Source of the DNA: Ruegeria sp. THAF57
Lineage (GTDB): Bacteria; Pseudomonadota; Alphaproteobacteria; Rhodobacterales; Rhodobacteraceae
Length of the DNA: 64,000 nucleotides
Assembly: GCF_903914075.1 (NCBI RefSeq)
Contig: NZ_CAIWNQ010000001.1
Span: 744,001 to 808,000, forward strand
Direction: 5' to 3'
Below are positions 1 to 64,000 of the stretch, one piece after another. The number at the start of each line of letters is the position of its first letter. Position 1 is the stretch's first letter. Both the position numbers and the translations under genes were made by a program. Below the pieces are notes generated by a model. The model was not told the DNA's origin. It saw nothing but the letters and a program-made list of their open reading frames with translations, and made no database searches.

Positions 1-295
1 CAACGTCAGGGAACTGGAACCCGGCCACCAGAATGGCGGCAACCCAGAACAGTCCGTTATGAGTGAACAGCGCCAGCAGCGCCAGAATACCCACTAGCTG
101 AAACTGAGGGTGGTTGGATTCATGCGCAATTTTTTCCGGGATCGAGTGGAGTGTGAAATAGCCCACACCAATCAGGATGATGACCCCAACCGTGAAAAAA
201 AACATAAACGTCAAAAGAAAATCACTGCCATCCGCCTGTGTCACATAGGACGGAATATGCCCCGTGGCCATTGGGTGTAGGTCTGCGGTACTCAC
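1..295 (-). CDS. Small multi-pass membrane protein, truncated by the window edge
   Basis: The reverse strand is open from a GTG at 295 to the first base of the window, so the C-terminus is missing. An AGGAGG at 301-306 lies 5 nt upstream of this GTG, which favours it over the in-frame ATG at 271. About 98 residues are visible. They contain two hydrophobic stretches, one rich in F/V/I (near FFFTVGVIILIGVGYF) and one near LVGILALLALFTH, separated by a polar loop with IPEKIAHES. The protein is therefore probably an inner-membrane protein with at least two or three spans. I do not recognise the family with confidence and assign no function. It is divergent from the oxidase gene starting at 415. 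Confidence 0.6.
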   Translation of the reverse strand, partial: MSTADLHPMATGHIPSYVTQADGSDFLLTFMFFFTVGVIILIGVGYFTLHSIPEKIAHESNHPQFQLVGILALLALFTHNGLFWVAAILVAGFQFPDV

Positions 296-414
296 CCTGC
301 CCTCCTCTAATTGGTTGATCCTTGTTTGGATGGGTTGATGCGCAAATTCAACCCTGCTTAAAGTTCGCTGACGCTTTCGCAAATAAAGCGCCATGCGCAT
401 CGCAAAGGGGTTAA

Positions 415-1488
415 ATGATTGATTTCCTGATCATCGGCGGCGGAATAGCGGGTCTCAGCGCAGGTGCGCGACTGTCACATCACGGTAAGGTCATCGTGCT
501 CGAGGCGGAAGACGTGCTTGGATATCACGCGTCAGGGCGGTCGGCGGCGTTGTTTGAAGAAAACTACGGTCCGGACTCGGTCGTTGCGCTGAACAAGGCA
601 AGTGCAGACTTTCTGGCCTCAGAAAATGGTGGATACCTCACGCCGAGGGGCCTGATGCTGATTGGAGGAAAAAACCAGCATGACGTATTCGCCCGCGATG
701 TGGTCGATTTGAACATGCAGGAATTGCCCGTTGCAGAAGCCCGTGACCGCGTTCCAATCCTGAACCCTGATTCAGTGGGGTTTACCGCGATCAGCGACGG
801 TGCGTTTGACATCGATACCGACAGGCTCTTGCAGGACTTTGCCCGCGTCATCCGAAGCAATGGCGGAAAGGTCCTGACCAGAAACAAGGTCACAGCCATA
901 CGAAAAGACAGGCACTGGATTGTCAGCTCCGGGCAGACTTACGAATCCCGGAATATTGTGAATGCAGCAGGCCCGTGGATCGATGAAATTGCAATCATGG
1001 CCGGTATTGCCCCAATCGGCATTTCACCCCGCCGCCGGTCGATGGCGCGATTGCCGGCCCCGGCTGGTCACGACCTGCGCGATTGGCCGATGCTTCTGGG
1101 CGCACAGGAGGCCTGGTATGCGAAACCCGACGCCGGGAAACTGATTGTCTCACCGTCCGAGGCTGATCCGGTCCCTCCACACGATGCGTATGCTGACGAC
1201 ATGGTTCTGGCCGAAGGTCTGGCCAGATATGAAGCGATGGTCACCGAACCCGTCACTCGGGTCGAGGCCAACTGGGCCGGTTTGCGCAGCTTTGCCCCTG
1301 ACGGCACGCTGGTTCTTGGCCCTGATCCCGTAGATCCAACATTTATCTGGTCCGCTGGTCAGGGAGGGTATGGGTTCCAGACTGCCCCAGCCGCATCGAA
1401 ACTGGTGGCCGATCTTGCAACCGGCCACACGCCCGAACTGGATGACGCCAGCGTTCGGGCTTTGAAACCGGAAAGGTTATGCCAATGA
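415..1488 (+). CDS. FAD-dependent amino-acid oxidoreductase, D-arginine dehydrogenase-like
   Basis: This 357-residue protein belongs to the DAO fold. The FAD-binding Rossmann motif GGGIAG is at residues 8-13 and the C-terminal flavin-contact segment GQGGYGFQT is near residue 320. The segments GYHASGRSAA, DIDTDRLLQDF, PRRRSMARL and NWAGLRSF match, from memory, the D-arginine dehydrogenase (DauA) type, which oxidatively deaminates D-amino acids to 2-oxo acids at the membrane or in the cytosol. Substrate specificity is inferred only. An AAAGGGG at 404-410 supports the ATG at 415. The stop overlaps the start of the downstream methyltransferase by 4 bp (ATGA), so the two are probably translationally coupled. 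Confidence 0.8.
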   Translation: MIDFLIIGGGIAGLSAGARLSHHGKVIVLEAEDVLGYHASGRSAALFEENYGPDSVVALNKASADFLASENGGYLTPRGLMLIGGKNQHDVFARDVVDLNMQELPVAEARDRVPILNPDSVGFTAISDGAFDIDTDRLLQDFARVIRSNGGKVLTRNKVTAIRKDRHWIVSSGQTYESRNIVNAAGPWIDEIAIMAGIAPIGISPRRRSMARLPAPAGHDLRDWPMLLGAQEAWYAKPDAGKLIVSPSEADPVPPHDAYADDMVLAEGLARYEAMVTEPVTRVEANWAGLRSFAPDGTLVLGPDPVDPTFIWSAGQGGYGFQTAPAASKLVADLATGHTPELDDASVRALKPERLCQ

Positions 1489-2138
1489 GCAAACGAAACC
1501 TGCCTTCAAATGCCAGTGTCGCAACCGAAGGCGAAGATGGGCGGCTAGTTGCCCCCGCCGCGTCTCGTAATTCAGACGTGTTGTGCAATCTCTTGGCGGA
1601 GTGGGCACCCACCCAAGGTTGCGCCTTAGAAATCGCCAGCGGTACCGGACAGCATGTCAGTGCATTCGCACAGCGCCTGCCTCAACTTCACTGGCGACCA
1701 ACAGAAGTCGATCCAGAGCGGCGCGCCAGCATTGACATGTATTGCCGAGATCTGCCCAATACCACGGACGCCGCTGCACTGGACGCGACTTCTGAAGGGT
1801 GGCACCAGCACTTTGCCGGGCAGGACCTGATCGTGTTGATCAACCTCACCCATTTGATCAGTTGGCAAGAGACCCAAACACTGATCTCAGAGGCCGCACT
1901 TGCCCTGTCACCAGATGGGCGCTTTGTCCTTTATGGGCCGTTCATGCGATCAGGAACCCTCACCAGTGAAGGGGATCAACGGTTCCATGACGCATTGGTG
2001 CAGCAAGACAGCGAAATCGGCTACAAGAATGACGAGGACATAGCGGCGGAAATGCGCGCGCAGGGCCTGAATGTAATCGGGTTGGTCGACATGCCGGCAA
2101 ACAACCTCGCCTTCGTCGCCGAAAAACCCCAGACCTGA
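1485..2138 (+). CDS. DUF938-family SAM-dependent methyltransferase-like protein
   Basis: The protein has 217 residues from the ATG at 1485, which overlaps the upstream stop as ATGA. GGAAAGG at about 1470 is 9 nt away, a better distance than for the ATG at 1479. The segment ALEIASGTGQHVSAFA is a class I SAM-binding motif I. LPQLHWRPTEVDPER and GPFMRSGTLTSEGDQRFH are characteristic, as I recall, of the DUF938 family, whose members have no well-established substrate. It is translationally coupled to the D-amino-acid oxidase gene, but this gives no clear functional hint. Confidence 0.75.
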   Translation: MSKRNLPSNASVATEGEDGRLVAPAASRNSDVLCNLLAEWAPTQGCALEIASGTGQHVSAFAQRLPQLHWRPTEVDPERRASIDMYCRDLPNTTDAAALDATSEGWHQHFAGQDLIVLINLTHLISWQETQTLISEAALALSPDGRFVLYGPFMRSGTLTSEGDQRFHDALVQQDSEIGYKNDEDIAAEMRAQGLNVIGLVDMPANNLAFVAEKPQT

Positions 2139-2205
2139 TCAAGATCAAAGTTCGAACACGTATTACCGTTCACATTCCACTTACCATATGTGAATGAGGA
2201 CAGAC

Positions 2206-2541
2206 ATGACTTGGCAGGAAAAGCTAACAGACACCCGCAAGGGACTACGCACTCTCAACACCGCAATCCCCGAAACAGCACGCGCGTTTGGGTCCTTGGG
2301 AAAAACGATAAAAGACAGCGGAACGCTGGACTACAAGACTAAAGAGTTCATCGCGCTAGGTATGTCAATCGCTATCCGCTGCGAACCTTGCATCGCATTG
2401 CATACTGAAGCCTTGGTCAAATCAGGCACGTCCCGCGACGAGTTTTCGGACGTACTTGCTATGGCCATCCAAATGGGCGGAGGACCGTCGATGATGTATG
2501 CAGCCAAAGCTCTGGAGTGTTTTGACGAATTGTCGGTCTGA
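2206..2541 (+). CDS. Carboxymuconolactone decarboxylase/AhpD-like protein
   Basis: This 111-residue protein has the CxxC-x(3)-H redox signature CEPCIALH, typical of AhpD-like members of the CMD family. It also has the family's YKTKEFIALGMS lead-in and a Gly/Met-rich end. Such proteins commonly act as small thiol peroxidases or reductases; the role here is inferred. The start is placed at ATG 2206 because AGGA at 2197-2200 gives good spacing. The ATG at 2194 would have to be read through that ribosome-binding site. Confidence 0.75.
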   Translation: MTWQEKLTDTRKGLRTLNTAIPETARAFGSLGKTIKDSGTLDYKTKEFIALGMSIAIRCEPCIALHTEALVKSGTSRDEFSDVLAMAIQMGGGPSMMYAAKALECFDELSV

Positions 2542-2558
2542 ACGCCTTTACCCGCAAA

Positions 2559-2578
2559 AAGCCTGCATACGCAGGCTT
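2559..2578 (+). terminator. Hairpin after the AhpD-like gene
   Basis: AAGCCTGC and GCAGGCTT form a perfect 8-bp stem with a 4-nt ATAC loop, 18 bp after the stop at 2541. No T-run follows directly; the repeat arm at 2579 begins instead. It is a plausible but atypical terminator. Confidence 0.45.
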
Positions 2579-2768
2579 GCCTCCGGTGGAAGTATTTTTG
2601 AACAGAAGAAGAAACGGTTTCTTAACCTATTGAGGCCACAAAATCTCTTGCGGTACAGGCGGAAGCGCCGATGGCCGTAACAGGAGAAGGCCCCCTTGCC
2701 AAAAGCAGGGGGGCTGGATCATTTTCCAGCCCCCGCTTCTTCTGTTTAGAAATACTTCCGCCGGAGGC
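2579..2768. repeat. Pair of 33-nt inverted repeats between convergent genes
   Basis: The arm at 2579-2611 (begins GCCTCCGGTGGAAGTATTT) is the reverse complement of the arm at 2736-2768 apart from three mismatches. They are separated by 124 nt. They lie at the 3' ends of two convergent genes. A GCCTCCGGCGG-type repeat at gene ends is something I associate with Rhodobacteraceae genomes, from recall rather than a search. No other copy was noticed in this window. Confidence 0.7.
2709..2734 (-). terminator. GC-rich hairpin downstream of the FAD/GcvT gene
   Basis: GGGGGCTGG (2709-2717) pairs with CCAGCCCCC (2726-2734) around an 8-nt loop. It lies about 90 bp beyond the minus-strand stop at 2824. 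On the minus strand it is followed by CTGCTTTTGG, a weak T-tract. It sits inside the inverted repeat pair. Confidence 0.5.
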
Positions 2769-2823
2769 ATGGGCCGCTGCAGGCGGCGCATTTCTTGGGC
2801 GCCGCCAACAACATCGTCCGGGA

Positions 2824-5331
2824 TCAACCGTCCTTGCGGATGGTCTCGTTTTTCGGATCGTAGGGGCTGTCGCAAGTCACGACCGCATCCCACAGCTTGT
2901 CCTGAATTTTGACTTGCAGCTTGGTGCCTTCGACCGCCAATTCGGGCGTCACATAGCCCATGCCGATGGATTTCTCGAAGGCCACGGAATAGCCGCCCGA
3001 GGTCAGACGACCCACACGCTCCCCTTCCGGCGTATATAGCGCCTCGCGGCCCCACGGGTCAGCATCTTCCGGTCCGTCGATCAGCAGGGTGCAGCATTTC
3101 ACACGTACGCCGGTCTCTTCCAGCTTGGCCTTACCGTAGAAGTCCTTGGATAGGTCGACAAAGCGCGGCAGGTCAGCCTCAAGCGGGGTCGCATCGCGAC
3201 CAAGTTCAGTGCCGAAGGCGCGATAGGATTTTTCCTGACGCAGCCAGTTCTGGGCGCGGGCGCCGACCAGCTTCATACCGTGCTTCTCACCCGCCTTTTC
3301 CAGCAGGTCGAACAGGTAGTTCTGCATCTCGATCGGGTGGTGCAATTCCCAGCCCAGCTCACCGGTATACGCCACACGGATCGCATTGACCGGGCACATG
3401 CCCAGTTCGATCTGACGGGCCGACAGCCACGGGAAGCGCTTGTTGGACAGCGCGGTTTCCGGGTCGGCGTCCTTGATGACCTCTTTCAGAACATCGCGCG
3501 ACTTGGGTCCGGCGATGGCGAAGACGCCCCACTGGGTGGTCACGTCCTGAATCTCGATGTAGCCGAACTCCTCCATCTTGTCCTCGGCCGCCTTACGCAG
3601 ATAATCCGCGTCGTATTCGGTCCAGGCACCGGCAGAGACGATGTAATAGTTGTTCTCGCCGTTGCGGACGATGGTGTATTCGGTGCGGGTCGTGCCGTGC
3701 GACGTCAGCGCATAGGTCAGGTTGATACGACCGACCTTGGGCAGCTTGTTGCAGGTGAACCAATCCAGGAATTGGGTCGCACCGGGGCCTTTGACGACGT
3801 GCTTGGTGAAGGCTGACGCGTCGATCAGACCAACGCCTTCGCGGATCGCTTTGGCTTCTTCTACGGCGTGTTTCCACCAACCACCGCGACGGAAGCTGCG
3901 GCTTTCCTTATCGAAGTTGCCTGGCGCATCAACGGGGCCGAAATAGTTCGGGCGTTCCCAACCGTTCACCCAGCCAAACTGAGCGCCACGCGCTTTCTGA
4001 CGGTCATAGGCTGGTACGGTGCGCAAAGGGCGGCAAGCTTCGCGTTCTTCATCGGGGTGGTGCAGAATATAGACGTGCTCATAGCACTCTTCGTTCTTGC
4101 GCGCCGCGAACTCGGTAGTCATCCAGTTGGAAGAATAGCGTTTGGGGTCCAGCGAGGCCATGTCGATCTCGGCTTCGCCGTCGACCATCATCTGCGCCAG
4201 ATAGTAGCCGGTGCCACCTGCGGCGGTGATACCGAAGCTGAACCCTTCGGCCAGCCACATATTGCGCAGACCCGGCGCTGGACCAACCAGCGGGTTGCCA
4301 TCGGGCGTATAGCAGATCGGGCCGTTGAAGTCGTCTTTTAGGCCGGATTCGGCGCAGGAGGGCACGCGCTCGGCCATCGCCATATACTGCTCTGCGATCC
4401 GGTCTAGATCCAGCGGGAAGAGGTCGGCGCGGAAGCTGTCGGGCACACCGTATTCGAACTGCGCGGGCGCGCCATGTTCGTAGATGCCCAGAATCCAGCC
4501 GCCACGTTCCTCGCGCGCATAGGACTCGTTGTCGGCGTCGCGGACAACGGGATGCTCGGGGTTGCCGGCTTCGCGCCATTTGACCAGCTCGGGGTCTTTG
4601 TCCATGACGATGAAGGTGTGTTCGACTGGGATCGCTGGCATCTTGATGCCCAGCATCTTGGCGGTGCGCTGTGCGTGGTTGCCAGATGCAGTTACGACAT
4701 GCTCGGCAGTGATGACGATCTGCTCGTCCGACGGCACCAGATTACCGCCCTTTTCGACCATCTTAGTGCAGGTGACTTCCCAGTGCGTACCATTCCAGTG
4801 GAAGGCATCGGCCTGCATCTTGCGCACGATATCAACGCCACGCTGACGGGCACCCTTGGCCATCGCCTGCGTCACATCGGCCGGGTTAATATAGCCATCT
4901 TCGGTGTGATAGATTGCGCCCTTCAGGTCGCTGGTTTCGATCAGCGGCCAGCGTTCCTTGATCTGTTCGGGCGTCAGCCATTCATAAGCGACACCGCAGG
5001 TCTCTGCGGTCGAGGCATAGAGCATGTATTCGTCCATACGCTCTTGCGTTTGTGCCATGCGCAGGTTGCCGACCACGGCGAAGCCCGCGTTCAGGCCGGT
5101 TTCTTCTTCAAGCTGCTTGTAGAAATCGACCGAGTACTTGTGGATGTGAGTCGTCGCATAAGACATGTTGAACAGCGGCAGCAGCCCTGCCGCGTGCCAG
5201 GTCGAGCCCGATGTCAGCTCGTCCCGTTCAATCAGCATCACGTCATCCCAGCCCGCTTTGGCCAGATGATAAGCGATCGAGGTCCCAACGGCGCCACCGC
5301 CTACGACCAGTGCTTTGACTTGGGTTTTCAT
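2824..5331 (-). CDS. FAD-dependent oxidoreductase/GcvT fusion, dimethylglycine/sarcosine dehydrogenase family
   Basis: The protein has 835 residues. The N-terminal FAD domain has VVGGGAVGTS at about residues 9-18, and STWHAAGLLP resembles the flavinylation region of this family. A DAO domain runs to roughly residue 380, a linker follows, and a C-terminal aminomethyltransferase (GcvT plus GcvT_C) half starts near residue 430, with AGPKSRDVL and AYTGELGWELHHP. Family members remove methyl groups oxidatively from dimethylglycine or sarcosine and pass formaldehyde-level carbon to tetrahydrofolate. The length is normal for the family. It appears monocistronic, between a terminator (5421-5450) and a 3' hairpin. 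Choosing between dimethylglycine, sarcosine and a related N-methyl substrate is not possible from sequence alone. Confidence 0.85.
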   Translation of the reverse strand: MKTQVKALVVGGGAVGTSIAYHLAKAGWDDVMLIERDELTSGSTWHAAGLLPLFNMSYATTHIHKYSVDFYKQLEEETGLNAGFAVVGNLRMAQTQERMDEYMLYASTAETCGVAYEWLTPEQIKERWPLIETSDLKGAIYHTEDGYINPADVTQAMAKGARQRGVDIVRKMQADAFHWNGTHWEVTCTKMVEKGGNLVPSDEQIVITAEHVVTASGNHAQRTAKMLGIKMPAIPVEHTFIVMDKDPELVKWREAGNPEHPVVRDADNESYAREERGGWILGIYEHGAPAQFEYGVPDSFRADLFPLDLDRIAEQYMAMAERVPSCAESGLKDDFNGPICYTPDGNPLVGPAPGLRNMWLAEGFSFGITAAGGTGYYLAQMMVDGEAEIDMASLDPKRYSSNWMTTEFAARKNEECYEHVYILHHPDEEREACRPLRTVPAYDRQKARGAQFGWVNGWERPNYFGPVDAPGNFDKESRSFRRGGWWKHAVEEAKAIREGVGLIDASAFTKHVVKGPGATQFLDWFTCNKLPKVGRINLTYALTSHGTTRTEYTIVRNGENNYYIVSAGAWTEYDADYLRKAAEDKMEEFGYIEIQDVTTQWGVFAIAGPKSRDVLKEVIKDADPETALSNKRFPWLSARQIELGMCPVNAIRVAYTGELGWELHHPIEMQNYLFDLLEKAGEKHGMKLVGARAQNWLRQEKSYRAFGTELGRDATPLEADLPRFVDLSKDFYGKAKLEETGVRVKCCTLLIDGPEDADPWGREALYTPEGERVGRLTSGGYSVAFEKSIGMGYVTPELAVEGTKLQVKIQDKLWDAVVTCDSPYDPKNETIRKDG

Positions 5332-5420
5332 AACCGGGCGTCTCCCCTTGAATTAAGTTGACACCATATGGCGCATTTGAGGGGCTCAGCGCGACATTCA
5401 TCCGACCAGTGATATAAAAA

Positions 5421-5450
5421 AAACGACCCCCGGATTGCTGGGGGTCGTTT
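5421..5450 (-). terminator. Strong bidirectional-looking intrinsic terminator
   Basis: AACGACCCCC (5422-5431) pairs perfectly with GGGGGTCGTT (5440-5449) around an 8-nt loop. It is flanked by an A-run on one side and a T-run on the other. It lies 23 bp downstream of the minus-strand gene ending at 5473 and is oriented to end that transcript. Confidence 0.9.
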
Positions 5451-5472
5451 TTCCGCGTCTGGTTTCGATCTC

Positions 5473-6795
5473 TTAGCCGTCAGTCAGCGTGCAGGTCTTG
5501 AAGGCGTCCTTGGTGGCGCACTTGCTGACCAGACCCGCGCCACCCTTGTTGACACGGACCTCAGGCGCCTGCGCGGTTTCGCTATTTTGGAACATGGATT
5601 TCAACCCATCCAGAAAGCCACCGCCCTTGTTGCTTGCCTCTTGCTGGCTATCGCCACCTTTGAATGACGCAAACAGACGGCCGAACATGTTTCCGCCTTC
5701 CGCATCGGCTTTTTGAACCTCACCATCCAGAAGAGAGGTAAGGCCGGTGCGATAACCAACTTGGATCAGATCATCCGCAGATTTGATCTTGTTTGCGGTC
5801 AAGTCGAACGTATCGCCGGGCAACCCGTATTGCGCAGCCAGGGTGTTGGCCACAAGCGAAAGCCCATTGATGTTGTCAAGCCGTAGTCGCGCCAGTTCGG
5901 CCCGCAGCTTCATGAACTCACCACGAAGGCCTGCCATTTCGATGGCCAGCTCTTCCTCGGTCTCGGGGTTCGTGGTCCTGTCGTTGCTGACACCGGGTAC
6001 TGGCTTGCGAAGCAACGCATTCATCCCGTCATAATCCAGCTTCGCCAGAAACTTCCTGACCTCATGCGGGGGCGCGTTGGAATAGAGTTGCATCCGGACC
6101 TCCTGACCAAGGCCAAGTGTGCCCTTGTAGATGTCGAACTCGACCGGAGCATCCAAATCCGTGATACCCGCCGTGACCATCGACCAGAAGGATCGGTCAT
6201 TCACGGTGATCACGCTGTATTTGTTCTGCTTGAATTGAAAGTAGGCTACTCCGCCGACAATTGCGAATGGGGCATAATCGGCACCGCTTTGGCCCAGCGT
6301 GTCAACGGATCGCACAATATTGCCTGTCAGGGTATTGGACCGCGCGTCCTCTTTCAGTGAGACCTGAAGCCAGATTGTATGCGTGCCGTTTTCATAGACC
6401 CAACTGGTGCGATCCAGCTTTTCGGCCAGTTGCTGCACCTTCTGCACCGCGACCTGCTTGGCCAGTGGGCGGGCGGCCTCGCTAATACCGTTTTGAAGAA
6501 CACCTTCTCGGGCATCACGGGTATAGTCGCGATCCACAATTGCGCGGCGCACCCAGTCTTCGCCCGATTTCGGGGCATAGGGTTCGCTTCCGGCACGCCA
6601 ACGCTGCTTACGTTCGCGTTCAAGTTGCTCGGCATCAAGCTCTTCGTTAAACAGTGCGAAACGCTCTTTGATCGTGTCGATATAGCCGCTGGCCGACAAC
6701 GTGTCCGCGCGTTTCTTGTCCTGCTGATAGTAGTCGAGCCCGGCAATGACCAAAACAACGACCAACGCAAATCCGAGAATCCGTAATACGCCCAT
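5473..6795 (-). CDS. Membrane-anchored protein of unknown function (440 aa)
   Basis: An N-terminal hydrophobic segment (about residues 4-20, ILGFALVVVLVIAGL) predicts a single membrane anchor or uncleaved signal, with the rest in the periplasm. The central part (about 120-280) looks globular, with WVYENGTHTIWLQV and YFQFKQNKYSVITVND. A short coiled-coil-like helix follows near residue 290 (EEELAIEMAGLRGEFMKLR). The tail is low complexity, Gly/Lys-rich, and ends with two cysteines (CATKDAFKTC). I do not recognise the family. It is flanked by a strong terminator and looks monocistronic. Confidence 0.65.
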   Translation of the reverse strand: MGVLRILGFALVVVLVIAGLDYYQQDKKRADTLSASGYIDTIKERFALFNEELDAEQLERERKQRWRAGSEPYAPKSGEDWVRRAIVDRDYTRDAREGVLQNGISEAARPLAKQVAVQKVQQLAEKLDRTSWVYENGTHTIWLQVSLKEDARSNTLTGNIVRSVDTLGQSGADYAPFAIVGGVAYFQFKQNKYSVITVNDRSFWSMVTAGITDLDAPVEFDIYKGTLGLGQEVRMQLYSNAPPHEVRKFLAKLDYDGMNALLRKPVPGVSNDRTTNPETEEELAIEMAGLRGEFMKLRAELARLRLDNINGLSLVANTLAAQYGLPGDTFDLTANKIKSADDLIQVGYRTGLTSLLDGEVQKADAEGGNMFGRLFASFKGGDSQQEASNKGGGFLDGLKSMFQNSETAQAPEVRVNKGGAGLVSKCATKDAFKTCTLTDG

Positions 6796-6890
6796 TTGAA
6801 AACCTGAAATAAATTACTGCTCGTTGCGGTAACTGATACAGGCGAATTTGGGCATCCTTGTGGCCTAGGCGCGACGTTTCCGCAACGTTA

Positions 6891-8303
6891 TCAATAATTC
6901 GACGATGGCAGAATTTTACCTGGATTCATAATGTTATCGGGGTCCAACGCCCTTTTGATGGCGCCCATATAGGCAACGGCTGGTCCCAGTTCTTTCAAAA
7001 GATACGGGCGCTTGCCCTGTCCGATTCCGTGTTCACCGGTACATGTCCCCTCCATCGAGATGGCAAGATCGTTGAGCCAGCCCACAAATCCTTCGGCGTT
7101 GGTCACCTCGTCAGGGTTGTCCATGTCAATCAGGAGCAGCGTATGGAAGTTTCCATCACCCACATGCCCAACCATAGGGGCCATCAGGCCCAGTTCACTC
7201 GCACGGTTCTGCGTCGCCGTCACACACTCTGCCAGATGTGAGATCGGAACGCATACGTCGGTCGAGATTCCGCGCGCACCGGGGCGCAGTTGCAGACACG
7301 CCCAATACATGTCGTGCCGGGCTTGCCACAGCTTGTTCCGCTCTTCCGTCGTTGACGTCGCTGCAAAATCTGTAACCCCGAATTCCTCGGCGATCTGACC
7401 AAAGGTTTCGGCCTGCTCAACCGCGCCGCTTTCCGATCCGTGAAATTCGAGCAGCAGCAATGGCGTTTCCGGCAGGGTCAGGTTGGAATAGGCATTCGCA
7501 GCCTTCACTGACATTTCGTCCAGTAACTCGATCCGGGCGACCGGCACGCCGTACTGGATCGTCATCATCACAGCTTGGCAGGCCGCATCAACCGTAGGAA
7601 AGGAACATCGCGCCGAGGTGATCGCCTCGGGGATTCCCTGAAGACGCAACGTGATCTCGGTAATGATACCCAGCGTTCCTTCGGCACCGATCAGCAACCG
7701 CGTCAGGTCATACCCGGCAGAGGACTTCTTTGCCCTGTGACCGGTACGAATAATCTGACCGTCAGGCATCACGGCTTCGAGGCTAAGAATGTTGTCCTTC
7801 ATGGTCCCATAGCGTACCGCGTTGGTCCCGGATGCCCGGGTTGCAGCCATCCCCCCCAACGAGGCATTCGCACCGGGGTCGATGGGAAAGAACAGCCCCT
7901 GATCACGAAGGAATGTGTTCAGGTCTTCGCGCGTCACGCCGGGCTGCACGACACAATCCAAATCACTGGCGTTGACTTTCAGCACCTTGTTCATCTGGGT
8001 CAGGTCGACCGAAATCCCACCGGCTGGGGCGTTCACATGCCCCTCAAGCGAGGTCCCCGTGCCAAAGGCGATCACCGGAACTTTATTCTCAGCGCAAATT
8101 TTGACGATCTCAGACACTTCTTCGGTCGAGTGCGGGAACACCACCGCGTCCGGGGACTGATTTTCAATCCAAGTCGTCGTATGCCCATGCTGTTCGCGGA
8201 TCGCCTGCCCCGTCTGTAGACGATCCCCGAAAGTAGACTTCAGAAGGCCAACGACCGCTTGAATGCCAGCCTCGTTCCGCGGCAATGCAACTGCTTGCGC
8301 CAT
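6891..8303 (-). CDS. FAD-linked D-2-hydroxyacid (D-lactate type) dehydrogenase
   Basis: The 470-residue protein has the PCMH-type FAD domain (VPVIAFGTGTSLEGH, then DPGANASLGGMAATRASGTNAVRYGTM split across two sites). The C-terminal GlcD/Dld FAD-oxidase domain has GHVGDGNFHTLL and GEHGIGQGKRPYL. This matches cytochrome-linked D-lactate dehydrogenase/glycolate oxidase subunit D proteins, which oxidise D-2-hydroxyacids to 2-oxoacids. No glcE or glcF partner is adjacent, which favours the single-subunit Dld type. It is 24 bp downstream of the gamma-glutamyltransferase gene on the same strand and may be co-transcribed with it. Confidence 0.85.
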   Translation of the reverse strand: MAQAVALPRNEAGIQAVVGLLKSTFGDRLQTGQAIREQHGHTTTWIENQSPDAVVFPHSTEEVSEIVKICAENKVPVIAFGTGTSLEGHVNAPAGGISVDLTQMNKVLKVNASDLDCVVQPGVTREDLNTFLRDQGLFFPIDPGANASLGGMAATRASGTNAVRYGTMKDNILSLEAVMPDGQIIRTGHRAKKSSAGYDLTRLLIGAEGTLGIITEITLRLQGIPEAITSARCSFPTVDAACQAVMMTIQYGVPVARIELLDEMSVKAANAYSNLTLPETPLLLLEFHGSESGAVEQAETFGQIAEEFGVTDFAATSTTEERNKLWQARHDMYWACLQLRPGARGISTDVCVPISHLAECVTATQNRASELGLMAPMVGHVGDGNFHTLLLIDMDNPDEVTNAEGFVGWLNDLAISMEGTCTGEHGIGQGKRPYLLKELGPAVAYMGAIKRALDPDNIMNPGKILPSSNY

Positions 8304-8327
8304 GGTGTTCCCCCCTTAAACGCCGGG

Positions 8328-10121
8328 CTATTCGCCCAGCGCAATCCCTTCGCGGCGTGGATCGGCCCCGCCGGTCAAAACATCACCGATCTCGATGGCG
8401 TGCAGGCCCGAGGTCAGGTCACGCGGATTGACCTCGTATCCCAGCGTCGTCAGCGCATCGACGAACCCCTCGGCCGATGTCCCCTGTTCGACATCGTAGG
8501 TGCCAAAACGATTGACCAGATGGGGCATTGACAAGGCCTGCTGCACGTCCATGCCCCAATCCGCCCACGCAATGATTGACTTGGCAACATAACCGATAAT
8601 TCGGCTTCCACCGGGTGAACCGATGGCCAGAACCGGTTTGCCGTCCTGCATTACAATGGTCGGGCTCATCGACGAACGGGGGCGTTTGCCCGGTTCAAGG
8701 CGGTTCGCGATCGGAACACCATTGCTGTGGGTTTTGAACGAGAAATCCGTCAGTTCATTGTTCAGTAAGAACCCGTTGGTCATCAATCGGGACCCGAACC
8801 CGTTTTCAATCGTCGTAGTCATCGACAAGACGTTTCCGTACTGATCAACGATCGAAATATGAGAAGTCGACGGCAATTCCAGCGACACGTCGTCCGCCCA
8901 ATTCGACGAATGCTCGAATTCGGGGTTGCCGGGTGTTGCATCAATCAGAGCCGCATCGCCGCTCATCAAGGCGCCACGTTCCGACAGGTAGGCCGGATCA
9001 ACCAGCCCTTTTGTCGGCATCGGGACAAAGTCGTGATCCGCCATGTACCGCCCGCGATCCGCAAAAGCCAGGCGCGAGGCGTCGCCGATCAGTCGCCAAG
9101 AATTGATATCCTCGGGCCCCATCGCCGCGAGGTCATAGCCATCCAGCATGCCCAAAATCTGACCCACAGTCAGCGCACCAGAGGAAGGCGGTCCCATTCC
9201 GCACACCTCATAGGCGCGATACGCCGCACAGACGGGTTCGCGTTCAATCACCTGATACAGCGCCAAATCAATTCCCGACAGAACCCCCGGATTCCCCGGT
9301 GCGCTCCGCACCGTGTTGACGATACCCGCGGCGACCTCGCCCCCGTAAAAACCCGCTGATCCTTCGCTGGCAAGAACGCGCAGAGTGTCCGCATAGTCGG
9401 GGTTCATCAGGCGCTGGCCCTGTGCCAATGGCGCCCCATCAGGCAGGAAATACGCGGCGGTCGCCGGGAAACGCGACAGGCGTTCGGCGTCTTTTTCCAC
9501 AAGGCCGGCCAAACGCGGAGATACAAGAAACCCTTCATCAGCCAGCGCGATCCCATCGGCGAACAGTCTGGGCCACGGGCTGCGGCCCCAGCGCCGGTGC
9601 GCCTCTTCCAGCAAAGCAGGCGTGCCCGGAGTGCCCACCGACAGACCACCCACGACGGCGTCAAAGAATTTCAGCGGTTCGCCATTTTCATCTTGGAACA
9701 GCCGGTGATTTGCCTCCAACGGCGCGGTTTCGCGCCCGTCCAGCGTCGTCAGTTCGCCAGTGGCGGCGTCGTACCAAACAAGAAACGCCCCACCGCCCAG
9801 ACCGGACGACTGCGGCTCGACCAGGCCAAGCACAACTTGTACAGCTACCATCGCATCCGCAGCCGATCCACCGGCCCGCAAGACCTTGGCCCCAGCTTCC
9901 ACGGCCAACGGGTTCGCGGCTGCCACCATCCAATTCTGCGAAGAAACCGGCGCGCCAGCCAGTTTCGCCTCAAGCGAGGCGATCACTTCTTCGGTCAGGC
10001 CCTGAACCTGCCCTTCCGAGGCACCTTCGGGGGCAACAGCGTCGGCTGTCTCTTGTGCGAACAAAGGGCCGGAAATTGCCATTGCGGTCGCGAACAACCC
10101 TGAAATCAGACTTCTTTTCAT
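8328..10121 (-). CDS. ggt: Gamma-glutamyltransferase, periplasmic
   Basis: The 597-residue precursor has a signal peptide (MKRSLISGLFATAMAISGPLFA, cleavage probably after FA). The large-subunit landmarks are LRAGGSAADAMVAVQ and SSGLGGGAFLVW. The autocatalytic cleavage/nucleophile site is at PSTSHISIVD, with Thr419 aligning with the nucleophilic Thr of known Ggt enzymes. The small subunit carries SSMSPTIV and GSPGGSRI. The enzyme hydrolyses or transfers gamma-glutamyl groups of glutathione and related peptides. AGGAGG lies just upstream of the ATG. It is followed closely by the D-2-hydroxyacid dehydrogenase gene. Confidence 0.92.
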   Translation of the reverse strand: MKRSLISGLFATAMAISGPLFAQETADAVAPEGASEGQVQGLTEEVIASLEAKLAGAPVSSQNWMVAAANPLAVEAGAKVLRAGGSAADAMVAVQVVLGLVEPQSSGLGGGAFLVWYDAATGELTTLDGRETAPLEANHRLFQDENGEPLKFFDAVVGGLSVGTPGTPALLEEAHRRWGRSPWPRLFADGIALADEGFLVSPRLAGLVEKDAERLSRFPATAAYFLPDGAPLAQGQRLMNPDYADTLRVLASEGSAGFYGGEVAAGIVNTVRSAPGNPGVLSGIDLALYQVIEREPVCAAYRAYEVCGMGPPSSGALTVGQILGMLDGYDLAAMGPEDINSWRLIGDASRLAFADRGRYMADHDFVPMPTKGLVDPAYLSERGALMSGDAALIDATPGNPEFEHSSNWADDVSLELPSTSHISIVDQYGNVLSMTTTIENGFGSRLMTNGFLLNNELTDFSFKTHSNGVPIANRLEPGKRPRSSMSPTIVMQDGKPVLAIGSPGGSRIIGYVAKSIIAWADWGMDVQQALSMPHLVNRFGTYDVEQGTSAEGFVDALTTLGYEVNPRDLTSGLHAIEIGDVLTGGADPRREGIALGE

Positions 10122-10166
10122 ATTATCCTCCTGAAAAAACGTAAATTTACGGGCTGCCGCACATTC

Positions 10167-11153
10167 CTACAGCATGGCAGGAACCACTTGGTCTGGCGGG
10201 CGGTGGCCGTCTTCGAACGTCTTGATATTGATAATGACTTTCTCACCCATCTCGATCCGCCCTTCCAGTGTGGCAGACCCCATATGCGGCAGCAGAACGA
10301 CATTCGGCAACTGCCGCAGGCGCGGGTTCACATCCGTCCCGTGTTCGTAAACGTCCAGCCCTGCCCCCGCGATATCGCCGGACCGGATCAGGCGGGTCAG
10401 CGCGTTTTCGTCAAGCACTTCCCCCCGCGAGGTGTTCACGATTACTGCCGAAGGTTTCATCAGCTTCAATCGCCGCGCATTCATCAGGTGGAACGTGGAC
10501 GGTGTGGATGGGCAGTTGATCGAGATGACATCCATCCGCGCAACCATCTGGTCCAAGCTTTCCCAATAGGTCGCTTCCAACTCTTGTTCCGTTTCGGGGC
10601 GAAGCCTGCGGCGGTTGTGGTAATGAACCTGCATCCCAAAGGCGCTGGCCCGGCGCGCCACGGCCTGACCAATGCGCCCCATGCCCAAAATACCAAGACG
10701 CCGGCCACCGATGCGGCCACCCAGCAGGGCGTTCGGGGCCCAGCCCTCCCACTCACCTTTTTGCATCACCGACAGCCCCTCGGGGATACGCCGCGTAACG
10801 GCAAGTATCAGCGCCATGGTCATGTCGGCGGTATCATCGGTCAGAACACCCGGAGTGTTCGAGACAAGAATGCCCCGCTGCCGCGCGGTTGCGACGTCGA
10901 TATTGTCGACCCCTGCCCCATAATTCGCGATCAAGCGCAGGTTTTCACCCGCCTGCCCCAGCAATCCGCCGTCAATTGTGTCTGTGACCGTCGGCACAAG
11001 GACATCCGCGCTTTGGACTGCGGCGACCAGTTCATCGCGGGACATTGGGGTGTCCTCGGTCCGCAACTGAACGTCGAACAATTCGCTCAACCGGGTTTCT
11101 ACCGCCTCGGGCAACCGTCGCGTTACGACAACACTCAGACGTTCTCTTGGCAC
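10167..11153 (-). CDS. D-isomer 2-hydroxyacid dehydrogenase (glyoxylate/hydroxypyruvate reductase type)
   Basis: The family core is clear: ANYGAGVDNIDV, the NAD(P) loop GILGMGRIGQAVARRA, NTSRGEVLDENAL with the catalytic Arg, and LLPHMGSAT with the catalytic His. The open frame extends to 11276, but a GTG at 11153 has a GGGAG 7 nt upstream and gives 328 residues, the usual family length. An ATG at 11192 is the alternative start. It probably reduces glyoxylate or hydroxypyruvate. It lies upstream of ggt on the same strand, 45 bp away, so a three-gene unit with ggt and the FAD dehydrogenase is possible. Confidence 0.8.
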   Translation of the reverse strand: MPRERLSVVVTRRLPEAVETRLSELFDVQLRTEDTPMSRDELVAAVQSADVLVPTVTDTIDGGLLGQAGENLRLIANYGAGVDNIDVATARQRGILVSNTPGVLTDDTADMTMALILAVTRRIPEGLSVMQKGEWEGWAPNALLGGRIGGRRLGILGMGRIGQAVARRASAFGMQVHYHNRRRLRPETEQELEATYWESLDQMVARMDVISINCPSTPSTFHLMNARRLKLMKPSAVIVNTSRGEVLDENALTRLIRSGDIAGAGLDVYEHGTDVNPRLRQLPNVVLLPHMGSATLEGRIEMGEKVIINIKTFEDGHRPPDQVVPAML

Positions 11154-11291
11154 CTGTGCACTCCCACTGCTTTGCAAACCTTCGCGCGCCATGGCATCGT
11201 GGCGCAGGATAAGGCGGGGCACAAGAACCCCCGAGGCATTGAGTCGACCTTTTTTCGAAACAAGATCAACAGGCACAAGAGCAGACAGTCC

Positions 11292-11813
11292 GTGAGTGGT
11301 ATTCTACCCCTAAAGCGCCGTTTGACGGCGGTTTTGTCCGCATTTCTGGTTCTGGCTGGCGCAGTCGCCGCCAGCGCGCAGGATAAGCGCGGTCAGGTGA
11401 CCAATCTGCCACTGCCCCGATATGTTTCGATGAAAGCCGCCGAAGGCAATGTACGTCGCGGCCCGTCCCTGACCCATAGAATCGACTGGGTCTTCAAACG
11501 CCGTGGAATGCCCCTGCAGATCACAGCCGAATATGGAAACTGGCGCAAGGTTCAGGACCGCGACGGGGCCGGTGGCTGGGTACACTATGCGTTGTTGTCT
11601 GGCGTTCGCACAGTCCTGATCGAATCTGACATGCTGCCCGTTTATGCCAACCCGGATCCGAACTCGCAGGTCAGCGCACAGTTCGAATCCGGCGTGGTCG
11701 CCCGACTTGGAAGCTGTACCATTGACTGGTGCCGAATTTCGGCTGGCGGATACAAGGGCTGGACCCTCAAGTCGAACCTTTGGGGGGTCGATCCCTCGGA
11801 AATCAGGGAGTGA
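11292..11813 (+). CDS. Exported SH3-domain protein
   Basis: From the GTG at 11292 the protein has 173 residues: a signal peptide (RRLTAVLSAFLVLAGAVAASAQ) followed by two bacterial SH3-like repeats. NVRRGPSLTHRIDWVFKRRG with WRKVQDRDGAGGWVH forms the first, and WCRISAGGYKGWTLKSNLWG closes the second. Such COG3807-type periplasmic proteins probably bind the cell wall or peptides. The function is unproven. The ribosome-binding site is weak, so the start is uncertain. It is divergent from the 2-hydroxyacid dehydrogenase gene. Confidence 0.75.
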   Translation: MSGILPLKRRLTAVLSAFLVLAGAVAASAQDKRGQVTNLPLPRYVSMKAAEGNVRRGPSLTHRIDWVFKRRGMPLQITAEYGNWRKVQDRDGAGGWVHYALLSGVRTVLIESDMLPVYANPDPNSQVSAQFESGVVARLGSCTIDWCRISAGGYKGWTLKSNLWGVDPSEIRE

Positions 11814-11825
11814 CCTTGCCCCCCC

Positions 11826-12734
11826 TCAGGACGTGCGCTTGATGAAATCGCAGGTTAGCTTTACCAGTTCAGGTCCTACGTCCTCTTGCAGAAAATGACC
11901 CGCATTGGGCAAGATCACATGAGGTTGCCCGGCCGCGCCGGGGCAAAGACGCTGAAACACCCCGTCTATCCCGGCCATTACTTTGTCATCCGCACCAAAA
12001 GCCGTCAGGACAGGCGTTTGCAGGCCACGCAGCACACCCCACGCCCGCCGGTTCGGATCCGACTCGGGATCATCGGGCGAAGCCGGCACCAGCATCGGGA
12101 ATTGCCGCGCCCCCGCCTTGTAACTTTCGTCGGGATATGGCGCGTCATACGCCGCGATGGCCGCGTCTGATAACGGTTTCGCAGTTCCACCCTTCAAGAT
12201 TCCACCGGCTGGAAAAACAGACACTTCCTGACTGAATTTGCGCCAACTATCAAAAGCCTCTCCCATCGGCTGATCGCCGGTCGGCAGCGCTGTATTGGCG
12301 ACGACCACGCGCGCAAACCTGTCGGGCATTTCGGCCCAAAGCCTCAATCCAATCAACCCGCCCCAGTCCTGACAGAACAGCGTGATGTTGCGCAGGTCCA
12401 CCTGACGCAACCAGTCCCTCATCCAGGCGACATGGCGCGCGTAGGTGTAATCGCTGCGTTCCGTCGGCTTGTCCGATCTGCCAAACCCAATCAAATCCGG
12501 CGCAACAGCGCGATACCCCTGCTGCACAAACCCGGCAATCATATGGCGATACAAATACGACCAGCTCGGCTCTCCGTGCATCATCAACACCGGATCGGCA
12601 TCAGTAGGCCCTTCATCCACATGATGGATTCGCAATTCTCCCCCCTCGGTATCGTCGACCAAAGTGTAGTTCGGCTGAAAGTCATAATCAGCCAAACATT
12701 CAAATCGAGAGTCCGGCGTGCGTAGAAATTTCAT
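11826..12734 (-). CDS. Haloalkane dehalogenase-like alpha/beta hydrolase (HLD-I type)
   Basis: The protein has 302 residues. The oxyanion segment HGEPSWSY is at residues 53-60, the nucleophile elbow CQDWGG places Asp123 with halide-binding Trp124, the candidate acid is in FGADD (249/250), and the base is His280 in NAGHFLQED. HGEPSW and an Asp-Trp nucleophile are typical of subfamily I haloalkane dehalogenases, which replace a halogen with hydroxyl on short alkyl halides. The activity is predicted. It converges with the SH3 gene, with only 12 bp between stops. Confidence 0.82.
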   Translation of the reverse strand: MKFLRTPDSRFECLADYDFQPNYTLVDDTEGGELRIHHVDEGPTDADPVLMMHGEPSWSYLYRHMIAGFVQQGYRAVAPDLIGFGRSDKPTERSDYTYARHVAWMRDWLRQVDLRNITLFCQDWGGLIGLRLWAEMPDRFARVVVANTALPTGDQPMGEAFDSWRKFSQEVSVFPAGGILKGGTAKPLSDAAIAAYDAPYPDESYKAGARQFPMLVPASPDDPESDPNRRAWGVLRGLQTPVLTAFGADDKVMAGIDGVFQRLCPGAAGQPHVILPNAGHFLQEDVGPELVKLTCDFIKRTS

Positions 12735-13045
12735 GTGTCACCTATGATTGGGTATCCTGGCTCTTGCCAATGCTGGCCCCTTTGCGAAGTTAAGCGTAAC
12801 ACTCAAATGCCCGTAGGCCATATGAATTTAACGGCGTTTTCCTATGCGGGCGTATCAAGAAAGAGTTTTCATTCGCTCCGCAGACCCACTGCATGTCTGT
12901 CGGCACAGCGCCAAAGAAAGACCCTGAGAAAAGCTACCCCTGAGCACCAGCCTTGGGGTCAAAAGTTTTTTCCAGACCTTCCACATTTTTTTGCGGGAAA
13001 GGTCTTGAACCCTCCAAACAACAATCGTAGATAGCGCCTCACCGT
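12735..13045. other. Gene-free spacer upstream of tRNA-Gln
   Basis: I see no convincing gene in these 311 bp. AGACCTTCC (12974-12982) and GGAAAGGTCT (12996-13005) form a stem with one bulge around a T-rich loop. The promoter for the tRNA must lie here, but no clear -35/-10 pair was identified. Confidence 0.5.
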
Positions 13046-13120
13046 TGGGGTGTAGCCAAGTGGTAAGGCAGCGGTTTTTGGTACCGTGTATCGTAGGTTC
13101 GAATCCTACCACCCCAGCCA
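13046..13120 (+). tRNA. tRNA-Gln (anticodon UUG)
   Basis: The gene has a 7-bp acceptor stem (TGGGGTG with CACCCCA), a D-arm with AGCCAAGTGGTAAGGC, an anticodon stem GCGGT/ACCGT with loop TTTTGGT giving UUG, a T-arm with GGTTCGAATCC, discriminator G and an encoded CCA. It is 75 nt long with CCA. Confidence 0.95.
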
Positions 13121-13531
13121 GTCCTTCAGAACATGGAACGAGACTAGGCACTTGGGTCACCGACACCCGAAAATGCCCCCGTTTATGCCCCAGTGGTTTT
13201 GGGTGATCTGACGCCCTCTGACCTCTCCTCTAGCGGGGGTTCTATGGGGGTGGGGAATAGGTATAAGTAATGAATAGAAACAGGAGGATAGAGAGACCCG
13301 AGTAGGCATAGCGAATGTGAGCAGACATGGGCCTCCTCCTTTTCTGTTTTGAGTTTGGGATTGGGTCAGTTGGTTGAGACGAGTCGAACGATCATCTCGA
13401 AGGCCGGTGACAGCAAAGCCGGTCACGCAGTCTTCGAACACCTCTTCCACGCGAAACAGAAGCTCAGGGACGTCATCGAAGGCGCGGACAGCCAGTTTCC
13501 TGCCTAAAGGAAAAACAACCGTACTGCCTTA
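13121..13531. other. Spacer after tRNA-Gln with an orphan open frame
   Basis: No established gene is visible. One plus-strand frame is open without a usual start from 13292 to a TAA at 13505-13507 and has natural-looking composition near its end (KAGDSKAGHAVFEHLFHAK). It may be a remnant of a coding sequence. No duplicated tRNA 3' end (attachment site) was seen downstream in the window. Confidence 0.35.
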
Positions 13532-15904
13532 TCAGAACCGAACGCTTAAGTTTGCACCGAGGCCATGCTCTTGGCCGTTGGAGCGAGCTGAATAGCCATA
13601 TCCTGCCGTTAGTCTGGCCAGATCAGAAATCTGATACCCTAGCCCCAGACCAAGCACGAAACCATTTGCCCCTCGGTTTTGTCCGACTTGTGTGAACGTG
13701 CCAAATATCGGGCTCGTTACAGTGATTTCGTGCTCACTGTCTTTGTTTGCAAAGAAGTCATATTCATACCGGGCAAAGGCGATTGGGGTTAGCAAACCAC
13801 TCTCTGTCAAGAAGTCGCGTTGATAATCAACTCCAATGGAAGCGACCAGGGACTCCGCGTTCGCTTTTTCAATTGAGTAGTTGAAATCACCACCGCCAGT
13901 CTCTGTGCCTGAACCTTGTTGGATACGCCCGTAGTTCAATCCAAAAACCGTCGAAACCCTTGCACCGTTGTCCATGTTAAACAGCTTCCGTGCCTGGACG
14001 CCGGCGTGAATTCCCTCTTGGTCCAAATCAGACTTTGCCTCGCCGCCCGTAAAACCATCAACAGAAGGGTTATTCCGGCTGGCGTCCGTTTCGCCGAACA
14101 TGTAACCGATCAGCCCAGAGAACTCCCACGTTCCGGTTGTTGTACGCCCATAGACACCCACGTGATAGCTGTCGGTCGAAAAGTCCTGATCGACTTGATC
14201 GTGCTCATCCATGGAGGACGTCCCGAAACCTGCATACACGCCGACCACACCTCTATTGGTACTTGCAACATCCGCTCCGACCAAAATGGTGCCCAGCGAA
14301 TAGTCGAATGTGCCAAGGCCGTTACTTCCATCAACGTCCCCGCTTACATAGGCCGTGTCGATCCACCAGCGCCGATCAGAGCAGTCGATTGCGCCACTAG
14401 GGTTCTGGGCCGTGTCGATGCCGCCTGATGCAACCGGTTGATCCTCATCGCCGAAACCGACCGCTTGATACTTGCGGCAGTCAGCGTGGCTCAGAACTGT
14501 GTTGGTTATCAGGTCCAATTGCTCAAGCCCAATGGTCAAGTTGGAGGAATAAGGCTCCGCGTGCACACGGTTAAACCCTGCCAGACCTGAATTGGTAAGC
14601 GTGTTTACGGCATTACCCAAGGTTGACCCATTGGTCAGATTGGTTCCGGGTGACATGTTTGTGGTGTTGGCCACCGCGCCAGCCAGATTGCTGGCATTTG
14701 GCGAATTGGTAACTGCTGGGTTCTGAGGTAAGCTTGAGACCGGTTGCGCCGTGAATGCTATATCAATCTGACCATCTGTGGTCGGCGTGTTTGCTATCGT
14801 CAAATTAGACAACGCAGGAAGAGATCCTCCTGCAACAAGCGTCGGCGAGTCTCCATCAAACCTGGAAGCCCGAAAAACAGTGTAATTGTTGCCAGCAGCA
14901 TAATCTTGTGCAGCCAGACCAGGTTGGGCAGCCTCTACTTGAATTGTGGCGCGGTTAATCCCTGTAACTGGCCCGCTGGATGACACCAAGTCAGCTTTCT
15001 GCCCGGCCGTCGGATCGACTTCAGTTAAGAGCCGTGACCCAGTTTCAAAGGCGATTCCGCCACTGTTGTTGAGTGTACCAATTGAAAAGCCTGGCGAAAG
15101 CACCCCGCCGTTCTTAACTGTGAAGTTGAATGCGTTCACGGTTCCCGCTCCGGCCAGCGTGCCAAAGTTCTCAAAATTTACGGTGTTCAAACTGCTTGCC
15201 GCATCAAGCCGAACGGTTGTACCTGCGGCTATCGCCATATCGCTGGTCGAAGAAATCGAACTATTCGTCAGCGTGAAGTCAGAAGCCTCTGCAATCCGGG
15301 TTTGGATAAAATACGCCCCGAAAACCACCTCGGTCGCCCCCATAACAGTCAGGTTGTCATAGGTTAACGGTCGGTCAGACTGGAAGTAGACTTCAGTGGG
15401 GTCGATATTCGCCCCGTTGAATGGAGCGAATGTCATTGACCTTCCGGAACCGATCGACGTTCCAATAAGGTTCACTCGGAGCTTCCCGTTGATGTTTGTC
15501 GCCAAGGCTTCTCGGGAAACAAAGTCTCCGCTGCCCGCCGCGACATCAACATTCAGAAGAGTTAAAACTGAAGCATTGCTTGGAACGGTATTTTGGCCGG
15601 GAACGTACAACTCAATTTCACCTGAGGGCGTGATTGAGGAGTTTCCAATTGTTAGTCCTGTAATGGGCCCGTTTGGGATCGGAAGACACGTGCGTTCCGT
15701 CGTTGAGATTATTTGATTAACGCGAGTGCTTTCAGATCCAGAAGAGTACTCTATCCGAGGAGAACCCAATTCTACGCAGGCTTGCGAGCTTTGAGCTTGC
15801 GCGTCGTCCGTCACCAGCACAAAAGCCAAGGCTCCCAGTGTTGAATTAATGAAAACTGAACGCTGAGAGTACGGTGCTGCAGGTACCGAGCTAATTTCTT
15901 CCAT
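13532..15904 (-). CDS. Autotransporter (type V) outer-membrane protein
   Basis: The protein has 790 residues. A signal-like segment (STLGALAFVLVTDDAQAQ) ends near residue 38. The passenger region (about 40-480) is rich in Thr, Asn, Ser and Gly and has the beta-helix style NFENFGTLAGAGTVNAF followed by NGGVLSPGFSIGTLNNSGG, seen in PEP/autotransporter passengers. The C-terminal third (about 530-790) reads as alternating beta strands and ends in NLSVRF; a terminal Phe is typical of beta-barrel outer-membrane proteins. GGGGAG lies 7 nt before the ATG. Base composition is visibly poorer in GC than in neighbouring genes, and together with the tRNA next door this suggests acquisition by transfer. 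The passenger's role (adhesion or other) is unknown. Confidence 0.85.
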   Translation of the reverse strand: MEEISSVPAAPYSQRSVFINSTLGALAFVLVTDDAQAQSSQACVELGSPRIEYSSGSESTRVNQIISTTERTCLPIPNGPITGLTIGNSSITPSGEIELYVPGQNTVPSNASVLTLLNVDVAAGSGDFVSREALATNINGKLRVNLIGTSIGSGRSMTFAPFNGANIDPTEVYFQSDRPLTYDNLTVMGATEVVFGAYFIQTRIAEASDFTLTNSSISSTSDMAIAAGTTVRLDAASSLNTVNFENFGTLAGAGTVNAFNFTVKNGGVLSPGFSIGTLNNSGGIAFETGSRLLTEVDPTAGQKADLVSSSGPVTGINRATIQVEAAQPGLAAQDYAAGNNYTVFRASRFDGDSPTLVAGGSLPALSNLTIANTPTTDGQIDIAFTAQPVSSLPQNPAVTNSPNASNLAGAVANTTNMSPGTNLTNGSTLGNAVNTLTNSGLAGFNRVHAEPYSSNLTIGLEQLDLITNTVLSHADCRKYQAVGFGDEDQPVASGGIDTAQNPSGAIDCSDRRWWIDTAYVSGDVDGSNGLGTFDYSLGTILVGADVASTNRGVVGVYAGFGTSSMDEHDQVDQDFSTDSYHVGVYGRTTTGTWEFSGLIGYMFGETDASRNNPSVDGFTGGEAKSDLDQEGIHAGVQARKLFNMDNGARVSTVFGLNYGRIQQGSGTETGGGDFNYSIEKANAESLVASIGVDYQRDFLTESGLLTPIAFARYEYDFFANKDSEHEITVTSPIFGTFTQVGQNRGANGFVLGLGLGYQISDLARLTAGYGYSARSNGQEHGLGANLSVRF

Positions 15905-16999
15905 CCGATTGCTCCCCTAACTTCACAAACGAGAGTACACCCTAATGTGAAACACAGTGAGTTTTTTTGAGTGCTTTATAATATTGAACAACTGACTGCT
16001 TTGGGCTCCCACCAGCCGTTCGCTGCACTTAGCTCGAACGCCCGCTCAGTCCCGCCATCACCAGCGACCAGTCTTCAGCCTCTGGAATGACTCGTCAACC
16101 GTCCCGCCAGCGCCGAAGGACGGTGCTCAGCGGTCAAAATGCCCCGTGCTTGCCCTCCAAATGCCCCCGAAACCGCCCCTGTTTCTTGGGCTAGTCGGAA
16201 AAGCTCTTAGATTTCATCGGACGGCAAGGTTTTGACTTCAAGCTGAAGAAGCCCTGACTGCCCCAAAGAACACAGCTGACGTTCCTGATTGGGTTGAACA
16301 GCCAGCGTCGTCTTCTCGTCTCAGGAGCCGTTATCATAACAGCCAGAACTCGGCGCATCTAATCACAGGTCAATCCCCTCCGGACCGTTCTCTTCGATCG
16401 CAAGGTGCGGCCTCAACCTCATGCGGCGCCACCAACAGGCGGGCGCGGTTCAACCGTCATGTTCATGTCCCCAATCCAAGGGCACCCTGCGGATCACGGC
16501 GCCGGTCATTCGAGCGGTTGGTCGGAATTGATGTTTCCACCGCAAGCCGAGGCGTAACCTCAGCCATTTCAAGATCGAACAGAAACAGCCCTAATTCACC
16601 ACCCAGCACCACCTTGCCGGTCTGAGTAGTCTCAACACGGCTCCCGATGACTTCGCCAGGAGGCCAGTGGCGCCATCTTATTACCTCAGGCAGCGGGGTC
16701 GGTTTCGAGCCCGACCTGTCCGGGCAACGTGAACTAGCGGTCGAGGTCCGACACGCACCGCTGAGTTTTACGCGAATGCTTGGCGCGAGGTCAGGCGCTT
16801 AACTTAAGCTCTGATGACTTCAACACTCAGCATCGAATTTCACATCAGAACCATCGTTGGCTCCTCAGCGTCCAAGGCCGCTCAATACTGAACCAATTCG
16901 CAATTCTTCCCTAGATCGAATGCTACTTATTATGCCTTGAGCTAGCTTCAAGACGATTGCGGGTATTCCTAACTCTTGCCGAAAAACTGGCCCAGCTTT
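15905..16999. other. Degenerate DNA between autotransporter and sugar operon
   Basis: No intact gene is recognisable in about 1.1 kb. On the minus strand one frame is open from 16798 to a TGA at 16463-16465 without an obvious start. It is followed by two tiny frames, 16466-16419 (starts MNMTVEP) and 16422-16363 (starts MRLRPHL), each beginning on an ATGA overlap with the frame before. This looks like the residue of compact, possibly phage-like, coding DNA, but no family is recognised. Confidence 0.4.
16145..16235 (+). repeat. Diverged repeat, copy A
   Basis: The 91-nt segment aligns along its length with 29325-29414 at roughly two thirds identity by eye. The shared core includes AAATGCCCC and GTTTCT..GGCTAG..GGAAA. 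In one frame both copies read MPxKxPxFLxLxGKxL, so the similarity may be of coding origin. Confidence 0.5.
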
Positions 17000-18130
17000 T
17001 CAGGGATCCAGAACATTCGAGGGAAAACTGTACCAGCAAGAATCTTTCTTTGAAGACTCCAGCACGCCGGAAATAAACGCCATGCCCAGCAACCCGCTTT
17101 GCAGGTCGGGCAACAAGTTAGCGCTTTGGTCTCCTCTGATCAAAGCGGCGGCCTCGCTATAAAGCGTTGCAAAACCTTCCAGATAGCCTTCAGGGTGGCC
17201 GCCCGGCACGCGAGTGACTGCGTTGGCGGCGTCAGATGCTCCGGCCCCGCCGCGTGTCAGGGTTTGAGTGGGTTGTCCAAAGCGGGTGAACTGCATGTGA
17301 TTTGGGTGTTCCTGCGACCATTCCAGCCCGCCGCGATCGCCGTAGACCCTCAGGCGCAAGCCGTTTTCGTTGCCGACGGCAACTTGACTGGCCCACAGCA
17401 TTCCCCGCGCGCCGCTGGCATAGCGCAGCAGGATGTGGGCGTTGTCATCCACCTGACGGCCTGGAACCATGCTGGACAGGTCTGCCGCCAGATGCGAGGG
17501 AACCTCACCCGTTACGAAATGGGCCAGATTGAAGGCATGTGTGCCGATATCCCCGATGGCCCCTGCCCCTGATCGGGCGGGATCGGTGCGCCAGTCAGCC
17601 TGTTTGTTGTCAGACGCGGCCGGTTCTGTCAGCCAGTCCTGCGCGTACTCTACCTGCACCAACCGCAGCTTGCCCAGATCACCTGTCCGCACCATATCGC
17701 GCGCCTGACGGATCATCGGGTAACCGGTGTAATTGTGGGTCAGGATGAAATGCGCAGACGACGCTTCGGCTGCAGTTTTGATCCGCGCGGCATCTTCAGC
17801 CGTGGCCGCCAGAGGTTTGTCGCAGATGACGTGAATCCCAGCCTCAAGAAACGCGATCGTCGGGTCAGCGTGCATGTGGTTGGGCGTTACGATGGCCACC
17901 GCGTCTATGCCGTCGTCGCGGGCGGCTTCGGCCTGCGCCATCTGGCGGAAATCGGAATAAGACCGTTCGAAGCCCAACTCCTGCGCCGAGGCTTCCGCAC
18001 GCTGCGGGTCGGATGACAGCGCACCCGCCACTAGGTCCCATTGTCCATCCAGCCGGGCGGCGATGCGGTGGACGCCACCGATAAAGGCACCCTGCCCGCC
18101 CCCGACCATACCCAGTTTCAACGTTTTCAT
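17000..18130 (-). CDS. Gfo/Idh/MocA-family NAD(P)-dependent sugar dehydrogenase
   Basis: The protein has 376 residues. The N-terminal Rossmann motif is LGMVGGGQGAFIGGVHR, the family Lys motif appears as HVICDKPLA (DKP in place of the commoner EKP), and the C-terminal alpha/beta domain has GDIGTHAFNLAHFVTGE with the His expected near the substrate. Such enzymes oxidise or epimerise sugars, cyclitols or glycosides, often at C3. It is the last gene of a seven-gene operon and overlaps the preceding epimerase-like gene by 4 bp. The C-terminal SSKKDSCWYSF matches the usual family end, although the tail is a little long. Confidence 0.85.
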   Translation of the reverse strand: MKTLKLGMVGGGQGAFIGGVHRIAARLDGQWDLVAGALSSDPQRAEASAQELGFERSYSDFRQMAQAEAARDDGIDAVAIVTPNHMHADPTIAFLEAGIHVICDKPLAATAEDAARIKTAAEASSAHFILTHNYTGYPMIRQARDMVRTGDLGKLRLVQVEYAQDWLTEPAASDNKQADWRTDPARSGAGAIGDIGTHAFNLAHFVTGEVPSHLAADLSSMVPGRQVDDNAHILLRYASGARGMLWASQVAVGNENGLRLRVYGDRGGLEWSQEHPNHMQFTRFGQPTQTLTRGGAGASDAANAVTRVPGGHPEGYLEGFATLYSEAAALIRGDQSANLLPDLQSGLLGMAFISGVLESSKKDSCWYSFPSNVLDP

Positions 18131-19188
18131 TGGCCCAACCCCAACATGGACCGGATCATGGCCTGATCGACCTCGCCCCCTGCGAAATCGTCAAAGGCCT
18201 TATCCGTGGTTTCGATGATGTGGCGCGCGATGAAGGGCGCACCCTCGGCGGCCCCCTGTCCGGGGGATTTCAAGCAGCATTCCCATTCCAGCACCGCCCA
18301 ACTGTCATAACCGTACTGCGTCAGTTTCGAAAAGATCGCCCCGAAGTCCACCTGACCGTCGCCAAGTGAGCGGAAACGCCCGGCCCGGTTGGTCCAGCCC
18401 TGATAACCGGAATAGACGCCTTGCCGCCCAGTCGGGTTGAACTCGGCGTCCTTGACGTGAAAGGCGCAGATGCGCTCGTGATAAAGGTCGATGAACTCCA
18501 GATAGTCCATCTGCTGCAGCAGAAAATGCGAGGGATCATAGTTGATCTGGCAGGCCTCGTGCCCGTCTACGGCGTCGAGGAACATCTCGAAGGTGGCACC
18601 ATCAAACACGTCCTCTCCGGGGTGGATTTCAAAGCCAACGGCAACGCCCTGATCGGTATAGGCATCGAAGATCGGACGCCAGCGGCGGGCAAGCTCGGCA
18701 AAAGCTTCCTCAATCAAACCCTGCGGGCGTTGCGGCCACGGGTAGAGATAGGGAAAGGCCAGCGATCCGGTAAAGCTGACCGTCGTGTCCAGTCCCATGC
18801 GCCGCGCTGCGATGGCGGCTTTCTTGACTTGATCGACGGCCCATTCCTGCCGCGCCGTCGGATTGCCGTGCAAGGTGTCTGGGGCAAACGCGTCAAAGGC
18901 CAGATCGTAAGCCGGGTGCACAGCGACCAACTGCCCCTGCAAATGGGTCGAAAGCTCACTGACTTCAACGCCTGCTTCGCGGCAAATGCCCACGATCTCA
19001 TCGCAGTAGGTCTGGCTCTCTGCGGCCTTGTCCAGGTCAAACAACCGCCCGTCAAATGTAGGGATCTGAACGGCCTTGTACCCAAGACCAGCCGCCCACT
19101 CCGCCATCGACCCAAGCGAATTGAATGGAGCAACATCATCCGCAAACTGTGCAAGAAATAGTCCCGGTCCTTTGATCGTACCCGGCAT
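18127..19188 (-). CDS. Sugar phosphate isomerase/epimerase-like TIM-barrel protein
   Basis: The 353-residue protein has the AP endonuclease 2/xylose-isomerase-like barrel. Metal-ligand candidates are the Glu in VGFEIHPGED, the Asp and His in INYDPSHFLLQQ, the His in ICAFHVKDAEF and the Glu in AVLEWECCLK. Proteins of this group are regularly paired with Gfo/Idh/MocA dehydrogenases and act on keto- or aldo-sugars by isomerisation, epimerisation, hydration or elimination. Here the pair is translationally coupled (4-bp overlap). The substrate is unknown. Confidence 0.82.
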   Translation of the reverse strand: MPGTIKGPGLFLAQFADDVAPFNSLGSMAEWAAGLGYKAVQIPTFDGRLFDLDKAAESQTYCDEIVGICREAGVEVSELSTHLQGQLVAVHPAYDLAFDAFAPDTLHGNPTARQEWAVDQVKKAAIAARRMGLDTTVSFTGSLAFPYLYPWPQRPQGLIEEAFAELARRWRPIFDAYTDQGVAVGFEIHPGEDVFDGATFEMFLDAVDGHEACQINYDPSHFLLQQMDYLEFIDLYHERICAFHVKDAEFNPTGRQGVYSGYQGWTNRAGRFRSLGDGQVDFGAIFSKLTQYGYDSWAVLEWECCLKSPGQGAAEGAPFIARHIIETTDKAFDDFAGGEVDQAMIRSMLGLGQ

Positions 19189-19214
19189 ATCAGCCTCCCA
19201 TGAGAATCCTGTGT

Positions 19215-19238
19215 GTCAGGCCCCGACCGAGGCCTGAC
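19215..19238 (-). terminator. Intercistronic stem-loop after the binding-protein gene
   Basis: GTCAGGCC and GGCCTGAC form a perfect 8-bp stem with an 8-nt loop. It lies between the substrate-binding-protein stop (19251) and the next gene in the operon. There is no T-run, so it more likely stabilises the upstream mRNA or partially attenuates than fully terminates. Confidence 0.6.
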
Positions 19239-19250
19239 GAGTTAAGGCGA

Positions 19251-20375
19251 TTACTTGCCGCCCCAGCGTTCCGGATAGCCCGGCATGCCTTCGCAGCCAC
19301 AGGCCGCATAATGCAGCGGAGGCATGGATGCGTTTACGAAATCACCCAGGTTGTCATTGGTGATCGCCGGCTGCGGCAGGTTCCATTCCGGTCCGGGGAT
19401 CGCCTCACCATCCAGAATTTTCAAAGCTGCCAGAATGGGCGTGCGCCACTGATAGGTCGGGTATGTCGGCGCGATGGTGTTCATGCCGATCTCCTGCCAT
19501 TTCTGCAGGAAATCCTGCTGGTCTTCGCCAGTGACGATCGGCACGTCCAGACCCATATCCTCGAACGCTTCGATCGCCGCGACCGAGGTTGCGCCCGCAT
19601 CCATCCAGACCGCGCCCAACTGGTTGCCGCGCTGGATATAATCCTCGACAATCGCTTTGGTCTTGGCGCGGTCGCCATCGGTGAACTCGGCACCGACGAT
19701 GTTCAGACCGGCTTCTTCCAAAATGCGCTTGGCGGCAGAGTAGCGGGTTTCCAGAACGTCCACGCCGGGCAGAATGCGCAGCATCAATACGTCCGAGCCT
19801 TCGGGTGCATTGGCGGCAATGAATTCACCGGACTGGATGCCAAAGCCATAGCCGCCGACCGGCTTGATGAACGTGACCGGGCAATCGGTATTCACGCCAC
19901 GGTCAAACACGATCACCGGCAGTTGCTCGCAAGCTTTTTCAACAGCGGGGGTCAGGGCAGCCGTTGTGTTGGGGGACACGATCAGGGCGTCGCAAGTGCC
20001 ACCAGCCAGCAGGTCCTCGATATCGGCGATCTGCTTGTCGTCCGAGCCTTCGGCGTCGGTCACTACGAACTCGGCGATGTTGTCATGCTGTTCGACTTCG
20101 GCCTGCATGGTGTTCCAACCAACCACGCGCCACGGGTTGTTCACGCCCGCGTTCGAAAAACAAATAGTGTGCGGGCCGTCTTTCTTGAACGCAGAGGTAT
20201 CCGCCATCACATCACCATAGTGTTGCAACCATGGCGTTGAAGCATCGCCATTGGCTGCCGCGCCCAGCATGTCTTTTTGTTTTGCGAATTCGACCGGGTC
20301 GTCGAAGTTCTGCGCTTGGGCGGGCAAGGCCAACGCCAGCGTTGTCAGGGCTGTTGCCGTGAATTTGTTGATCAT
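19251..20375 (-). CDS. Periplasmic sugar-binding protein of a CUT2-type ABC importer
   Basis: The protein has 374 residues. It has a signal peptide (FTATALTTLALALPAQA) and a type I periplasmic-binding fold (RbsB-like), with ICFSNAGVNNPWRV, LIVSPNTTAAL, VIVFDRGVNTDCPVTF and TNDNLGDFVNASMPPLHYAACGC near the end. The ending CGCEGMPGYPERW is distinctive but I cannot tie it to a ligand. AGGAGG precedes the ATG. It is followed by a stem-loop, a usual arrangement for a highly expressed binding protein within an operon. Confidence 0.87.
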   Translation of the reverse strand: MINKFTATALTTLALALPAQAQNFDDPVEFAKQKDMLGAAANGDASTPWLQHYGDVMADTSAFKKDGPHTICFSNAGVNNPWRVVGWNTMQAEVEQHDNIAEFVVTDAEGSDDKQIADIEDLLAGGTCDALIVSPNTTAALTPAVEKACEQLPVIVFDRGVNTDCPVTFIKPVGGYGFGIQSGEFIAANAPEGSDVLMLRILPGVDVLETRYSAAKRILEEAGLNIVGAEFTDGDRAKTKAIVEDYIQRGNQLGAVWMDAGATSVAAIEAFEDMGLDVPIVTGEDQQDFLQKWQEIGMNTIAPTYPTYQWRTPILAALKILDGEAIPGPEWNLPQPAITNDNLGDFVNASMPPLHYAACGCEGMPGYPERWGGK

Positions 20376-20407
20376 TCTTGTTTCCTCCTCTGAATTGTTT
20401 GGGGCGC

Positions 20408-21361
20408 CTATCCCCCGGATCGGCGTCGTCGGTATCCGGCGATCACAACCGCCGAGATCAAAATCAGCCCTTGCACCACGTCACGGATGGGTTTGGGAAA
20501 GCCTAATATGTTGAGCAGCGTGAACATCGCCTGCAACACCAGCGCGCCTGCGATGGTTGCCCCCACAGTGCCGCGCCCGCCAAGCAACTGCGCCCCGCCA
20601 ATGACGGCAGCGGTGATCGCCTGCAATTCCAGCCCGACCCCCACATCGGTGGACACGCCTGCGAACCCGCCCAGCAATATTCCTGCGAGTACAGCCGAGA
20701 CCGAAGACATGACAAAGGCGACAATCCGGGTTTCCGTGAGTGGGACTCCGGCCAGCAATGCGGCCTTTGGGTTGTCGCCCATGGCGATCAGTCGCTTGCC
20801 ATAGTTGGTGCGGTGCATCAGCCACCACATCGCGACGCAGACCACGACCATCACGATCACAGCAACGGGCAGGATTTTGATCAGCGGCAAGTCCTTGATC
20901 AGATAACGACCGAAGAACCGGAAATTCTCGGGCAGGTATCCGCGCGGCGCTCCGCCTGACCATGTGAGGGCAATCCCGCTGAGGGTGATCATCATCCCCA
21001 GCGTAGCAATGATCGACGGCACCTTGAGCCACGACACCACCAGCGCGTTCACCGTGCCGACGATCACACCAACGCCCAGCATGGCCAGGATAACCCACCA
21101 CGTCGCGCTGGCATCCCCGTCCAGCAGGATCGAGCTTCCGATCACCGTCAGCGTCACCAATGCCCCCGCCGACAGGTCGAACCCGCCCGAGTTGATGACA
21201 TAAAGCTGCCCCACCGCCAAAATCGCAATTGGCGCGGCCCGTTTCAGGAAATTCATGTACCCGGCCGGTTGTAGGAAGTACGGCGAAAGGATCGCGATCG
21301 CCACAAATAGCAGCGCCAGAACCAGAAAGACCGGGTTGATCTGTTTCAGTCGGGCCATCAT
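20408..21361 (-). CDS. Sugar ABC transporter permease (RbsC-like), second of two
   Basis: The 317-residue protein is very hydrophobic, with about nine predicted spans. It carries the BPD_transp_2 signatures GGFDLSAGALVTLTVIGSS and GVGLELQAITAAVIGGAQLLGGRG. It is the inner-membrane channel partner of the other permease (start of this gene overlaps the stop of that one by 4 bp). It lies 32 bp upstream of the binding-protein gene. Confidence 0.88.
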   Translation of the reverse strand: MMARLKQINPVFLVLALLFVAIAILSPYFLQPAGYMNFLKRAAPIAILAVGQLYVINSGGFDLSAGALVTLTVIGSSILLDGDASATWWVILAMLGVGVIVGTVNALVVSWLKVPSIIATLGMMITLSGIALTWSGGAPRGYLPENFRFFGRYLIKDLPLIKILPVAVIVMVVVCVAMWWLMHRTNYGKRLIAMGDNPKAALLAGVPLTETRIVAFVMSSVSAVLAGILLGGFAGVSTDVGVGLELQAITAAVIGGAQLLGGRGTVGATIAGALVLQAMFTLLNILGFPKPIRDVVQGLILISAVVIAGYRRRRSGG

Positions 21362-22323
21362 GCCTCGATCCTCCGGCTGCGCACGGCGTAGACGGCGACC
21401 GCAGCCACGATGATGACCCCGCGCAGAATTTGTTTGGCGTAGGCATCAACGCCCGCAATGTTGAAGATCGAGTCGATTAGAGAAAAGATCATCACGCCCA
21501 TCAGCGTGCCCCAAACCCCTCCACGACCGCCGGACAGAGCCGTTCCGCCGATCACCACCACAGCGATGGATTCCAGATCATAGACCCCATCCCGACCGAT
21601 CCACGGTGCGCCCGAACGTAAGCGGCTGGCCAGATACAGCCCTGCGATAGTGGCGCAGACCGAACAGATCACATGCGCCATGATAACGACGCGCGTCGTC
21701 CGCATCCCCGCAAGCTTGGATGCGTCAGGGTTGCCGCCGACCGAATAGATATTGGAGCCTGCGCGGGTAAAGCGCAGGAACACCCATGCGGCCACCGTCA
21801 GCGCGATCAGGAAAATCAGACTGATCGAGATGCCTCCGACCTGCCCATAGGCAAAGACTTGAAACTCTTCCGGAACCTCTCCGGCAAAGTTGTTGAAGGT
21901 CGCGCTCAGCAGACCTTGCAAGATCAGCGCCATACCTAGGGTCGCTATCAGGGGATTGACCTCAAACTGGGTGATCACCAAACCGTTGATCAGGCCGACC
22001 ACAACGCCCACGGCCAACACCGCCGCAATTGCAGGCAGCATCATGGATGGATCACCAGACATGATAGAGGACGCAAGCACCGCCGAAACCGAGATCAGGT
22101 TAGCCACGCTAAGGTCGATCGAGGCGATCAGGATGGCAAAGGTCTGCCCAATCGCAGTGATCCCCAACGCGATGGAGCGCCCCAGTAGGCCCAGAAGATT
22201 CTCGGCGGTCAGATATTGGGTCTGCCCGGTTGCAATCGCGACAGTGACATAGACCGCAATAGCCACCAGAAGCAGCAGGAATGGGGCCAGCGCGGCGAGA
22301 TTTTTGGGCCTTGGGATATTCAT
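21358..22323 (-). CDS. Sugar ABC transporter permease (RbsC-like), first of two
   Basis: The 321-residue BPD_transp_2 permease shows IASIDLSVANLISVSAVLAS and [22 protein letters not shown], the paired motifs of CUT2 permeases. It overlaps both neighbours by 4 bp (ATPase gene upstream, second permease downstream). The two permeases are clearly different in sequence, so the channel is probably a heterodimer. Confidence 0.88.
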   Translation of the reverse strand: MNIPRPKNLAALAPFLLLLVAIAVYVTVAIATGQTQYLTAENLLGLLGRSIALGITAIGQTFAILIASIDLSVANLISVSAVLASSIMSGDPSMMLPAIAAVLAVGVVVGLINGLVITQFEVNPLIATLGMALILQGLLSATFNNFAGEVPEEFQVFAYGQVGGISISLIFLIALTVAAWVFLRFTRAGSNIYSVGGNPDASKLAGMRTTRVVIMAHVICSVCATIAGLYLASRLRSGAPWIGRDGVYDLESIAVVVIGGTALSGGRGGVWGTLMGVMIFSLIDSIFNIAGVDAYAKQILRGVIIVAAVAVYAVRSRRIEA

Positions 22324-23840
22324 GAGGCTTCCAATTCCAGATGCGCCTCGGTCGCGGCATGCATGACTTCGGTTTCGCTGGCGCCATATCCGAACTCGGC
22401 CACGATCTTTCCGTCGCTCATGACCAGAACCCGGTCCGAGATGCCCAAGACCTCGGGCAGGTCGGATGAGATCGCCATGACCGCCGCCCCCTGTTGCGCG
22501 AGTTTGCGCATCTGGGCGTAAATCCCCGCCTTGGTGTTGACGTCGATGCCTCGGGTTGGTTCGACAAAGATCAAAACCTTTGGGGCCAGAGACAGCCAGC
22601 GCGCCACGATGGCCTTTTGCTGATTGCCGCCGGACAGCGACTGGATCTCAACCTCGTAATTCGCAGCGCGCAGATCGAACGCATCAAAAAGCGCGTCCAT
22701 CTGATCGAGCGTCGTGATCGGCGTTTTATCCGGTGCGCCCAAGGTTCCTGAAAAGGCCCGGGCCGAGATCATGCCGTTGTCCCGGACCGATTGCATCAGC
22801 ATCAACCCCTCGGCCTTGCGGTCGCCGGGCAGCATCGCAATCCCGGCCCCGGCGGCGTTGCGCGGGCTGGTAAGGGCGACAGATTTCCCATCGACCGTCA
22901 CGGTGCCGGTTTCAAACGGCTCTGCCCCGAACAAAGCCAGCGCCAGCGCTGTGCGGCCTGCCCCCTGAACGCCTGCAAACCCGGTGATCTGGCCTGCGCG
23001 CAGCTCAAGATCAATGTCGAATAAGCGATCGTTACCACCACCACGCACTGTCAGAACAGCATCGCCGATTTCTTCCGGTGTCGCAGGTTCGGGATAGAAG
23101 TGCCCGATATCGCGCCCGACCATGGCTTCGACGATCTGACCGGTTTCGGGCACATGGTCAAAGGCAGCGGCGACTTTGCCATCCTTGACCACTGTGACAC
23201 GGTCTGCCAGACGACGGATTTCGCGCATACGGTGGGTGATGTAGACAATCGAGCGGCCCTGACCGCGCAGATCGTCAACCAGTTGGAACAGAAGATCACA
23301 CTCAGTATCATTGAGGGCCGCAGTCGGCTCGTCCATGACGATCACTTGCGCATTCAGCGACAAGGCCTTGGCAATCTCGACCATTTGCTGTTGCGCGACA
23401 TCCAGATCGCTGACCAAAGTTTCCGGGCCGAAACGATGACGGTCGCCGAACAGCGCCAGCACGTCCTGCGTTTCGCGCCGCATCTTCTCGGTATCCAGCA
23501 GGCCCCAACTGCGTGTGGGTTCACGTCCCAGAAAGATATTCTGGGCAACCGTTCGATCGGGCAGCAGCGAAAATTCCTGATAAATCACGCTGACGCCTTG
23601 CGCGAGCGATTCAAGCGGGTGCTGGAACCGGACCATCTGACCGCGCAGGAAAATATCACCCTCTTCAGCCTGATAGACGCCCGACAGCACTTTCATCAAT
23701 GTGGACTTGCCTGCGCCGTTTTCGCCAACAAGGGCGTGAACCTCGCCCGCACGGGCGGAAAAACTGACCGCATCCAGTGCCTTGATGCCGGGAAAGACCT
23801 TGGTGATACCTTTCATCTCAAAGATGATATCGCCGCTCAT
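22320..23840 (-). CDS. Sugar ABC transporter ATP-binding protein (RbsA-like, two ABC domains)
   Basis: From the ATG at 23840, which overlaps the upstream stop as ATGA, the protein has 506 residues. The first domain has Walker A GENGAGKST, signature-like LDVAQQQMVEIAKAL and Walker [12 protein letters not shown]. The second domain has the degenerate Walker A GVQGAGRTA, signature LSGGNQQKAIVARW and VLIFVEPTRGID. A degenerate second Walker A is normal for CUT2 ATPases. It energises sugar import through the two permeases. Confidence 0.92.
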   Translation of the reverse strand: MSGDIIFEMKGITKVFPGIKALDAVSFSARAGEVHALVGENGAGKSTLMKVLSGVYQAEEGDIFLRGQMVRFQHPLESLAQGVSVIYQEFSLLPDRTVAQNIFLGREPTRSWGLLDTEKMRRETQDVLALFGDRHRFGPETLVSDLDVAQQQMVEIAKALSLNAQVIVMDEPTAALNDTECDLLFQLVDDLRGQGRSIVYITHRMREIRRLADRVTVVKDGKVAAAFDHVPETGQIVEAMVGRDIGHFYPEPATPEEIGDAVLTVRGGGNDRLFDIDLELRAGQITGFAGVQGAGRTALALALFGAEPFETGTVTVDGKSVALTSPRNAAGAGIAMLPGDRKAEGLMLMQSVRDNGMISARAFSGTLGAPDKTPITTLDQMDALFDAFDLRAANYEVEIQSLSGGNQQKAIVARWLSLAPKVLIFVEPTRGIDVNTKAGIYAQMRKLAQQGAAVMAISSDLPEVLGISDRVLVMSDGKIVAEFGYGASETEVMHAATEAHLELEAS

Positions 23841-24685
23841 GCCTGCACCCACCCATTGCGAATGAACGCCGCACTGTCGCGAAACAACTGCGGATGATCT
23901 TCGAACATCGGTCGCCAGATCCGGGTGGCTGCAGCAAGTTCAGGGACGCCTGCGCCAAAGGCCTCCATCACCACCCATCCGTCAAATCCGGTCTTCTTGA
24001 CGGCAGAGAACACCGCACCAAAGTCGATCTGTCCCGTGCCGGGCGTCCCCCGGTCGTTCTCCGAGACATGCAGAACGTTGATATGACCAGACAGGGCCGA
24101 TATCGCCTGCGCCTGATCCTTTTCCTCAATATGCGCGTGGAAGGTGTCGTACATGATCCCAAAAGCCGGGTGGCCGACCAACTCACAATACTGCGCGGCC
24201 TGCTCGGAAGTATTCAGGAAATGGGTTTCGAACCGGTTCAAAGGCTCCAAAGCCAGCGACATGCGGCGCTTGGCCGCTGTATCTGCCATGTCGCGATGGG
24301 CCTCTGCGCCGCGCTGCCATTCGTTCGCGGTCGGGCCGCTGCCGGTAAAGTGTCCGATTGGCGCATGAAAAGGCCCGCCGATCGTTTGCGCGCCAAGTGC
24401 TGTCGCACAATCCAGAATCCAATTCAGATGCGCGACACCTCTGGCCCGAACCTGAGGATCTGGGCTGGTTGGATCTGCTTTGGGGTCAGGAACAATCGCG
24501 GTGCAGGTCCTCTCAAGCCCGAGTGCATCGAGTTGAGCGCCCAGCCAGGCGTAGTGGTCTGGCTGCCCTTCCAAGACGGGAATTTCGACACCGTCATACC
24601 CGGCCTCAGCAGCAAGCTGACAGAAATCCAGTTGCGCTTCGCCGATCAGCCCGCCAACGCATAGAAGATTCACCCCCAGCTTCAT
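23837..24685 (-). CDS. TIM-barrel sugar epimerase, D-tagatose/D-allulose 3-epimerase-like
   Basis: The ATG at 24685 is chosen because GGGAGGGG lies immediately upstream; the ATG at 24703 would translate that site. The 282-residue protein has ALEPLNRFETHFLNT (first catalytic Glu), IMYDTFHAHIEE (Asp/His metal ligands), INVLHVSENDRGTPGTG and VVMEAFGAG (second Glu). EPLNRFET is a hallmark of the D-tagatose 3-epimerase family, which epimerises ketoses at C3 using a divalent metal. It is the first gene of the operon, immediately behind the LacI-type operators. Confidence 0.83.
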   Translation of the reverse strand: MKLGVNLLCVGGLIGEAQLDFCQLAAEAGYDGVEIPVLEGQPDHYAWLGAQLDALGLERTCTAIVPDPKADPTSPDPQVRARGVAHLNWILDCATALGAQTIGGPFHAPIGHFTGSGPTANEWQRGAEAHRDMADTAAKRRMSLALEPLNRFETHFLNTSEQAAQYCELVGHPAFGIMYDTFHAHIEEKDQAQAISALSGHINVLHVSENDRGTPGTGQIDFGAVFSAVKKTGFDGWVVMEAFGAGVPELAAATRIWRPMFEDHPQLFRDSAAFIRNGWVQA

Positions 24686-24727
24686 TTCCCCTCCCAAGGC
24701 CAAAAAAGCATCTTTGCCGCGAATCTA

Positions 24728-24741
24728 TGTAATCGTTTTCA
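24728..24741. promoter_or_regulatory. LacI-family operator, site 1
   Basis: TGTAATCGTTTTCA fits the LacI/PurR-type palindrome TGNAANCGNTTNCA at every defined position. It lies between the sugar operon start (24685) and the divergent lacI-type gene (24795). Confidence 0.75.
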
Positions 24742-24748
24742 TGATGAA

Positions 24749-24762
24749 TGTAAACCATTACA
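24749..24762. promoter_or_regulatory. LacI-family operator, site 2
   Basis: TGTAAACCATTACA fits the same palindrome with one central mismatch (CC for CG). It starts 21 bp after site 1, two helical turns, so two repressor dimers would bind on one face of the DNA. It could control both the operon and the regulator gene itself. Confidence 0.7.
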
Positions 24763-24794
24763 TTTTTTGTTTCACGCTGCTATAAGCTTTCAAC

Positions 24795-25808
24795 ATGACA
24801 AGAAGTTCGACCAAAAGACCCACGGTTCGGGATGTTGCCAGAGTTGCCGGTGTCTCAACTGCAACGGTCAGCCGGGCATTGCAATCCCCTGATATCGTGT
24901 CCAAAAAAACTCGGGATGCGGTATTTGCTGCAGTCTCTGAAACAGGGTACAGCGTCAATACAGCAGCCCAGATGCTGCGGCGCAACCGGTCGGGTACGGT
25001 TTTGGTTATCCTTCCGGATATTTCCAACCCCTTCTTTTCCAAGATCCTGTCGGGCATTGAAGAGGTCGCGACCCGCGCCAGTCTGACGATCCTGATCGGC
25101 AACACCAATGGGGACGACGCGCGCTATGCGAATATCCTCGAAAACCTGCGCAACGGGCGCGCGGACGGGGCCTTGATCCTGAACGGAACAGCCCCCCCTG
25201 ACGGAATGCTACCCGAGGGCACTCCGATCGTGTCAATCTCGGAGCGTCCAGAGGGCGCAGGCTACGCGCATGTCGGGACCGACAACCAGAAGGCCGCGTT
25301 TGATGCCACGCAATATCTGCTTGCCCAGGGGCATCAGAGGATCGCGCATGTCACCGGACCTGAAGGCAATGCACTGACCAAAGACCGGCGCGCCGGATAT
25401 ATTGAGGCAATGACGGAAGCCGGCCTGACCGATCAAATCTGCACCATTCCCGGCGGCTTCACCTACGGCGACGGAGAGCGAGCAGCCGATCACCTGTTCG
25501 CGCAGCATCCAGATACCACCGCCGCGTTCTGCGCAAATGACGAATCCGCGATGGGCGTTATCCGGGGCCTTCAGAGACAGGGGTACTCGGTCCCCGGCGA
25601 AATTTCCGTCATGGGCTTCGACGACGTGCCATTTTCACGGATTTTTCAGCCTGAACTGACGACGGTGCATCAGGCGCGGAATCTCATCGGGCAACGTGCG
25701 ATGGAGATTCTTCTGGACCTGCTCGAAGACAATACAGCACCTGCAGAATTGATGTATTTGGGCCACACCATCGTGACACGAAACAGCGTTGCCAGACCGC
25801 GCTCATAA
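24795..25808 (+). CDS. LacI-family transcriptional regulator
   Basis: The 337-residue protein has an N-terminal LacI HTH (VRDVARVAGVSTATVSRALQ at residues 10-29) followed by hinge residues. The ligand domain is of the periplasmic-binding fold, with VILPDISNPFFSKILSGIE, GADGALILNG-like segments and MGFDDVPFSRIFQPELTTV. It is divergent from the sugar operon and very probably represses it; the two palindromes in between are the expected sites. Confidence 0.9.
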   Translation: MTRSSTKRPTVRDVARVAGVSTATVSRALQSPDIVSKKTRDAVFAAVSETGYSVNTAAQMLRRNRSGTVLVILPDISNPFFSKILSGIEEVATRASLTILIGNTNGDDARYANILENLRNGRADGALILNGTAPPDGMLPEGTPIVSISERPEGAGYAHVGTDNQKAAFDATQYLLAQGHQRIAHVTGPEGNALTKDRRAGYIEAMTEAGLTDQICTIPGGFTYGDGERAADHLFAQHPDTTAAFCANDESAMGVIRGLQRQGYSVPGEISVMGFDDVPFSRIFQPELTTVHQARNLIGQRAMEILLDLLEDNTAPAELMYLGHTIVTRNSVARPRS

Positions 25809-26353
25809 GGGTCAAGAGAGGCCGAGGACCAAATCCTCTTTGAGCGTTTTCCGCCCCATCCTTCGCCTCCTGAATTCGCCAGCGAAGAAGACACGCGCCC
25901 ATCCGAACATGGCAATGCTGATGAACTCGGTGCCATTGTCCGAAACGATGGTTTTTGGCACACCCTGCTGACCAATCAGTCGGTCCAATTCCCTCGTGAC
26001 CCGCAAGCCAGATAGCGATTTGCCGCCAACCAGCACCAAGTTCTCTCTCCCGCGGCCATCCACCAGAGTCACGATAAGGAAGCGACGGCCGTCCATCTGC
26101 GCATCAGATCCGATTTCGAGGTTCCAAAGCTCATTAACTCCATCCGGCACGACCACCGGCCTTATGGTAACCAGAGCCCGATTAAGTATAAAAAATGTAT
26201 AAAAACTAGAGAACTGAGAGTCCCGAGTATCCTCGTTCCTGATCCATTATACTAGACGACGAAGAGGGTTTGGGGGGGGGGACAGAGGACCCAATGCACT
26301 CGCTACAAATCAAACGCGACCTTATCAGCAACTGATTTACAGCCACTGAGAGA
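25809..26353. other. Spacer with insertion-sequence debris and a G10 tract
   Basis: About 540 bp without an intact gene. It contains the transposase remnant listed separately. A run of ten G lies at 26272-26281, close to the 3' end of the cyclase gene. Confidence 0.6.
25880..26165 (-). pseudogene. IS3-family transposase (orfB integrase core) remnant
   Basis: The minus-strand reading contains NELWNLEIGSDAQMDGRRF, then LVDGRGRENLVLV, VTRELDRLIGQQGVPKTIVSDNG and TEFIS. This matches the rve/DDE integrase core of IS3-type OrfB proteins, including the second catalytic Asp in SDNGTEF. The N-terminal HTH half, the first Asp context and the C-terminal Glu region are absent or scrambled, and no terminal inverted repeats were found. 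It is a dead fragment. Confidence 0.75.
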
Positions 26354-27682
26354 TCACGCAACGGCGTACAACACCCAGTCACCCTGAATTCCCTTGAAAC
26401 GGTGGGTCCCAACTTGCTCAAACTCCAGACCCGAACCAGCAGTTAATTCTCGAACAACGGATGACACGTGGCACGAACCTCCGGGCGTTACATCTAGGAT
26501 TCGGGCGGCCATGTTGACCGCGATGCCTGAAACATCCTGACCGCGAAGCTCGCATTCTCCGGTGTGAACACCAGCGCGCAGAATAAGGCCAAGTTTCGAC
26601 ATTTCGGACTGAATCTCGCGCGCGCAACAGACGGCTCGGCTCGGCCCAGTGAATGTGGCCAAAACACCGTCGCCCATTGTCTTCACGAGGTTGCCTCCAT
26701 GACGGGCGATAATTCGAGCCGCTGTGGTGTCATGGGCATCAATCAACTCTCTCCAGCGGGCATCCCCCATTTCTTCCGCAGCTTTGGTCGATCCTACAAT
26801 GTCGGTCATCACGATCGTTGCTAGGATACGGTCGCCAAACTCAGCGCTTTCCGGGGCACCAACGAACGTTGCAATCTCGTCTGCAACTTCATCTACGTCG
26901 CCGATCCAAGGCAGGTGATCTTCACGCTCAAGTATCTTCAGGCTTCCATAAGGAAGGGTGTCGGCAATGTACTCTGCCTCGTCGAGCGAGACTGTACGGT
27001 CGCCACGCGAATGGAGCACCAGCGCAGGGACATGCACGGCGGATAGGATTGGCCGAATATCGAGCTCATAGTTCAATCGGGTGATGTTTACCGCAGTTCC
27101 AGGACTGCCAGACTGGACTAATAGCCGACTCATGAACGCTTGTTCGGCGGGATCTTCCCAGACACTTGGGGCACGCTCGGACAGAAACTCGGCAGTATCG
27201 CCCCAGTTCTGTTGCATATTCTCGAGAAACTTTTCGAAATCGCCCCGCCGCACCCCGAAGGGCCAGTCAGGTTTCCAAGCGCGGCATGCATAGGAACCGA
27301 CCAGAACGACATTGCTTACCCTTTCTGGATAGCTGGCAGCGAACATCGTCGTCATGTTGCCGCCTTCGCTAACACCAAATATTGATGCTTTTTCCGAGCC
27401 CGTCGCGTCCAGGACAGCACGTATGTCATAGGTGCGCTCTTCCAGCGTTGGGGCACCCACCTCACGATCGGACATCCCAGTTCCGCGCTTGTCGAACAAG
27501 ATAAGTCTGCTACGCCCAGCCAACTTTGAAAGGAAACGGTTGTACCCAGGGTGTTCCCAAACAACATCTATGTTGTGAAGCCACCCGGATGCATAAACTA
27601 AATCCACGGGACCATCACCTACGACCTGGTAGGCTACCGCGACGTTACCGGCCGATGTGAACTTAGTCTGTGGTTTTTCCAT
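26354..27682 (-). CDS. Alpha/beta hydrolase fused to a class III adenylate/guanylate cyclase domain
   Basis: The 442-residue protein has two parts. Residues 1 to about 270 form an alpha/beta hydrolase, with nucleophile elbow FGVSEGG (Ser105), acid candidate in HSRGDRTV and base in EREDHLPW. From about 285 a class III cyclase domain follows: IVMTDIVGSTKAAEE with the first metal Asp, KTMGDGVLATF with the second, and VNMAARI with the Asn/Arg that stabilise the transition state. All catalytic cyclase residues appear present. It could make cAMP in response to a ligand bound or cleaved by the hydrolase domain; this is inference. No membrane segment is seen. Confidence 0.85.
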   Translation of the reverse strand: MEKPQTKFTSAGNVAVAYQVVGDGPVDLVYASGWLHNIDVVWEHPGYNRFLSKLAGRSRLILFDKRGTGMSDREVGAPTLEERTYDIRAVLDATGSEKASIFGVSEGGNMTTMFAASYPERVSNVVLVGSYACRAWKPDWPFGVRRGDFEKFLENMQQNWGDTAEFLSERAPSVWEDPAEQAFMSRLLVQSGSPGTAVNITRLNYELDIRPILSAVHVPALVLHSRGDRTVSLDEAEYIADTLPYGSLKILEREDHLPWIGDVDEVADEIATFVGAPESAEFGDRILATIVMTDIVGSTKAAEEMGDARWRELIDAHDTTAARIIARHGGNLVKTMGDGVLATFTGPSRAVCCAREIQSEMSKLGLILRAGVHTGECELRGQDVSGIAVNMAARILDVTPGGSCHVSSVVRELTAGSGLEFEQVGTHRFKGIQGDWVLYAVA

Positions 27683-27760
27683 CTCCTGCGCCCCAAGACA
27701 TTCATTCGTTGAAAATGGACCAATGCCGTTTCTGCGACAAGTGCCAGGCGCCTAACGAAC

Positions 27761-27803
27761 GATTGCAATGGCTGGTTTCAGGCTTTAGCCAGCCATTTCA
27801 ATC
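27761..27803. repeat. Long hairpin in a divergent intergenic region
   Basis: GATTGCAATGGCTGG (27761-27775) and CCAGCCATTTCAATC (27789-27803) pair over 15 bp with one mismatch and a 13-nt loop. It lies between the divergent cyclase and acyltransferase genes and has no T-run on either side. It could be an operator, a small structured RNA or a mobile-element trace. I see no gene in the 280 bp around it. Confidence 0.5.
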
Positions 27804-27962
27804 GTCAAAGTCAGACTTTCTGTTGATGTACCCTGACCATTGCCGCATAGAGGCGGGGTGCATGGTGCTTGTCGGGCCGTGCGCCCAGAGGGCAGGCAGC
27901 AAATGCCAGACGGAGAAACCTCTTGAACCTCTCCCGGCAGTCATCACACCGGACGGGAACCT

Positions 27963-28745
27963 ATGTCGCTCCAACCTCAAAAGGAAAGGTCTGCACTAGC
28001 GGCGATTGACCCGGCTCGCGTGCGGGTCATTAAACGCGCCGCGTTGTTTCTGCTGGGTCCATTCTATTTCCTGTACATCGCCTTTGTGCCCCTGCTTTGC
28101 GGCAAACGAAAAGGTTTTCGCGGCTGGTACTGGCCTCTGGTCAAACGTGCCTGTTCGCGGCTTCTGTGGCTACTGAGTATCCGAACAGAGATGACACAAG
28201 CCGATAGGGCGACACTGGCCACCGACACCAACAGCATCATCGTGATCAACCACCGCAGCCATCTGGATGGGTTCGCATTGATGGACGTGATGCCCGACGC
28301 CAAGTGGATCACCTTCGCCGCCAAAAAGGAGCTTTGCGATGCGGTTCTGCTAAGCCGTGGGTTCAAGGGCGCAGGGCTGGTAGAGATTGACCGGAAAAGT
28401 GGCGCGGTGGCGCTTGAAACGCTTACCGATGCCGTCCGCGCCATGCCTGAACGCCGTTCTGTCGTGTTGTTCCCGGAGGGCACGCGTACCAGTTCCGAAA
28501 GCCTCGGCACGTTCAAAGCCGGAGCTGTAATAGTCGCGCGCGCCACTGGTCGCACGATACGGCCCATTGTAATTCACGCATCCGACGCGCTTATGCCGCG
28601 CGACAAACACTTGCCCAAAAGCGGGACGATCCGGGTCGAGGTATTGCCGTCAATCACCTGCGATCAGTCCGTTTCAGTGGACGAAGACGTGGATCGCCTG
28701 AGAAACGCAATGATGGCCGCATTCGACGCCGGGTTGGGTAAATAG
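27963..28745 (+). CDS. 1-acyl-sn-glycerol-3-phosphate acyltransferase (PlsC-like)
   Basis: The 260-residue protein has an N-terminal hydrophobic segment (ALFLLGPFYFLYIAFVPLL). The acyltransferase motifs are NHRSHLD (HX4D) near residue 95 and FPEGTRTSSESLGTFKAGA near residue 170. It probably acylates lysophosphatidic acid or a related acceptor at the inner membrane. The existence of another plsC elsewhere cannot be judged from this window. Confidence 0.85.
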   Translation: MSLQPQKERSALAAIDPARVRVIKRAALFLLGPFYFLYIAFVPLLCGKRKGFRGWYWPLVKRACSRLLWLLSIRTEMTQADRATLATDTNSIIVINHRSHLDGFALMDVMPDAKWITFAAKKELCDAVLLSRGFKGAGLVEIDRKSGAVALETLTDAVRAMPERRSVVLFPEGTRTSSESLGTFKAGAVIVARATGRTIRPIVIHASDALMPRDKHLPKSGTIRVEVLPSITCDQSVSVDEDVDRLRNAMMAAFDAGLGK

Positions 28746-29059
28746 GTGTATGGTTCTTCGCTGCCCCGGCATTTCCAACAGCCTGACCAAGGTCCGCCTT
28801 GGGCGCGCATCGATTTCGCGCTGCATTGGGTTTGACCGACAGCTCCGCCCCAACCCACCGGCACCTGTGGCGACACGTGTTGCCAACTGTGCCCCCGCTA
28901 GCAAGTTGGTGGCACAGGTTTAACATTTTCAGTCAGCTAATCGCCAGAACTCCAATAAAATGACGTAAATTCACAACTCAATTCAGGTGTCTACCCCTAC
29001 CTGAGGGGCAAGTCATACACCCCATCTATGATTTGCCCCCTCCAAAAGGAGTTGACGCC
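28746..29059. other. Spacer with a near-palindrome and a 5' UTR hairpin
   Basis: No gene is seen. GGCGACACGTGTTGCC at 28869-28884 is palindromic at 14 of 16 positions. GGGGCAAGTC (29005-29014) can pair with GATTTGCCCC (29030-29039) allowing one G-T pair; this hairpin ends just before the ribosome-binding site of the next small gene and could affect its translation. Confidence 0.45.
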
Positions 29060-29275
29060 ATGACCGAGGCTGATCGGCAGCAGATTTTGAACGAAGTGCG
29101 CAATGACCTCATGCAATGCCAGCTCAAGATGCGTCGCATAGCAGAAGCAGATATGCGCCATCATTCAGCCAAACGTGGGTCGATCAAAACCCGTGACCGG
29201 GTCGGTGTGGTTCGTCTAGCCTACGCTCAGGAATTGAAGCTTTTGGCTCGGCAGATCGGCAGCATGAAGATCTGA
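29060..29275 (+). CDS. Small unknown protein (71 aa)
   Basis: The ATG at 29060 follows AAAAGGAG (29043-29050) with 9 nt spacing. The product is charged and predicted mostly helical (EADRQQILNEVRNDLMQCQ, then LKMRRIAEADMRHH). It has no signal peptide or membrane segment. I do not recognise the family. The good ribosome-binding site and codon pattern support it as real. Confidence 0.55.
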   Translation: MTEADRQQILNEVRNDLMQCQLKMRRIAEADMRHHSAKRGSIKTRDRVGVVRLAYAQELKLLARQIGSMKI

Positions 29276-29324
29276 TGAACCTGAATGCACAGTGGTGAAA
29301 TTTGAAGCCCGCATCAGTCGACCT

Positions 29325-29414
29325 CGTGCTCAATCTCGAAATGCCCCTGAAAAGGCCACAGTTTCTCTGGCTAGCGGGAAAGTCCCTTGGGACTTATCGG
29401 GCGGTAAGGGTTGA
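29325..29414 (+). repeat. Diverged repeat, copy B
   Basis: This 90-nt segment is the counterpart of 16145-16235. It lies in the non-coding stretch between the 71-aa gene and the 3' end of xylA. The open reading MPLKRPQFLWLAGKSL in this copy corresponds to MPPKPPLFLGLVGKAL in copy A. Confidence 0.5.
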
Positions 29415-29528
29415 GCAGCAAGTTACGCAAGCCACTCGCATCATCAAACTGAGCGTACGAGGCCGGAAATTGGTTCTTCCCGGCCGGAATGTTCTGATGG
29501 GAACCGCTTATTCATGAGCGGAAGCAAC

Positions 29529-29546
29529 GAACGGCTTAGGCCGTTC
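29529..29546 (-). terminator. Hairpin downstream of xylA
   Basis: GAACGGC and GCCGTTC form a perfect 7-bp stem with a 4-nt loop, about 45 bp beyond the xylA stop on the minus strand. There is no strong T-tract. Confidence 0.45.
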
Positions 29547-29590
29547 TGATCCACGTTCTTTTGACAGTACCCGGTTGCAGTTGTCCTTGG

Positions 29591-30898
29591 CTACATAAAC
29601 CTGTTGACATAATTTTCCAGAATTTCCTGACGCCCGGACTGCGGTTCAGGGTTGGTATTCTCCCGCAGAACACGAGCGGAAATTTCTTCCAGACTGCTGT
29701 CCAACATGGACGCCGCGTCCGGTGTGCTCCAACCGGAATACCGTTCTGACAACGCGTCCTCCAAACCGCCGTCATCAATCATGGCGGCTGCAGCTTTCAA
29801 TCCTCGTGCACAGATGTCCATTCCACCAACATGGGCTGCGACAAGATCTTCCGCGTCAATGGATTGGCGGCGTACCTTTGCGTCAAAGTTTGTGCCCCCG
29901 GTCGTAAATCCACCGGCCTTGAGGATGTAGTAATACGCCAAGGCAACCTCTGGCGTGTTATTTGGAAACTGGTCCGTGTCCCACCCGGACTGGTAATCGT
30001 TTCGATTCATGTCGATCGAACCAAGCATCCCTTCGGCGGCTGCGACAGCAATTTCATGCTCGAAACTGTGCCCGGCCAGAATCGCATGTCCCTGCTCAAG
30101 GTTCAATTTGACCTCGCCCTCCAAACCGTACTTCCTGAGAAATCCGATACACGTCGCCGCGTCATAGTCGTACTGGTGTTTGGACGGCTCCTGCGGTTTG
30201 GGTTCTACGAGAATAGTGCCCTTGAACCCAATCTTGTGTTTGTACTCAACGACCATATTCAAAAACCGGCCCATATGGTCCAACTCGGCTTTCAGATCCG
30301 TGTTCAAAAGGGTTTCATAGCCTTCCCGGCCGCCCCAAAGAACATAGTTTTCGCCTCCCAGCTTGTGGGTCGCATCCATGCACGATTTCACCGTTGCTGC
30401 GGCAAATGCAAACACTTCAGGATCAGGGTTTGTGCTGGCACCTGCCATCCAGCGGCGGTGGCTGAACATATTGGCCGTACCCCAAAGCAGCTTGGTGCCA
30501 GACGCCTGCATTTTTTCGCCAATGTAATCTGTGATTTCCTCAAGGGTTCTCAGATTATCGGCAAAATTGCCCTGCTCTGGCCGGATATCAGCATCGTGCC
30601 AGCAAAAGAATGGCTGGCCCAGAAGATCAAACAGTTCAAAAGCAATGTCTGCCTTTAGGCGCGCGCGTCCCATGTCATCTTGCGGATACCACGGGCGTTC
30701 GAATGTAGGCCCGCCAAAGGGGTCGCCGCCCTCCCACGCGAATGAGTGCCACCACGCCACAGCAAACCGCAGGTGGTCTTCCATCCGCTTGCCCATGATA
30801 ATTTCGTCCGGGTTGTAGTGCCGGAACGCCAACGGGTTCTTGCTGTCTGCGCCTTCAAACTGGATCTGCTCAATCCCATCAAAAAATCCACTTGGCAT
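29591..30898 (-). CDS. xylA: Xylose isomerase
   Basis: The 435-residue protein has all active-site residues at the same positions I recall for the E. coli enzyme: His101 and Asp104 in FCWHDAD, Glu232 in LVEPKPQEP, Glu268 and His271 in [23 protein letters not shown] supplies the further metal ligands. It converts D-xylose to D-xylulose in the cytoplasm. It is the last gene of the xylose import operon, following the ABC ATPase gene after 9 bp. Confidence 0.96.
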
Positions 30899-30907
30899 GT
30901 CTGCCCC

Positions 30908-31714
30908 CTATTCTGCTTTTTGTGCTGGCTGCTTGCCCAGAATGATCATCGACAAAAGGTCATCATCCGTGACGTCCGCAATATCGACCGTCCCAACCAG
31001 TTTGCCGTTCTTCATGACCGAGGCGCGGTCACACAGCTCCATAACGGCATGCACGTCGTGGTCGATCAGGAATATGCCGATGCCCTGCGCCTTTAACTGG
31101 TGGATCAGATCAGCCACCATCTGCGTTTCATGCGGCCCGAGCGCTGCTGTCGGCTCGTCCATAATCAGAATGCGTGCGTTGAAATAGACGGCTCGCGCGA
31201 TCGCCACCGATTGTCTTTGACCACCCGACAAAGCAGAGACAGGATCGTTGAACTTCTGAAAGTTTGGATTGAGCTGCGCCATTATCTTGCGGCATTCGGC
31301 CTCCATGGCTGCGTCGTTGACCAAACCAAAAGGCGTTGTCATCTCGCGCCCCAGGAACAGGTTCGATGTCGCGTCCAGATTGTCGGCCAAGGCAAGTGTC
31401 TGATAGATGGTCTCGATGTTATTTGCGCGCGCATCGCGAGGGTTCGCGATCTCTACAGGCTGGCCATCAATCAAAATCTCGCCATGATCCATTTGATAAG
31501 CGCCCGACAGGACCTTGATCAGCGTGGATTTACCGGCGCCGTTATGCCCCAGCAGCCCCACGACTTCACCCGGATAAAGATCGACCGACACGTGATCGAC
31601 GGCCTTGATCCCACCGAAGGAGATCGAAATATCGCGCATCTCGACCAATGGCGCTTCGCCAGAGCCGCGTCCAGACTTCACAGAGTTTTCATGCGTATCC
31701 TGAGCTTGCATCAC
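30908..31714 (-). CDS. Xylose ABC transporter ATP-binding protein (single ABC domain)
   Basis: The protein has 268 residues with one ABC domain: Walker [10 protein letters not shown], signature [14 protein letters not shown], Walker [13 protein letters not shown] and the switch His in [10 protein letters not shown]. Half-size ATPases of this type occur in alphaproteobacterial CUT2 importers (FrcA-like), so it is not a truncation. The start (GTG 31714, or ATG 31711) overlaps the permease stop. Confidence 0.88.
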
Positions 31715-33009
31715 TTGGCCCCCAATCGCTTGCGGTAGACGATGTCGATATAGACCGCCAGCACCAGAACGCTGCCGACCACAATGTTTTGAAACGGCGC
31801 GTCAACGCCAACCATTGCCATACCCGATTGCAGCGCCTGCATGATCAATGCCCCAAGGATCGCGCCGTAAATGGTGCCGATACCACCGGACAACGCGGTC
31901 CCGCCGATAACAGCGGCCGCGATGACCCGTAGTTCGTCCAGCGTACCGATATCGTTGGAATGGTTAGCAAGGCGCGCCGAGGCGACCACAGCAGAAACGG
32001 CACACAAAAAGCCCATCAGCGCAAAAATCTTAACGGTCAGCAGCCGTGTATTGATGCCGGAAAGCTCTGCGGCGTCCGGGTTTCCACCGGTGGCAAAAAT
32101 ATAGCGTCCAAAACGGGTTTTCCGCGCAACGATTGTCAGGGTTACCGCGACGATGATCAGAATGAGGACAGAAATTGGTATGCCGTACCCGACGACCAAC
32201 CCCTCGGGCATTGTTTCGCCGCGTGCTTCGAACATTCGTTGCAGCCGGCGCGTCGGAATGGCGTAGCTATTTACGATGTAAACGTACCCAAGGATGGCGA
32301 GTGCAATGATCCCGGCCAGAGTGGCCTCGGCCCAAACAGGTTTCACAGGGAAGCCATGTGCCGCTTTTGCACGTCGCCCGCTCCACAAAGCCCAGATCGC
32401 AATCGCTGTTGCGAACAAACCAAACAGCCAGCTTGTTGTGGTTCCCAGCGTTCCGTTGGTCCCGCCGAACATCAGGAATGTACTGTCCAGCGGACCAATC
32501 GTCTGGCCACTAGTCAGATACCACGCCACGTTTCTCCAAACCAGAAATCCACCAAGCGTGACAATGAATGCTGGTATCGTCAAATAACCAACCATCCAGC
32601 CGTGAAACGCACCAATCAGCGTGCCCACTAACAGCCCAACGACAATGGTGATCGCCCAGGTTGCAGGATTGTTCAAACCCATCCCAAGTACCTGTGGCAA
32701 TAGCTCGGTTTGCGTCATTGCCATCACCGCCGACGTTGTTGCCAGCAAGGCTCCGACCGACAAATCGATGTGCCGCGTGACGATTATGAACACCATCCCG
32801 CACGCCATAATGGCGACCGAAACCGTCTGGATGGACAGGTTGAACAGATTCCGAGGCGTCAGGAACCGGCCATCCGTAAAGATGTTGAACCCGATGCACA
32901 GGATGACAAAAGCGCCGATCATTCCCAAAAGCCGCATATCCAGTTCCAACTGCTGGAACAGGCTGGGTTTCGCTTTTTCAGGTACCGGCTGAGACGAAGT
33001 TTCGGTCAT
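31711..33009 (-). CDS. xylH: Xylose ABC transporter permease (XylH-like)
   Basis: The 432-residue BPD_transp_2 permease has about ten to eleven spans, with [20 protein letters not shown] and [25 protein letters not shown]. The length and the central insertion of roughly 60 residues, containing a soluble loop ([18 protein letters not shown]), are typical of XylH rather than RbsC. It lies between the binding-protein and ATPase genes. Confidence 0.87.
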
Positions 33010-33034
33010 TTCCGATCTTTCATATTCAGCAATG

Positions 33035-33061
33035 GTCCCCGGCCCCGACAGGGCCAGGGAC
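33035..33061 (-). terminator. Intercistronic stem-loop after the xylose-binding-protein gene
   Basis: GTCCC.GGCCC pairs with GGGCC.GGGAC across a 5-nt loop with single unpaired bases. It sits between the binding-protein stop (33070) and the permease start (33009). As in the other sugar operon of this window, it probably protects or partially terminates the upstream message. Confidence 0.55.
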
Positions 33062-33069
33062 TTTGAAGC

Positions 33070-34089
33070 TTAGTTACAAGGGGCTGGTCCGTTTTCAACG
33101 CCCTGGCACAGGTCTTCCAACGGGATCCATCCGGCATCCACAACGACAGAAAGATTGTCCTTGGTGATCGGAACAGGCGCAAGGAAGACCGAGCTCATTT
33201 CGGTGCCACCCGGTGATGTCCAACTGATTGCGCCTTCGACGTCAGCCGGGCTTGTCCCGCCCGTCAAAGCCACCGCGATCTCGCCAGCGGCCTTGCCAAG
33301 CTCACGGGCGTCTTTCCATACGGAAACGGTCTGAGTGCCCAGCGCGACACGGTTCAGCGCCGCGTGATCACCATCCTGACCAGACACCGGAATGCCTTCC
33401 ATGCCCTGCGCCGTCAAAGCAGCAACAACGCCGCCTGCGGTGCCGTCATTCGACGCAACCACTGCATCCACGTTGTTCTCGTTTGCAGTCAGGATTTGTT
33501 CCATGTTCCGCTGCGCATTCGCGGGCAGCCAGCCGTCCGTGTAGGCTTCTCCAACGATTACGATGTCACCGCTGTCGACAGCCGCGCCGATAATCTCTTG
33601 CTGCCCACCCCGCAGGAAGTCAGCGTTCGGATCCGTAGGAGAGCCTTTGATCATCACGTAGTTGCCCTTGGGCATGGCCTCAAAAACAGCGCGGGCCTGC
33701 ATTCTGCCGACTTCCACATTGTCAAAGGTCAGATAAAACGCACGGTCGTCTTCGATCAGGCGATCATAAGCTATGACCGGAATGCCTTCGTCTGCCGCAG
33801 CCTGAACAGCCGGTCCGATTGCCTGCGCGTCCTGCGCCAAAATGATAAGCGCGTCTACACCTTGGGCGATCAGGCTTTCGATGTCTGAAAGCTGTTTTGC
33901 GGAAGACGACTGCGCGTCTGCCGAAATATACTCGGCACCTCCTGCTTCAAGCGCAGACTTGATGGCTGCTTCATCCGTTTTCCAACGCTCTTCCTGAAAG
34001 TTCGACCAGCTTACGCCGACCACTGGCTCTGCGAATGCGGTCGAAGCCAACAAAGTGGCCACAGCCGAAAAGCTGAGAATTCGTTTCAT
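33070..34089 (-). CDS. xylF: D-xylose-binding periplasmic protein (XylF-like)
   Basis: From the ATG at 34089 (GGGAGGAAATC directly upstream; an earlier ATG at 34119 lacks a site) the protein has 339 residues. A signal peptide ([20 protein letters not shown]) precedes a type I periplasmic-binding fold: [42 protein letters not shown] and [13 protein letters not shown]. These motifs are characteristic of XylF. Its gene begins the xyl import operon, next to the XylR-type operator. Confidence 0.9.
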
Positions 34090-34154
34090 GATTTCCTCCC
34101 ATTTGCGGAGCCATCGCATTTCGATTCGCGGCTCTCACGAATTTGAATACCATA

Positions 34155-34174
34155 TTTATTTCAGTCGGTAAAAT
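34155..34174. promoter_or_regulatory. Candidate XylR (ROK) operator, site 1
   Basis: TTTATTTCAGTCGGTAAAAT lies between the divergent xylF and ROK-regulator genes. It shares the 20-nt pattern TTTATTTYAGYYGRTAAAAT with a site upstream of xylB. The AT-rich arms around an AG..G core resemble ROK-type operators. Confidence 0.65.
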
Positions 34175-34240
34175 ATTTAGTCTATTAGAAGCGGTGAAAT
34201 CCAAATAGATTGGGGACAAGACCAGATTCGCGAGGCCCAG

Positions 34241-35458
34241 ATGCTGAAAAGCAAAGCTTCTCAAAATGCCGCGGACCAGCGGAACATTACCCGCCTGCGG
34301 GTGCTGGAACATATCCGTACAAGGGGCTCGATTTCACGGATAGATATCGCCAGCGCATTGCAGACCAGCCCGGCGACGGTCACCGCCGCCACGGCCGACC
34401 TCATTTCTGCGGGGCTGATCAAAGAGATCCAAACCGAACAACAATCCAAATCTGCCAAAAGGGGGCGACCCAGAGTCCTGCTTCAGTTGAATGGCGGCTC
34501 ATACCTTGTTGCGGGCCTTAAGGTGGCGCGCCACGTGATCTCGGTCATCCTTGTGGATTTCGAAGGCAACGAGGTCACATCATACAAACATCCGCTGGAC
34601 GACGCCCGAATGACCCCAACCGCTTTTGTGGGGACCATTCGCGAAGCCATGGATCAGGCGTGTGCGCAGATCGACGAAACCATCGACACCCTGTCCGGCG
34701 TGTCGATTGGGATTGCCGGTCTGGTGGATGCAGAACGGAACTTTGTACACTGGTCCTCTTCCCTGACCGAAAGAAACGTCGATTTCAGTCAATTTCTGGA
34801 ATCAGAGCTGCCCTGCCCCGCCTTTATTGAAAACGACGCCAATCTGGTGGCAAAGGCGGAACAACTTTTTGGATTGGGTAAGGGGTTAAAGAACTTTCTT
34901 GTCGTCACGATCGAACACGGCGTTGGGCTTGGGATTGTGCTGGACGGCAAGCTGTATCGCGGGGAACGAGGCTGCGGAGCAGAGTTTGGTCATACAAAAG
35001 TTCAACTAGACGGCGCGCTGTGCCAATGCGGCCAGCGGGGCTGCCTTGAGGCCTATGTCGGTGACTATGCGCTGATCCGGGAAGCAACCGTTGCCGATCA
35101 AAGCACTGGAACTGAAACCGTAACGGAAATCCACAAAAACGCGCGTTCCGGAGACGAACGGGCCAAGTCCGTTCTGGCCCGCGCGGGACAGATGTTTGGT
35201 TTGGGGATATCCAACCTGATCAACCTGTTTGACCCGGAACGCATTATTTTGTCAGGCGCTCAGATGGACTTGGAACACTTGTATTCCGAAGAGGTGATGA
35301 CCCGAATTCGCAGTGGCGTGGTGAATGTCGATACCCCCTTGCCGGAAATCAAAGTCCATCACTGGGGCGACCTGATGTGGGCCAAGGGCGCTGCGGCTTA
35401 CGGGATTGAGCAGGTCTCGATCCTGAAGGTGAAGGAACTGGCGACACATGCGTCCTGA
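34241..35458 (+). CDS. xylR: ROK-family transcriptional regulator (XylR-like repressor)
   Basis: The 405-residue protein has an N-terminal winged HTH (HIRTRGSISRIDIASALQTS, then ATVTAATADLISAGLIKE), a ROK sugar-binding domain with IGIAGLVDAERN and FIENDANLVAKAE, and the zinc motif CQCGQRGCLEAYV. It is divergent from the xylose import operon and presumably represses it and the xylB operon in the absence of xylose. Its 3' end overlaps the next gene by 11 bp. Confidence 0.87.
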   Translation: MLKSKASQNAADQRNITRLRVLEHIRTRGSISRIDIASALQTSPATVTAATADLISAGLIKEIQTEQQSKSAKRGRPRVLLQLNGGSYLVAGLKVARHVISVILVDFEGNEVTSYKHPLDDARMTPTAFVGTIREAMDQACAQIDETIDTLSGVSIGIAGLVDAERNFVHWSSSLTERNVDFSQFLESELPCPAFIENDANLVAKAEQLFGLGKGLKNFLVVTIEHGVGLGIVLDGKLYRGERGCGAEFGHTKVQLDGALCQCGQRGCLEAYVGDYALIREATVADQSTGTETVTEIHKNARSGDERAKSVLARAGQMFGLGISNLINLFDPERIILSGAQMDLEHLYSEEVMTRIRSGVVNVDTPLPEIKVHHWGDLMWAKGAAAYGIEQVSILKVKELATHAS

Positions 35459-36959
35459 GCTTTGCATCCTGTTCGTTTTCGCATCTGCGTCCACGGTAGA
35501 AGCCCAAGCTCTGCAATTCCAGAAAATTGACATTGGCACCCATACCTATGACGGAGGATGGGAGCACTTTGTGGGCGGCGGGGTCGCCGTTTTCGATTGC
35601 GACGGGGACGGGCTGCCCGAGCTTTTTGCCGCGGGCGGGACCAGTCCTGCCCAACTGTTTAGGAACACATCGCACGACAGCGTTTCGTTTCGTGCCGATA
35701 CGCCCAAGCAATTGTCACTAACCGGTGTAACCGGGGCTTACCCGTTGGATGTCGACAATGACGGCATTCTGGATCTGGCCGTTTTACGCGTTGGCCCTGA
35801 TCTGCTTTTGAAGGGCGAAACCGATTGCAATTTCCGCCCTTTCGACACCCTTGGTTTCCGGTCAGAGGACCATTGGACAACCGGGTTCTCTGCCACTTGG
35901 GAAGTTGATCAGACCCTACCAACACTGGCCTTTGGAACCTATGTTGATCGCCGGAATCCCGATGGCCCGTTTGAGGCTTGCGGACCGACAGTCCTATACC
36001 GGCCCAACGGCGGCAGCTATCAGCCACCAGAATATCTCGAGCCGGGTTATTGCGCGCTGTCGGTCCTGTTTTCGGACTGGTCCCGCTCCGGACAAGCGGA
36101 TTTGCGGGTCAGTAACGATCGCCATTACTATGTGCGCGGCGGGCAAGAGCAGTTATGGGCTATGGAGGCCACCCCACGCACTTATTCGCAAAAAGACGGA
36201 TGGTTGCCATATTCGATCTGGGGTATGGGTATCGCTTCGCGGGATCTGACAGGCGATGGCTTTCCCGAGGTTTACCTGACTTCGATGGGCGATCAGAAAT
36301 TGCAGATCTTCGACCCCAAAGCTGGCGGCCCTACATGGCGTGACGCCACTTACGCCAAGGGCACAACCGCCCACAGGCCACACACTGGAGGCGACGGTCG
36401 CCCATCGACCGGATGGCATGCACAATTTGGCGACGTCAATAACGACGGTCTGGACGACATCTTCGTCGCCAAGGGAAATGTCGAACAGATGCCGGACGCG
36501 GCGCTGAATGACCCCAACAACCTGCTGTTACAACAGCAGAATGGTCAATTCCAGGAAGCTTCGGCCGAGGCCGGCATTGCTTCTATGGCCAAGTCGCGCG
36601 GTGCGGCATTGGCTGACTTCAACAATGATGGCTGGCTTGATCTGGTGGTGGTTAACCGGGGCTCGGAACTTGAGGTCTATCAAAACCACCCTCACACCGG
36701 GAATTGGGTGCTGACGGACATAGCGCAGGATCGGCCAAACCGCTTCGCCGTCGGTGGCTTCATCGAGATAAAGACTGCGGCGGGTATGCAGACCCGGGAA
36801 ATCACCATCGGCGGAGGGCACGCCAGCGGCATCGCGGGTCTACATCATTTTGGGCTGGCGGATGCGAAGACGACCGAAGTTCGGGTCATTTGGCCCGATG
36901 GCGAAGCGGGGGATTGGCAGGAGTACCACCCCAATCAGATCATTCGAATTGAACGATGA
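35448..36959 (+). CDS. Exported FG-GAP/VCBS-repeat protein with ASPIC/UnbV end (CRTAC1-like)
   Basis: The 503-residue protein has a signal peptide (PELCILFVFASASTVEA). At least five calcium-type FG-GAP loops follow: FDCDGDGLPELF, LDVDNDGILDLAV, RDLTGDGFPEVYL, GDVNNDGLDDIFV and ADFNNDGWLDLVV, consistent with a beta-propeller. The C-terminus (GGFIEIKT to VRVIWPDG) is an ASPIC/UnbV domain. Its biochemical role is unknown. It overlaps the xylR end by 11 bp, so it should be co-expressed with the regulator, and its stop abuts the stop of the convergent di-heme peroxidase gene with no spacer. Confidence 0.82.
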   Translation: MRPELCILFVFASASTVEAQALQFQKIDIGTHTYDGGWEHFVGGGVAVFDCDGDGLPELFAAGGTSPAQLFRNTSHDSVSFRADTPKQLSLTGVTGAYPLDVDNDGILDLAVLRVGPDLLLKGETDCNFRPFDTLGFRSEDHWTTGFSATWEVDQTLPTLAFGTYVDRRNPDGPFEACGPTVLYRPNGGSYQPPEYLEPGYCALSVLFSDWSRSGQADLRVSNDRHYYVRGGQEQLWAMEATPRTYSQKDGWLPYSIWGMGIASRDLTGDGFPEVYLTSMGDQKLQIFDPKAGGPTWRDATYAKGTTAHRPHTGGDGRPSTGWHAQFGDVNNDGLDDIFVAKGNVEQMPDAALNDPNNLLLQQQNGQFQEASAEAGIASMAKSRGAALADFNNDGWLDLVVVNRGSELEVYQNHPHTGNWVLTDIAQDRPNRFAVGGFIEIKTAAGMQTREITIGGGHASGIAGLHHFGLADAKTTEVRVIWPDGEAGDWQEYHPNQIIRIER

Positions 36960-38261
36960 TCATTGATCGACATGCAACCCACTTGGAACCTTTTCCGGAA
37001 CACCAAGACGCTCCGCAGGATCTTCCAGACTACCCAAAAAGCTCAGAAGGGCGCTGATCTCTTGATCCGTCAGGCTTATCTTCGGCAGGTCGCTGCTTTT
37101 GGCAATCGCATCCATAATCTCTGGGTCGGATAACGCCTGATGATCCTTTGCACCTGCAAAGTCAGGCAGCACCGCCAGCTCCAAGGAATACGTGCGCAAT
37201 GAGCCTTCTGGGTCGAGATGATGACGCACCACATCTTCAAGCTGCGCGTAGCCGCCGTTATGCCCGTATGGGGCCGTCAGCGTTACATTGCGCAACGAAG
37301 GCGTGCGAAACGCAAATGCATCCTCTGCGTCACCGGTCACACGCAGGCGCCCATCATCCCGGACATGGCTTTCAAACCTTGCTGCTTTTCCGGGCCCTAT
37401 CTGCGGCATCGCGATAGAGTGAAACTTGTGGTCCGTTTGAAACCAGCCCGAATGACAGGTGCTGCACCCTGCTTTCCCATAGAACAGTTGCATCCCGCGC
37501 GCTGCGTCTTCCGGCAGTTCGGCCTCCCCACGCATCGCAAGGTCAAACGGGCTATTGTCGGCGCGCCATTCGAAGGCAATGAAATCGGCAATTACATTCG
37601 CAATAGCAGAAAAGGTGATCGCATCCCCTGGTGCGACCAAGGAAAATCGCTGTTCGTATTCCGGGATGGCCGCGACACGAGCGGCAATCAGATCCCACGC
37701 CCCGCCTTCCTGCGTAAGCAGCCCAAGGCGCACAGCTTTGCTGACGTCATTCTCGGAATAATGGCCTGCCATCTCATCAGGGGACAGCACTGGAAACATT
37801 GCCTGAGCAGCCAGAGCGGAATTGAAACCTGATCGCATATGCGTGCCCAGCGGCGTCCTGATACCGTTCTCGCGTGTCGGATCAGTTTCAAGACGGCCAT
37901 CGTGAAAGAATGTTGTGAACTCGGTCGCGCCAAGATTCCAAAGACCCGGCGAATTGCGCGGGATTCGTTGTTCTGGCGGGTTTTCCACATCGAATTTCCG
38001 CTTTTCCCCCAAACCCGCGCCACCCTCACCGATCCCCAGCGAAAGCCCATCGGACGTGCCGAGTTTGGGATGATGACAGGTTGCGCAGCTAATGTTCTTG
38101 TTCCCCGACAAGATCGGATCGTAGAAAAGCAGTCGCCCAAGCTCGACCTTACTCAGATCAGGCTCAACAAACACTGGTTTTGGCCCGAGGACCTGAGCCG
38201 CTGCCGACGTGGTGGACACGATCACCAAGCCGAAAGCAACAATCGGTGCAACGAACCTCAT
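36960..38261 (-). CDS. Periplasmic di-heme cytochrome c peroxidase/MauG-family protein
   Basis: The 433-residue protein has a signal peptide (APIVAFGLVIVSTTSAAAQ) and two CxxCH haem sites, CATCHH near residue 60 and CSTCHSGW near residue 265. RTPSLRNVTLTAPYGHNGGY and HHLDPEG are family landmarks. Members either reduce hydrogen peroxide or, as in MauG, oxidise protein side chains. The start overlaps the aldose-epimerase stop by 4 bp, so it is coupled to xylB and the mutarotase gene, an unusual partner for sugar catabolism. Confidence 0.87.
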   Translation of the reverse strand: MRFVAPIVAFGLVIVSTTSAAAQVLGPKPVFVEPDLSKVELGRLLFYDPILSGNKNISCATCHHPKLGTSDGLSLGIGEGGAGLGEKRKFDVENPPEQRIPRNSPGLWNLGATEFTTFFHDGRLETDPTRENGIRTPLGTHMRSGFNSALAAQAMFPVLSPDEMAGHYSENDVSKAVRLGLLTQEGGAWDLIAARVAAIPEYEQRFSLVAPGDAITFSAIANVIADFIAFEWRADNSPFDLAMRGEAELPEDAARGMQLFYGKAGCSTCHSGWFQTDHKFHSIAMPQIGPGKAARFESHVRDDGRLRVTGDAEDAFAFRTPSLRNVTLTAPYGHNGGYAQLEDVVRHHLDPEGSLRTYSLELAVLPDFAGAKDHQALSDPEIMDAIAKSSDLPKISLTDQEISALLSFLGSLEDPAERLGVPEKVPSGLHVDQ

Positions 38262-39214
38262 GCTTCATCACCCTCGCAAATCTCAAGTATCAATGTCTGC
38301 GCGTATGGCGCTTCGGGAGAGCATATGATCGACGGAAATTCAGGGATGTTAAGCGCGTTGGGATAACCCGACGGCTCGATGCACACGCCAGCGTTTTTGC
38401 GGAAAGGTTCCGAAAGATGAGCCCCCGAGTAAACCTGCGCCCCCGCCTGATCGGACCAAACAGATAGTTTCAAACCGTTAGGCGCTGTAAGGTCAGCGAC
38501 CGGAAGCCCATTCTCTCGTGCTGGGTCGAAAACGAAGTAGTTGTCCAAATCCGTCAAAGTAGCGCTGATCGCCTTGGGTTCGGAGAAATCCATCCCGCCT
38601 TTCCTCGCGTCGTCCAATTTGCCCGAGGGAATCCCCTGATTGTCTAGTTCGAGAACGCGGTGAGAGGCCAGCCGCAGACTATGCCCGGAAATGCCCGTCG
38701 CGCTACCCAGGCAATAGTAGTTGTGCTGCGCTATACTTATGGGGGTCGGTCGATCAGGCTGCGCTGAAATCGAATAGATCAGACGCGGGTTCTCCAGCTT
38801 TACGCGCACCTCAAATCTGACTTCTCCCGGGAAACCGCTGGCACCCTCTGGGGATGTGTGGCGCAACACGGCCTCGTTTGCCGCTGTTTTCTCAAGGGCC
38901 CAATTCTGATGCGAGAGGCCAGCCCATCCACCGTGCAAGGAATTCCGACCCTCGTTTGCGTCCAGTTCATAACGGACGTTTTCCATGTCAAAGCGCGCGT
39001 TTCCGATCCGATTGGCGACACGACCGACGATTGCACCCATATAGCTTTTGTCGGTGACGTAGTCCTGCGGACTTTCGTATCCAAGGATCATTGGCAAACC
39101 CTTGTACCACCACCCCTGCGTTGTCGCCCCGTAGCTGAGCAGCGACACCCGCATGTCGCCATCATTCAGAACGGTCGCTTCGATCCGAGGGGGTATGTCC
39201 CGCCTTACGCTCAT
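38258..39214 (-). CDS. Aldose 1-epimerase (mutarotase)
   Basis: The 318-residue galactose-mutarotase-like fold has SYGATTQGW, VGRVANRIGNARFD (substrate Arg), SLHGGWAGLSHQNW (His), IAQHNYYCLGS (catalytic His) and GVCIEPSGYPNALN (catalytic Glu). It interconverts alpha and beta anomers of aldoses, feeding xylose isomerase. The ATG overlaps the xylB stop (ATGA), and its stop overlaps the peroxidase start. Confidence 0.88.
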   Translation of the reverse strand: MSVRRDIPPRIEATVLNDGDMRVSLLSYGATTQGWWYKGLPMILGYESPQDYVTDKSYMGAIVGRVANRIGNARFDMENVRYELDANEGRNSLHGGWAGLSHQNWALEKTAANEAVLRHTSPEGASGFPGEVRFEVRVKLENPRLIYSISAQPDRPTPISIAQHNYYCLGSATGISGHSLRLASHRVLELDNQGIPSGKLDDARKGGMDFSEPKAISATLTDLDNYFVFDPARENGLPVADLTAPNGLKLSVWSDQAGAQVYSGAHLSEPFRKNAGVCIEPSGYPNALNIPEFPSIICSPEAPYAQTLILEICEGDEA

Positions 39215-40668
39215 CTTTTCGCAAAAGGTGCCAAGGCTGAATAGTATTGCCGGTACCGCTGGTATTCACTTTCGAACGCATCGACCAAATCTTCACAAGG
39301 TTCGATGACCCTGTCGATTTTGGGTGCCATCATCACCGTGTCCGGGTCTGCGTCGTTGACGGCGCACATAGCCAGACGAGCGGCACCGATAGCAGCCCCA
39401 AATTCGCTGCCCCGTGGCAAGGTAAGAGGCGTCTTGAGAACGGTGGCCAGATTTTTCAACCAATAGAGGGAGCGCGCACCGCCGCCAACAGCCATAAGGG
39501 TCGTTGGTTTGGTTCCGGTTTTCTTGAGGGCCTCCAGACAATCCCGCATTGCAAAGGCGACGCCTTCCATGACGGCCCGCGTCAAGTCCGCAGTGCCGGA
39601 GGAAATATCGACACCCAGGAATGCCCCTCGGATCGCACTGTCATTATGCGGCGTCCGCTCACCTGAAAGATAGGGCAGAAACGTGATCTCTGATGGGCCA
39701 TCCAGATCGTCCGGCAGCGAGGCGACTAGGTCCTCAACGGGCTGGCTAAGGTTACGAGAAAGCCAGTTCAAGCTGTTCGTCGCAGACAGGATGACACCCA
39801 TCTGAATCCACCTGTCCGGAACGGAATGACAAAAACAATGTACCGCCGTTTCTGGCGCTGGCGCGTACTTGTCCCTGGACACCAGCAGCACACCTGAGGT
39901 TCCAAGCGACAAGAAGCCAGCCCCGTCGCTGATACTGCCTATCCCGCAGGCAGCAGCGGCGTTGTCCCCTGCTCCGCCTGCAACTACGACCGGCCCGGAC
40001 ACTCCCCATTCTTGCAGCAGTTCGGGCCGCAATTCCCCGCCCGGTTCACTGCCTTGAACAAGCCGGGGCATTTGTTTGATGCTCATATGGCCTTGTTCCA
40101 AGGCGGTTTCTGACCATCGCCTCTCCCCGACGTCCAACCATGACGTTCCCGCGCTGTCAGACATGTCGCTGACGTAATCCCCAGTCAGCCAGAGCCGCAA
40201 ATAGTCTTTCGGCAGCAAGACCTTGGCAATCGTGGCAAACAGGTCAGGCTCATTTGCGCGGACCCATTCCAACTTGGGGGCTGTAAACCCCGGGAAAACG
40301 ATGTTGCCAGAACTTGAACGCATTCCCGGCAGTTGATCAAGCCTCTGCGCCTCTTTCGAGGCCCGCGTGTCGTTCCACAGAATGCAAGGCCGCAGTACGT
40401 TGTCTTCGGCATCCAAAAGGGTCGCACCATGCATGTGCCCGCTCAGGCCAATGCCGCGCAGCGCGGTGAACGCGGTTCCGTGCGCAGACCGAAGCTGACC
40501 GACAACGTCCTTACATGCCTCCACCCAATCCAGAGGCGACTGCTCAGACCATCCCGGCTTTGGCGAAGACGTTGTGATATTGGACTCGGCACTGCCTGCG
40601 ACGGACCCTGTGTCGTCAACAAGAATCCCTCTAAGACCGGATGTTCCCAAGTCCAATCCGAGATACAT
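39211..40668 (-). CDS. xylB: Xylulokinase
   Basis: From the ATG at 40668 (GAGG 6-7 nt upstream; the open frame extends further without a site) the protein has 485 residues. FGGY-kinase features are LGLDLGTSGLRG at the N-terminus, GLSGHMHGATLLD, the catalytic-Asp region VAGGAGDNAAAACG, SGERTPHND, and VGGGARS in the ATP domain. It phosphorylates D-xylulose to xylulose 5-phosphate. It heads the xylB-mutarotase-peroxidase operon, with a putative XylR site ending 17 bp upstream. Confidence 0.93.
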   Translation of the reverse strand: MYLGLDLGTSGLRGILVDDTGSVAGSAESNITTSSPKPGWSEQSPLDWVEACKDVVGQLRSAHGTAFTALRGIGLSGHMHGATLLDAEDNVLRPCILWNDTRASKEAQRLDQLPGMRSSSGNIVFPGFTAPKLEWVRANEPDLFATIAKVLLPKDYLRLWLTGDYVSDMSDSAGTSWLDVGERRWSETALEQGHMSIKQMPRLVQGSEPGGELRPELLQEWGVSGPVVVAGGAGDNAAAACGIGSISDGAGFLSLGTSGVLLVSRDKYAPAPETAVHCFCHSVPDRWIQMGVILSATNSLNWLSRNLSQPVEDLVASLPDDLDGPSEITFLPYLSGERTPHNDSAIRGAFLGVDISSGTADLTRAVMEGVAFAMRDCLEALKKTGTKPTTLMAVGGGARSLYWLKNLATVLKTPLTLPRGSEFGAAIGAARLAMCAVNDADPDTVMMAPKIDRVIEPCEDLVDAFESEYQRYRQYYSALAPFAKR

Positions 40669-40684
40669 TTTTAACCTCACACAT

Positions 40685-40704
40685 TTTATTTTAGCTGATA
40701 AAAT
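40685..40704. promoter_or_regulatory. Candidate XylR (ROK) operator, site 2
   Basis: TTTATTTTAGCTGATAAAAT lies 17 bp upstream of the xylB ATG. It matches the xylF/xylR site at 15 of 20 positions, with all but one of the differences being C/T or A/G swaps inside the core. It is embedded in a perfect ATTTTAT/ATAAAAT inverted repeat with an 8-nt spacer. Confidence 0.65.
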
Positions 40705-40980
40705 TAATATCAAAGCAGATTTTGTCAACAGACGTTTAAGCCCAATTGACCTCCCATAGCGACAAACCCACGCCAGATCAGCAAGTGGATAGTTAGCGGC
40801 AGGAAACGGTTTTGCCGGGTTGAACGGCCCTCATGTCCACCATCACAGACTGAAGCTTCCGTTGACTTGTCTACACGCAATAGTTGCGTTAGCCTGAATC
40901 TCCCAAAGCAGTTACTGGATGAGGCCAGAGCAGGCCCATTGCATAGGGTTAAGTTGTAAACGATCACGCGGAGCAAGAGA

Positions 40981-41274
40981 GTGGCCGATACTGAATGCAA
41001 CTATCAACAAATCGCCTCAGTCGAAGACGTCAAATCTGCCCTAGAAGGGGCGCAGTGCCAGCACTGTGGCATCACCACAAATGAGCTCATGTCACGCGGA
41101 GAGGTGCTTGAGATTTGCGGTGAGGAATATTGCTCTGACATCTCAACGGGACTGAAGCTGTTCACCACGATTGCTGTGTGCCCAAGCTGTCATGGGCGAT
41201 TTCATCAGGACGCCGATAACATGCACAACCCCTGCCAAATAAAGGCTCGTTGGAGTCGAGAGGGCCTCGCGTAG
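40981..41274 (+). CDS. Small protein with two CxxC pairs (zinc-site, HNH-like spacing)
   Basis: The GTG at 40981 has GGAG 8 nt upstream. The 97-residue product has CQHCG near residue 26 and CPSCHGRFH near residue 75, a spacing reminiscent of HNH-nuclease zinc ribbons. The catalytic HNH residues are not clearly present, although an Asn/His pair follows in NMHNPCQIKARW. I leave the function open. It stands alone between the xyl operon and a cyclase gene. Confidence 0.6.
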   Translation: MADTECNYQQIASVEDVKSALEGAQCQHCGITTNELMSRGEVLEICGEEYCSDISTGLKLFTTIAVCPSCHGRFHQDADNMHNPCQIKARWSREGLA

Positions 41275-41595
41275 TAAGGTGCCGGGTGGCGGCAGCCTCT
41301 CTCTATAACATCTACTTCCCAGATCAGACGTTGGCATGGGGCTGATTGAATGATCGCTTCACCAATTGGAACGGGCCTTGAAAATTTACCCTGTTAGCGC
41401 GGATGAGACTAAGCTTTTACTCCCTCACGCTGATTAGCTTTCATTTTCAACGACGGATCGTGAGTATCGACTGAATTCTTCCTTGATACCCTGCGCGCAC
41501 CTCGGCAGCATATTTGAGCCAAATCTCTGATAGGGTGGAATGCAGATAAGGGAACCACTTCTCTGCACGCTTCGCCAAAGTAGGGAGTTTCAATC
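41275..41595. other. Spacer without recognisable features
   Basis: In these 321 bp I see no gene, repeat or clear promoter. The ribosome-binding site GGGAG of the downstream cyclase gene is at 41583-41587. Confidence 0.5.
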
Positions 41596-42567
41596 GTGAT
41601 CAAGACTTCCCCCGAATTGCTTGCCGTAACAGAGCGCTGGTTTGATGCAATCAGATACCGCAGAACGCACGTTTTGAAAGATTATCTGTCAGACTCGGCA
41701 GAGTTGCGATTCATCGGAACCGGCGAGGATGAATTCTGGAGGGGGCAAGTCGTCCGCGATGGTGTCGGCGACTTCATCGGCGAAATGCCCGAGCCAGATG
41801 TTTGGGAAGTGCTGGAAGCCGAAGCCTTCGAGAATGGAGAAACGGGCTGGTCAGCCTTCCTACACAAAGTCGGCTTTCCCGGTCTTGGGGATTCATTCAT
41901 CGTCCGCACTGTACTTGTGTTCGTGTTGGAAGGGGCGTCCTGGAAGATCATAAATCGGCACGCGTCGCTTCCATTTCCAAATGTGGAATTCGTAGGCAGC
42001 GAGCAGTTGGCGATCCAAAGCCTTGTAAATGCCGCGCTAAATGACGGCCCGGAATTGCTTCAGACTGAAGGTTTGGCCTCGGTGCTCTTTACCGATGTAG
42101 AAGGCAGTACGACCCTTGCCGAAGCCATGGGCAACCAAAGCTGGTCCGCCTTGATAGACCAACATTTTCAGACCGTTGAGGGGATCGTTGCGGCACATCG
42201 CGGGCAGTTCGTAAAGTCGCTGGGGGATGGAACGCTATCCAGCTTTCAATCCGCAAACGAGGCGCTTCTCGCAGCTATCGACATGCAGGAGGCCGTTAAC
42301 CTGACCGATATGGAACCGCGTCTGGGTTTGCGGGTTGGCATTCACACCGGCGAAGTCGTGTTGGCGCGCGGCGACTTTTTTGGCACTGTGGTTAACAAGG
42401 CAGCTCGTATTACGTCGTCGGCCAATGCGGGCGAAATCCTTGTTTCAGACGAAACACGAGCCATGGTCAGCGGACACCACGAGTTCAAATTTGTAGACGC
42501 CAAATCAGTAACACTCAAAGGATTGCCAAAGGATCATACTGTTTACCGTTTGCAATGGGCACGATAG
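41596..42567 (+). CDS. SnoaL/NTF2-like domain fused to a class III cyclase
   Basis: The GTG at 41596 has GGGAG 8 nt upstream. Residues 1 to about 135 look like a SnoaL/NTF2-like pocket (RWFDAIRYRRTHVLKDYLSD, WKIINRHASLPF). From about 160 a class III cyclase domain follows: VLFTDVEGSTTLAEA (metal Asp), KSLGDGTLSSF (second Asp), RVGIHTGEVV and VVNKAARITS (Asn/Arg). The catalytic set appears complete. The N-terminal pocket may sense a small hydrophobic ligand; this is inference. Confidence 0.82.
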   Translation: MIKTSPELLAVTERWFDAIRYRRTHVLKDYLSDSAELRFIGTGEDEFWRGQVVRDGVGDFIGEMPEPDVWEVLEAEAFENGETGWSAFLHKVGFPGLGDSFIVRTVLVFVLEGASWKIINRHASLPFPNVEFVGSEQLAIQSLVNAALNDGPELLQTEGLASVLFTDVEGSTTLAEAMGNQSWSALIDQHFQTVEGIVAAHRGQFVKSLGDGTLSSFQSANEALLAAIDMQEAVNLTDMEPRLGLRVGIHTGEVVLARGDFFGTVVNKAARITSSANAGEILVSDETRAMVSGHHEFKFVDAKSVTLKGLPKDHTVYRLQWAR

Positions 42568-42619
42568 CTGAGTCCCGGAATGACCCTTTGAAAGCCGGCC
42601 AGGCAAACGGGGTGCCTGT

Positions 42620-43241
42620 TCAGCCACTTGTACTATTGTTCGGTATCGCCTTGCAGAACGGGCATATCATTCTCGTGACCTTTGTCGTCTCTCCCTTCGG
42701 CAACTCTATTATCGTATCAATAACATAACTGGGACGCTGCTTGGTCTCTACGTTTATTCGGCCGATATATTCCCCGATCAGACCCAACGCGATCAAATTA
42801 CAAGCCCCTAACAGCAAAACGACCACCATCAACGATGCATAACCTGGAGCGTCAACGCCCCAGAAGACTGTTTTAGCAACGATGAAAACAGCGTAGAAAA
42901 CGGCAGTAATTGCCGTCATTGTCCCCAAATAGGTCCACGCTCTGATCGGCAAGGTTGTCGAACCGGTGATACCATCCAAGGCAAAGTTCCAGAGCTTCCA
43001 GAAACTCCAATCCGTGTCCCCCGCCGATCGGGTCGGGCGTTCATACTCGATTGTAACAGGGTCGAAACCGGCTCACGCGAATAGCCCTTTCATAAAGCGT
43101 ACCCGTTCAATCAGTTCGTTCAGCCGCGCCACAACCTCGCGGTCGAGCAATCGGAAATCTCCGACGTTGTCTTCTTTGCGAGAAACGCGGTTTACGTTTA
43201 CCGTTTTTCCCCGGATTGCCACGCATCAAGCATCTTGGCGA
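42620..43241 (-). pseudogene. Family 2 glycosyltransferase (polyprenyl-phosphate type), decayed
   Basis: The intact C-terminal part (42979-42620) has two membrane segments and LIGEYIGRINVETKQRPSYV, typical of GtrB/DPM1-like glycosyltransferases. Upstream the same frame continues (DFRLLDREVVARLNELIERV, then FMKGLFA, stop, AGFDPVTIEYERP). The stop at FA*AG is TGA where a Trp codon TGG would be expected. Further upstream a frameshift separates KMLDAWQSGEK from VNVNRVSRKED, and the N-terminal catalytic half is missing. It is non-functional. Confidence 0.75.
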
Positions 43242-43399
43242 ACCGCGGCTAGGCGTCAGCCGTCAATCAATTGCCACCCCAGTCGACTAACCGCCTGTAG
43301 AAAACCCTCAGAAACTACTGTCGCGTCGTTGGTGGGTCTCAGTAATTATTCTACAGCCGAGGGGTGGACTGAAATCCACACCTCGACTGCGTAATTGGG

Positions 43400-44833
43400 T
43401 CAGGACCAGCCCGATACGACCTTCACCTCGAGAAAGTCCTCCATGCCGAATGTTCCGCCTTCGCGGCCATTGCCCGATTGCTTCATCCCGCCAAATGGGG
43501 CCTCTGCCCCACGGCGTACGCCATTGGCCTCGACCATCCCGGAGCGCAGACGTCGCGAGACGCGCTTCAGCTTTTCAGCATCCGAGGTCTGGATGTAATT
43601 TGCCAACCCGAACTCGGTATCATTGGCCATCTGCACCGCCTCTGCTTCGTCCGAGAACTTCATCATCGCAAGCACCGGTCCAAAGATCTCTTCCCGCGCG
43701 ATCCGCATATCAGGAGTGACATCGGCAAACACGGTCGGGCGCACAAAGAACCCCCGGTTCATGCCTTCGGGACGCCCCGGACCGCCGGCAACAAGCCGCG
43801 CGCCCTCATCAATGCCAGACTGGATCAGGTCCTGAATCTTGTCGAATTGCGCCTTGTTGACCACGGGACCGATATGAGACCCGGGCTCATTCGCCGGACC
43901 GACCTTTATGGTCTCACAAACCTTCCCGGCTGTTTCGACCGCCGCATCATAAGCGCTTTCTTCGACGATCATCCGACTGGGTGCGATGCAGGACTGCCCC
44001 GAGTTGATCATCATGTAACGCACACCGCGTTCCACGGCCGCATCATCAGCATCGGCAAAAACCAAGTTGGCCCCCTTGCCACCCAATTCCAGATGCACGC
44101 GCTTCAGGGTCTCAGCCGCATTGACGGACACCGCTTTGCCCGCCCGTCCTGATCCTGTCAGGCTGATCGCATCAACGTCGGGATGCGTCGCCAGCGCAGT
44201 CCCCACACCGGGGCCGTCACCATTAACAAGGTTGAACACGCCGGGCGGGAAGCCTGCCTCGTGGATCATCTCGGCCAACAGCATTGCGCTGACTGGGCTT
44301 TCTTCGGACGGCTTCAAGATCATCGTGTTGCCGGTCACAATCGCCGCCCCAACCTTGAGCGAAACCTGATTCATCGGCCAGTTCCAAGGCGTAATCAACG
44401 CGCAAACCCCAACAGGCTCGCGAATGATCCAACTGTCCGGCGCGTGATCGCCCAACGGTTCTTCGAACACATACTCACGGGCAACCTTGGCAAAGGTGCT
44501 CATGTGCAAAGTGCCCATGGCCACATGCAAGTTCGTGGAAAAATCAATCGGAGCCCCCATTTCAAGGGTGATCACCTCGGCCATCTCTGCAGAGCGTCGA
44601 TTGTAGATTTCGATCAATTTCTCCAGAAGCGCCACCCTGTCTTCAAGCGGTGTTTCCATCCACGTGGGGAAAGCTGCCCGCGCGGCAGCAACAGCGCGAT
44701 CCACGTCCCCCTCACTGCCAAGCGAGATCAGGCTACAAGGCTCTTCGTTTGTTGGATTGATGACGTGGTGATCTCTGGCGGTCAGTGGGGCCACCCATGT
44801 TCCGTCAATATAAAAATCACGCTTTTCGATCAT
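43400..44833 (-). CDS. NAD(P)-dependent aldehyde dehydrogenase
   Basis: From the ATG at 44833 (GGGAGGAGC upstream) the protein has 477 residues. Core motifs are ITPWNWPMNQ, the cofactor loop LTGSGRAGKAV, the general-base Glu in HLELGGKGANLV and the nucleophile Cys in NSGQSCIAPSR; EEIFGPVLAMM and GFGLANYIQ-type segments follow. It oxidises an aldehyde to the acid. The substrate is unknown. It is divergent from a LysR-type gene that probably regulates it. Confidence 0.88.
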   Translation of the reverse strand: MIEKRDFYIDGTWVAPLTARDHHVINPTNEEPCSLISLGSEGDVDRAVAAARAAFPTWMETPLEDRVALLEKLIEIYNRRSAEMAEVITLEMGAPIDFSTNLHVAMGTLHMSTFAKVAREYVFEEPLGDHAPDSWIIREPVGVCALITPWNWPMNQVSLKVGAAIVTGNTMILKPSEESPVSAMLLAEMIHEAGFPPGVFNLVNGDGPGVGTALATHPDVDAISLTGSGRAGKAVSVNAAETLKRVHLELGGKGANLVFADADDAAVERGVRYMMINSGQSCIAPSRMIVEESAYDAAVETAGKVCETIKVGPANEPGSHIGPVVNKAQFDKIQDLIQSGIDEGARLVAGGPGRPEGMNRGFFVRPTVFADVTPDMRIAREEIFGPVLAMMKFSDEAEAVQMANDTEFGLANYIQTSDAEKLKRVSRRLRSGMVEANGVRRGAEAPFGGMKQSGNGREGGTFGMEDFLEVKVVSGWS

Positions 44834-44931
44834 GGGTCGCTCCTCCCGAGCCGGTTTGATTGCATATGATAGCGGGCTCAGATTTCGCATATTCTGTTCA
44901 ACGCAGGTACGGCAGCGAAAGCATAGTTATC

Positions 44932-44945
44932 ATTCACAAATGAAT
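44932..44945. promoter_or_regulatory. Candidate LysR-type operator
   Basis: ATTCACAAATGAAT has perfect ATTCA/TGAAT arms with a 4-nt centre and lies between the divergent aldehyde-dehydrogenase and LysR genes. A related imperfect copy, TGTCATCAAAAATGAATA, lies at 45029-45046 nearer the LysR start. Confidence 0.45.
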
Positions 44946-45139
44946 ACGTCCGTACCTAAGTCAGAGCTGATGCAGCGGCTTCGGCAATCATTCTTTTTTG
45001 ACAGGTTCCTCCCCCACCGATACGCTAATGTCATCAAAAATGAATAACTGGGCAGGTTTATGAGGATTGCTTCCGTTGCATGATCAAACGCGATTGCGGC
45101 GGACGAATTTAGCCGGTCCATGCGCAGGGAGAACACCTC

Positions 45140-46027
45140 ATGAATGAGCCGTTGGACTGGAACGGTGTCCGCGATTTTCTGGCAACGGTAAAAGTCGGCA
45201 GCCTGACACGCGCGGCGATCCATCTGCGCATCAGCCAGCCGACCCTCAGCAGGCGCATCGCAGCTCTGGAAGAGCAACTGGGCGTGCAATTGCTTGTCCG
45301 CGGGCCGCGTCACTTCAAAGTGACAGAAGCGGGCATACGACTTCAGACCATTGCGCAGCAAATGCAGTTGGCCTCGCGAAAGATCGAAAGCGACGCCTGG
45401 GAGAGCCGCGATCTATTGGGCGGGACAGTGCGGGTCTCGGCGACCGAAGCGATCACCAATGCCTGGCTCATCGAACAATTGCCGGGCTTCATGGAAACTT
45501 ACCCAGAAATCTCGATCGAGATGGTCACGGACAACCGCCTGACCGATCTTCTCAACCGGAACTCGGATGTCGCTATCCGTCTTTTGCGGCCGACGCAGAA
45601 AGAGTTGATTGCCAAGAAAGTCGGAGTCCTGAAGGTCGGTTATTATGCCTCTGTCTCATATGTTGAACAAAACGGCGTACCCAAAAGCGCGGACGACCTG
45701 AAAGGTCACAGAACCATTGCGATTGAAGGGTCGCGCAAGTTTGCCTCGGATGTGGATGAGGTGACGCGCAATGGAACAACCGCACTGCGATTGCGCAATG
45801 TGCTTGGGGTGATGCGGGCGATCAAAGCCGGCTTGGGAATTGGGCCTGTCTACTGCTTTCACGCCGAGCGCCAACATGATCTGGTGCGCGTGCTCGAGAA
45901 GGAACCCCCAATCGAGATGGAGATTTGGTTAACGGCCCATCCGGAACTGCGGGAGAACCCCAGTATTCGGGCAGTTTACGACTTTTTGGATCAGTGTTTT
46001 GCCAAACAGAAAGGGCAATTCACCTGA
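45140..46027 (+). CDS. LysR-family transcriptional regulator
   Basis: The 295-residue protein has the LysR winged HTH (VRDFLATVKVGSLTRAA, then SQPTLSRRIAALEEQLGVQL) and a C-terminal effector domain (GGTVRVSATEAITNAWL, GVMRAIKAGLGIGPVYC). It is divergent from the aldehyde dehydrogenase gene and upstream of the TRAP genes, so it may regulate either. Confidence 0.87.
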   Translation: MNEPLDWNGVRDFLATVKVGSLTRAAIHLRISQPTLSRRIAALEEQLGVQLLVRGPRHFKVTEAGIRLQTIAQQMQLASRKIESDAWESRDLLGGTVRVSATEAITNAWLIEQLPGFMETYPEISIEMVTDNRLTDLLNRNSDVAIRLLRPTQKELIAKKVGVLKVGYYASVSYVEQNGVPKSADDLKGHRTIAIEGSRKFASDVDEVTRNGTTALRLRNVLGVMRAIKAGLGIGPVYCFHAERQHDLVRVLEKEPPIEMEIWLTAHPELRENPSIRAVYDFLDQCFAKQKGQFT

Positions 46028-46450
46028 TCAGCCTCTGTCCAGTGATACATCTACGAATAATAAGAATTGGTTTTTGTAGGTTTGTGCATGGCGGTCTTCC
46101 AGATAGCCTTTTTGCTAAGGCTCAACAGAATTGTGGCAGCGGATCGTCGGACTCGTTTGCCGAATGAATAAAGCAAGACTGTGAGCGTAAGTTTTGTCGA
46201 TACCTGCAAAGGGAGGTGCAGCTATCGATCAATGCGACAGGACCAAACCATCTAGCATTGCGCGGCTTGCTCTTTGCCGTGGAAGGCAAAGCATGATGTG
46301 AACGGTTTCGTTGTCTTGATCAAGATCCGTATCGGTTACACTGAAAGCGGGGCTTGTCGCTCACGACTTCATCAAAGCACCCGCTTCCGAAAATTTCGGC
46401 ACCAAAAGCCTTGGAAACAGGCTGTGCAAGCAAATCAACGGAGGAGAGAA
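46028..46450. other. Leader region of the TRAP transporter genes
   Basis: No gene is supported in these 423 bp. An open frame runs into the binding-protein gene from 46274, but it lacks a ribosome-binding site and the protein begins with a signal peptide only at 46451. The transporter promoter should lie here; no specific element was recognised. Confidence 0.5.
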
Positions 46451-47617
46451 ATGCTTACACGACACATGTTTGCCGCAACGGTTTGCGCGGTTACGGCATC
46501 ATTTGCGACGGCCGAGGAGATCACGCTGCCCAATCAGATTGCGTGGACTGCTTACGGCACCGGTTCTGCCGGGTACAACCAGTCCATCGCAATCGGCGCG
46601 GCAATGCAAGAAAAGCTAGGTGTGAACCTCCGCGTGCTGCCAGGCAAGAATGACATCGCCCGCACAGAACCCCTGCGTCAGGGGAAGGTTCAGTTCTCTG
46701 CCAATGGGGTCGGCGGATCCTTTATGGCCCAAGAGGGTGTGTTCCAGTTCGGCGCAGAAAACTGGGGGCCGCAGCCGGTTCGCATTCTGGCGGCCAATAA
46801 CGGTGGAACCTTTGGTCTGTCGTTGGCTGTCGCAGAAGAAGCCTGCGAAAAAGCTGGCAAGCCGGGCTGCGAAGGATTCACCTATTCCGACCTTAAAGGC
46901 CTGCGTGTAGCCTGGATCAAAGGGGCACCGGCCCTGAACGTCAACAACGAGGCGTATCTGGCATATGGCGGATTGACTTGGGATGACGTCGAAATCGTGG
47001 AATTCGGCGGCTATGGCGATTCTTGGACAGGCATGATCGACGGCACCGTTGACGCGGCTTTCGCCGCAACCACGTCGGGCCGGGTTTACGAAGCGGCCTC
47101 GGCACCGCGCGGCGTGTTCTGGCCTCCAATTGACCCCGCGAATGCCGAAGGGCTTGCGCGGATGCAGTCGATTGCACCGTTCTTTTCACCCATCACGGCG
47201 ACCGTAGGCGGCAATATCGACGGTACCGATGGTATTCAGACCGCCGGCTATGCCTATCCAGTTCTGATGACATATTCCGAGCAGAACACCGACCTGACCT
47301 ATAACATGACCAAGGCGCTGCACGAGCTGTATGACGAATACACCGGCAAAGCCCCCAGTGTGGATGGTTGGTCCCTCGACAAGCAGAACTTCACGTGGGT
47401 TGCACCTTACCACGAAGGCGCCATTCGCTATTACCAGGAAACCGGGTTGTGGTCCGACGAAGCACAAGCCCACAACGACAAGCTTATTGAGCGTCAAAAT
47501 GCACTGCAGAAAGCCTGGGAAGAACTGAAGGCCGAAGCGCCCGAAAACTGGCAGGAGGCCTGGGAGGCCAAGCGCCGCAAAGCTCTGGCCGCTGGCGGCT
47601 TTGAGGTCGTCTTCTAA
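46451..47617 (+). CDS. TAXI-family TRAP transporter substrate-binding protein
   Basis: The ATG at 46451 follows GGAGGAG. The 388-residue precursor has a signal peptide (LTRHMFAATVCAVTASFATA) and the TAXI-type binding fold, with WTAYGTGSAGYNQSIAIG at the N-terminus and a segment GYGDSWTGMIDGTVDAAFA. It captures a carboxylate or related solute in the periplasm for the fused permease encoded next. The ligand is not evident. Confidence 0.87.
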   Translation: MLTRHMFAATVCAVTASFATAEEITLPNQIAWTAYGTGSAGYNQSIAIGAAMQEKLGVNLRVLPGKNDIARTEPLRQGKVQFSANGVGGSFMAQEGVFQFGAENWGPQPVRILAANNGGTFGLSLAVAEEACEKAGKPGCEGFTYSDLKGLRVAWIKGAPALNVNNEAYLAYGGLTWDDVEIVEFGGYGDSWTGMIDGTVDAAFAATTSGRVYEAASAPRGVFWPPIDPANAEGLARMQSIAPFFSPITATVGGNIDGTDGIQTAGYAYPVLMTYSEQNTDLTYNMTKALHELYDEYTGKAPSVDGWSLDKQNFTWVAPYHEGAIRYYQETGLWSDEAQAHNDKLIERQNALQKAWEELKAEAPENWQEAWEAKRRKALAAGGFEVVF

Positions 47618-47704
47618 AGCTGACCGCATGAAAAATTGCGCGACGTGCAGGTCAATGGGCCTGCACGTTCTCCAACAAATAGTTCAACTGAATGTCAGAG
47701 ACCC

Positions 47705-49687
47705 ATGACGCAGCCCTCCGAAAGCTCGCGCGGCAGCGCCGCAATTGATGCAGAACGCGCCGTCGAGCGGCAGACCTTTTCCGGGCTGGCGCGATGGCTC
47801 ATTATTGTTTTCACACTGACCGCAATCGGATTGGCGGTGAACAAGCTTTTCAATCTTAGGCTGGGCGGCACATCCCTTCTGGAAGGGACGTATCTGTATA
47901 CTTTGGCCGGGCTGTTTCTGAGCCTGACCTTCATCATCTTCCGTGCTGGGAAAACCCCTTCGGCCCGTGTGCCATGGTATGATTGGATTTTGGCCGCTCT
48001 TGCATTTGGCGTGTCAGGATATTTCGCGATGACCGCAAGCATCAGCCTGGACTCCGGCTGGGAATATGCCGCGCCACAACAGGCAGTCTGGGCCTCGATC
48101 CTGATGTATGCACTGGTGCTGGAAGGCACGCGTCGCACCGGTGGGTTGGTGATCTTTGGTATTGTGTTGTTCTTCTCGCTCTATCCGACCTTCGCGGATC
48201 ACGTGCCGGACCCGTTGAACGGGTTCTCTCAGCCCTTTAGGGACGTCATCCCCTATTTCATGATCTCGTCCGAAGCGTCTTTTGGCATTCCGATGCGCGC
48301 CTTCGGCAACCTTGTCATTGGCTTCATCCTGTTCGGTGCTGTTTTGCAATTCACCGGTGGCGGGAAATTCTTCAACAATCTCGCCCTGGCACTTGTCGGC
48401 GGCTATCGCGGCGGCGCGGCCAAAGTGTCGATCTTTGCCTCGGGTTTCATGGGGTCGATGTCCGGCTCGGTTATCTCGAACGTGCTGACCACCGGGGCAG
48501 TATCTATCCCGGCCATGAAGAAAACCGGGTTCGAACCCCGTTTTGCGGCCGCCACGGAAGCCTGCGCCTCGACCGGCGGTGTGGTTATGCCACCGATCAT
48601 GGGGGCAACCGCATTTGTAATCGCCTCGTGGCTGGGTGTGCCTTACGTCGAGATCATGCTGGCCGCGGCCATCCCGTCGCTTTTGTATTTCTTCAGCCTG
48701 TTTGTTCAGATCGACGCCTATTCCGCCCGCCGCGGCCTGCGCGGGATGGATCAAAGCGAACGCCCTCGCATTGGACAAACCATGCGAGAAGGTTGGCTGT
48801 ATATTTCGGTCTTCGCCCTGCTGATCTTTCTGATGGTGGCGTTTCGCTGGGAAACCACCGCGCCGTTCTTTGCTGTGGTTCTGCTGCTGGTGGTCAATCA
48901 ACTGCGCAAGAACGACCGTGTGTCGATGAAGGGGTTTCTGGACATCATCATCTCGGTTGGCCGGACCCTGTCCGAACTAGTGGCGGTGCTGCTGGGGATC
49001 GGCATGATCGTCGGAGCGTTTCAGGCCACCGGTCTGACCGGTCCTTTGGCCAATGAACTGGTACACATGGCGGGCAGCTCGGTCGCGATGCTGCTGATCA
49101 TGGGGGCGCTGACCAGCTTTGTGTTCGGCATGGGAATGACCGTGACCGCCTGCTATATCTTTCTGGCCGTTGTGCTGGCCCCGGCGCTGGTGCAGGCCGG
49201 GCTTAACGAGCTCGCCGTGCATCTGTTCATTCTGTACTGGGGCATGGTCAGCTATATCACCCCGCCTGTGGCACTGGGTGCTTTTGCGGCAGCGACGATG
49301 GCACATGCAAACGCGTTTCGCACCGGGGTCGAGGCGATGAGACTGGGTGGAGTGATCTACTTTGTCCCCTTCTTCTTCGTGCTCAATCCCGCGCTTATCG
49401 GGCAGGGATCGGCAGGCGAAGTTGTGACCGTCCTGTTCTGCGCCCTGATCGGGATCTGGTTTATCTCAGCCGCACTCCAGGGGTATCTGGCTTTTGTCGG
49501 GTCCCTCGGCAGTGGGGCCGCCGGGATGTTGGCCCGTGTCACACTACTGGTAGCGGGTTTCCTGATCGCGTCACCGACCGGGGGCATAGCCGGTGTCGGG
49601 CACCTGACATTGACGTTGATCGGCTTCGCGCTGTCCGCCCTTCCCGTTCTGTTGATCGTGTCCCGTCAAAAGCAATTCGTGACCTAA
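47705..49687 (+). CDS. TRAP transporter fused 4TM/12TM permease
   Basis: From the ATG at 47705 the protein has 660 residues and roughly 15-18 hydrophobic spans. The small-subunit (DctQ-like) part precedes the DctM-like part, which carries SGSVISNVLTTGAVSIPAMKK (split motif), ASTGGVVMPPIMGATAFV and TPPVALGAFAAATMA. This fused architecture is typical of TAXI TRAP systems, which use ion gradients. The ribosome-binding site is weak. A strong terminator follows at 49694. Confidence 0.87.
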   Translation: MTQPSESSRGSAAIDAERAVERQTFSGLARWLIIVFTLTAIGLAVNKLFNLRLGGTSLLEGTYLYTLAGLFLSLTFIIFRAGKTPSARVPWYDWILAALAFGVSGYFAMTASISLDSGWEYAAPQQAVWASILMYALVLEGTRRTGGLVIFGIVLFFSLYPTFADHVPDPLNGFSQPFRDVIPYFMISSEASFGIPMRAFGNLVIGFILFGAVLQFTGGGKFFNNLALALVGGYRGGAAKVSIFASGFMGSMSGSVISNVLTTGAVSIPAMKKTGFEPRFAAATEACASTGGVVMPPIMGATAFVIASWLGVPYVEIMLAAAIPSLLYFFSLFVQIDAYSARRGLRGMDQSERPRIGQTMREGWLYISVFALLIFLMVAFRWETTAPFFAVVLLLVVNQLRKNDRVSMKGFLDIIISVGRTLSELVAVLLGIGMIVGAFQATGLTGPLANELVHMAGSSVAMLLIMGALTSFVFGMGMTVTACYIFLAVVLAPALVQAGLNELAVHLFILYWGMVSYITPPVALGAFAAATMAHANAFRTGVEAMRLGGVIYFVPFFFVLNPALIGQGSAGEVVTVLFCALIGIWFISAALQGYLAFVGSLGSGAAGMLARVTLLVAGFLIASPTGGIAGVGHLTLTLIGFALSALPVLLIVSRQKQFVT

Positions 49688-49693
49688 AAAAAA

Positions 49694-49717
49694 GGCGCGC
49701 CCAGAATAGGGCGCGCC
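49694..49717. terminator. Bidirectional terminator between convergent genes
   Basis: GGCGCGCCC and GGGCGCGCC form a perfect 9-bp stem with loop AGAATA. It is preceded by an A8 run and followed by GTTTGTTT. It serves the TRAP permease transcript and, from the other side, the CoA-transferase transcript. Confidence 0.9.
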
Positions 49718-49751
49718 GTTTGTTTATGGTTTTTCTGTGGTTTTACCGAAC

Positions 49752-50942
49752 TTAAGAAATCGTCTGGTTGTCCCGCAGGGCGGCGATGTCCTGCTCGCTC
49801 AACCCCAATTCGGCAAGCACGTCCGAAGTATGTTCCCCAAGCGCCGGGGCCTGTGACAACGGACCGGTGGCCGTGGCGCTGAACTTGGCAGCCGACTGCG
49901 CCTGTCGCGTTGGGCCAAGGCCCTGCTGATCAAGAACTGTAATGACGTCGTTGTGCAAGACCTGAGGATCATCAAGGACCTGTTGGCGCCGCAGAACCGG
50001 GGCACAGGGCACATCGTGACTTTCAAGCATGGTCAGCAGAGCCTCGGTCTTTCGGTCGGACACAGCGTTTTCAAGTAACTCAAGCCGCTCCTGACGGTTG
50101 ACCTCTCGTTGGCTTGGGGTGGCGAACCGCGGGTCATCTATCAGGTCGGGCCGCTCGATGGCTTGGCACAGGCCGACCCACTCCTTGTTCGAAATTGCCC
50201 CGATCGTGACAAACCCGTCCGCTGTGGGAAAGATCATGTCATGGGGGGTATTGCTGGGTTCTTCTTCCTGACCCACGACCGAGATCGTCGTCATTCCGTC
50301 AATCCAGTTATAGTTCAGCATCGCGTCCAGCATCGAGACCTGAACATGCTGACCTTCCCCGGTCTGAGAGCGACTGAACAAAGCGGCGGTCACCGCTTGC
50401 GCAGCATAAAGCGCCGTTGTCTTGTCGGCGATAACACTGCGGATCATTTTGGGGCGTTTGGTCAACGGGTCCTGTTGAATATCAGCCAGTCCCGACAGCG
50501 ATTGCACCACCGGATCGTAGACCCGCTTACCCACATAAGGCCCGCTGTCCCCGACGCCGCTGATGGACAGATAGACCAAGCGCGGGTTACGCCCTAACGC
50601 CTCGTCCGCGCCGAAACCCAACCTGTCGGCCACACCGGGGCGGAAATTTTGCACGAAAACATCCGCGTCTTCGATCAGCTTCCAGAGGATCTCTTTCGCT
50701 TCGGGTTTCTTGAGGTCCAGAGTGACCGACCGCTTGCCGCGATTGCACGACACAAATGAGGGCGTAAAGCCTGAAACCTTACCACGGGCGCGCATGATAT
50801 CGCCGCTTGGGGGTTCAACCTTGATCACCTGCGCCCCCTGATCGGCCAGCATCCCCGTTGCGCATGGGCCAGAGATCACGCTGGACACATCGACCACTTT
50901 CACGCCTGAGAGCGGTCCCTTGCCATTTGCTTGTTCTGTCAT
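49752..50942 (-). CDS. CaiB/BaiF-type CoA-transferase (family III)
   Basis: The 396-residue protein has LSGVKVVDVSSVISGPCATGMLAD at the N-terminus, VFVQNFRPGVADRLG, and VYDPVVQSLSGLADIQ where Asp143 is the likely catalytic Asp. VSMLDAMLNYNWIDG and the C-terminal APALGEHTSDVLAELG complete the family profile. It would transfer CoA between acids, or act as a racemase-like family member. It is the last gene of an SDR-GST-CoA-transferase operon and overlaps the GST stop by 4 bp. Confidence 0.88.
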   Translation of the reverse strand: MTEQANGKGPLSGVKVVDVSSVISGPCATGMLADQGAQVIKVEPPSGDIMRARGKVSGFTPSFVSCNRGKRSVTLDLKKPEAKEILWKLIEDADVFVQNFRPGVADRLGFGADEALGRNPRLVYLSISGVGDSGPYVGKRVYDPVVQSLSGLADIQQDPLTKRPKMIRSVIADKTTALYAAQAVTAALFSRSQTGEGQHVQVSMLDAMLNYNWIDGMTTISVVGQEEEPSNTPHDMIFPTADGFVTIGAISNKEWVGLCQAIERPDLIDDPRFATPSQREVNRQERLELLENAVSDRKTEALLTMLESHDVPCAPVLRRQQVLDDPQVLHNDVITVLDQQGLGPTRQAQSAAKFSATATGPLSQAPALGEHTSDVLAELGLSEQDIAALRDNQTIS

Positions 50943-51583
50943 GGGTAATTGGCCCTTTCTGCGGCCTGAAACGCGGGCCGTTCCGCCAGCATATTGTAAT
51001 AGGTGTCAAACTCTGCCGGGCGCTGCACGCCCATACGATCGGCAAATCGCAGGCAGGTAAACAGCAGGATGTCCGGCAATGTGAACTGGTCACCCAGAAG
51101 GTAGCGTTGGCCGGAAACCAAGACGCGGGCCGGTTTCCGAACCATTCGCAGGAAATAGTCTCCGGCAGAGTCCACAGCGATGGGCGCGCTGCCATAGATA
51201 TGCTCAAGATCCTGATGCTTACGGATGGTATAAAGAGAGGCCGCATCAAGTTCGGTTGAGATGAACGACATCCATTCGAAGACCCGCGCCCTTTGTATTC
51301 TGTCTTGAGGGATCAGGCCCGGCGCCCTGTCTGCATAAGTTTCCGCCAGGTAGATCATGATCGCGCTGCTTTCCACCAGCGTCAGGTCACCATGCTGCAG
51401 AACCGGAACTTTCTTATCCGGATTAACGGCCAGAAAATCAGCCCTTTCCATCGTATCGGTGCGGGGTTTGACGGGCTGGGTTTCATAGTCAATGCCAAGC
51501 TCATTCAACACCCAATGCGCGCGCAGTGTGCGCACCGTGCCGACACCCCACAAAAGCGGTTTGCTCAACATATCCCGCGCCAT
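50939..51583 (-). CDS. Glutathione S-transferase
   Basis: From the ATG at 51583 (5 bp after the SDR stop) the protein has 214 residues. The N-terminal thioredoxin-like domain has KVPVLQHGDLTLVESSAIMIYL, the glutathione-binding cis-Pro/ES motif. A helical C-terminal domain follows with FTLPDILLFTCL. It may conjugate or isomerise a pathway intermediate with glutathione; the pairing with an HCCA-isomerase-like gene in the same cluster makes a glutathione-dependent step plausible. Confidence 0.85.
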   Translation of the reverse strand: MARDMLSKPLLWGVGTVRTLRAHWVLNELGIDYETQPVKPRTDTMERADFLAVNPDKKVPVLQHGDLTLVESSAIMIYLAETYADRAPGLIPQDRIQRARVFEWMSFISTELDAASLYTIRKHQDLEHIYGSAPIAVDSAGDYFLRMVRKPARVLVSGQRYLLGDQFTLPDILLFTCLRFADRMGVQRPAEFDTYYNMLAERPAFQAAERANYP

Positions 51584-51587
51584 CAGA

Positions 51588-52337
51588 TCACCAGTCTTCC
51601 CCGTATGGACGCAGGTCCAGTTCATGTGTCCATGCATCCTTGGGCTGCTTTACAAGCGTATGGAAAGCCTCGGCCACGCTGTCGGGTTTGACCAGAATAT
51701 TCTCTTCGTCCACGTGGTCATCGCCAAATTTCTTGCGACGGCGTTCGTGAATCGCAGGCATATCGACCCCCGCATCAATCACCAGATGCACCACATGAAC
51801 ACCTTTGGGGCCAATCTCACGCGCCAGGCTTTGCGCAAGCGCGCGCAACCCATGCTTGGCACTGGCAAACGCACCAAACCCGGCTTTGCCACGCAGGCTG
51901 GCCGAGGCGCCAGTCACCAAAATCGTCCCCTTGCCACGCGGTACCATGCGGGCTGCAGCTTCGCGCATGGTCAGGAAACCGCCGAAACAAGCCAATTCCC
52001 AGATTTTGCGAAAGATAACAGGGTCGGTTTCAATGAAGGGAAACGGAGAATTCGACCCAGCATTGAACAGGACCACCTCAATTTTTCCAACCTCTTGTTC
52101 AACCTTGTCAAAAAGCGAGGAGATTTGTTCTGGATCACGGGCATCAAGCGAAACCGCCTGCAGACTATGGCCCTCGGCCGCAAGTGTATTGATAAGGTCT
52201 TCGGATTTACCCGCATCCCGGCGCGCAACCACGACGCTATAACCGCTGCGGGCAAATCTTCTGGCAAAGGCCGCGCCAATCCCGTCTCCGGCACCGATGG
52301 CCAAGGCCACCGGTTTGCGTTGCGTGTGTGAACTCAT
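51588..52337 (-). CDS. Short-chain dehydrogenase-like protein lacking the catalytic Tyr
   Basis: The 249-residue protein has the SDR cofactor motif AIGAGDGIGAAFARRF and NAG at residues 92-94. The YxxxK position reads F-A-S-A-K, Phe157 and Lys161. The residue 13 before it, where Ser is expected, is Ala144 with Ser145 adjacent. It is paralogous to the protein at 59328-60056, sharing KxWExAC.GFLT.REAA and KQPKDAW. It may bind NAD(P) without ordinary dehydrogenase chemistry, or use a different acid. First gene of its operon. Confidence 0.82.
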   Translation of the reverse strand: MSSHTQRKPVALAIGAGDGIGAAFARRFARSGYSVVVARRDAGKSEDLINTLAAEGHSLQAVSLDARDPEQISSLFDKVEQEVGKIEVVLFNAGSNSPFPFIETDPVIFRKIWELACFGGFLTMREAAARMVPRGKGTILVTGASASLRGKAGFGAFASAKHGLRALAQSLAREIGPKGVHVVHLVIDAGVDMPAIHERRRKKFGDDHVDEENILVKPDSVAEAFHTLVKQPKDAWTHELDLRPYGEDW

Positions 52338-52425
52338 GATGGCCCGCCCTCCTTACGGAATGTGTCGGCCCTTAAGGTATGGCAGGCGGGCCGATCATGA
52401 GAACCGCAAAGAACCAATACTTACG

Positions 52426-52439
52426 ATGCAAAAATGCAT
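52426..52439. promoter_or_regulatory. Palindrome upstream of the SDR-GST-CoA-transferase operon
   Basis: ATGCAAAAATGCAT has perfect ATGCA/TGCAT arms around AAAA and lies 89 bp upstream of the SDR start at 52337. Its length equals that of the cluster's ATGATG..TCAT sites, but the sequence differs, so a shared regulator is uncertain. Confidence 0.35.
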
Positions 52440-52540
52440 GAATGGGCAACATTTTGCGACAGTTTACTGAGGCAGGACCACCAATCCGCATTCAACAATC
52501 TACAAAGTTGTTAACGGCGCGGAGTGCATGGAAGCTGGGA

Positions 52541-53113
52541 TCAGCCCTGTTCTTCGTCGTCCTCAAGCGTCAGCAAATAGGCCTTGGTTGCTTCGAGCAT
52601 TTCAGAAGCTTTGGCATCGTCTGTCATGACCCGGGACAGAGCAATCGAACCGACCATAGCCGCCACCGCCAAATTTGCTTTGCTGCGATCCCCGTCAAGA
52701 TAATCGGCGACGGTGTTTATGAAGCCATCAATGTGGGTTTGCATGATGTCCCGCGACGCCTTGGGCCTGCGTGAAACATCCGATACAAGCGCGGGGATCG
52801 CGCAGCCACTGCTTTTTAGGTCACGATGTTTAGGGCTGACATAGCTGCCAACATAGCGCGAAAAGGATGGCTTTTTCGGGCTTGCATTTAGCTTTTGGGT
52901 CAAACGCCCTTCACGCAGCGCGCGTTCAAGTGCCTGATCCAGCAAGTCTTCCTTGTTTTCAAAATGACCGTAGAACCCGCCATGCGTCAGCCCTACGGAT
53001 TTCATCAATGACACGACATTAATCGCTGAAAACCCACCGCTGCGGAGTTGTTCACCTGCGTTCGAGAGGATCTCTTCGCGGTGGCGTTCTTTTTGCGCTT
53101 GAGAGTACCCCAT
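52541..53113 (-). CDS. TetR-family transcriptional regulator
   Basis: From the ATG at 53113 the protein has 190 residues. The N-terminal HTH reads EEILSNAGEQLRSGGFSAIN, then VVSLMKSVGLTHGGFYGHFENKEDLL. The ligand domain includes SSGCAIPALVSDVSRRP, seen in TetR proteins of the GGFYxHFxSKExL type. It is divergent from the feruloyl-CoA-synthase-type gene and is the only specific regulator in the 49.7-64 kb cluster, hence the likely binder of the ATGATGNNNRTCAT sites. Confidence 0.87.
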   Translation of the reverse strand: MGYSQAQKERHREEILSNAGEQLRSGGFSAINVVSLMKSVGLTHGGFYGHFENKEDLLDQALERALREGRLTQKLNASPKKPSFSRYVGSYVSPKHRDLKSSGCAIPALVSDVSRRPKASRDIMQTHIDGFINTVADYLDGDRSKANLAVAAMVGSIALSRVMTDDAKASEMLEATKAYLLTLEDDEEQG

Positions 53114-53252
53114 TGATGCTGGCCTTCGGAATCCGTTACCCTGGTTAGTGCGTTGACGACCCCGGACAAGGTCAATCTGCATTGGAGTCATAATACAGAA
53201 ATCCCCAGTGTGGTCCAGTTTTCACGCGATCTTCCGGCACCCATTGACTTGC

Positions 53253-53266
53253 ATGATGTCTATCAT
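53253..53266. promoter_or_regulatory. Cluster operator 1 (tetR/acyl-CoA ligase region)
   Basis: ATGATGTCTATCAT, with inverted ATGAT/ATCAT arms. A TTGACT hexamer lies 3 nt upstream, so a bound repressor would cover the promoter spacer. It is in the divergent region between the TetR gene and the ligase gene. Confidence 0.75.
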
Positions 53267-53361
53267 ACACAATCCGTTCCAGACTAAGCGGCCCGGCGGC
53301 GATTTCAGATTGCCAAACGCCACGCGGCCTGACCCCGAGGATTCTAAAATCAGGACATGCC

Positions 53362-55245
53362 GTGATCACCGACACAACGACCAACGCCGTTCTTGACCCG
53401 TCCGACGGGATCGAAACCCATGACGACCCGGTCTTTGGCCCCTTGACCTATTTTCCGGCAAAACCGGTTCTGCGGCGTGGTGACGACGCCATTTACCTTC
53501 GCCAGGATTACAAGCTGCCGGACTATCCAACCAGTGTCATCGACTATCTCTATGCAGCCGCCAGCGCACACCCAGACCGCCTTTCGCTTGCTGAACGCGG
53601 ACCACAGGGGTGGGATGGGCCGACATTTCGACAGCTAAAGGCGAATTGCGAGGCTATTGCACAAGCTTTGCTCAACCGTGGTTTAAAGCAAGGAGATTGC
53701 ATCGCCGTTCTGTCCCGCAACAGCATTATCCACGCTCAGATTCTGTTCGGGGCAATGATGGCCGGCATTACTGCCGCGTCGATCTCGCCTAGCTATGCAA
53801 AATTCTCAGAGGCTTTTCCCCGTCTGCAGAGCACATTCGCGCAGTCCAAAGCGAAACTCTTTTTTGTTGATGACGCCCAAACGTTGTCCGATGCATTGGA
53901 CAAGCTTGATCTGAGCGGATGCGAACTGGTGTCCGAACATCCCAGACCCGGTGATACTGACGTCGCCGAGTTGCTGGGCACCAAGGTCACCGAAGCCGTT
54001 GCCGCCGCCCACGCAGCCGTGACCGAAGAAACCGTTGGCAAGATCCTTTTCACCTCTGGCTCGACAGGCAACCCCAAGGGTGTGATCAACACACAGCGCA
54101 TGATGTGTGCAAATATCGCCATGTCGCAAAGGATTGGAATCCGCATTCCTCACGCCCAACGTCGACGGCTATGCTGGCTGCCGTGGCACCATACGTTCGG
54201 GGGCAATCACATCCTGCACGAAATGCTGTTTCACGCATCAGCGCTTTATATCGACTCGGGCCGTCCAGTATCCGGGCCGGATTTTGAACGCAGCTTGACC
54301 GCAATCCGCGAGGTGAAGCCAACCAATTTCTCGAACGTGCCCTTGGCATACGGCATGTTGTTGGACGCAATGGAGCAGGATACTGAACTTGCCGAAGCGT
54401 TCTTTTCGAACCTGACTTTCGTACACTACGGCGGAGCGGGGTTCCCAGGCGAAACCTATGAACGTCTGCAAAAACTGGCCATGACATATCGGGGTTGTCG
54501 TATTCCGCTATCGGGCGGATTTGCCATGACCGAAGCGGCGCCCTCTGTCACGACAGTCCATTGGCCCTATGACGGGGTTGGGCGTATCGGAATGCCTGTG
54601 CCAGAAGTGGAAATCAAGCTAATCCCACTCAGTGACGACCGTTACGAACTGCGGATCAAGGGGCCGAATGTCTTTCCCGGCTACGTAGATCAGCCCGAAC
54701 TGAACAAACGACTTTTCGATGATGAGGGGTTCTTCATTACCGGTGACGCGATCCGCTTTGAAAACATCGACAACATCGCAAATGACCTGCGTTATGCAGG
54801 GCGGGTCAGCGAAGACTTCAAGCTCGACAGCGGTACATTTGTACAAGTTGGGGCGATCCGAACGGGATTGAATCTGGAATGTGGCGGGCTGGTGCGCGAC
54901 ACCGTTGTTGTCGGTGAAGGCCGGGCGCATATCGTCGCGATGGTCTGGCTGAACGATGCGGCCCGCGCACGTGCAACACGGGTGGATGGTGCACTGATTG
55001 AACCTGCCCCCGAAGACCTTGCGCAGGTGCAACAGGCCTTGGATCGGTGGAACCAGAACAATGGCGGCTCCAGCCGGCAAGTGCGCGCAATTGGCATCCT
55101 GGCCGAGCCACCGTCGCTGTCGGAAAACGAAATCAACGACAAAGGCTACGTCAACCAGCGCCAAGTTCTCAAACGTCGCGCAGAAATTGTTGACGCCCTT
55201 TACAACGGAACCCGCAACGACTGGCTAGTGGTGGCACAACAATGA
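53362..55245 (+). CDS. AMP-forming acyl-CoA synthetase, feruloyl-CoA synthase type
   Basis: The GTG at 53362 has AGGA 6 nt upstream. The 627-residue protein has the P-loop FTSGSTGNPKGVINT near residue 232, LPWHHTFGGNH, the adenylate motif GGFAMTEAAPSVTTV and a C-terminal segment ENEINDKGYVNQRQVL with the adenylation Lys. This ending is, from recall, distinctive of feruloyl-CoA synthases. It would activate an aromatic or similar carboxylate with ATP and CoA. It heads a unit with maoC- and tesB-like genes, overlapping the former by 4 bp. Confidence 0.85.
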   Translation: MITDTTTNAVLDPSDGIETHDDPVFGPLTYFPAKPVLRRGDDAIYLRQDYKLPDYPTSVIDYLYAAASAHPDRLSLAERGPQGWDGPTFRQLKANCEAIAQALLNRGLKQGDCIAVLSRNSIIHAQILFGAMMAGITAASISPSYAKFSEAFPRLQSTFAQSKAKLFFVDDAQTLSDALDKLDLSGCELVSEHPRPGDTDVAELLGTKVTEAVAAAHAAVTEETVGKILFTSGSTGNPKGVINTQRMMCANIAMSQRIGIRIPHAQRRRLCWLPWHHTFGGNHILHEMLFHASALYIDSGRPVSGPDFERSLTAIREVKPTNFSNVPLAYGMLLDAMEQDTELAEAFFSNLTFVHYGGAGFPGETYERLQKLAMTYRGCRIPLSGGFAMTEAAPSVTTVHWPYDGVGRIGMPVPEVEIKLIPLSDDRYELRIKGPNVFPGYVDQPELNKRLFDDEGFFITGDAIRFENIDNIANDLRYAGRVSEDFKLDSGTFVQVGAIRTGLNLECGGLVRDTVVVGEGRAHIVAMVWLNDAARARATRVDGALIEPAPEDLAQVQQALDRWNQNNGGSSRQVRAIGILAEPPSLSENEINDKGYVNQRQVLKRRAEIVDALYNGTRNDWLVVAQQ

Positions 55246-55709
55246 CAGAGACATCTTTGGAAGTCAGCCTAGACGCCTATCGCGACCGGGTCGGCAAAGA
55301 GCTTGGCGTATCAGACTGGCTTACGGTGGATCAGGCGCGGATCGACAAGTTTGCAGACGCCACCGACGATCACCAGTTCATTCACATAGACCCGGACCGG
55401 GCCGCAGAAACACCTTTTGGCGGTACGATTGCGCATGGGTTTCTGTCTCTGTCTTTGTTGGTGCCACTGGTGCAGAACGGCGTCCCAAGGATCGCTGGTC
55501 GCACGATGGGTGTGAATTACGGTTTCGATAAGATCCGATTTGTTTCGCCGGTGCCCGCAGGCGCACGTATTCGTGGGCGTTTTCACCTTGCTGGACTGAC
55601 GGACAGGGACGATGGATCCATCCAAACCCGAATGAATGTCACGGTCGAAATCGAAGGAATCGACTCGCCCGCGTTGGTCGCGGAATGGCTTGGGCTGACC
55701 TATTTCTGA
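55242..55709 (+). CDS. MaoC-family dehydratase/enoyl-CoA hydratase
   Basis: The 155-residue hot-dog-fold protein has the hydratase signature FADATDDHQFIHIDPDRAAE with the catalytic Asp/His, followed by FGGTIAHGFLSLSLLVPL. It hydrates 2-enoyl-CoA or dehydrates the 3-hydroxy product. Its start overlaps the ligase stop (ATGA). Confidence 0.88.
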   Translation: MTETSLEVSLDAYRDRVGKELGVSDWLTVDQARIDKFADATDDHQFIHIDPDRAAETPFGGTIAHGFLSLSLLVPLVQNGVPRIAGRTMGVNYGFDKIRFVSPVPAGARIRGRFHLAGLTDRDDGSIQTRMNVTVEIEGIDSPALVAEWLGLTYF

Positions 55710-55745
55710 TCCGCGTTTTCACCGCTTATCCCACCGGGGGCAAAG

Positions 55746-56612
55746 ATGACCCAAGTGCCTTCTCTGGCGGATATATTACAGCCGGAACAAGTTGGGCCTG
55801 ACCTGTTTCGCGCGGCTGCCTTTTCCGGCGACGCGGTGCCGACGCGCCTATTTGGGGGACAGGTTATTGCCCAATGCCTAGCCGCTGCACGCCATTCTGT
55901 GTCGGCAAACCGTCGCTGCCATTCTATCCACTCGTATTTCCTGCGCGCGGGTGATCCGAACCAACCATTGATCTTCCGGGTCGAAAATGCGCGGGATGGT
56001 GGGTCGTTCAGCACGCGGCGGGTGATCGCCACGCAGGGCGACCAGCAAATCCTGAATTTCACAGGGTCTTTCCATGTGCCCGACGAGGGCTGGGACTATC
56101 AGCACGAAAAACCAGACGCTCCGGGGCCACAGGATTGCGCCCCGGACCAAAGCACCGCGACCGCCCGTTCCGCAAATGGCTCGGCCGAAGCAGACAACAG
56201 GCGCATCCACCAGACACAGTTCGAGATTCGCGACGTCGATCCCAGGAATGAGGCAAATCCCGTACCTGTCAGCGATCAGCACGGGTTTTGGTTTCGGATA
56301 CCCGCAGCCAAAAATGGCGATGCCGGCCTGCAGCAGCTTTATCTGACCTATGCGTCTGATATGGGTTTGATGAGCGTAGGTTTGCGCGCCCACGGGTTGA
56401 GCTGGTCGCAGAACACAGCGCAGGGCGCCAGTCTGGATCACGCGCTCTGGCTTCACGCACCTGCCCGCTTACAGGATTGGCACTTTTACGCGATGGATGG
56501 CCCCTGGACGGGCAGCGGCCGTGGACTGGCCCGCGGCATGATCTTTTCCGAAGACGGCAAACTGGTCGCAAGTACAGCCCAGGAATCGCTATTGCGACGC
56601 AAACGCAACTGA
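55746..56612 (+). CDS. Acyl-CoA thioesterase II (TesB-like)
   Basis: The 288-residue double hot-dog protein has LFGGQVIAQCLAAARHSV, SIHSYFLRAGDPNQPLIF and VIATQGDQQILNFTGSF in the N-half, and LWLHAPARLQDWHFYAMDGPW plus SGRGLARGMIFSEDGKLVA in the C-half. All are TesB landmarks. It hydrolyses acyl-CoA esters. It lies 36 bp after the MaoC gene in the same unit. Confidence 0.9.
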   Translation: MTQVPSLADILQPEQVGPDLFRAAAFSGDAVPTRLFGGQVIAQCLAAARHSVSANRRCHSIHSYFLRAGDPNQPLIFRVENARDGGSFSTRRVIATQGDQQILNFTGSFHVPDEGWDYQHEKPDAPGPQDCAPDQSTATARSANGSAEADNRRIHQTQFEIRDVDPRNEANPVPVSDQHGFWFRIPAAKNGDAGLQQLYLTYASDMGLMSVGLRAHGLSWSQNTAQGASLDHALWLHAPARLQDWHFYAMDGPWTGSGRGLARGMIFSEDGKLVASTAQESLLRRKRN

Positions 56613-56776
56613 GCCGCGTCATTCTTGATCGAAGCCCCCTTTCTGCACCTTGTGCAGTTCACCACCTGTGGCACAAGCCCGTTGGCCACCGGGCTCCACA
56701 TGATTTCTGTATGACAATGATAATCTTAAATCGCAAGTTCACATAAGACTTAAGGGACAGTGGACTTGACATCTAC

Positions 56777-56790
56777 ATGATGGCCGTCAT
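56777..56790. promoter_or_regulatory. Cluster operator 2 (crotonase promoter)
   Basis: ATGATGGCCGTCAT, palindromic at 12 of 14 positions. A consensus -35 TTGACA lies at 56766-56771, 5 nt upstream, so the site occupies the -35/-10 spacer of the promoter for the crotonase gene. Confidence 0.78.
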
Positions 56791-56853
56791 TCTGAAGAAG
56801 CTGAAACAAGGCCGATTGGCAGCCTTGTCTGAGCAGCAGGGGAGGATGACGAA

Positions 56854-57636
56854 ATGCAGGATATTCAGGGCAAAGTCAGGCATGAGGTCCAAGGCCGCGT
56901 GCTAAAGATCACGATCGACAACCCGGCAAAGAAAAATGCTTTTCATCCGCAGATGATGGAAGAATTGTCAGACGCCCTGACCCTGCTAGAGCAGTCACCC
57001 GACCTATGGGCAGGGGTGATCTGCGCAGAAGGCGAAGATTTTACAGCGGGGCTGGATATGCCAAAGTTCTTCGGCCCCAACAGCACACCCCCAGAAATTC
57101 CCGAGGGAAACGTCGATGCGTTTGGCCTGCAAAGACAGTGTAGCAAGCCGATTGTCACGGCCGTAAAGGGGATATGCTTCACAATCGGAATCGAAATGAT
57201 GCTAGCCGGAGACATCGCCGTTGCCGCCGATGACACCCGGTTTTGCCAATTGGAATCAAAGCGCGGCATTGCTCCTTTCGGTGGCGCGCACTTCCGATAC
57301 ATCAGCCGCGCCGGTTGGGGAAACGCCATGTACCACCTGATGCTATGCGACGAGTTCAGCGCGGAAGAAGCCCATCGCATCGGGCTGGTACAAGAGGTTG
57401 TGGCCAAAGGACATGAAACCGCACGCGCAATGGAGATTGCGGAAACGATCTGCCGTAACGCTCCGCTTGGCATTCAGGCCATGAAAGTGGCTGGACGTAA
57501 ATTTATTGAACACGGGGAACAGGCTGCGATTGCCTGCATTCCAGAGCTTCGCGACCGTATGCTTGCGACCGAGGACATGCGTGAAGGCATAGCGTCGTTC
57601 GTGGAACGGCGCGAGGCCGTCTTTAAAGGCCGCTGA
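56854..57636 (+). CDS. Enoyl-CoA hydratase/isomerase (crotonase) family protein
   Basis: GGGGAGGATGACGAA precedes the ATG. The 260-residue protein has the oxyanion-hole segments EDFTAGLDMPKFF and VKGICFTIGIEMMLAGD. The two Glu residues of hydratases are aligned in TIGIEMML and FCQLESKRG. It probably hydrates an enoyl-CoA. A hairpin of GCCCC/GGGGC (57644-57661) follows the stop, but transcription may continue into the SDR gene 214 bp downstream. Confidence 0.87.
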   Translation: MQDIQGKVRHEVQGRVLKITIDNPAKKNAFHPQMMEELSDALTLLEQSPDLWAGVICAEGEDFTAGLDMPKFFGPNSTPPEIPEGNVDAFGLQRQCSKPIVTAVKGICFTIGIEMMLAGDIAVAADDTRFCQLESKRGIAPFGGAHFRYISRAGWGNAMYHLMLCDEFSAEEAHRIGLVQEVVAKGHETARAMEIAETICRNAPLGIQAMKVAGRKFIEHGEQAAIACIPELRDRMLATEDMREGIASFVERREAVFKGR

Positions 57637-57732
57637 AACGAGCGCCCCCGGCGGCCGGGGCAGCACCGGAACGGTAGTCGCGCCCTTGATGTAAAGGATA
57701 CTGGGCTGACAGGGGTTTTCGTTAGGCAAAAC

Positions 57733-57783
57733 GAATTCCGGCGCATTTGGGGTTCGACTGCGAGCTGACGAAGACCGGAATTC
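57733..57783. repeat. Inverted repeat between crotonase and SDR genes
   Basis: GAATTCCGG (57733-57741) and CCGGAATTC (57775-57783) are perfect 9-bp inverted arms 33 nt apart. The spacing is large for a single operator. Function unknown. Confidence 0.45.
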
Positions 57784-57850
57784 TGCCCACCTGTGCGCAG
57801 GGAACGATGAAACTGCCCGCTGATACAATCTGACGAAGAAGGAAAGAAAG

Positions 57851-58621
57851 ATGACCAAGGCGAATGAGCTTTTCGACCTGAGTGGCAAGACCGCCCTGAT
57901 AACCGGGGGGTCACGCGGGCTGGGTCTGCAGATCGCCGAAGTGCTGGGCGACAACGGCGCGCGATTGGTGATCTCGTCCCGCAAGGAAACGGATTTGCGG
58001 GATGCCAAGGCGCATCTCGAAGGGCGCGGGATCACCGTGGACTACATCGTGGCGGATAACCGTAAAGATGACGACCTTGTGGCGTTGTCAGCTCAGTCCA
58101 TCGCAAAGCTGGGACGGGTCGATATCCTTGTCAACAATGCCGGGGCCACTTGGGGAAGCCCCGCCGTCGATCACGCGATGGAGGCCTGGGATAAAGTGAT
58201 GGACCTTAACGTCCGCTCTGTGTTTCGCCTCAGCCAGCTGATCGCAAGAGACTCGATGATCCCGAATGGCAACGGCCGGATACTGAACCTGGCGTCGATT
58301 GCTGGGCTAAAGGGCAACAAGGGGATTGTGGCTTACAACACTTCGAAGGCGGCTGTGGTGAACCTGACCCGCGCATTGGCCCACGAATGGGGTGAGCATG
58401 GAATAACGGTGAATGCGCTGGCGCCGGGCATGTTCGAAAGCAAGATGACCGCGGGCACGCTGGATGCGCTGGGGCGCGAAAACGTTGCCGCGCAGAACCC
58501 GCTAGGGCGGATTGGCGGCAGCGAAGACCTTAAGGGGGCGGCGCTGCTTTATTGCTCGGACGCAGGCAGCATGATCACCGGGACCACTTTGGCCATAGAT
58601 GGCGGGCTGACCGCGATCTGA
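57851..58621 (+). CDS. SDR-family NAD(P)-dependent dehydrogenase (canonical)
   Basis: AAGGAAAGAAAG precedes the ATG. The 256-residue protein has LITGGSRGLGLQIAE, VNNAG at residues 95-99, catalytic Ser149, and Tyr162/Lys166 in AYNTSK. The C-terminal TGTTLAIDGG is typical. It probably oxidises a hydroxyacyl-CoA or an alcohol group. It is followed by the HCCA-isomerase-like gene on the same strand. Confidence 0.88.
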   Translation: MTKANELFDLSGKTALITGGSRGLGLQIAEVLGDNGARLVISSRKETDLRDAKAHLEGRGITVDYIVADNRKDDDLVALSAQSIAKLGRVDILVNNAGATWGSPAVDHAMEAWDKVMDLNVRSVFRLSQLIARDSMIPNGNGRILNLASIAGLKGNKGIVAYNTSKAAVVNLTRALAHEWGEHGITVNALAPGMFESKMTAGTLDALGRENVAAQNPLGRIGGSEDLKGAALLYCSDAGSMITGTTLAIDGGLTAI

Positions 58622-58665
58622 AGGCGCCCGGCCTATCCGTAGACCACTTTGAAAAGGAAAGATTG

Positions 58666-59280
58666 ATGCAGAAACACGTCGCCTTTCACTTCGATTTCGG
58701 CAGCCCGAACTCTTACCTTGCGCATCTCTTGATACCCGGTCTCGCGCAGACCTATGGCGCGACGTTCACCTACGTGCCGGTGCTGCTGGGCGGCATCTTC
58801 CGCGCCACTGGCAACCGGGCACCGGGTGAAACCAATGCCGGGATCGAGAACAAGCTGCGGTACGAACGGCGCGACCTGCTGCGATTCACTGAACGCAACG
58901 GAATCGCCGATGAGTTCTCATTCAACCCCTATTTCCCGATTAACACCCTGCAACTGATGCGCGGCTGCATTGCGGCGCAACGGTTAGGTGTGTTCGAGCG
59001 TTACATGGAACGCGTCTTTCGCGGCATGTGGCAGTTCGAACAGAATCTTGGCGACCCTGAGGTGCTGTCGCGCTGGCTGACAGATGGCGGGCTAGAAGCC
59101 GAACCCCTGTTCGCACTGATACAAGACCCCGAAGTCAAAGCCCAACTGATCTCGAATACGGAAATGGCTGTTTCCGCTGGTGATTTTGGTGCACCGACCT
59201 TTCACTACGACGGGGAAATCTATTTCGGAAAGGATCGTATCCGCGATCTGGAACAGCATCTGGCCGGTCTGGATAACTGA
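58666..59280 (+). CDS. 2-hydroxychromene-2-carboxylate isomerase-like (DsbA/kappa-GST fold)
   Basis: The ATG at 58666 follows AAAAGGAAAGA, 45 bp after the SDR stop. The 204-residue protein has FHFDFGSPNSYLA, matching the active-site Ser region of HCCA isomerases and kappa GSTs, PYFPINTLQLMRG, and the cis-Pro loop GDFGAPTFHYDGEIYFGKDR. Such enzymes perform glutathione-dependent cis-trans isomerisation of aromatic breakdown products. Confidence 0.85.
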   Translation: MQKHVAFHFDFGSPNSYLAHLLIPGLAQTYGATFTYVPVLLGGIFRATGNRAPGETNAGIENKLRYERRDLLRFTERNGIADEFSFNPYFPINTLQLMRGCIAAQRLGVFERYMERVFRGMWQFEQNLGDPEVLSRWLTDGGLEAEPLFALIQDPEVKAQLISNTEMAVSAGDFGAPTFHYDGEIYFGKDRIRDLEQHLAGLDN

Positions 59281-59327
59281 CACACGCATTTGGGTCAGCC
59301 GACCCACCCTACAGAAGGACACTCCTT

Positions 59328-60056
59328 ATGGAACAAAGAGCAGAAACTGTTGTCGTGGTTGGAGCCGGTGATTTCATCGGCGCGGCCATCTGCAAGGCCT
59401 TCGCCGCCGAAGGCTTTACTGTGATCGCCGGTCGGCGCAACGGGGATAAACTGCAACCGTTGGTGGATGAGGTCACAGCCGCCGGAGGCCGAATGATCGG
59501 CAAAAGTCTGGATGCCCGGGACGAAGATCAGGTCATCGACTTCATCAAGTCCGCCGAAGAAGTTGGCCCAATCGAAGTTTGCATCTTCAACGTCGGCGCG
59601 AATGTGAATTTCCCATTCACAGAAACCACGGAACGGGTTTTCCGCAAAGTTTGGGAAATGGCCTGCTACGCCGGTTTTCTGACCGGGCGCGAAGCCGCCA
59701 AAGCGATGCTGCCACGCGGAACCGGCAATATCTTTTTCACTGGTGCAACCGCCGGGCTGCGCGGCAATCCGGGCTTTGCCGCCTTTGCCAGCGCCAAGTT
59801 TGGCATCCGCGCCGTCGCTGAATGCGCCGCCCGTGAATTGATGCCCAAGGGCATCCATGTGGCGCATCTGGTCATTGACTCCGGCGTTGATACCCAATGG
59901 GTGCGCGAGATGATCACCGCCCGCGGCGGCAACCCGGAAGACCGGGTTCTGATGGATCCCGCGTCCGTGGCAAAGACCTATATCCAGCTTTGGAAACAGC
60001 CCAAAGACGCGTGGATGTTTGAGACGCAGATACGACCAAGCGTAGAAACGTGGTAA
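59328..60056 (+). CDS. Short-chain dehydrogenase-like protein lacking the catalytic Tyr (paralogue)
   Basis: The 242-residue protein has VVGAGDFIGAAICKAF and, at the YxxxK position, F-A-S-A-K (Phe153, Lys157). Residue 140, 13 before the Phe, is Ala. It resembles the protein at 51588-52337 along its length, including the C-terminal WKQPKDAWMFETQIRP. It closes the crotonase-SDR-isomerase-SDR run. Confidence 0.82.
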   Translation: MEQRAETVVVVGAGDFIGAAICKAFAAEGFTVIAGRRNGDKLQPLVDEVTAAGGRMIGKSLDARDEDQVIDFIKSAEEVGPIEVCIFNVGANVNFPFTETTERVFRKVWEMACYAGFLTGREAAKAMLPRGTGNIFFTGATAGLRGNPGFAAFASAKFGIRAVAECAARELMPKGIHVAHLVIDSGVDTQWVREMITARGGNPEDRVLMDPASVAKTYIQLWKQPKDAWMFETQIRPSVETW

Positions 60057-60179
60057 ACTGAGAGTTGTCGTTTCGGTCGACTCCTGCATCGGCTGACAGT
60101 CGGATATGACAAAAGCTACCCGCCCTCAGCGCCGCAATGCGGTCACAGGGACATTCCCGTGCCCCCACTGACCACTGCC

Positions 60180-60667
60180 CTAGCGGGGTTGTGCCCCGTC
60201 CCATTCGATCATGAGCGGGCGCAACGCTCCTGGAAGGTCCGACTTTGTCCCGTGCTGATCTAGAAAAACCAACACCGCCGAAGCGGTTGCAATCTGGCCA
60301 TTCCCCCAGATCGCTACTCCATTGTACAGCTAGAGCGGCCGACCTGCGCAGTGCGCCCCGTCACGATCACATCGTCATCCAGATGAACTGGCTTTAGATA
60401 GTCGATCTGAAACCGTCGGATCACCATCAGATTGGCCCCCGGCGTCGCATATTCCGGCCAACCATAGGCGCGCAGATAGGCCATGCGGAACGCCTCGATC
60501 CAACGCAGGTATTTCACGTTCGAGACATGGTTCTGCGCATCCAAGTCCCCGAATGTCGCCCGAAAGCCTACCCCGAAATTCCAAGGTTCCGGCACCCCGT
60601 AGCCGCGCAGGTCGGCGGCTTTCATCGGCTCATAATGCCCTGAGATTCTGAATTTTTGCTCGTTCAT
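60180..60667 (-). pseudogene. 4HBT acyl-CoA thioesterase broken by a single-base frameshift
   Basis: The first 117 codons (60667-60314) give the N-half of a hot-dog thioesterase: FRATFGDLDAQNHVSNVKYL with the catalytic Asp, and VTGRTAQVGRSSCTME followed at once by TAG. In the next frame the family's natural continuation reads AIWGNGQIATASAVLVFLD to a TAG at 60180-60182. One missing base in GAGTAGCG (expected GAGTAxGCG, coding EYA) would restore a 163-residue protein. It is either a recent mutation or a sequencing error. It lies 19 bp downstream of the GMC gene on the same strand. Confidence 0.8.
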
Positions 60668-60686
60668 ACTTTGACGTCTTTGTCTA

Positions 60687-62294
60687 CTATCCGGCCAATA
60701 TCATTCTGCTGGCCTTCTCTGCGATCATGATCGTCGGGGCATTGGTATTGCCCGAGGTCAACTCGGGCATGATCGAACAATCGACAACCCGCAATCCTGC
60801 AATCCCGTGCAGCTTCAACTTGGCATCCACAACTGCATCCGGCCCCGGCCCCATTTTACAGGTCCCTGACGGATGGAAGATCGTCACGGCGTGACCGCGC
60901 GCCCAGTCCAGCATCGCATCGTAATCGTCGCTTTGTATTGTGCTGCCCGGCAAATACTCAGACGCGATATGGCTCGCCAAGGGTGACTGCGCCGCAATCG
61001 TGCGGGCGATGCGAATTCCTTCGACCAACGTGCGGCAATCGGTTTCCGTAGATAGATAGTTGGGGTGAATTTTGGGATAAGTGGCAGGGTCTGGACCATT
61101 CAACAGAATCTGCCCACGACTTTCGGGGCGCAACTGGCAAACGGTTGAAGTGAAGCCGAAAAAGTCATGCAGGTTCCCTTCCGCATCATAAGAAAACGGC
61201 TGCACGTGAAACTGAATGTCCGGCGTTTCCAGATCAGGGTGCGTTTTCAGAAACGCGGTAGCATCCGCCGCTGGCATCGACAAAGGTCCGTTCCGGCCCA
61301 CGAAATAATATTGGGCGGCGATGGCCGCCTGACGCATCAGCGACTTCCCTTCGCGGTTGTATGTGGGAACCGACATCCGATGCACCATCTTGGCCTGTAG
61401 ATGATCCTGCATCGCCTGCCCGACACCCGAAAGCTCGTGACGGGGCTGCACGCCGTTTTCAGACAAATGATCGGGATTTCCAATCCCTGACAGCATAAGT
61501 ATCTGAGGCGACCCGATCGACCCGGCCGATAAGATCACCTCGCGCCCGGCCTTAAGCGACACCAATCTACCCGAGCGATCCTTGTAGGTGATGCCTGTAC
61601 AGCGTTTGCCATCCAGATCCACGTTCTGCACATGGGCATGAGTGTTCACACGCAAATTGGGGCGCGACCTAATCGGTTTCAGAAACGCATTCGCCGTCGA
61701 ATGACGTTTGCCATAGGCGATGGTTGTCTGAAAAAAGCCGACCCCTTCCTGCTGCTCTGCATTGTGATCAGGGTTATACGGGTAGCCCGCTGCAATTGCG
61801 GATTCGACCCATTTTTCACTCAGCGGATGGCGCGACCGAGGGGTGCTGACCGTCATTTCGCCGTCACTACCCCGCAGGTCAGAGTCGTATTGATCCTCAG
61901 CACCCTCCTCGCGCCCTTCGGTAGCTTTGAACAGCGGCAGGACATCCTCCCAGCCCCAGCCTTCGTTGCCCAATTGCCGCCAACGGTCATAATCGGACGG
62001 CTGCCCGCGCACGTATAGCAACCCGTTTATCGACGATGACCCTCCAAGCGTCTTGCCGCGCGGCCAGAAAAGCCGCCGCCCATTTAAGCCGGGATCAGGT
62101 TCGGTTGAATAGCACCAGTTATACTTCTCATTTCGAAGCATTTTCACAAAGCCCGCAGGCGCATGAATGAAGGAGCTGTTATCCTTGCCTCCGGCCTCCA
62201 GCAATATGACCTTGTTTTTTGGGTCGGCAGTCAGCCGGTTGGCCAACACACAGCCAGCAGAACCCGCCCCAACAATGATGTAATCCGCGTCCAC
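60687..62294 (-). CDS. GMC-family FAD alcohol dehydrogenase/oxidase (choline dehydrogenase-like)
   Basis: From the GTG at 62294 (GGGAGG upstream) the protein has 535 residues. The FAD motif is YIIVGAGSAGCVLANRL; the GMC signatures are PRGKTLGGSSSINGLLYVRG and SAGSIGSPQILMLSGIG. The catalytic His is in AVTIFHPSGTCKMG, and the second His/Asn in SGNTNAPTIMIAEKA. It would oxidise a primary or secondary alcohol. It follows the zinc alcohol dehydrogenase gene by 87 bp. Confidence 0.88.
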   Translation of the reverse strand: MDADYIIVGAGSAGCVLANRLTADPKNKVILLEAGGKDNSSFIHAPAGFVKMLRNEKYNWCYSTEPDPGLNGRRLFWPRGKTLGGSSSINGLLYVRGQPSDYDRWRQLGNEGWGWEDVLPLFKATEGREEGAEDQYDSDLRGSDGEMTVSTPRSRHPLSEKWVESAIAAGYPYNPDHNAEQQEGVGFFQTTIAYGKRHSTANAFLKPIRSRPNLRVNTHAHVQNVDLDGKRCTGITYKDRSGRLVSLKAGREVILSAGSIGSPQILMLSGIGNPDHLSENGVQPRHELSGVGQAMQDHLQAKMVHRMSVPTYNREGKSLMRQAAIAAQYYFVGRNGPLSMPAADATAFLKTHPDLETPDIQFHVQPFSYDAEGNLHDFFGFTSTVCQLRPESRGQILLNGPDPATYPKIHPNYLSTETDCRTLVEGIRIARTIAAQSPLASHIASEYLPGSTIQSDDYDAMLDWARGHAVTIFHPSGTCKMGPGPDAVVDAKLKLHGIAGLRVVDCSIMPELTSGNTNAPTIMIAEKASRMILAG

Positions 62295-62381
62295 CTGCCC
62301 GGCACCTCCCAAAACCTATCAATGAAATCCGGCTCCTTGGCCTGCTTTGTTTTCAAACTGCGGGTCGCGTTCAAACCGTGT

Positions 62382-63443
62382 TCATGGGGTCAGGACGACC
62401 CGACCGATAACCTTCCCGTCTTTCAGGTCCATCAGCGCGTCGTTGGCGTCCTGTAATGGGCGGCGCGTCACGGGTGCCAAGCTCAACTTGCCGGATTTGG
62501 CCAACTCAAGCAGTTCGGACAGTTCGTTCAGATTGCCCACATATGACCCGATCACCGCCATGGCGCGTATGGGGAAATAGACGGTGGGGATTTTCAACTG
62601 ACCGCCAAACAAACCGACCACAACGATCCGAACGCCCTTACGCGCGGCGGCCAGCCCCAAATTGATCGTGGCCTCGGCACCCACCAAATCCAAGACCAAC
62701 AGGGCCCCTCCCCCGGTGGCGGCTTTGATTTGCTCGTCCGCATCAGGCGCATTGCCATCTATGGCCGCCAGCGCCCCGGCCTCAAGCACGGCGTGGCGCT
62801 TTGCCTCGTCAAGATCGACGAAAACGGCCCCCTTGCCACCAAGTGCACGGATCACCCGAAGCGCCATATGCCCAAGTCCACCCGCACCCAGGATCACCAC
62901 CGGCGTGTCGCGGATATCGTCCCCGAATTTTTTCAGCGCGCTATAGGTGGTTACCCCGGAACAGGCCAAAGGCGCGGCCTCTGCCGGGTCCAGGTCGCCA
63001 AGCGTCAGACAATATTTGGCGCGCGGCACCACCACGTATTGCGCATAGCCGCCGGGGGTGAATATCCCAAGGGCCCGCGGTGCATTGGGGCACAAATTCT
63101 CTTGATCCTTTGCGCAGGTTTCGCAGGTGCCACACCCCAGCCAGGGATAGACAAGATAGCTTTCGCCCAACTCCAAACCCTGCGCGTCGGGGCCCAACGC
63201 GACCAGTTCGCCAACAATCTCATGACCCATCGTCAGGGGAAGCTTTACGCCCCGATCGGACAAGTTCATCTCTTGGTTGTCGCCCAGATCATAGCCACCT
63301 TCCCAGAAGTGCAGATCAGAGTGACACACACCCGAGGCACGCACCTTCAACAGCACCTCGTCCCCTTCCAACTCGGGCAGGTCCTGCACGATTTTCTGCA
63401 GTGGCGCCTGGTGTTCTGTCACGCAATAGCACTCATTTTTCAT
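62382..63443 (-). CDS. Zinc-dependent alcohol dehydrogenase (MDR family)
   Basis: The 353-residue protein has catalytic-zinc ligands Cys40 (GVCHSD), His74/Glu75 (GHE) and Cys161. The structural-zinc cysteines are 104, 107, 110 and 118, and the nucleotide motif is VILGAGGLGHMA. It oxidises an alcohol with NAD(P). It heads the adh-GMC-thioesterase unit behind cluster operator 3. Confidence 0.9.
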   Translation of the reverse strand: MKNECYCVTEHQAPLQKIVQDLPELEGDEVLLKVRASGVCHSDLHFWEGGYDLGDNQEMNLSDRGVKLPLTMGHEIVGELVALGPDAQGLELGESYLVYPWLGCGTCETCAKDQENLCPNAPRALGIFTPGGYAQYVVVPRAKYCLTLGDLDPAEAAPLACSGVTTYSALKKFGDDIRDTPVVILGAGGLGHMALRVIRALGGKGAVFVDLDEAKRHAVLEAGALAAIDGNAPDADEQIKAATGGGALLVLDLVGAEATINLGLAAARKGVRIVVVGLFGGQLKIPTVYFPIRAMAVIGSYVGNLNELSELLELAKSGKLSLAPVTRRPLQDANDALMDLKDGKVIGRVVLTP

Positions 63444-63506
63444 GGTCTGGCCTCTTGTTCTTCGTATCGCAATTGCTTGGAAATGTTGCCATTCAGCCGC
63501 ATCTGT

Positions 63507-63520
63507 ATGATGCTCATCAT
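63507..63520. promoter_or_regulatory. Cluster operator 3 (alcohol dehydrogenase promoter)
   Basis: ATGATGCTCATCAT, perfect ATGATG/CATCAT arms around CT. It lies 63 bp upstream of the alcohol dehydrogenase start; on the minus strand a TTGATG hexamer precedes it by 2 nt. Confidence 0.78.
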
Positions 63521-63585
63521 CCCATCAAGCCTACCTTGATGTCAACAAAACTTGCCCCCTTTTCCATCGACCCATTGCGACCTGC

Positions 63586-63599
63586 ATGATGCATGTCAT
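63586..63599. promoter_or_regulatory. Cluster operator 4 (second acyl-CoA ligase promoter)
   Basis: ATGATGCATGTCAT, palindromic at 12 of 14 positions. TTGCGA lies at 63575-63580, 5 nt upstream, the same geometry as operator 2. The flank ACCCATTG before it is also found before operator 1, suggesting related promoter modules. Confidence 0.75.
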
Positions 63600-63771
63600 G
63601 CCCTTCGGCAGGCAGATCGCCGCTGTGTGAAAAGGGGCCGACTAACTGCCCAGCGCAAAATGTCAGCGTCACAATCGCAAAACCGGGAAATATCACTTTT
63701 GCGGAACATTGTTCCGTACAGCGGTCTTGGCACAGCTCAGAAACCGCTCTAACATCCTTGAGGGAGGAGTC

Positions 63772-64000
63772 GTGGTTCTGCCCGATGGGATGCCACGCGC
63801 ATGGGAGGATATCGCTTTGATTTTGACAGGCGCGGTTGATGCGTGGCTGAAAGACTATGCGCACGGCAGTAACGGAACCTCGGCTATGACGCCTGAACAG
63901 GCCGTGCACTACCTGATCGCAAATGAACCGATTTACGAGCTGTCCCAAGCCCGGATTCGCGGGGTCGAGACCCGCGTATTCAAGAACATCCCCGGTCACA
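63772..64000 (+). CDS. AMP-binding acyl-CoA synthetase, N-terminal part only
   Basis: The GTG at 63772 follows AGGGAGGAG. The 76 visible codons read through to the window end. The segment LSQARIRGVETRVFKNIPG resembles the N-terminal lead-in of fatty-acid or aromatic acyl-CoA ligases (R-G-x-x-T-R-V-F/W-K-N-x-P). The assignment rests on this short stretch only. It is divergent from the alcohol dehydrogenase gene. Confidence 0.55.
   Translation, partial: MVLPDGMPRAWEDIALILTGAVDAWLKDYAHGSNGTSAMTPEQAVHYLIANEPIYELSQARIRGVETRVFKNIPGH

Follow-up and report, generated by a model that had tools for sequence, protein, structure and literature searches.

In the 64,000-nucleotide stretch of Ruegeria sp. 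THAF57 DNA analysed here (the window), a single gene encoding a TetR-family regulator of 190 amino acids (52541-53113, minus strand) lies beside a gene cluster of the CoA-ligase/beta-oxidation type. A first run on the plus strand encodes AMP-binding CoA ligase 1 (53362-55245; Pfam PF00501, with PRK12582 as the closest NCBIfam model, below its cut-off), a MaoC-like hydratase (55242-55709), and a TesB-type acyl-CoA thioesterase (55746-56612; NCBIfam tesB below its cut-off). A second plus-strand run comprises a crotonase-family enoyl-CoA hydratase/isomerase (56854-57636), short-chain dehydrogenase 1, or SDR1 (57851-58621), a DsbA-fold protein (58666-59280; Pfam DSBA on the 58552-59280 frame), which we take to be 2-hydroxychromene-2-carboxylate isomerase-like, and short-chain dehydrogenase 2 (59328-60056). 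The minus strand then carries a 4HBT thioesterase (60314-60667), a GMC oxidoreductase (60687-62312), and a zinc alcohol dehydrogenase, adh (62382-63443), followed on the plus strand by the start of CoA ligase 2 (63772-64000, start codon picked by eye), which runs past the window. Beyond it lie genes for a 3-hydroxyacyl-CoA dehydrogenase, an enoyl-CoA hydratase, an acyl-CoA dehydrogenase, and SDRs. The assignments come from family searches, and these matches are generic. For ligase 1, a search for a solved relative at E values up to 1e-20 found none.

The regulator matches the Pfam domain TetR_N (PF00440) with 29 bits, where the cut-off is 24; the scan used the longer frame of 216 amino acids that begins at 53191. 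The NCBIfam model of the ScbR-type autoregulator-binding factors (NF041196) scored only 43.1 bits, against a curated cut-off of 150. The nearest solved structure by sequence is PDB 2fd5 (E 7e-19, residues 8-177 aligned), deposited as a “transcriptional regulator”, in which the recognition helix reads GLTVGGFYAHF, with V where the cluster TetR (GLTHGGFYGHF) has H.

The sequence ATGATGNNNRTCAT is matched in the window at 53253, 56777, 63507, and 63586, that is, by five matches at only four places, because the copy at 63507 is a perfect palindrome that matches both strands. The mean of dinucleotide shuffles was 0.09 matches, and none of 100 shuffles reached five. An earlier note on this DNA had reported a 14-mer that was always intergenic at these four positions, and all four do lie between likely genes, with long spurious frames overlapping some of them. 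Its other readings, that copies 2 and 4 each stand 5 nt after a TTGNNN hexamer, that copies 1 and 4 have a common flank, ACCCATTG, and that one TetR gene stands beside copy 1, also agree with the sequence. The four copies it counted are real, but a fifth was missed; its core, at 56711-56724 (ATGACAATGATAAT), carries a single mismatch and precedes copy 2 by 66 bp. The symmetric core of the palindrome is ATGAY-N4-RTCAT, with an extended form of about TGNATGAYNNNNRTCATNCA. Position 6 is often, though not always, a G (64% in 48 homologue sites, both strands read).

These sites are treated here as five predicted, unstranded operators: O1 (53250-53269, TGCATGATGTCTATCATACA), O2a (56708-56727), O2b (56774-56793), O3 (63504-63523, the perfect palindrome), and O4 (63583-63602). 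A matrix built exclusively from distant homologues places them in the first five positions of the window, with 25.8 bits for O1, 23.6 for O3, 21.4 for O2a, 20.6 for O2b, and 17.7 for O4, the weakest of the four exact sites, before the score falls from 17.7 to 10.9 bits, although the matrix core is partly the product of its construction, because the input sites were chosen at one mismatch or fewer to the core. A 40-site model likewise puts the four exact sites first, and gives O2a only 5.2 bits. O1 is the only exact copy of the extended 20-mer in the genome.

Hexamers resembling -35 elements adjoin O1, O2b, and O3. A candidate promoter for the ligase-1 unit (TTGACT-18-CACAAT, 53244-53273, plus strand) spans O1, O2b stands 5 nt after TTGACA (56766-56771), and O3 overlaps a promoter-like match on the minus strand (TTGACA-18-GATGAT, 63545-63516). 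Promoter-like matches as a whole are no commoner than expected by chance (7 found versus 5.6 expected). A candidate tetR promoter (TGGACC-16-TATTAT) lies at 53190-53217 on the minus strand, and O1 is approximately 33 bp upstream of its -35 element, so that O1 could be expected to control tetR itself only indirectly or weakly. As judged by sequence and conservation, the predicted inverted-repeat operators are located at the promoters of their putative targets.

Across the genome, ATGATGNNNRTCAT occurs at 12 places, four of them in the window, and the reversed-pattern control at none. Measured against the earlier note's refuting condition of many genome-wide hits in unrelated coding DNA, the result is mixed: the other eight exact copies include at least five inside ORFs, and the matrix scores of the eight are 7.2-17.6 bits, versus 17.7-25.8 for the four window copies. 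Five are in ORFs of at least 174 amino acids and one in an ORF of 93. The copy at C2:542543 (17.6 bits) is in an ORF of 101 amino acids between two ABC permease genes, while that at C4:150179 (11.0 bits) is flanked by two divergent genes, one of the aminotransferase class and one for a class-I tRNA synthetase. None of the eight was adopted as a further member of the regulon.

If two mismatches to the 20-mer are tolerated, 42 places match in this genome and 31 in a Marinibacterium metagenome-assembled genome (MAG), with 5 and 2, respectively, for the reversed pattern, so loose matches mean little by themselves; the top four matrix scores among the 42 belong to the four exact window sites. The model search of the source genome scored 150 out of 2124 candidates from its first look; O4 and O2a are absent from the hits at E values up to 10, and a site in an ORF of 174 amino acids (C3:656983) reaches 12.8 bits, near the 13.5-14.2 of the cluster sites. 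For the MAG, with 150 out of 1790 candidates scored, the hits of the same search comprise the tetR/ligase-1 site and an ORF-internal site on contig C191, and neither the crotonase nor the DctP site is among them.

This MAG contains the one close orthologous cluster found, with a TetR orthologue that is 83% identical. The 51 kb read from its contig contain three exact cores, which precede tetR/ligase 1, the crotonase gene, and a DctP-adh run; those at tetR/ligase 1 and crotonase form short conserved islands. O1, O2a, and O2b are conserved, together with the candidate ligase-1 promoter and both hexamer regions of the candidate tetR promoter. Among 394 genomes of the family, ligase 1 matches of at least 73% and TetR matches at E < 1e-90 were found only in the source genome and the MAG, and SDR1 at E values up to 1e-95 only in the source genome among 101, so the conservation in close orthologues rests on one other cluster. 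The palindrome is retained there, as the earlier note had asked of orthologous clusters.

Evidence of a different kind comes from distant relatives of the regulator. Among the 30 loci listed out of 60 places matched, 22 were new TetR homologues (30-38% identity), and the exact core was found within 250 bp upstream in 16 of these (0.06 expected), or in 20 with up to one mismatch (0.99 expected); the 22 loci are not fully independent, since some come from genera already seen (g100 and g109, for example). When palindromes were ranked without assuming any motif, ATGAT-N4 came first upstream of 89 homologues, although its lead over the best control from coding regions was modest taken alone (21 versus 16 of the 89 regions). 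By our own reading, the same register is shared by six of the seven palindromes ranked next, with some help from duplicates in the Burkholderiales.

The residue that follows GLT or GMT in the recognition helix is H in the cluster TetR (His44 of the 190-aa protein), which fits the proposed subfamily with the operator ATGAT-N4-ATCAT. A site with up to one mismatch within 200 bp was found in 71 of 73 homologues with H after GLT, in five of six with R, and in none of ten with V, A, Q, N, or S, including the five V-type regulators; the shuffle controls for these counts preserve single-base composition only. Counts after clustering are fairer, because 28 GLTHGAFYGHF loci from the Burkholderiales, all with one-mismatch sites, are near-duplicates. 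At 50% identity, the sites accompany 27/27 H, 5/5 R, and 0/7 other clusters, and at 60%, 32/32, 5/6, and 0/7. The core of O1 starts 153 nt before the 190-aa tetR start, within the distance of about 200 bp applied to the subfamily. As demonstrated at the sequence level, the palindrome goes with this TetR subfamily.

The ligase genes provide a contrast. From matches in 99 genomes, 25 ligase loci were fetched, and the exact site lies upstream in both of those from TetR-bearing clusters (the source genome and the MAG), and in the 350 bp upstream of none of the 23 paralogues, three of which have a one-mismatch site. In 22 of these 23 genomes, no TetR match was found at E values up to 1e-25, and in the remaining one (G445), the match is on a different contig. 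The motif was thus rejected as a property of the ligase gene family, given the 23 paralogues that lack the exact site.

The palindromes are very probably the operators of the TetR encoded at 52541-53113, given that its distant relatives carry the same sequence before their own genes, and would define a local regulon on an accessory cluster of the CoA-ligase/beta-oxidation type. The earlier note had proposed this regulon from position alone, and the MAG, the distant tetR loci, and the ligase contrast now lend it support. A TetR dimer would bind ATGAY-N4-RTCAT, with the GLTHGGFYGHF helix reading each half, and, when seated on or just after the -35-like elements, may block RNA polymerase. O1 would act on the promoter of ligase 1-maoC-tesB, O2a and O2b on that of crotonase-SDR-DsbA-SDR, O3 on that of adh-GMC-thioesterase, and O4, probably, on ligase 2 onward. 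The substrate of the pathway, or its CoA thioester, might then release TetR and induce the whole cluster, whose units would be under common control.

It is unlikely, though conceivable, that control by TetR is confined to the promoters of ligase 1 and crotonase, and that the adh and ligase-2 sites are decayed or fortuitous. O4 has the lowest score, equalled in practice by the background site C2:542543, and no ligase 2 was found in the 51 kb read from the MAG contig, but O3 is a perfect palindrome of rank 2 that overlaps a promoter-like match, and the MAG adh match (78%) likewise lies downstream of an exact site, that preceding the DctP gene. A regulator encoded elsewhere, with the adjacent TetR as a bystander, is a much weaker candidate. 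A binding protein cannot be named from sequence alone, but the palindrome recurs upstream of homologues of the cluster TetR in many genera, the ligase paralogues lack the exact site, and a search of the genome at E values up to 1e-3 gave just two further TetR matches, whose recognition helices, NVSSRTLYNHF and GVPKGSFYHFF, are different. Chance repeats, or a dispersed family such as REP or transposon ends, might account for the 12 exact places and the copies within ORFs. The shuffle counts in the window, the short conserved islands, and the enrichment upstream of the newly fetched homologues, which is strongly against chance for the core motif, led to the rejection of this explanation, whose probability is negligible.

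Beyond this locus, there is a reasonable case for a large, unnamed TetR subfamily with the helix GLTHG(G/A)FYxHF and a single operator code, ATGAY-N4-RTCAT, at around 30% identity, in which specificity would be set by the amino acid that follows GLT (H or R, versus V, A, Q, N, or S), and the ligand domains and targets would diverge while the DNA code stays. Its proposed span covers the Burkholderiales and, by inference, the Alphaproteobacteria. If the residue does determine specificity, many uncharacterised regulons would be readable from sequence. The cluster offers a testable predicted operator for one accessory catabolic system, and the one-line operator rule may make it possible to predict local regulons throughout a widespread subfamily, together with their limits and perhaps their inducers, and to use them as biosensors. 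No characterised member was found in the literature searched, nor was a description of the operator recognized there, in agreement with the earlier note, which had not recognised the regulon as a described one.

Local, autoregulated catabolic regulons are familiar among TetR-family regulators, such as KstR, or FadR of Bacillus. The present cluster resembles them in the TetR-type N-terminal domain, the inverted-repeat operators near promoters, the divergent regulator and operon, and the lipid or CoA-type target genes, and differs in the operator sequence. In Bacillus, the half of the FadR site reads TGAATGA, with a spacing two bases shorter than here. EilR of Enterobacter lignolyticus has two palindromic operators (eilO) in the interval between divergent genes; one of the operators is embedded in both promoters, and one His and one Arg of the HTH domain of EilR contact bases (PMC6127294). 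The likeness lies in the TetR regulator, the palindromic operators, and the His/Arg of the HTH, whereas the EilR operator is of 11+2+11 bp, with another sequence, and controls an efflux pump (PMC6127294). PA3973 of Pseudomonas aeruginosa is a TetR regulator of genes for acyl-CoA dehydrogenase and thioesterase, with two close palindromes at its own promoter, and differs in its motif, SAAGRNMTGAACG / TGAATCCGGATTCA, and in its more than 300 ChIP sites (PMC9736018).

The palindromic 14-mer that the earlier note had reported at 53253, 56777, 63507, and 63586 (here O1, O2b, O3, and O4) was confirmed at these four places, with five matches in the window against a shuffle mean of 0.09, and all four copies lie between likely genes. 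The pattern, whose symmetric element is ATGAY-N4-RTCAT, has 12 occurrences over the 4.28 Mb and 20 contigs of the genome, four of them within this 10-kb stretch. The extended form, TGNATGAYNNNNRTCATNCA, has its sole exact match in the genome at O1, and one mismatch at O3, O4, and C9:99511 (within an ORF), with 42 places at up to two mismatches, versus 5 for the reversed pattern. One further site is probable, the one-mismatch copy O2a (core 56711-56724).

The stretch encodes the TetR regulator (52541-53113, minus strand; recognition helix GLTHGGFYGHF), a CoA ligase (ligase 1, 53362-55245, plus strand), a MaoC hydratase, a TesB-type thioesterase, a crotonase, two SDRs, a DsbA-fold protein, a 4HBT thioesterase, a GMC oxidoreductase, and a zinc alcohol dehydrogenase, while a second ligase and 3-hydroxyacyl-CoA dehydrogenase, enoyl-CoA hydratase, acyl-CoA dehydrogenase, and SDR genes follow past the end of the window. 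From this gene content we infer a beta-oxidation-type catabolism, the substrate of which would be an alcohol or an acid. The cluster (52541-63999 and beyond) looks accessory, given that close orthologs of TetR and ligase 1 were found in 2 of 394 family genomes, the own genome included, and that of SDR1 in one of 101 relatives, the own genome itself. Elsewhere in the window, a 323-aa fusion protein (41596-42567) combines a SnoaL-like domain at its N terminus with a catalytic domain of the adenylate/guanylate cyclase type.

The TetR protein was searched against 196 relatives, 394 family genomes, 385 class genomes, and the GTDB contigs, which yielded regulators of 25-41% identity, together with one ortholog (83%) in a Marinibacterium metagenome-assembled genome (MAG). 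Around this ortholog are matches to ligase 1 (73%), maoC (70%), tesB (61%), crotonase (76%), SDR1 (90%), the DsbA protein (68%), SDR2 (88%), GMC (58%), and ADH (78%). In 51 kb of this contig there are three exact cores. One precedes tetR/ligase 1; another precedes the crotonase gene, where two one-mismatch copies adjoin it; and the third precedes a DctP-family gene, whose same-strand run also contains the adh match. The other one-mismatch copies are one intergenic (37297) and five in ORFs. Automatic ORF calls begin too far upstream at all three exact cores and take in the sites: the homology of tetR, and of the enoyl-CoA hydratase gene that diverges from the crotonase gene, starts downstream of the site, and the Pfam match of the DctP gene starts at residue 83. 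When the intergenic regions are aligned, the best 20-column windows coincide with the putative operators, with 18/20 identities at O1 (173/369 columns overall) and 17/20 at O2b (138/269 overall), and O2a also has its counterpart.

Among the distant homologs, the exact motif was first noticed within 400 bp upstream at 18 of 71 loci (own and duplicate loci included), and the test was then made on the 22 loci that the class-genome search had newly added. In the 250 bp upstream of these, the exact core was found at 16, versus 0.06 expected, and a core with up to one mismatch at 20, versus 0.99 (200 shuffles each); the two loci without a site have the helix GLTQGAFYKQF. In a motif-blind ranking of 5-mer palindromes (150 bp upstream), ATGAT-N4-ATCAT was the commonest, at 21 of 89 distinct homologs, versus 16 for the best coding-region control. 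The adjoining genes vary (by eye, SDR-, NmrA-, GST-, thiolase-, aldo-keto-reductase-, and transporter-like), and the common feature is therefore the operator rather than one pathway. At two of these loci (L012 and L042), two operator copies lie 24-25 bp apart and the tetR homolog adjoins homologs of SDR2 and the DsbA-fold protein, which suggests an older TetR-SDR-DsbA module. At six loci from other species of the genus (L017, L018, L020, L024, L025, and L040), a 28-29% TetR homolog lies beside a divergent NAD(P)-binding gene, NmrA-like by eye, with a one-mismatch palindrome at -58.

A matrix of 125 sites from the distant homologs, from which the own genome and the MAG were left out, ranked the five sites highest in the 64 kb, at 53250 (O1, 25.8 bits), 63504 (O3, 23.6), 56708 (O2a, 21.4), 56774 (O2b, 20.6), and 63583 (O4, 17.7), the sixth place scoring 10.9. 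When the matrix scores of the 42 places that differ from the 20-mer by at most two mismatches were compared across the genome, O1, O2b, O3, and O4 were the top four, and the next scored 15.1. A 40-site model also put these four on top in the window, with 56708 (O2a) low, at 5.2 bits. Its genome-wide search, in which 150 of 2124 candidates were scored, returned O3, O2b, and O1 first (14.2-13.5 bits) and a C3 site lying within an ORF fourth (12.8); O4 and O2a were absent from these matches at E up to 10. Seven of the eight exact 14-mers elsewhere in the genome have matrix scores of 7.2-15.0. The eighth (C2:542543-542556), which lies between two branched-chain-type ABC permease genes, in an ORF of 101 aa that has no Pfam match, reaches 17.6 bits, the level of O4, and may be either an extra target or a chance occurrence.

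The link between this regulator and the operator was approached by grouping the homologs according to which residue follows GLT/GMT in the recognition helix, a site being counted when it lay within 200 bp and had no more than one mismatch. A site was present in 71 of 73 homologs with His (1.1 expected), in 5 of 6 with Arg, and in none of the 10 with Val, Ala, Gln, Asn, or Ser; clustered at 50% identity, the counts were 27/27, 5/5, and 0/7, respectively. This apparent association is a lead, since the last group is small and its members may simply not autoregulate. At E up to 1e-3, the own genome has just two further TetR matches, C7:105234 (E 6.9e-6, helix NVSSRTLYNHF) and C2:514434 (E 3.4e-4, helix GVPKGSFYHFF). 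In the 350 bp upstream, an exact site is present at none of the 23 ligase-1 paralogs examined, and a one-mismatch site at three of them.

Promoter-like matches span or overlap the putative operator at O1 (TTGACT-18-CACAAT), O2a (TCCACA-18-GATAAT), and O3 (TTGACA-18-GATGAT), and TTGACA lies 5 nt upstream of O2b. The scan gave 7 matches versus 5.6 expected, so the hexamers alone are no proof, and the conservation of the TTGAC hexamers in the MAG adds weight to the candidate elements at O1 and O2b. The regulator would repress by occlusion, and a substrate or CoA thioester may release it. With respect to the candidate tetR -35 (53217-53212), O1 lies some 33 bp upstream.

The proposal that the catabolic cluster forms a TetR regulon with these putative operators is thus supported, at the level that comparative genomics can reach. 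In the parts of the literature searched, no description was found of an operator common to the THGGFY-type TetR subfamily, and this one shared operator represents a more general point than the regulon itself.
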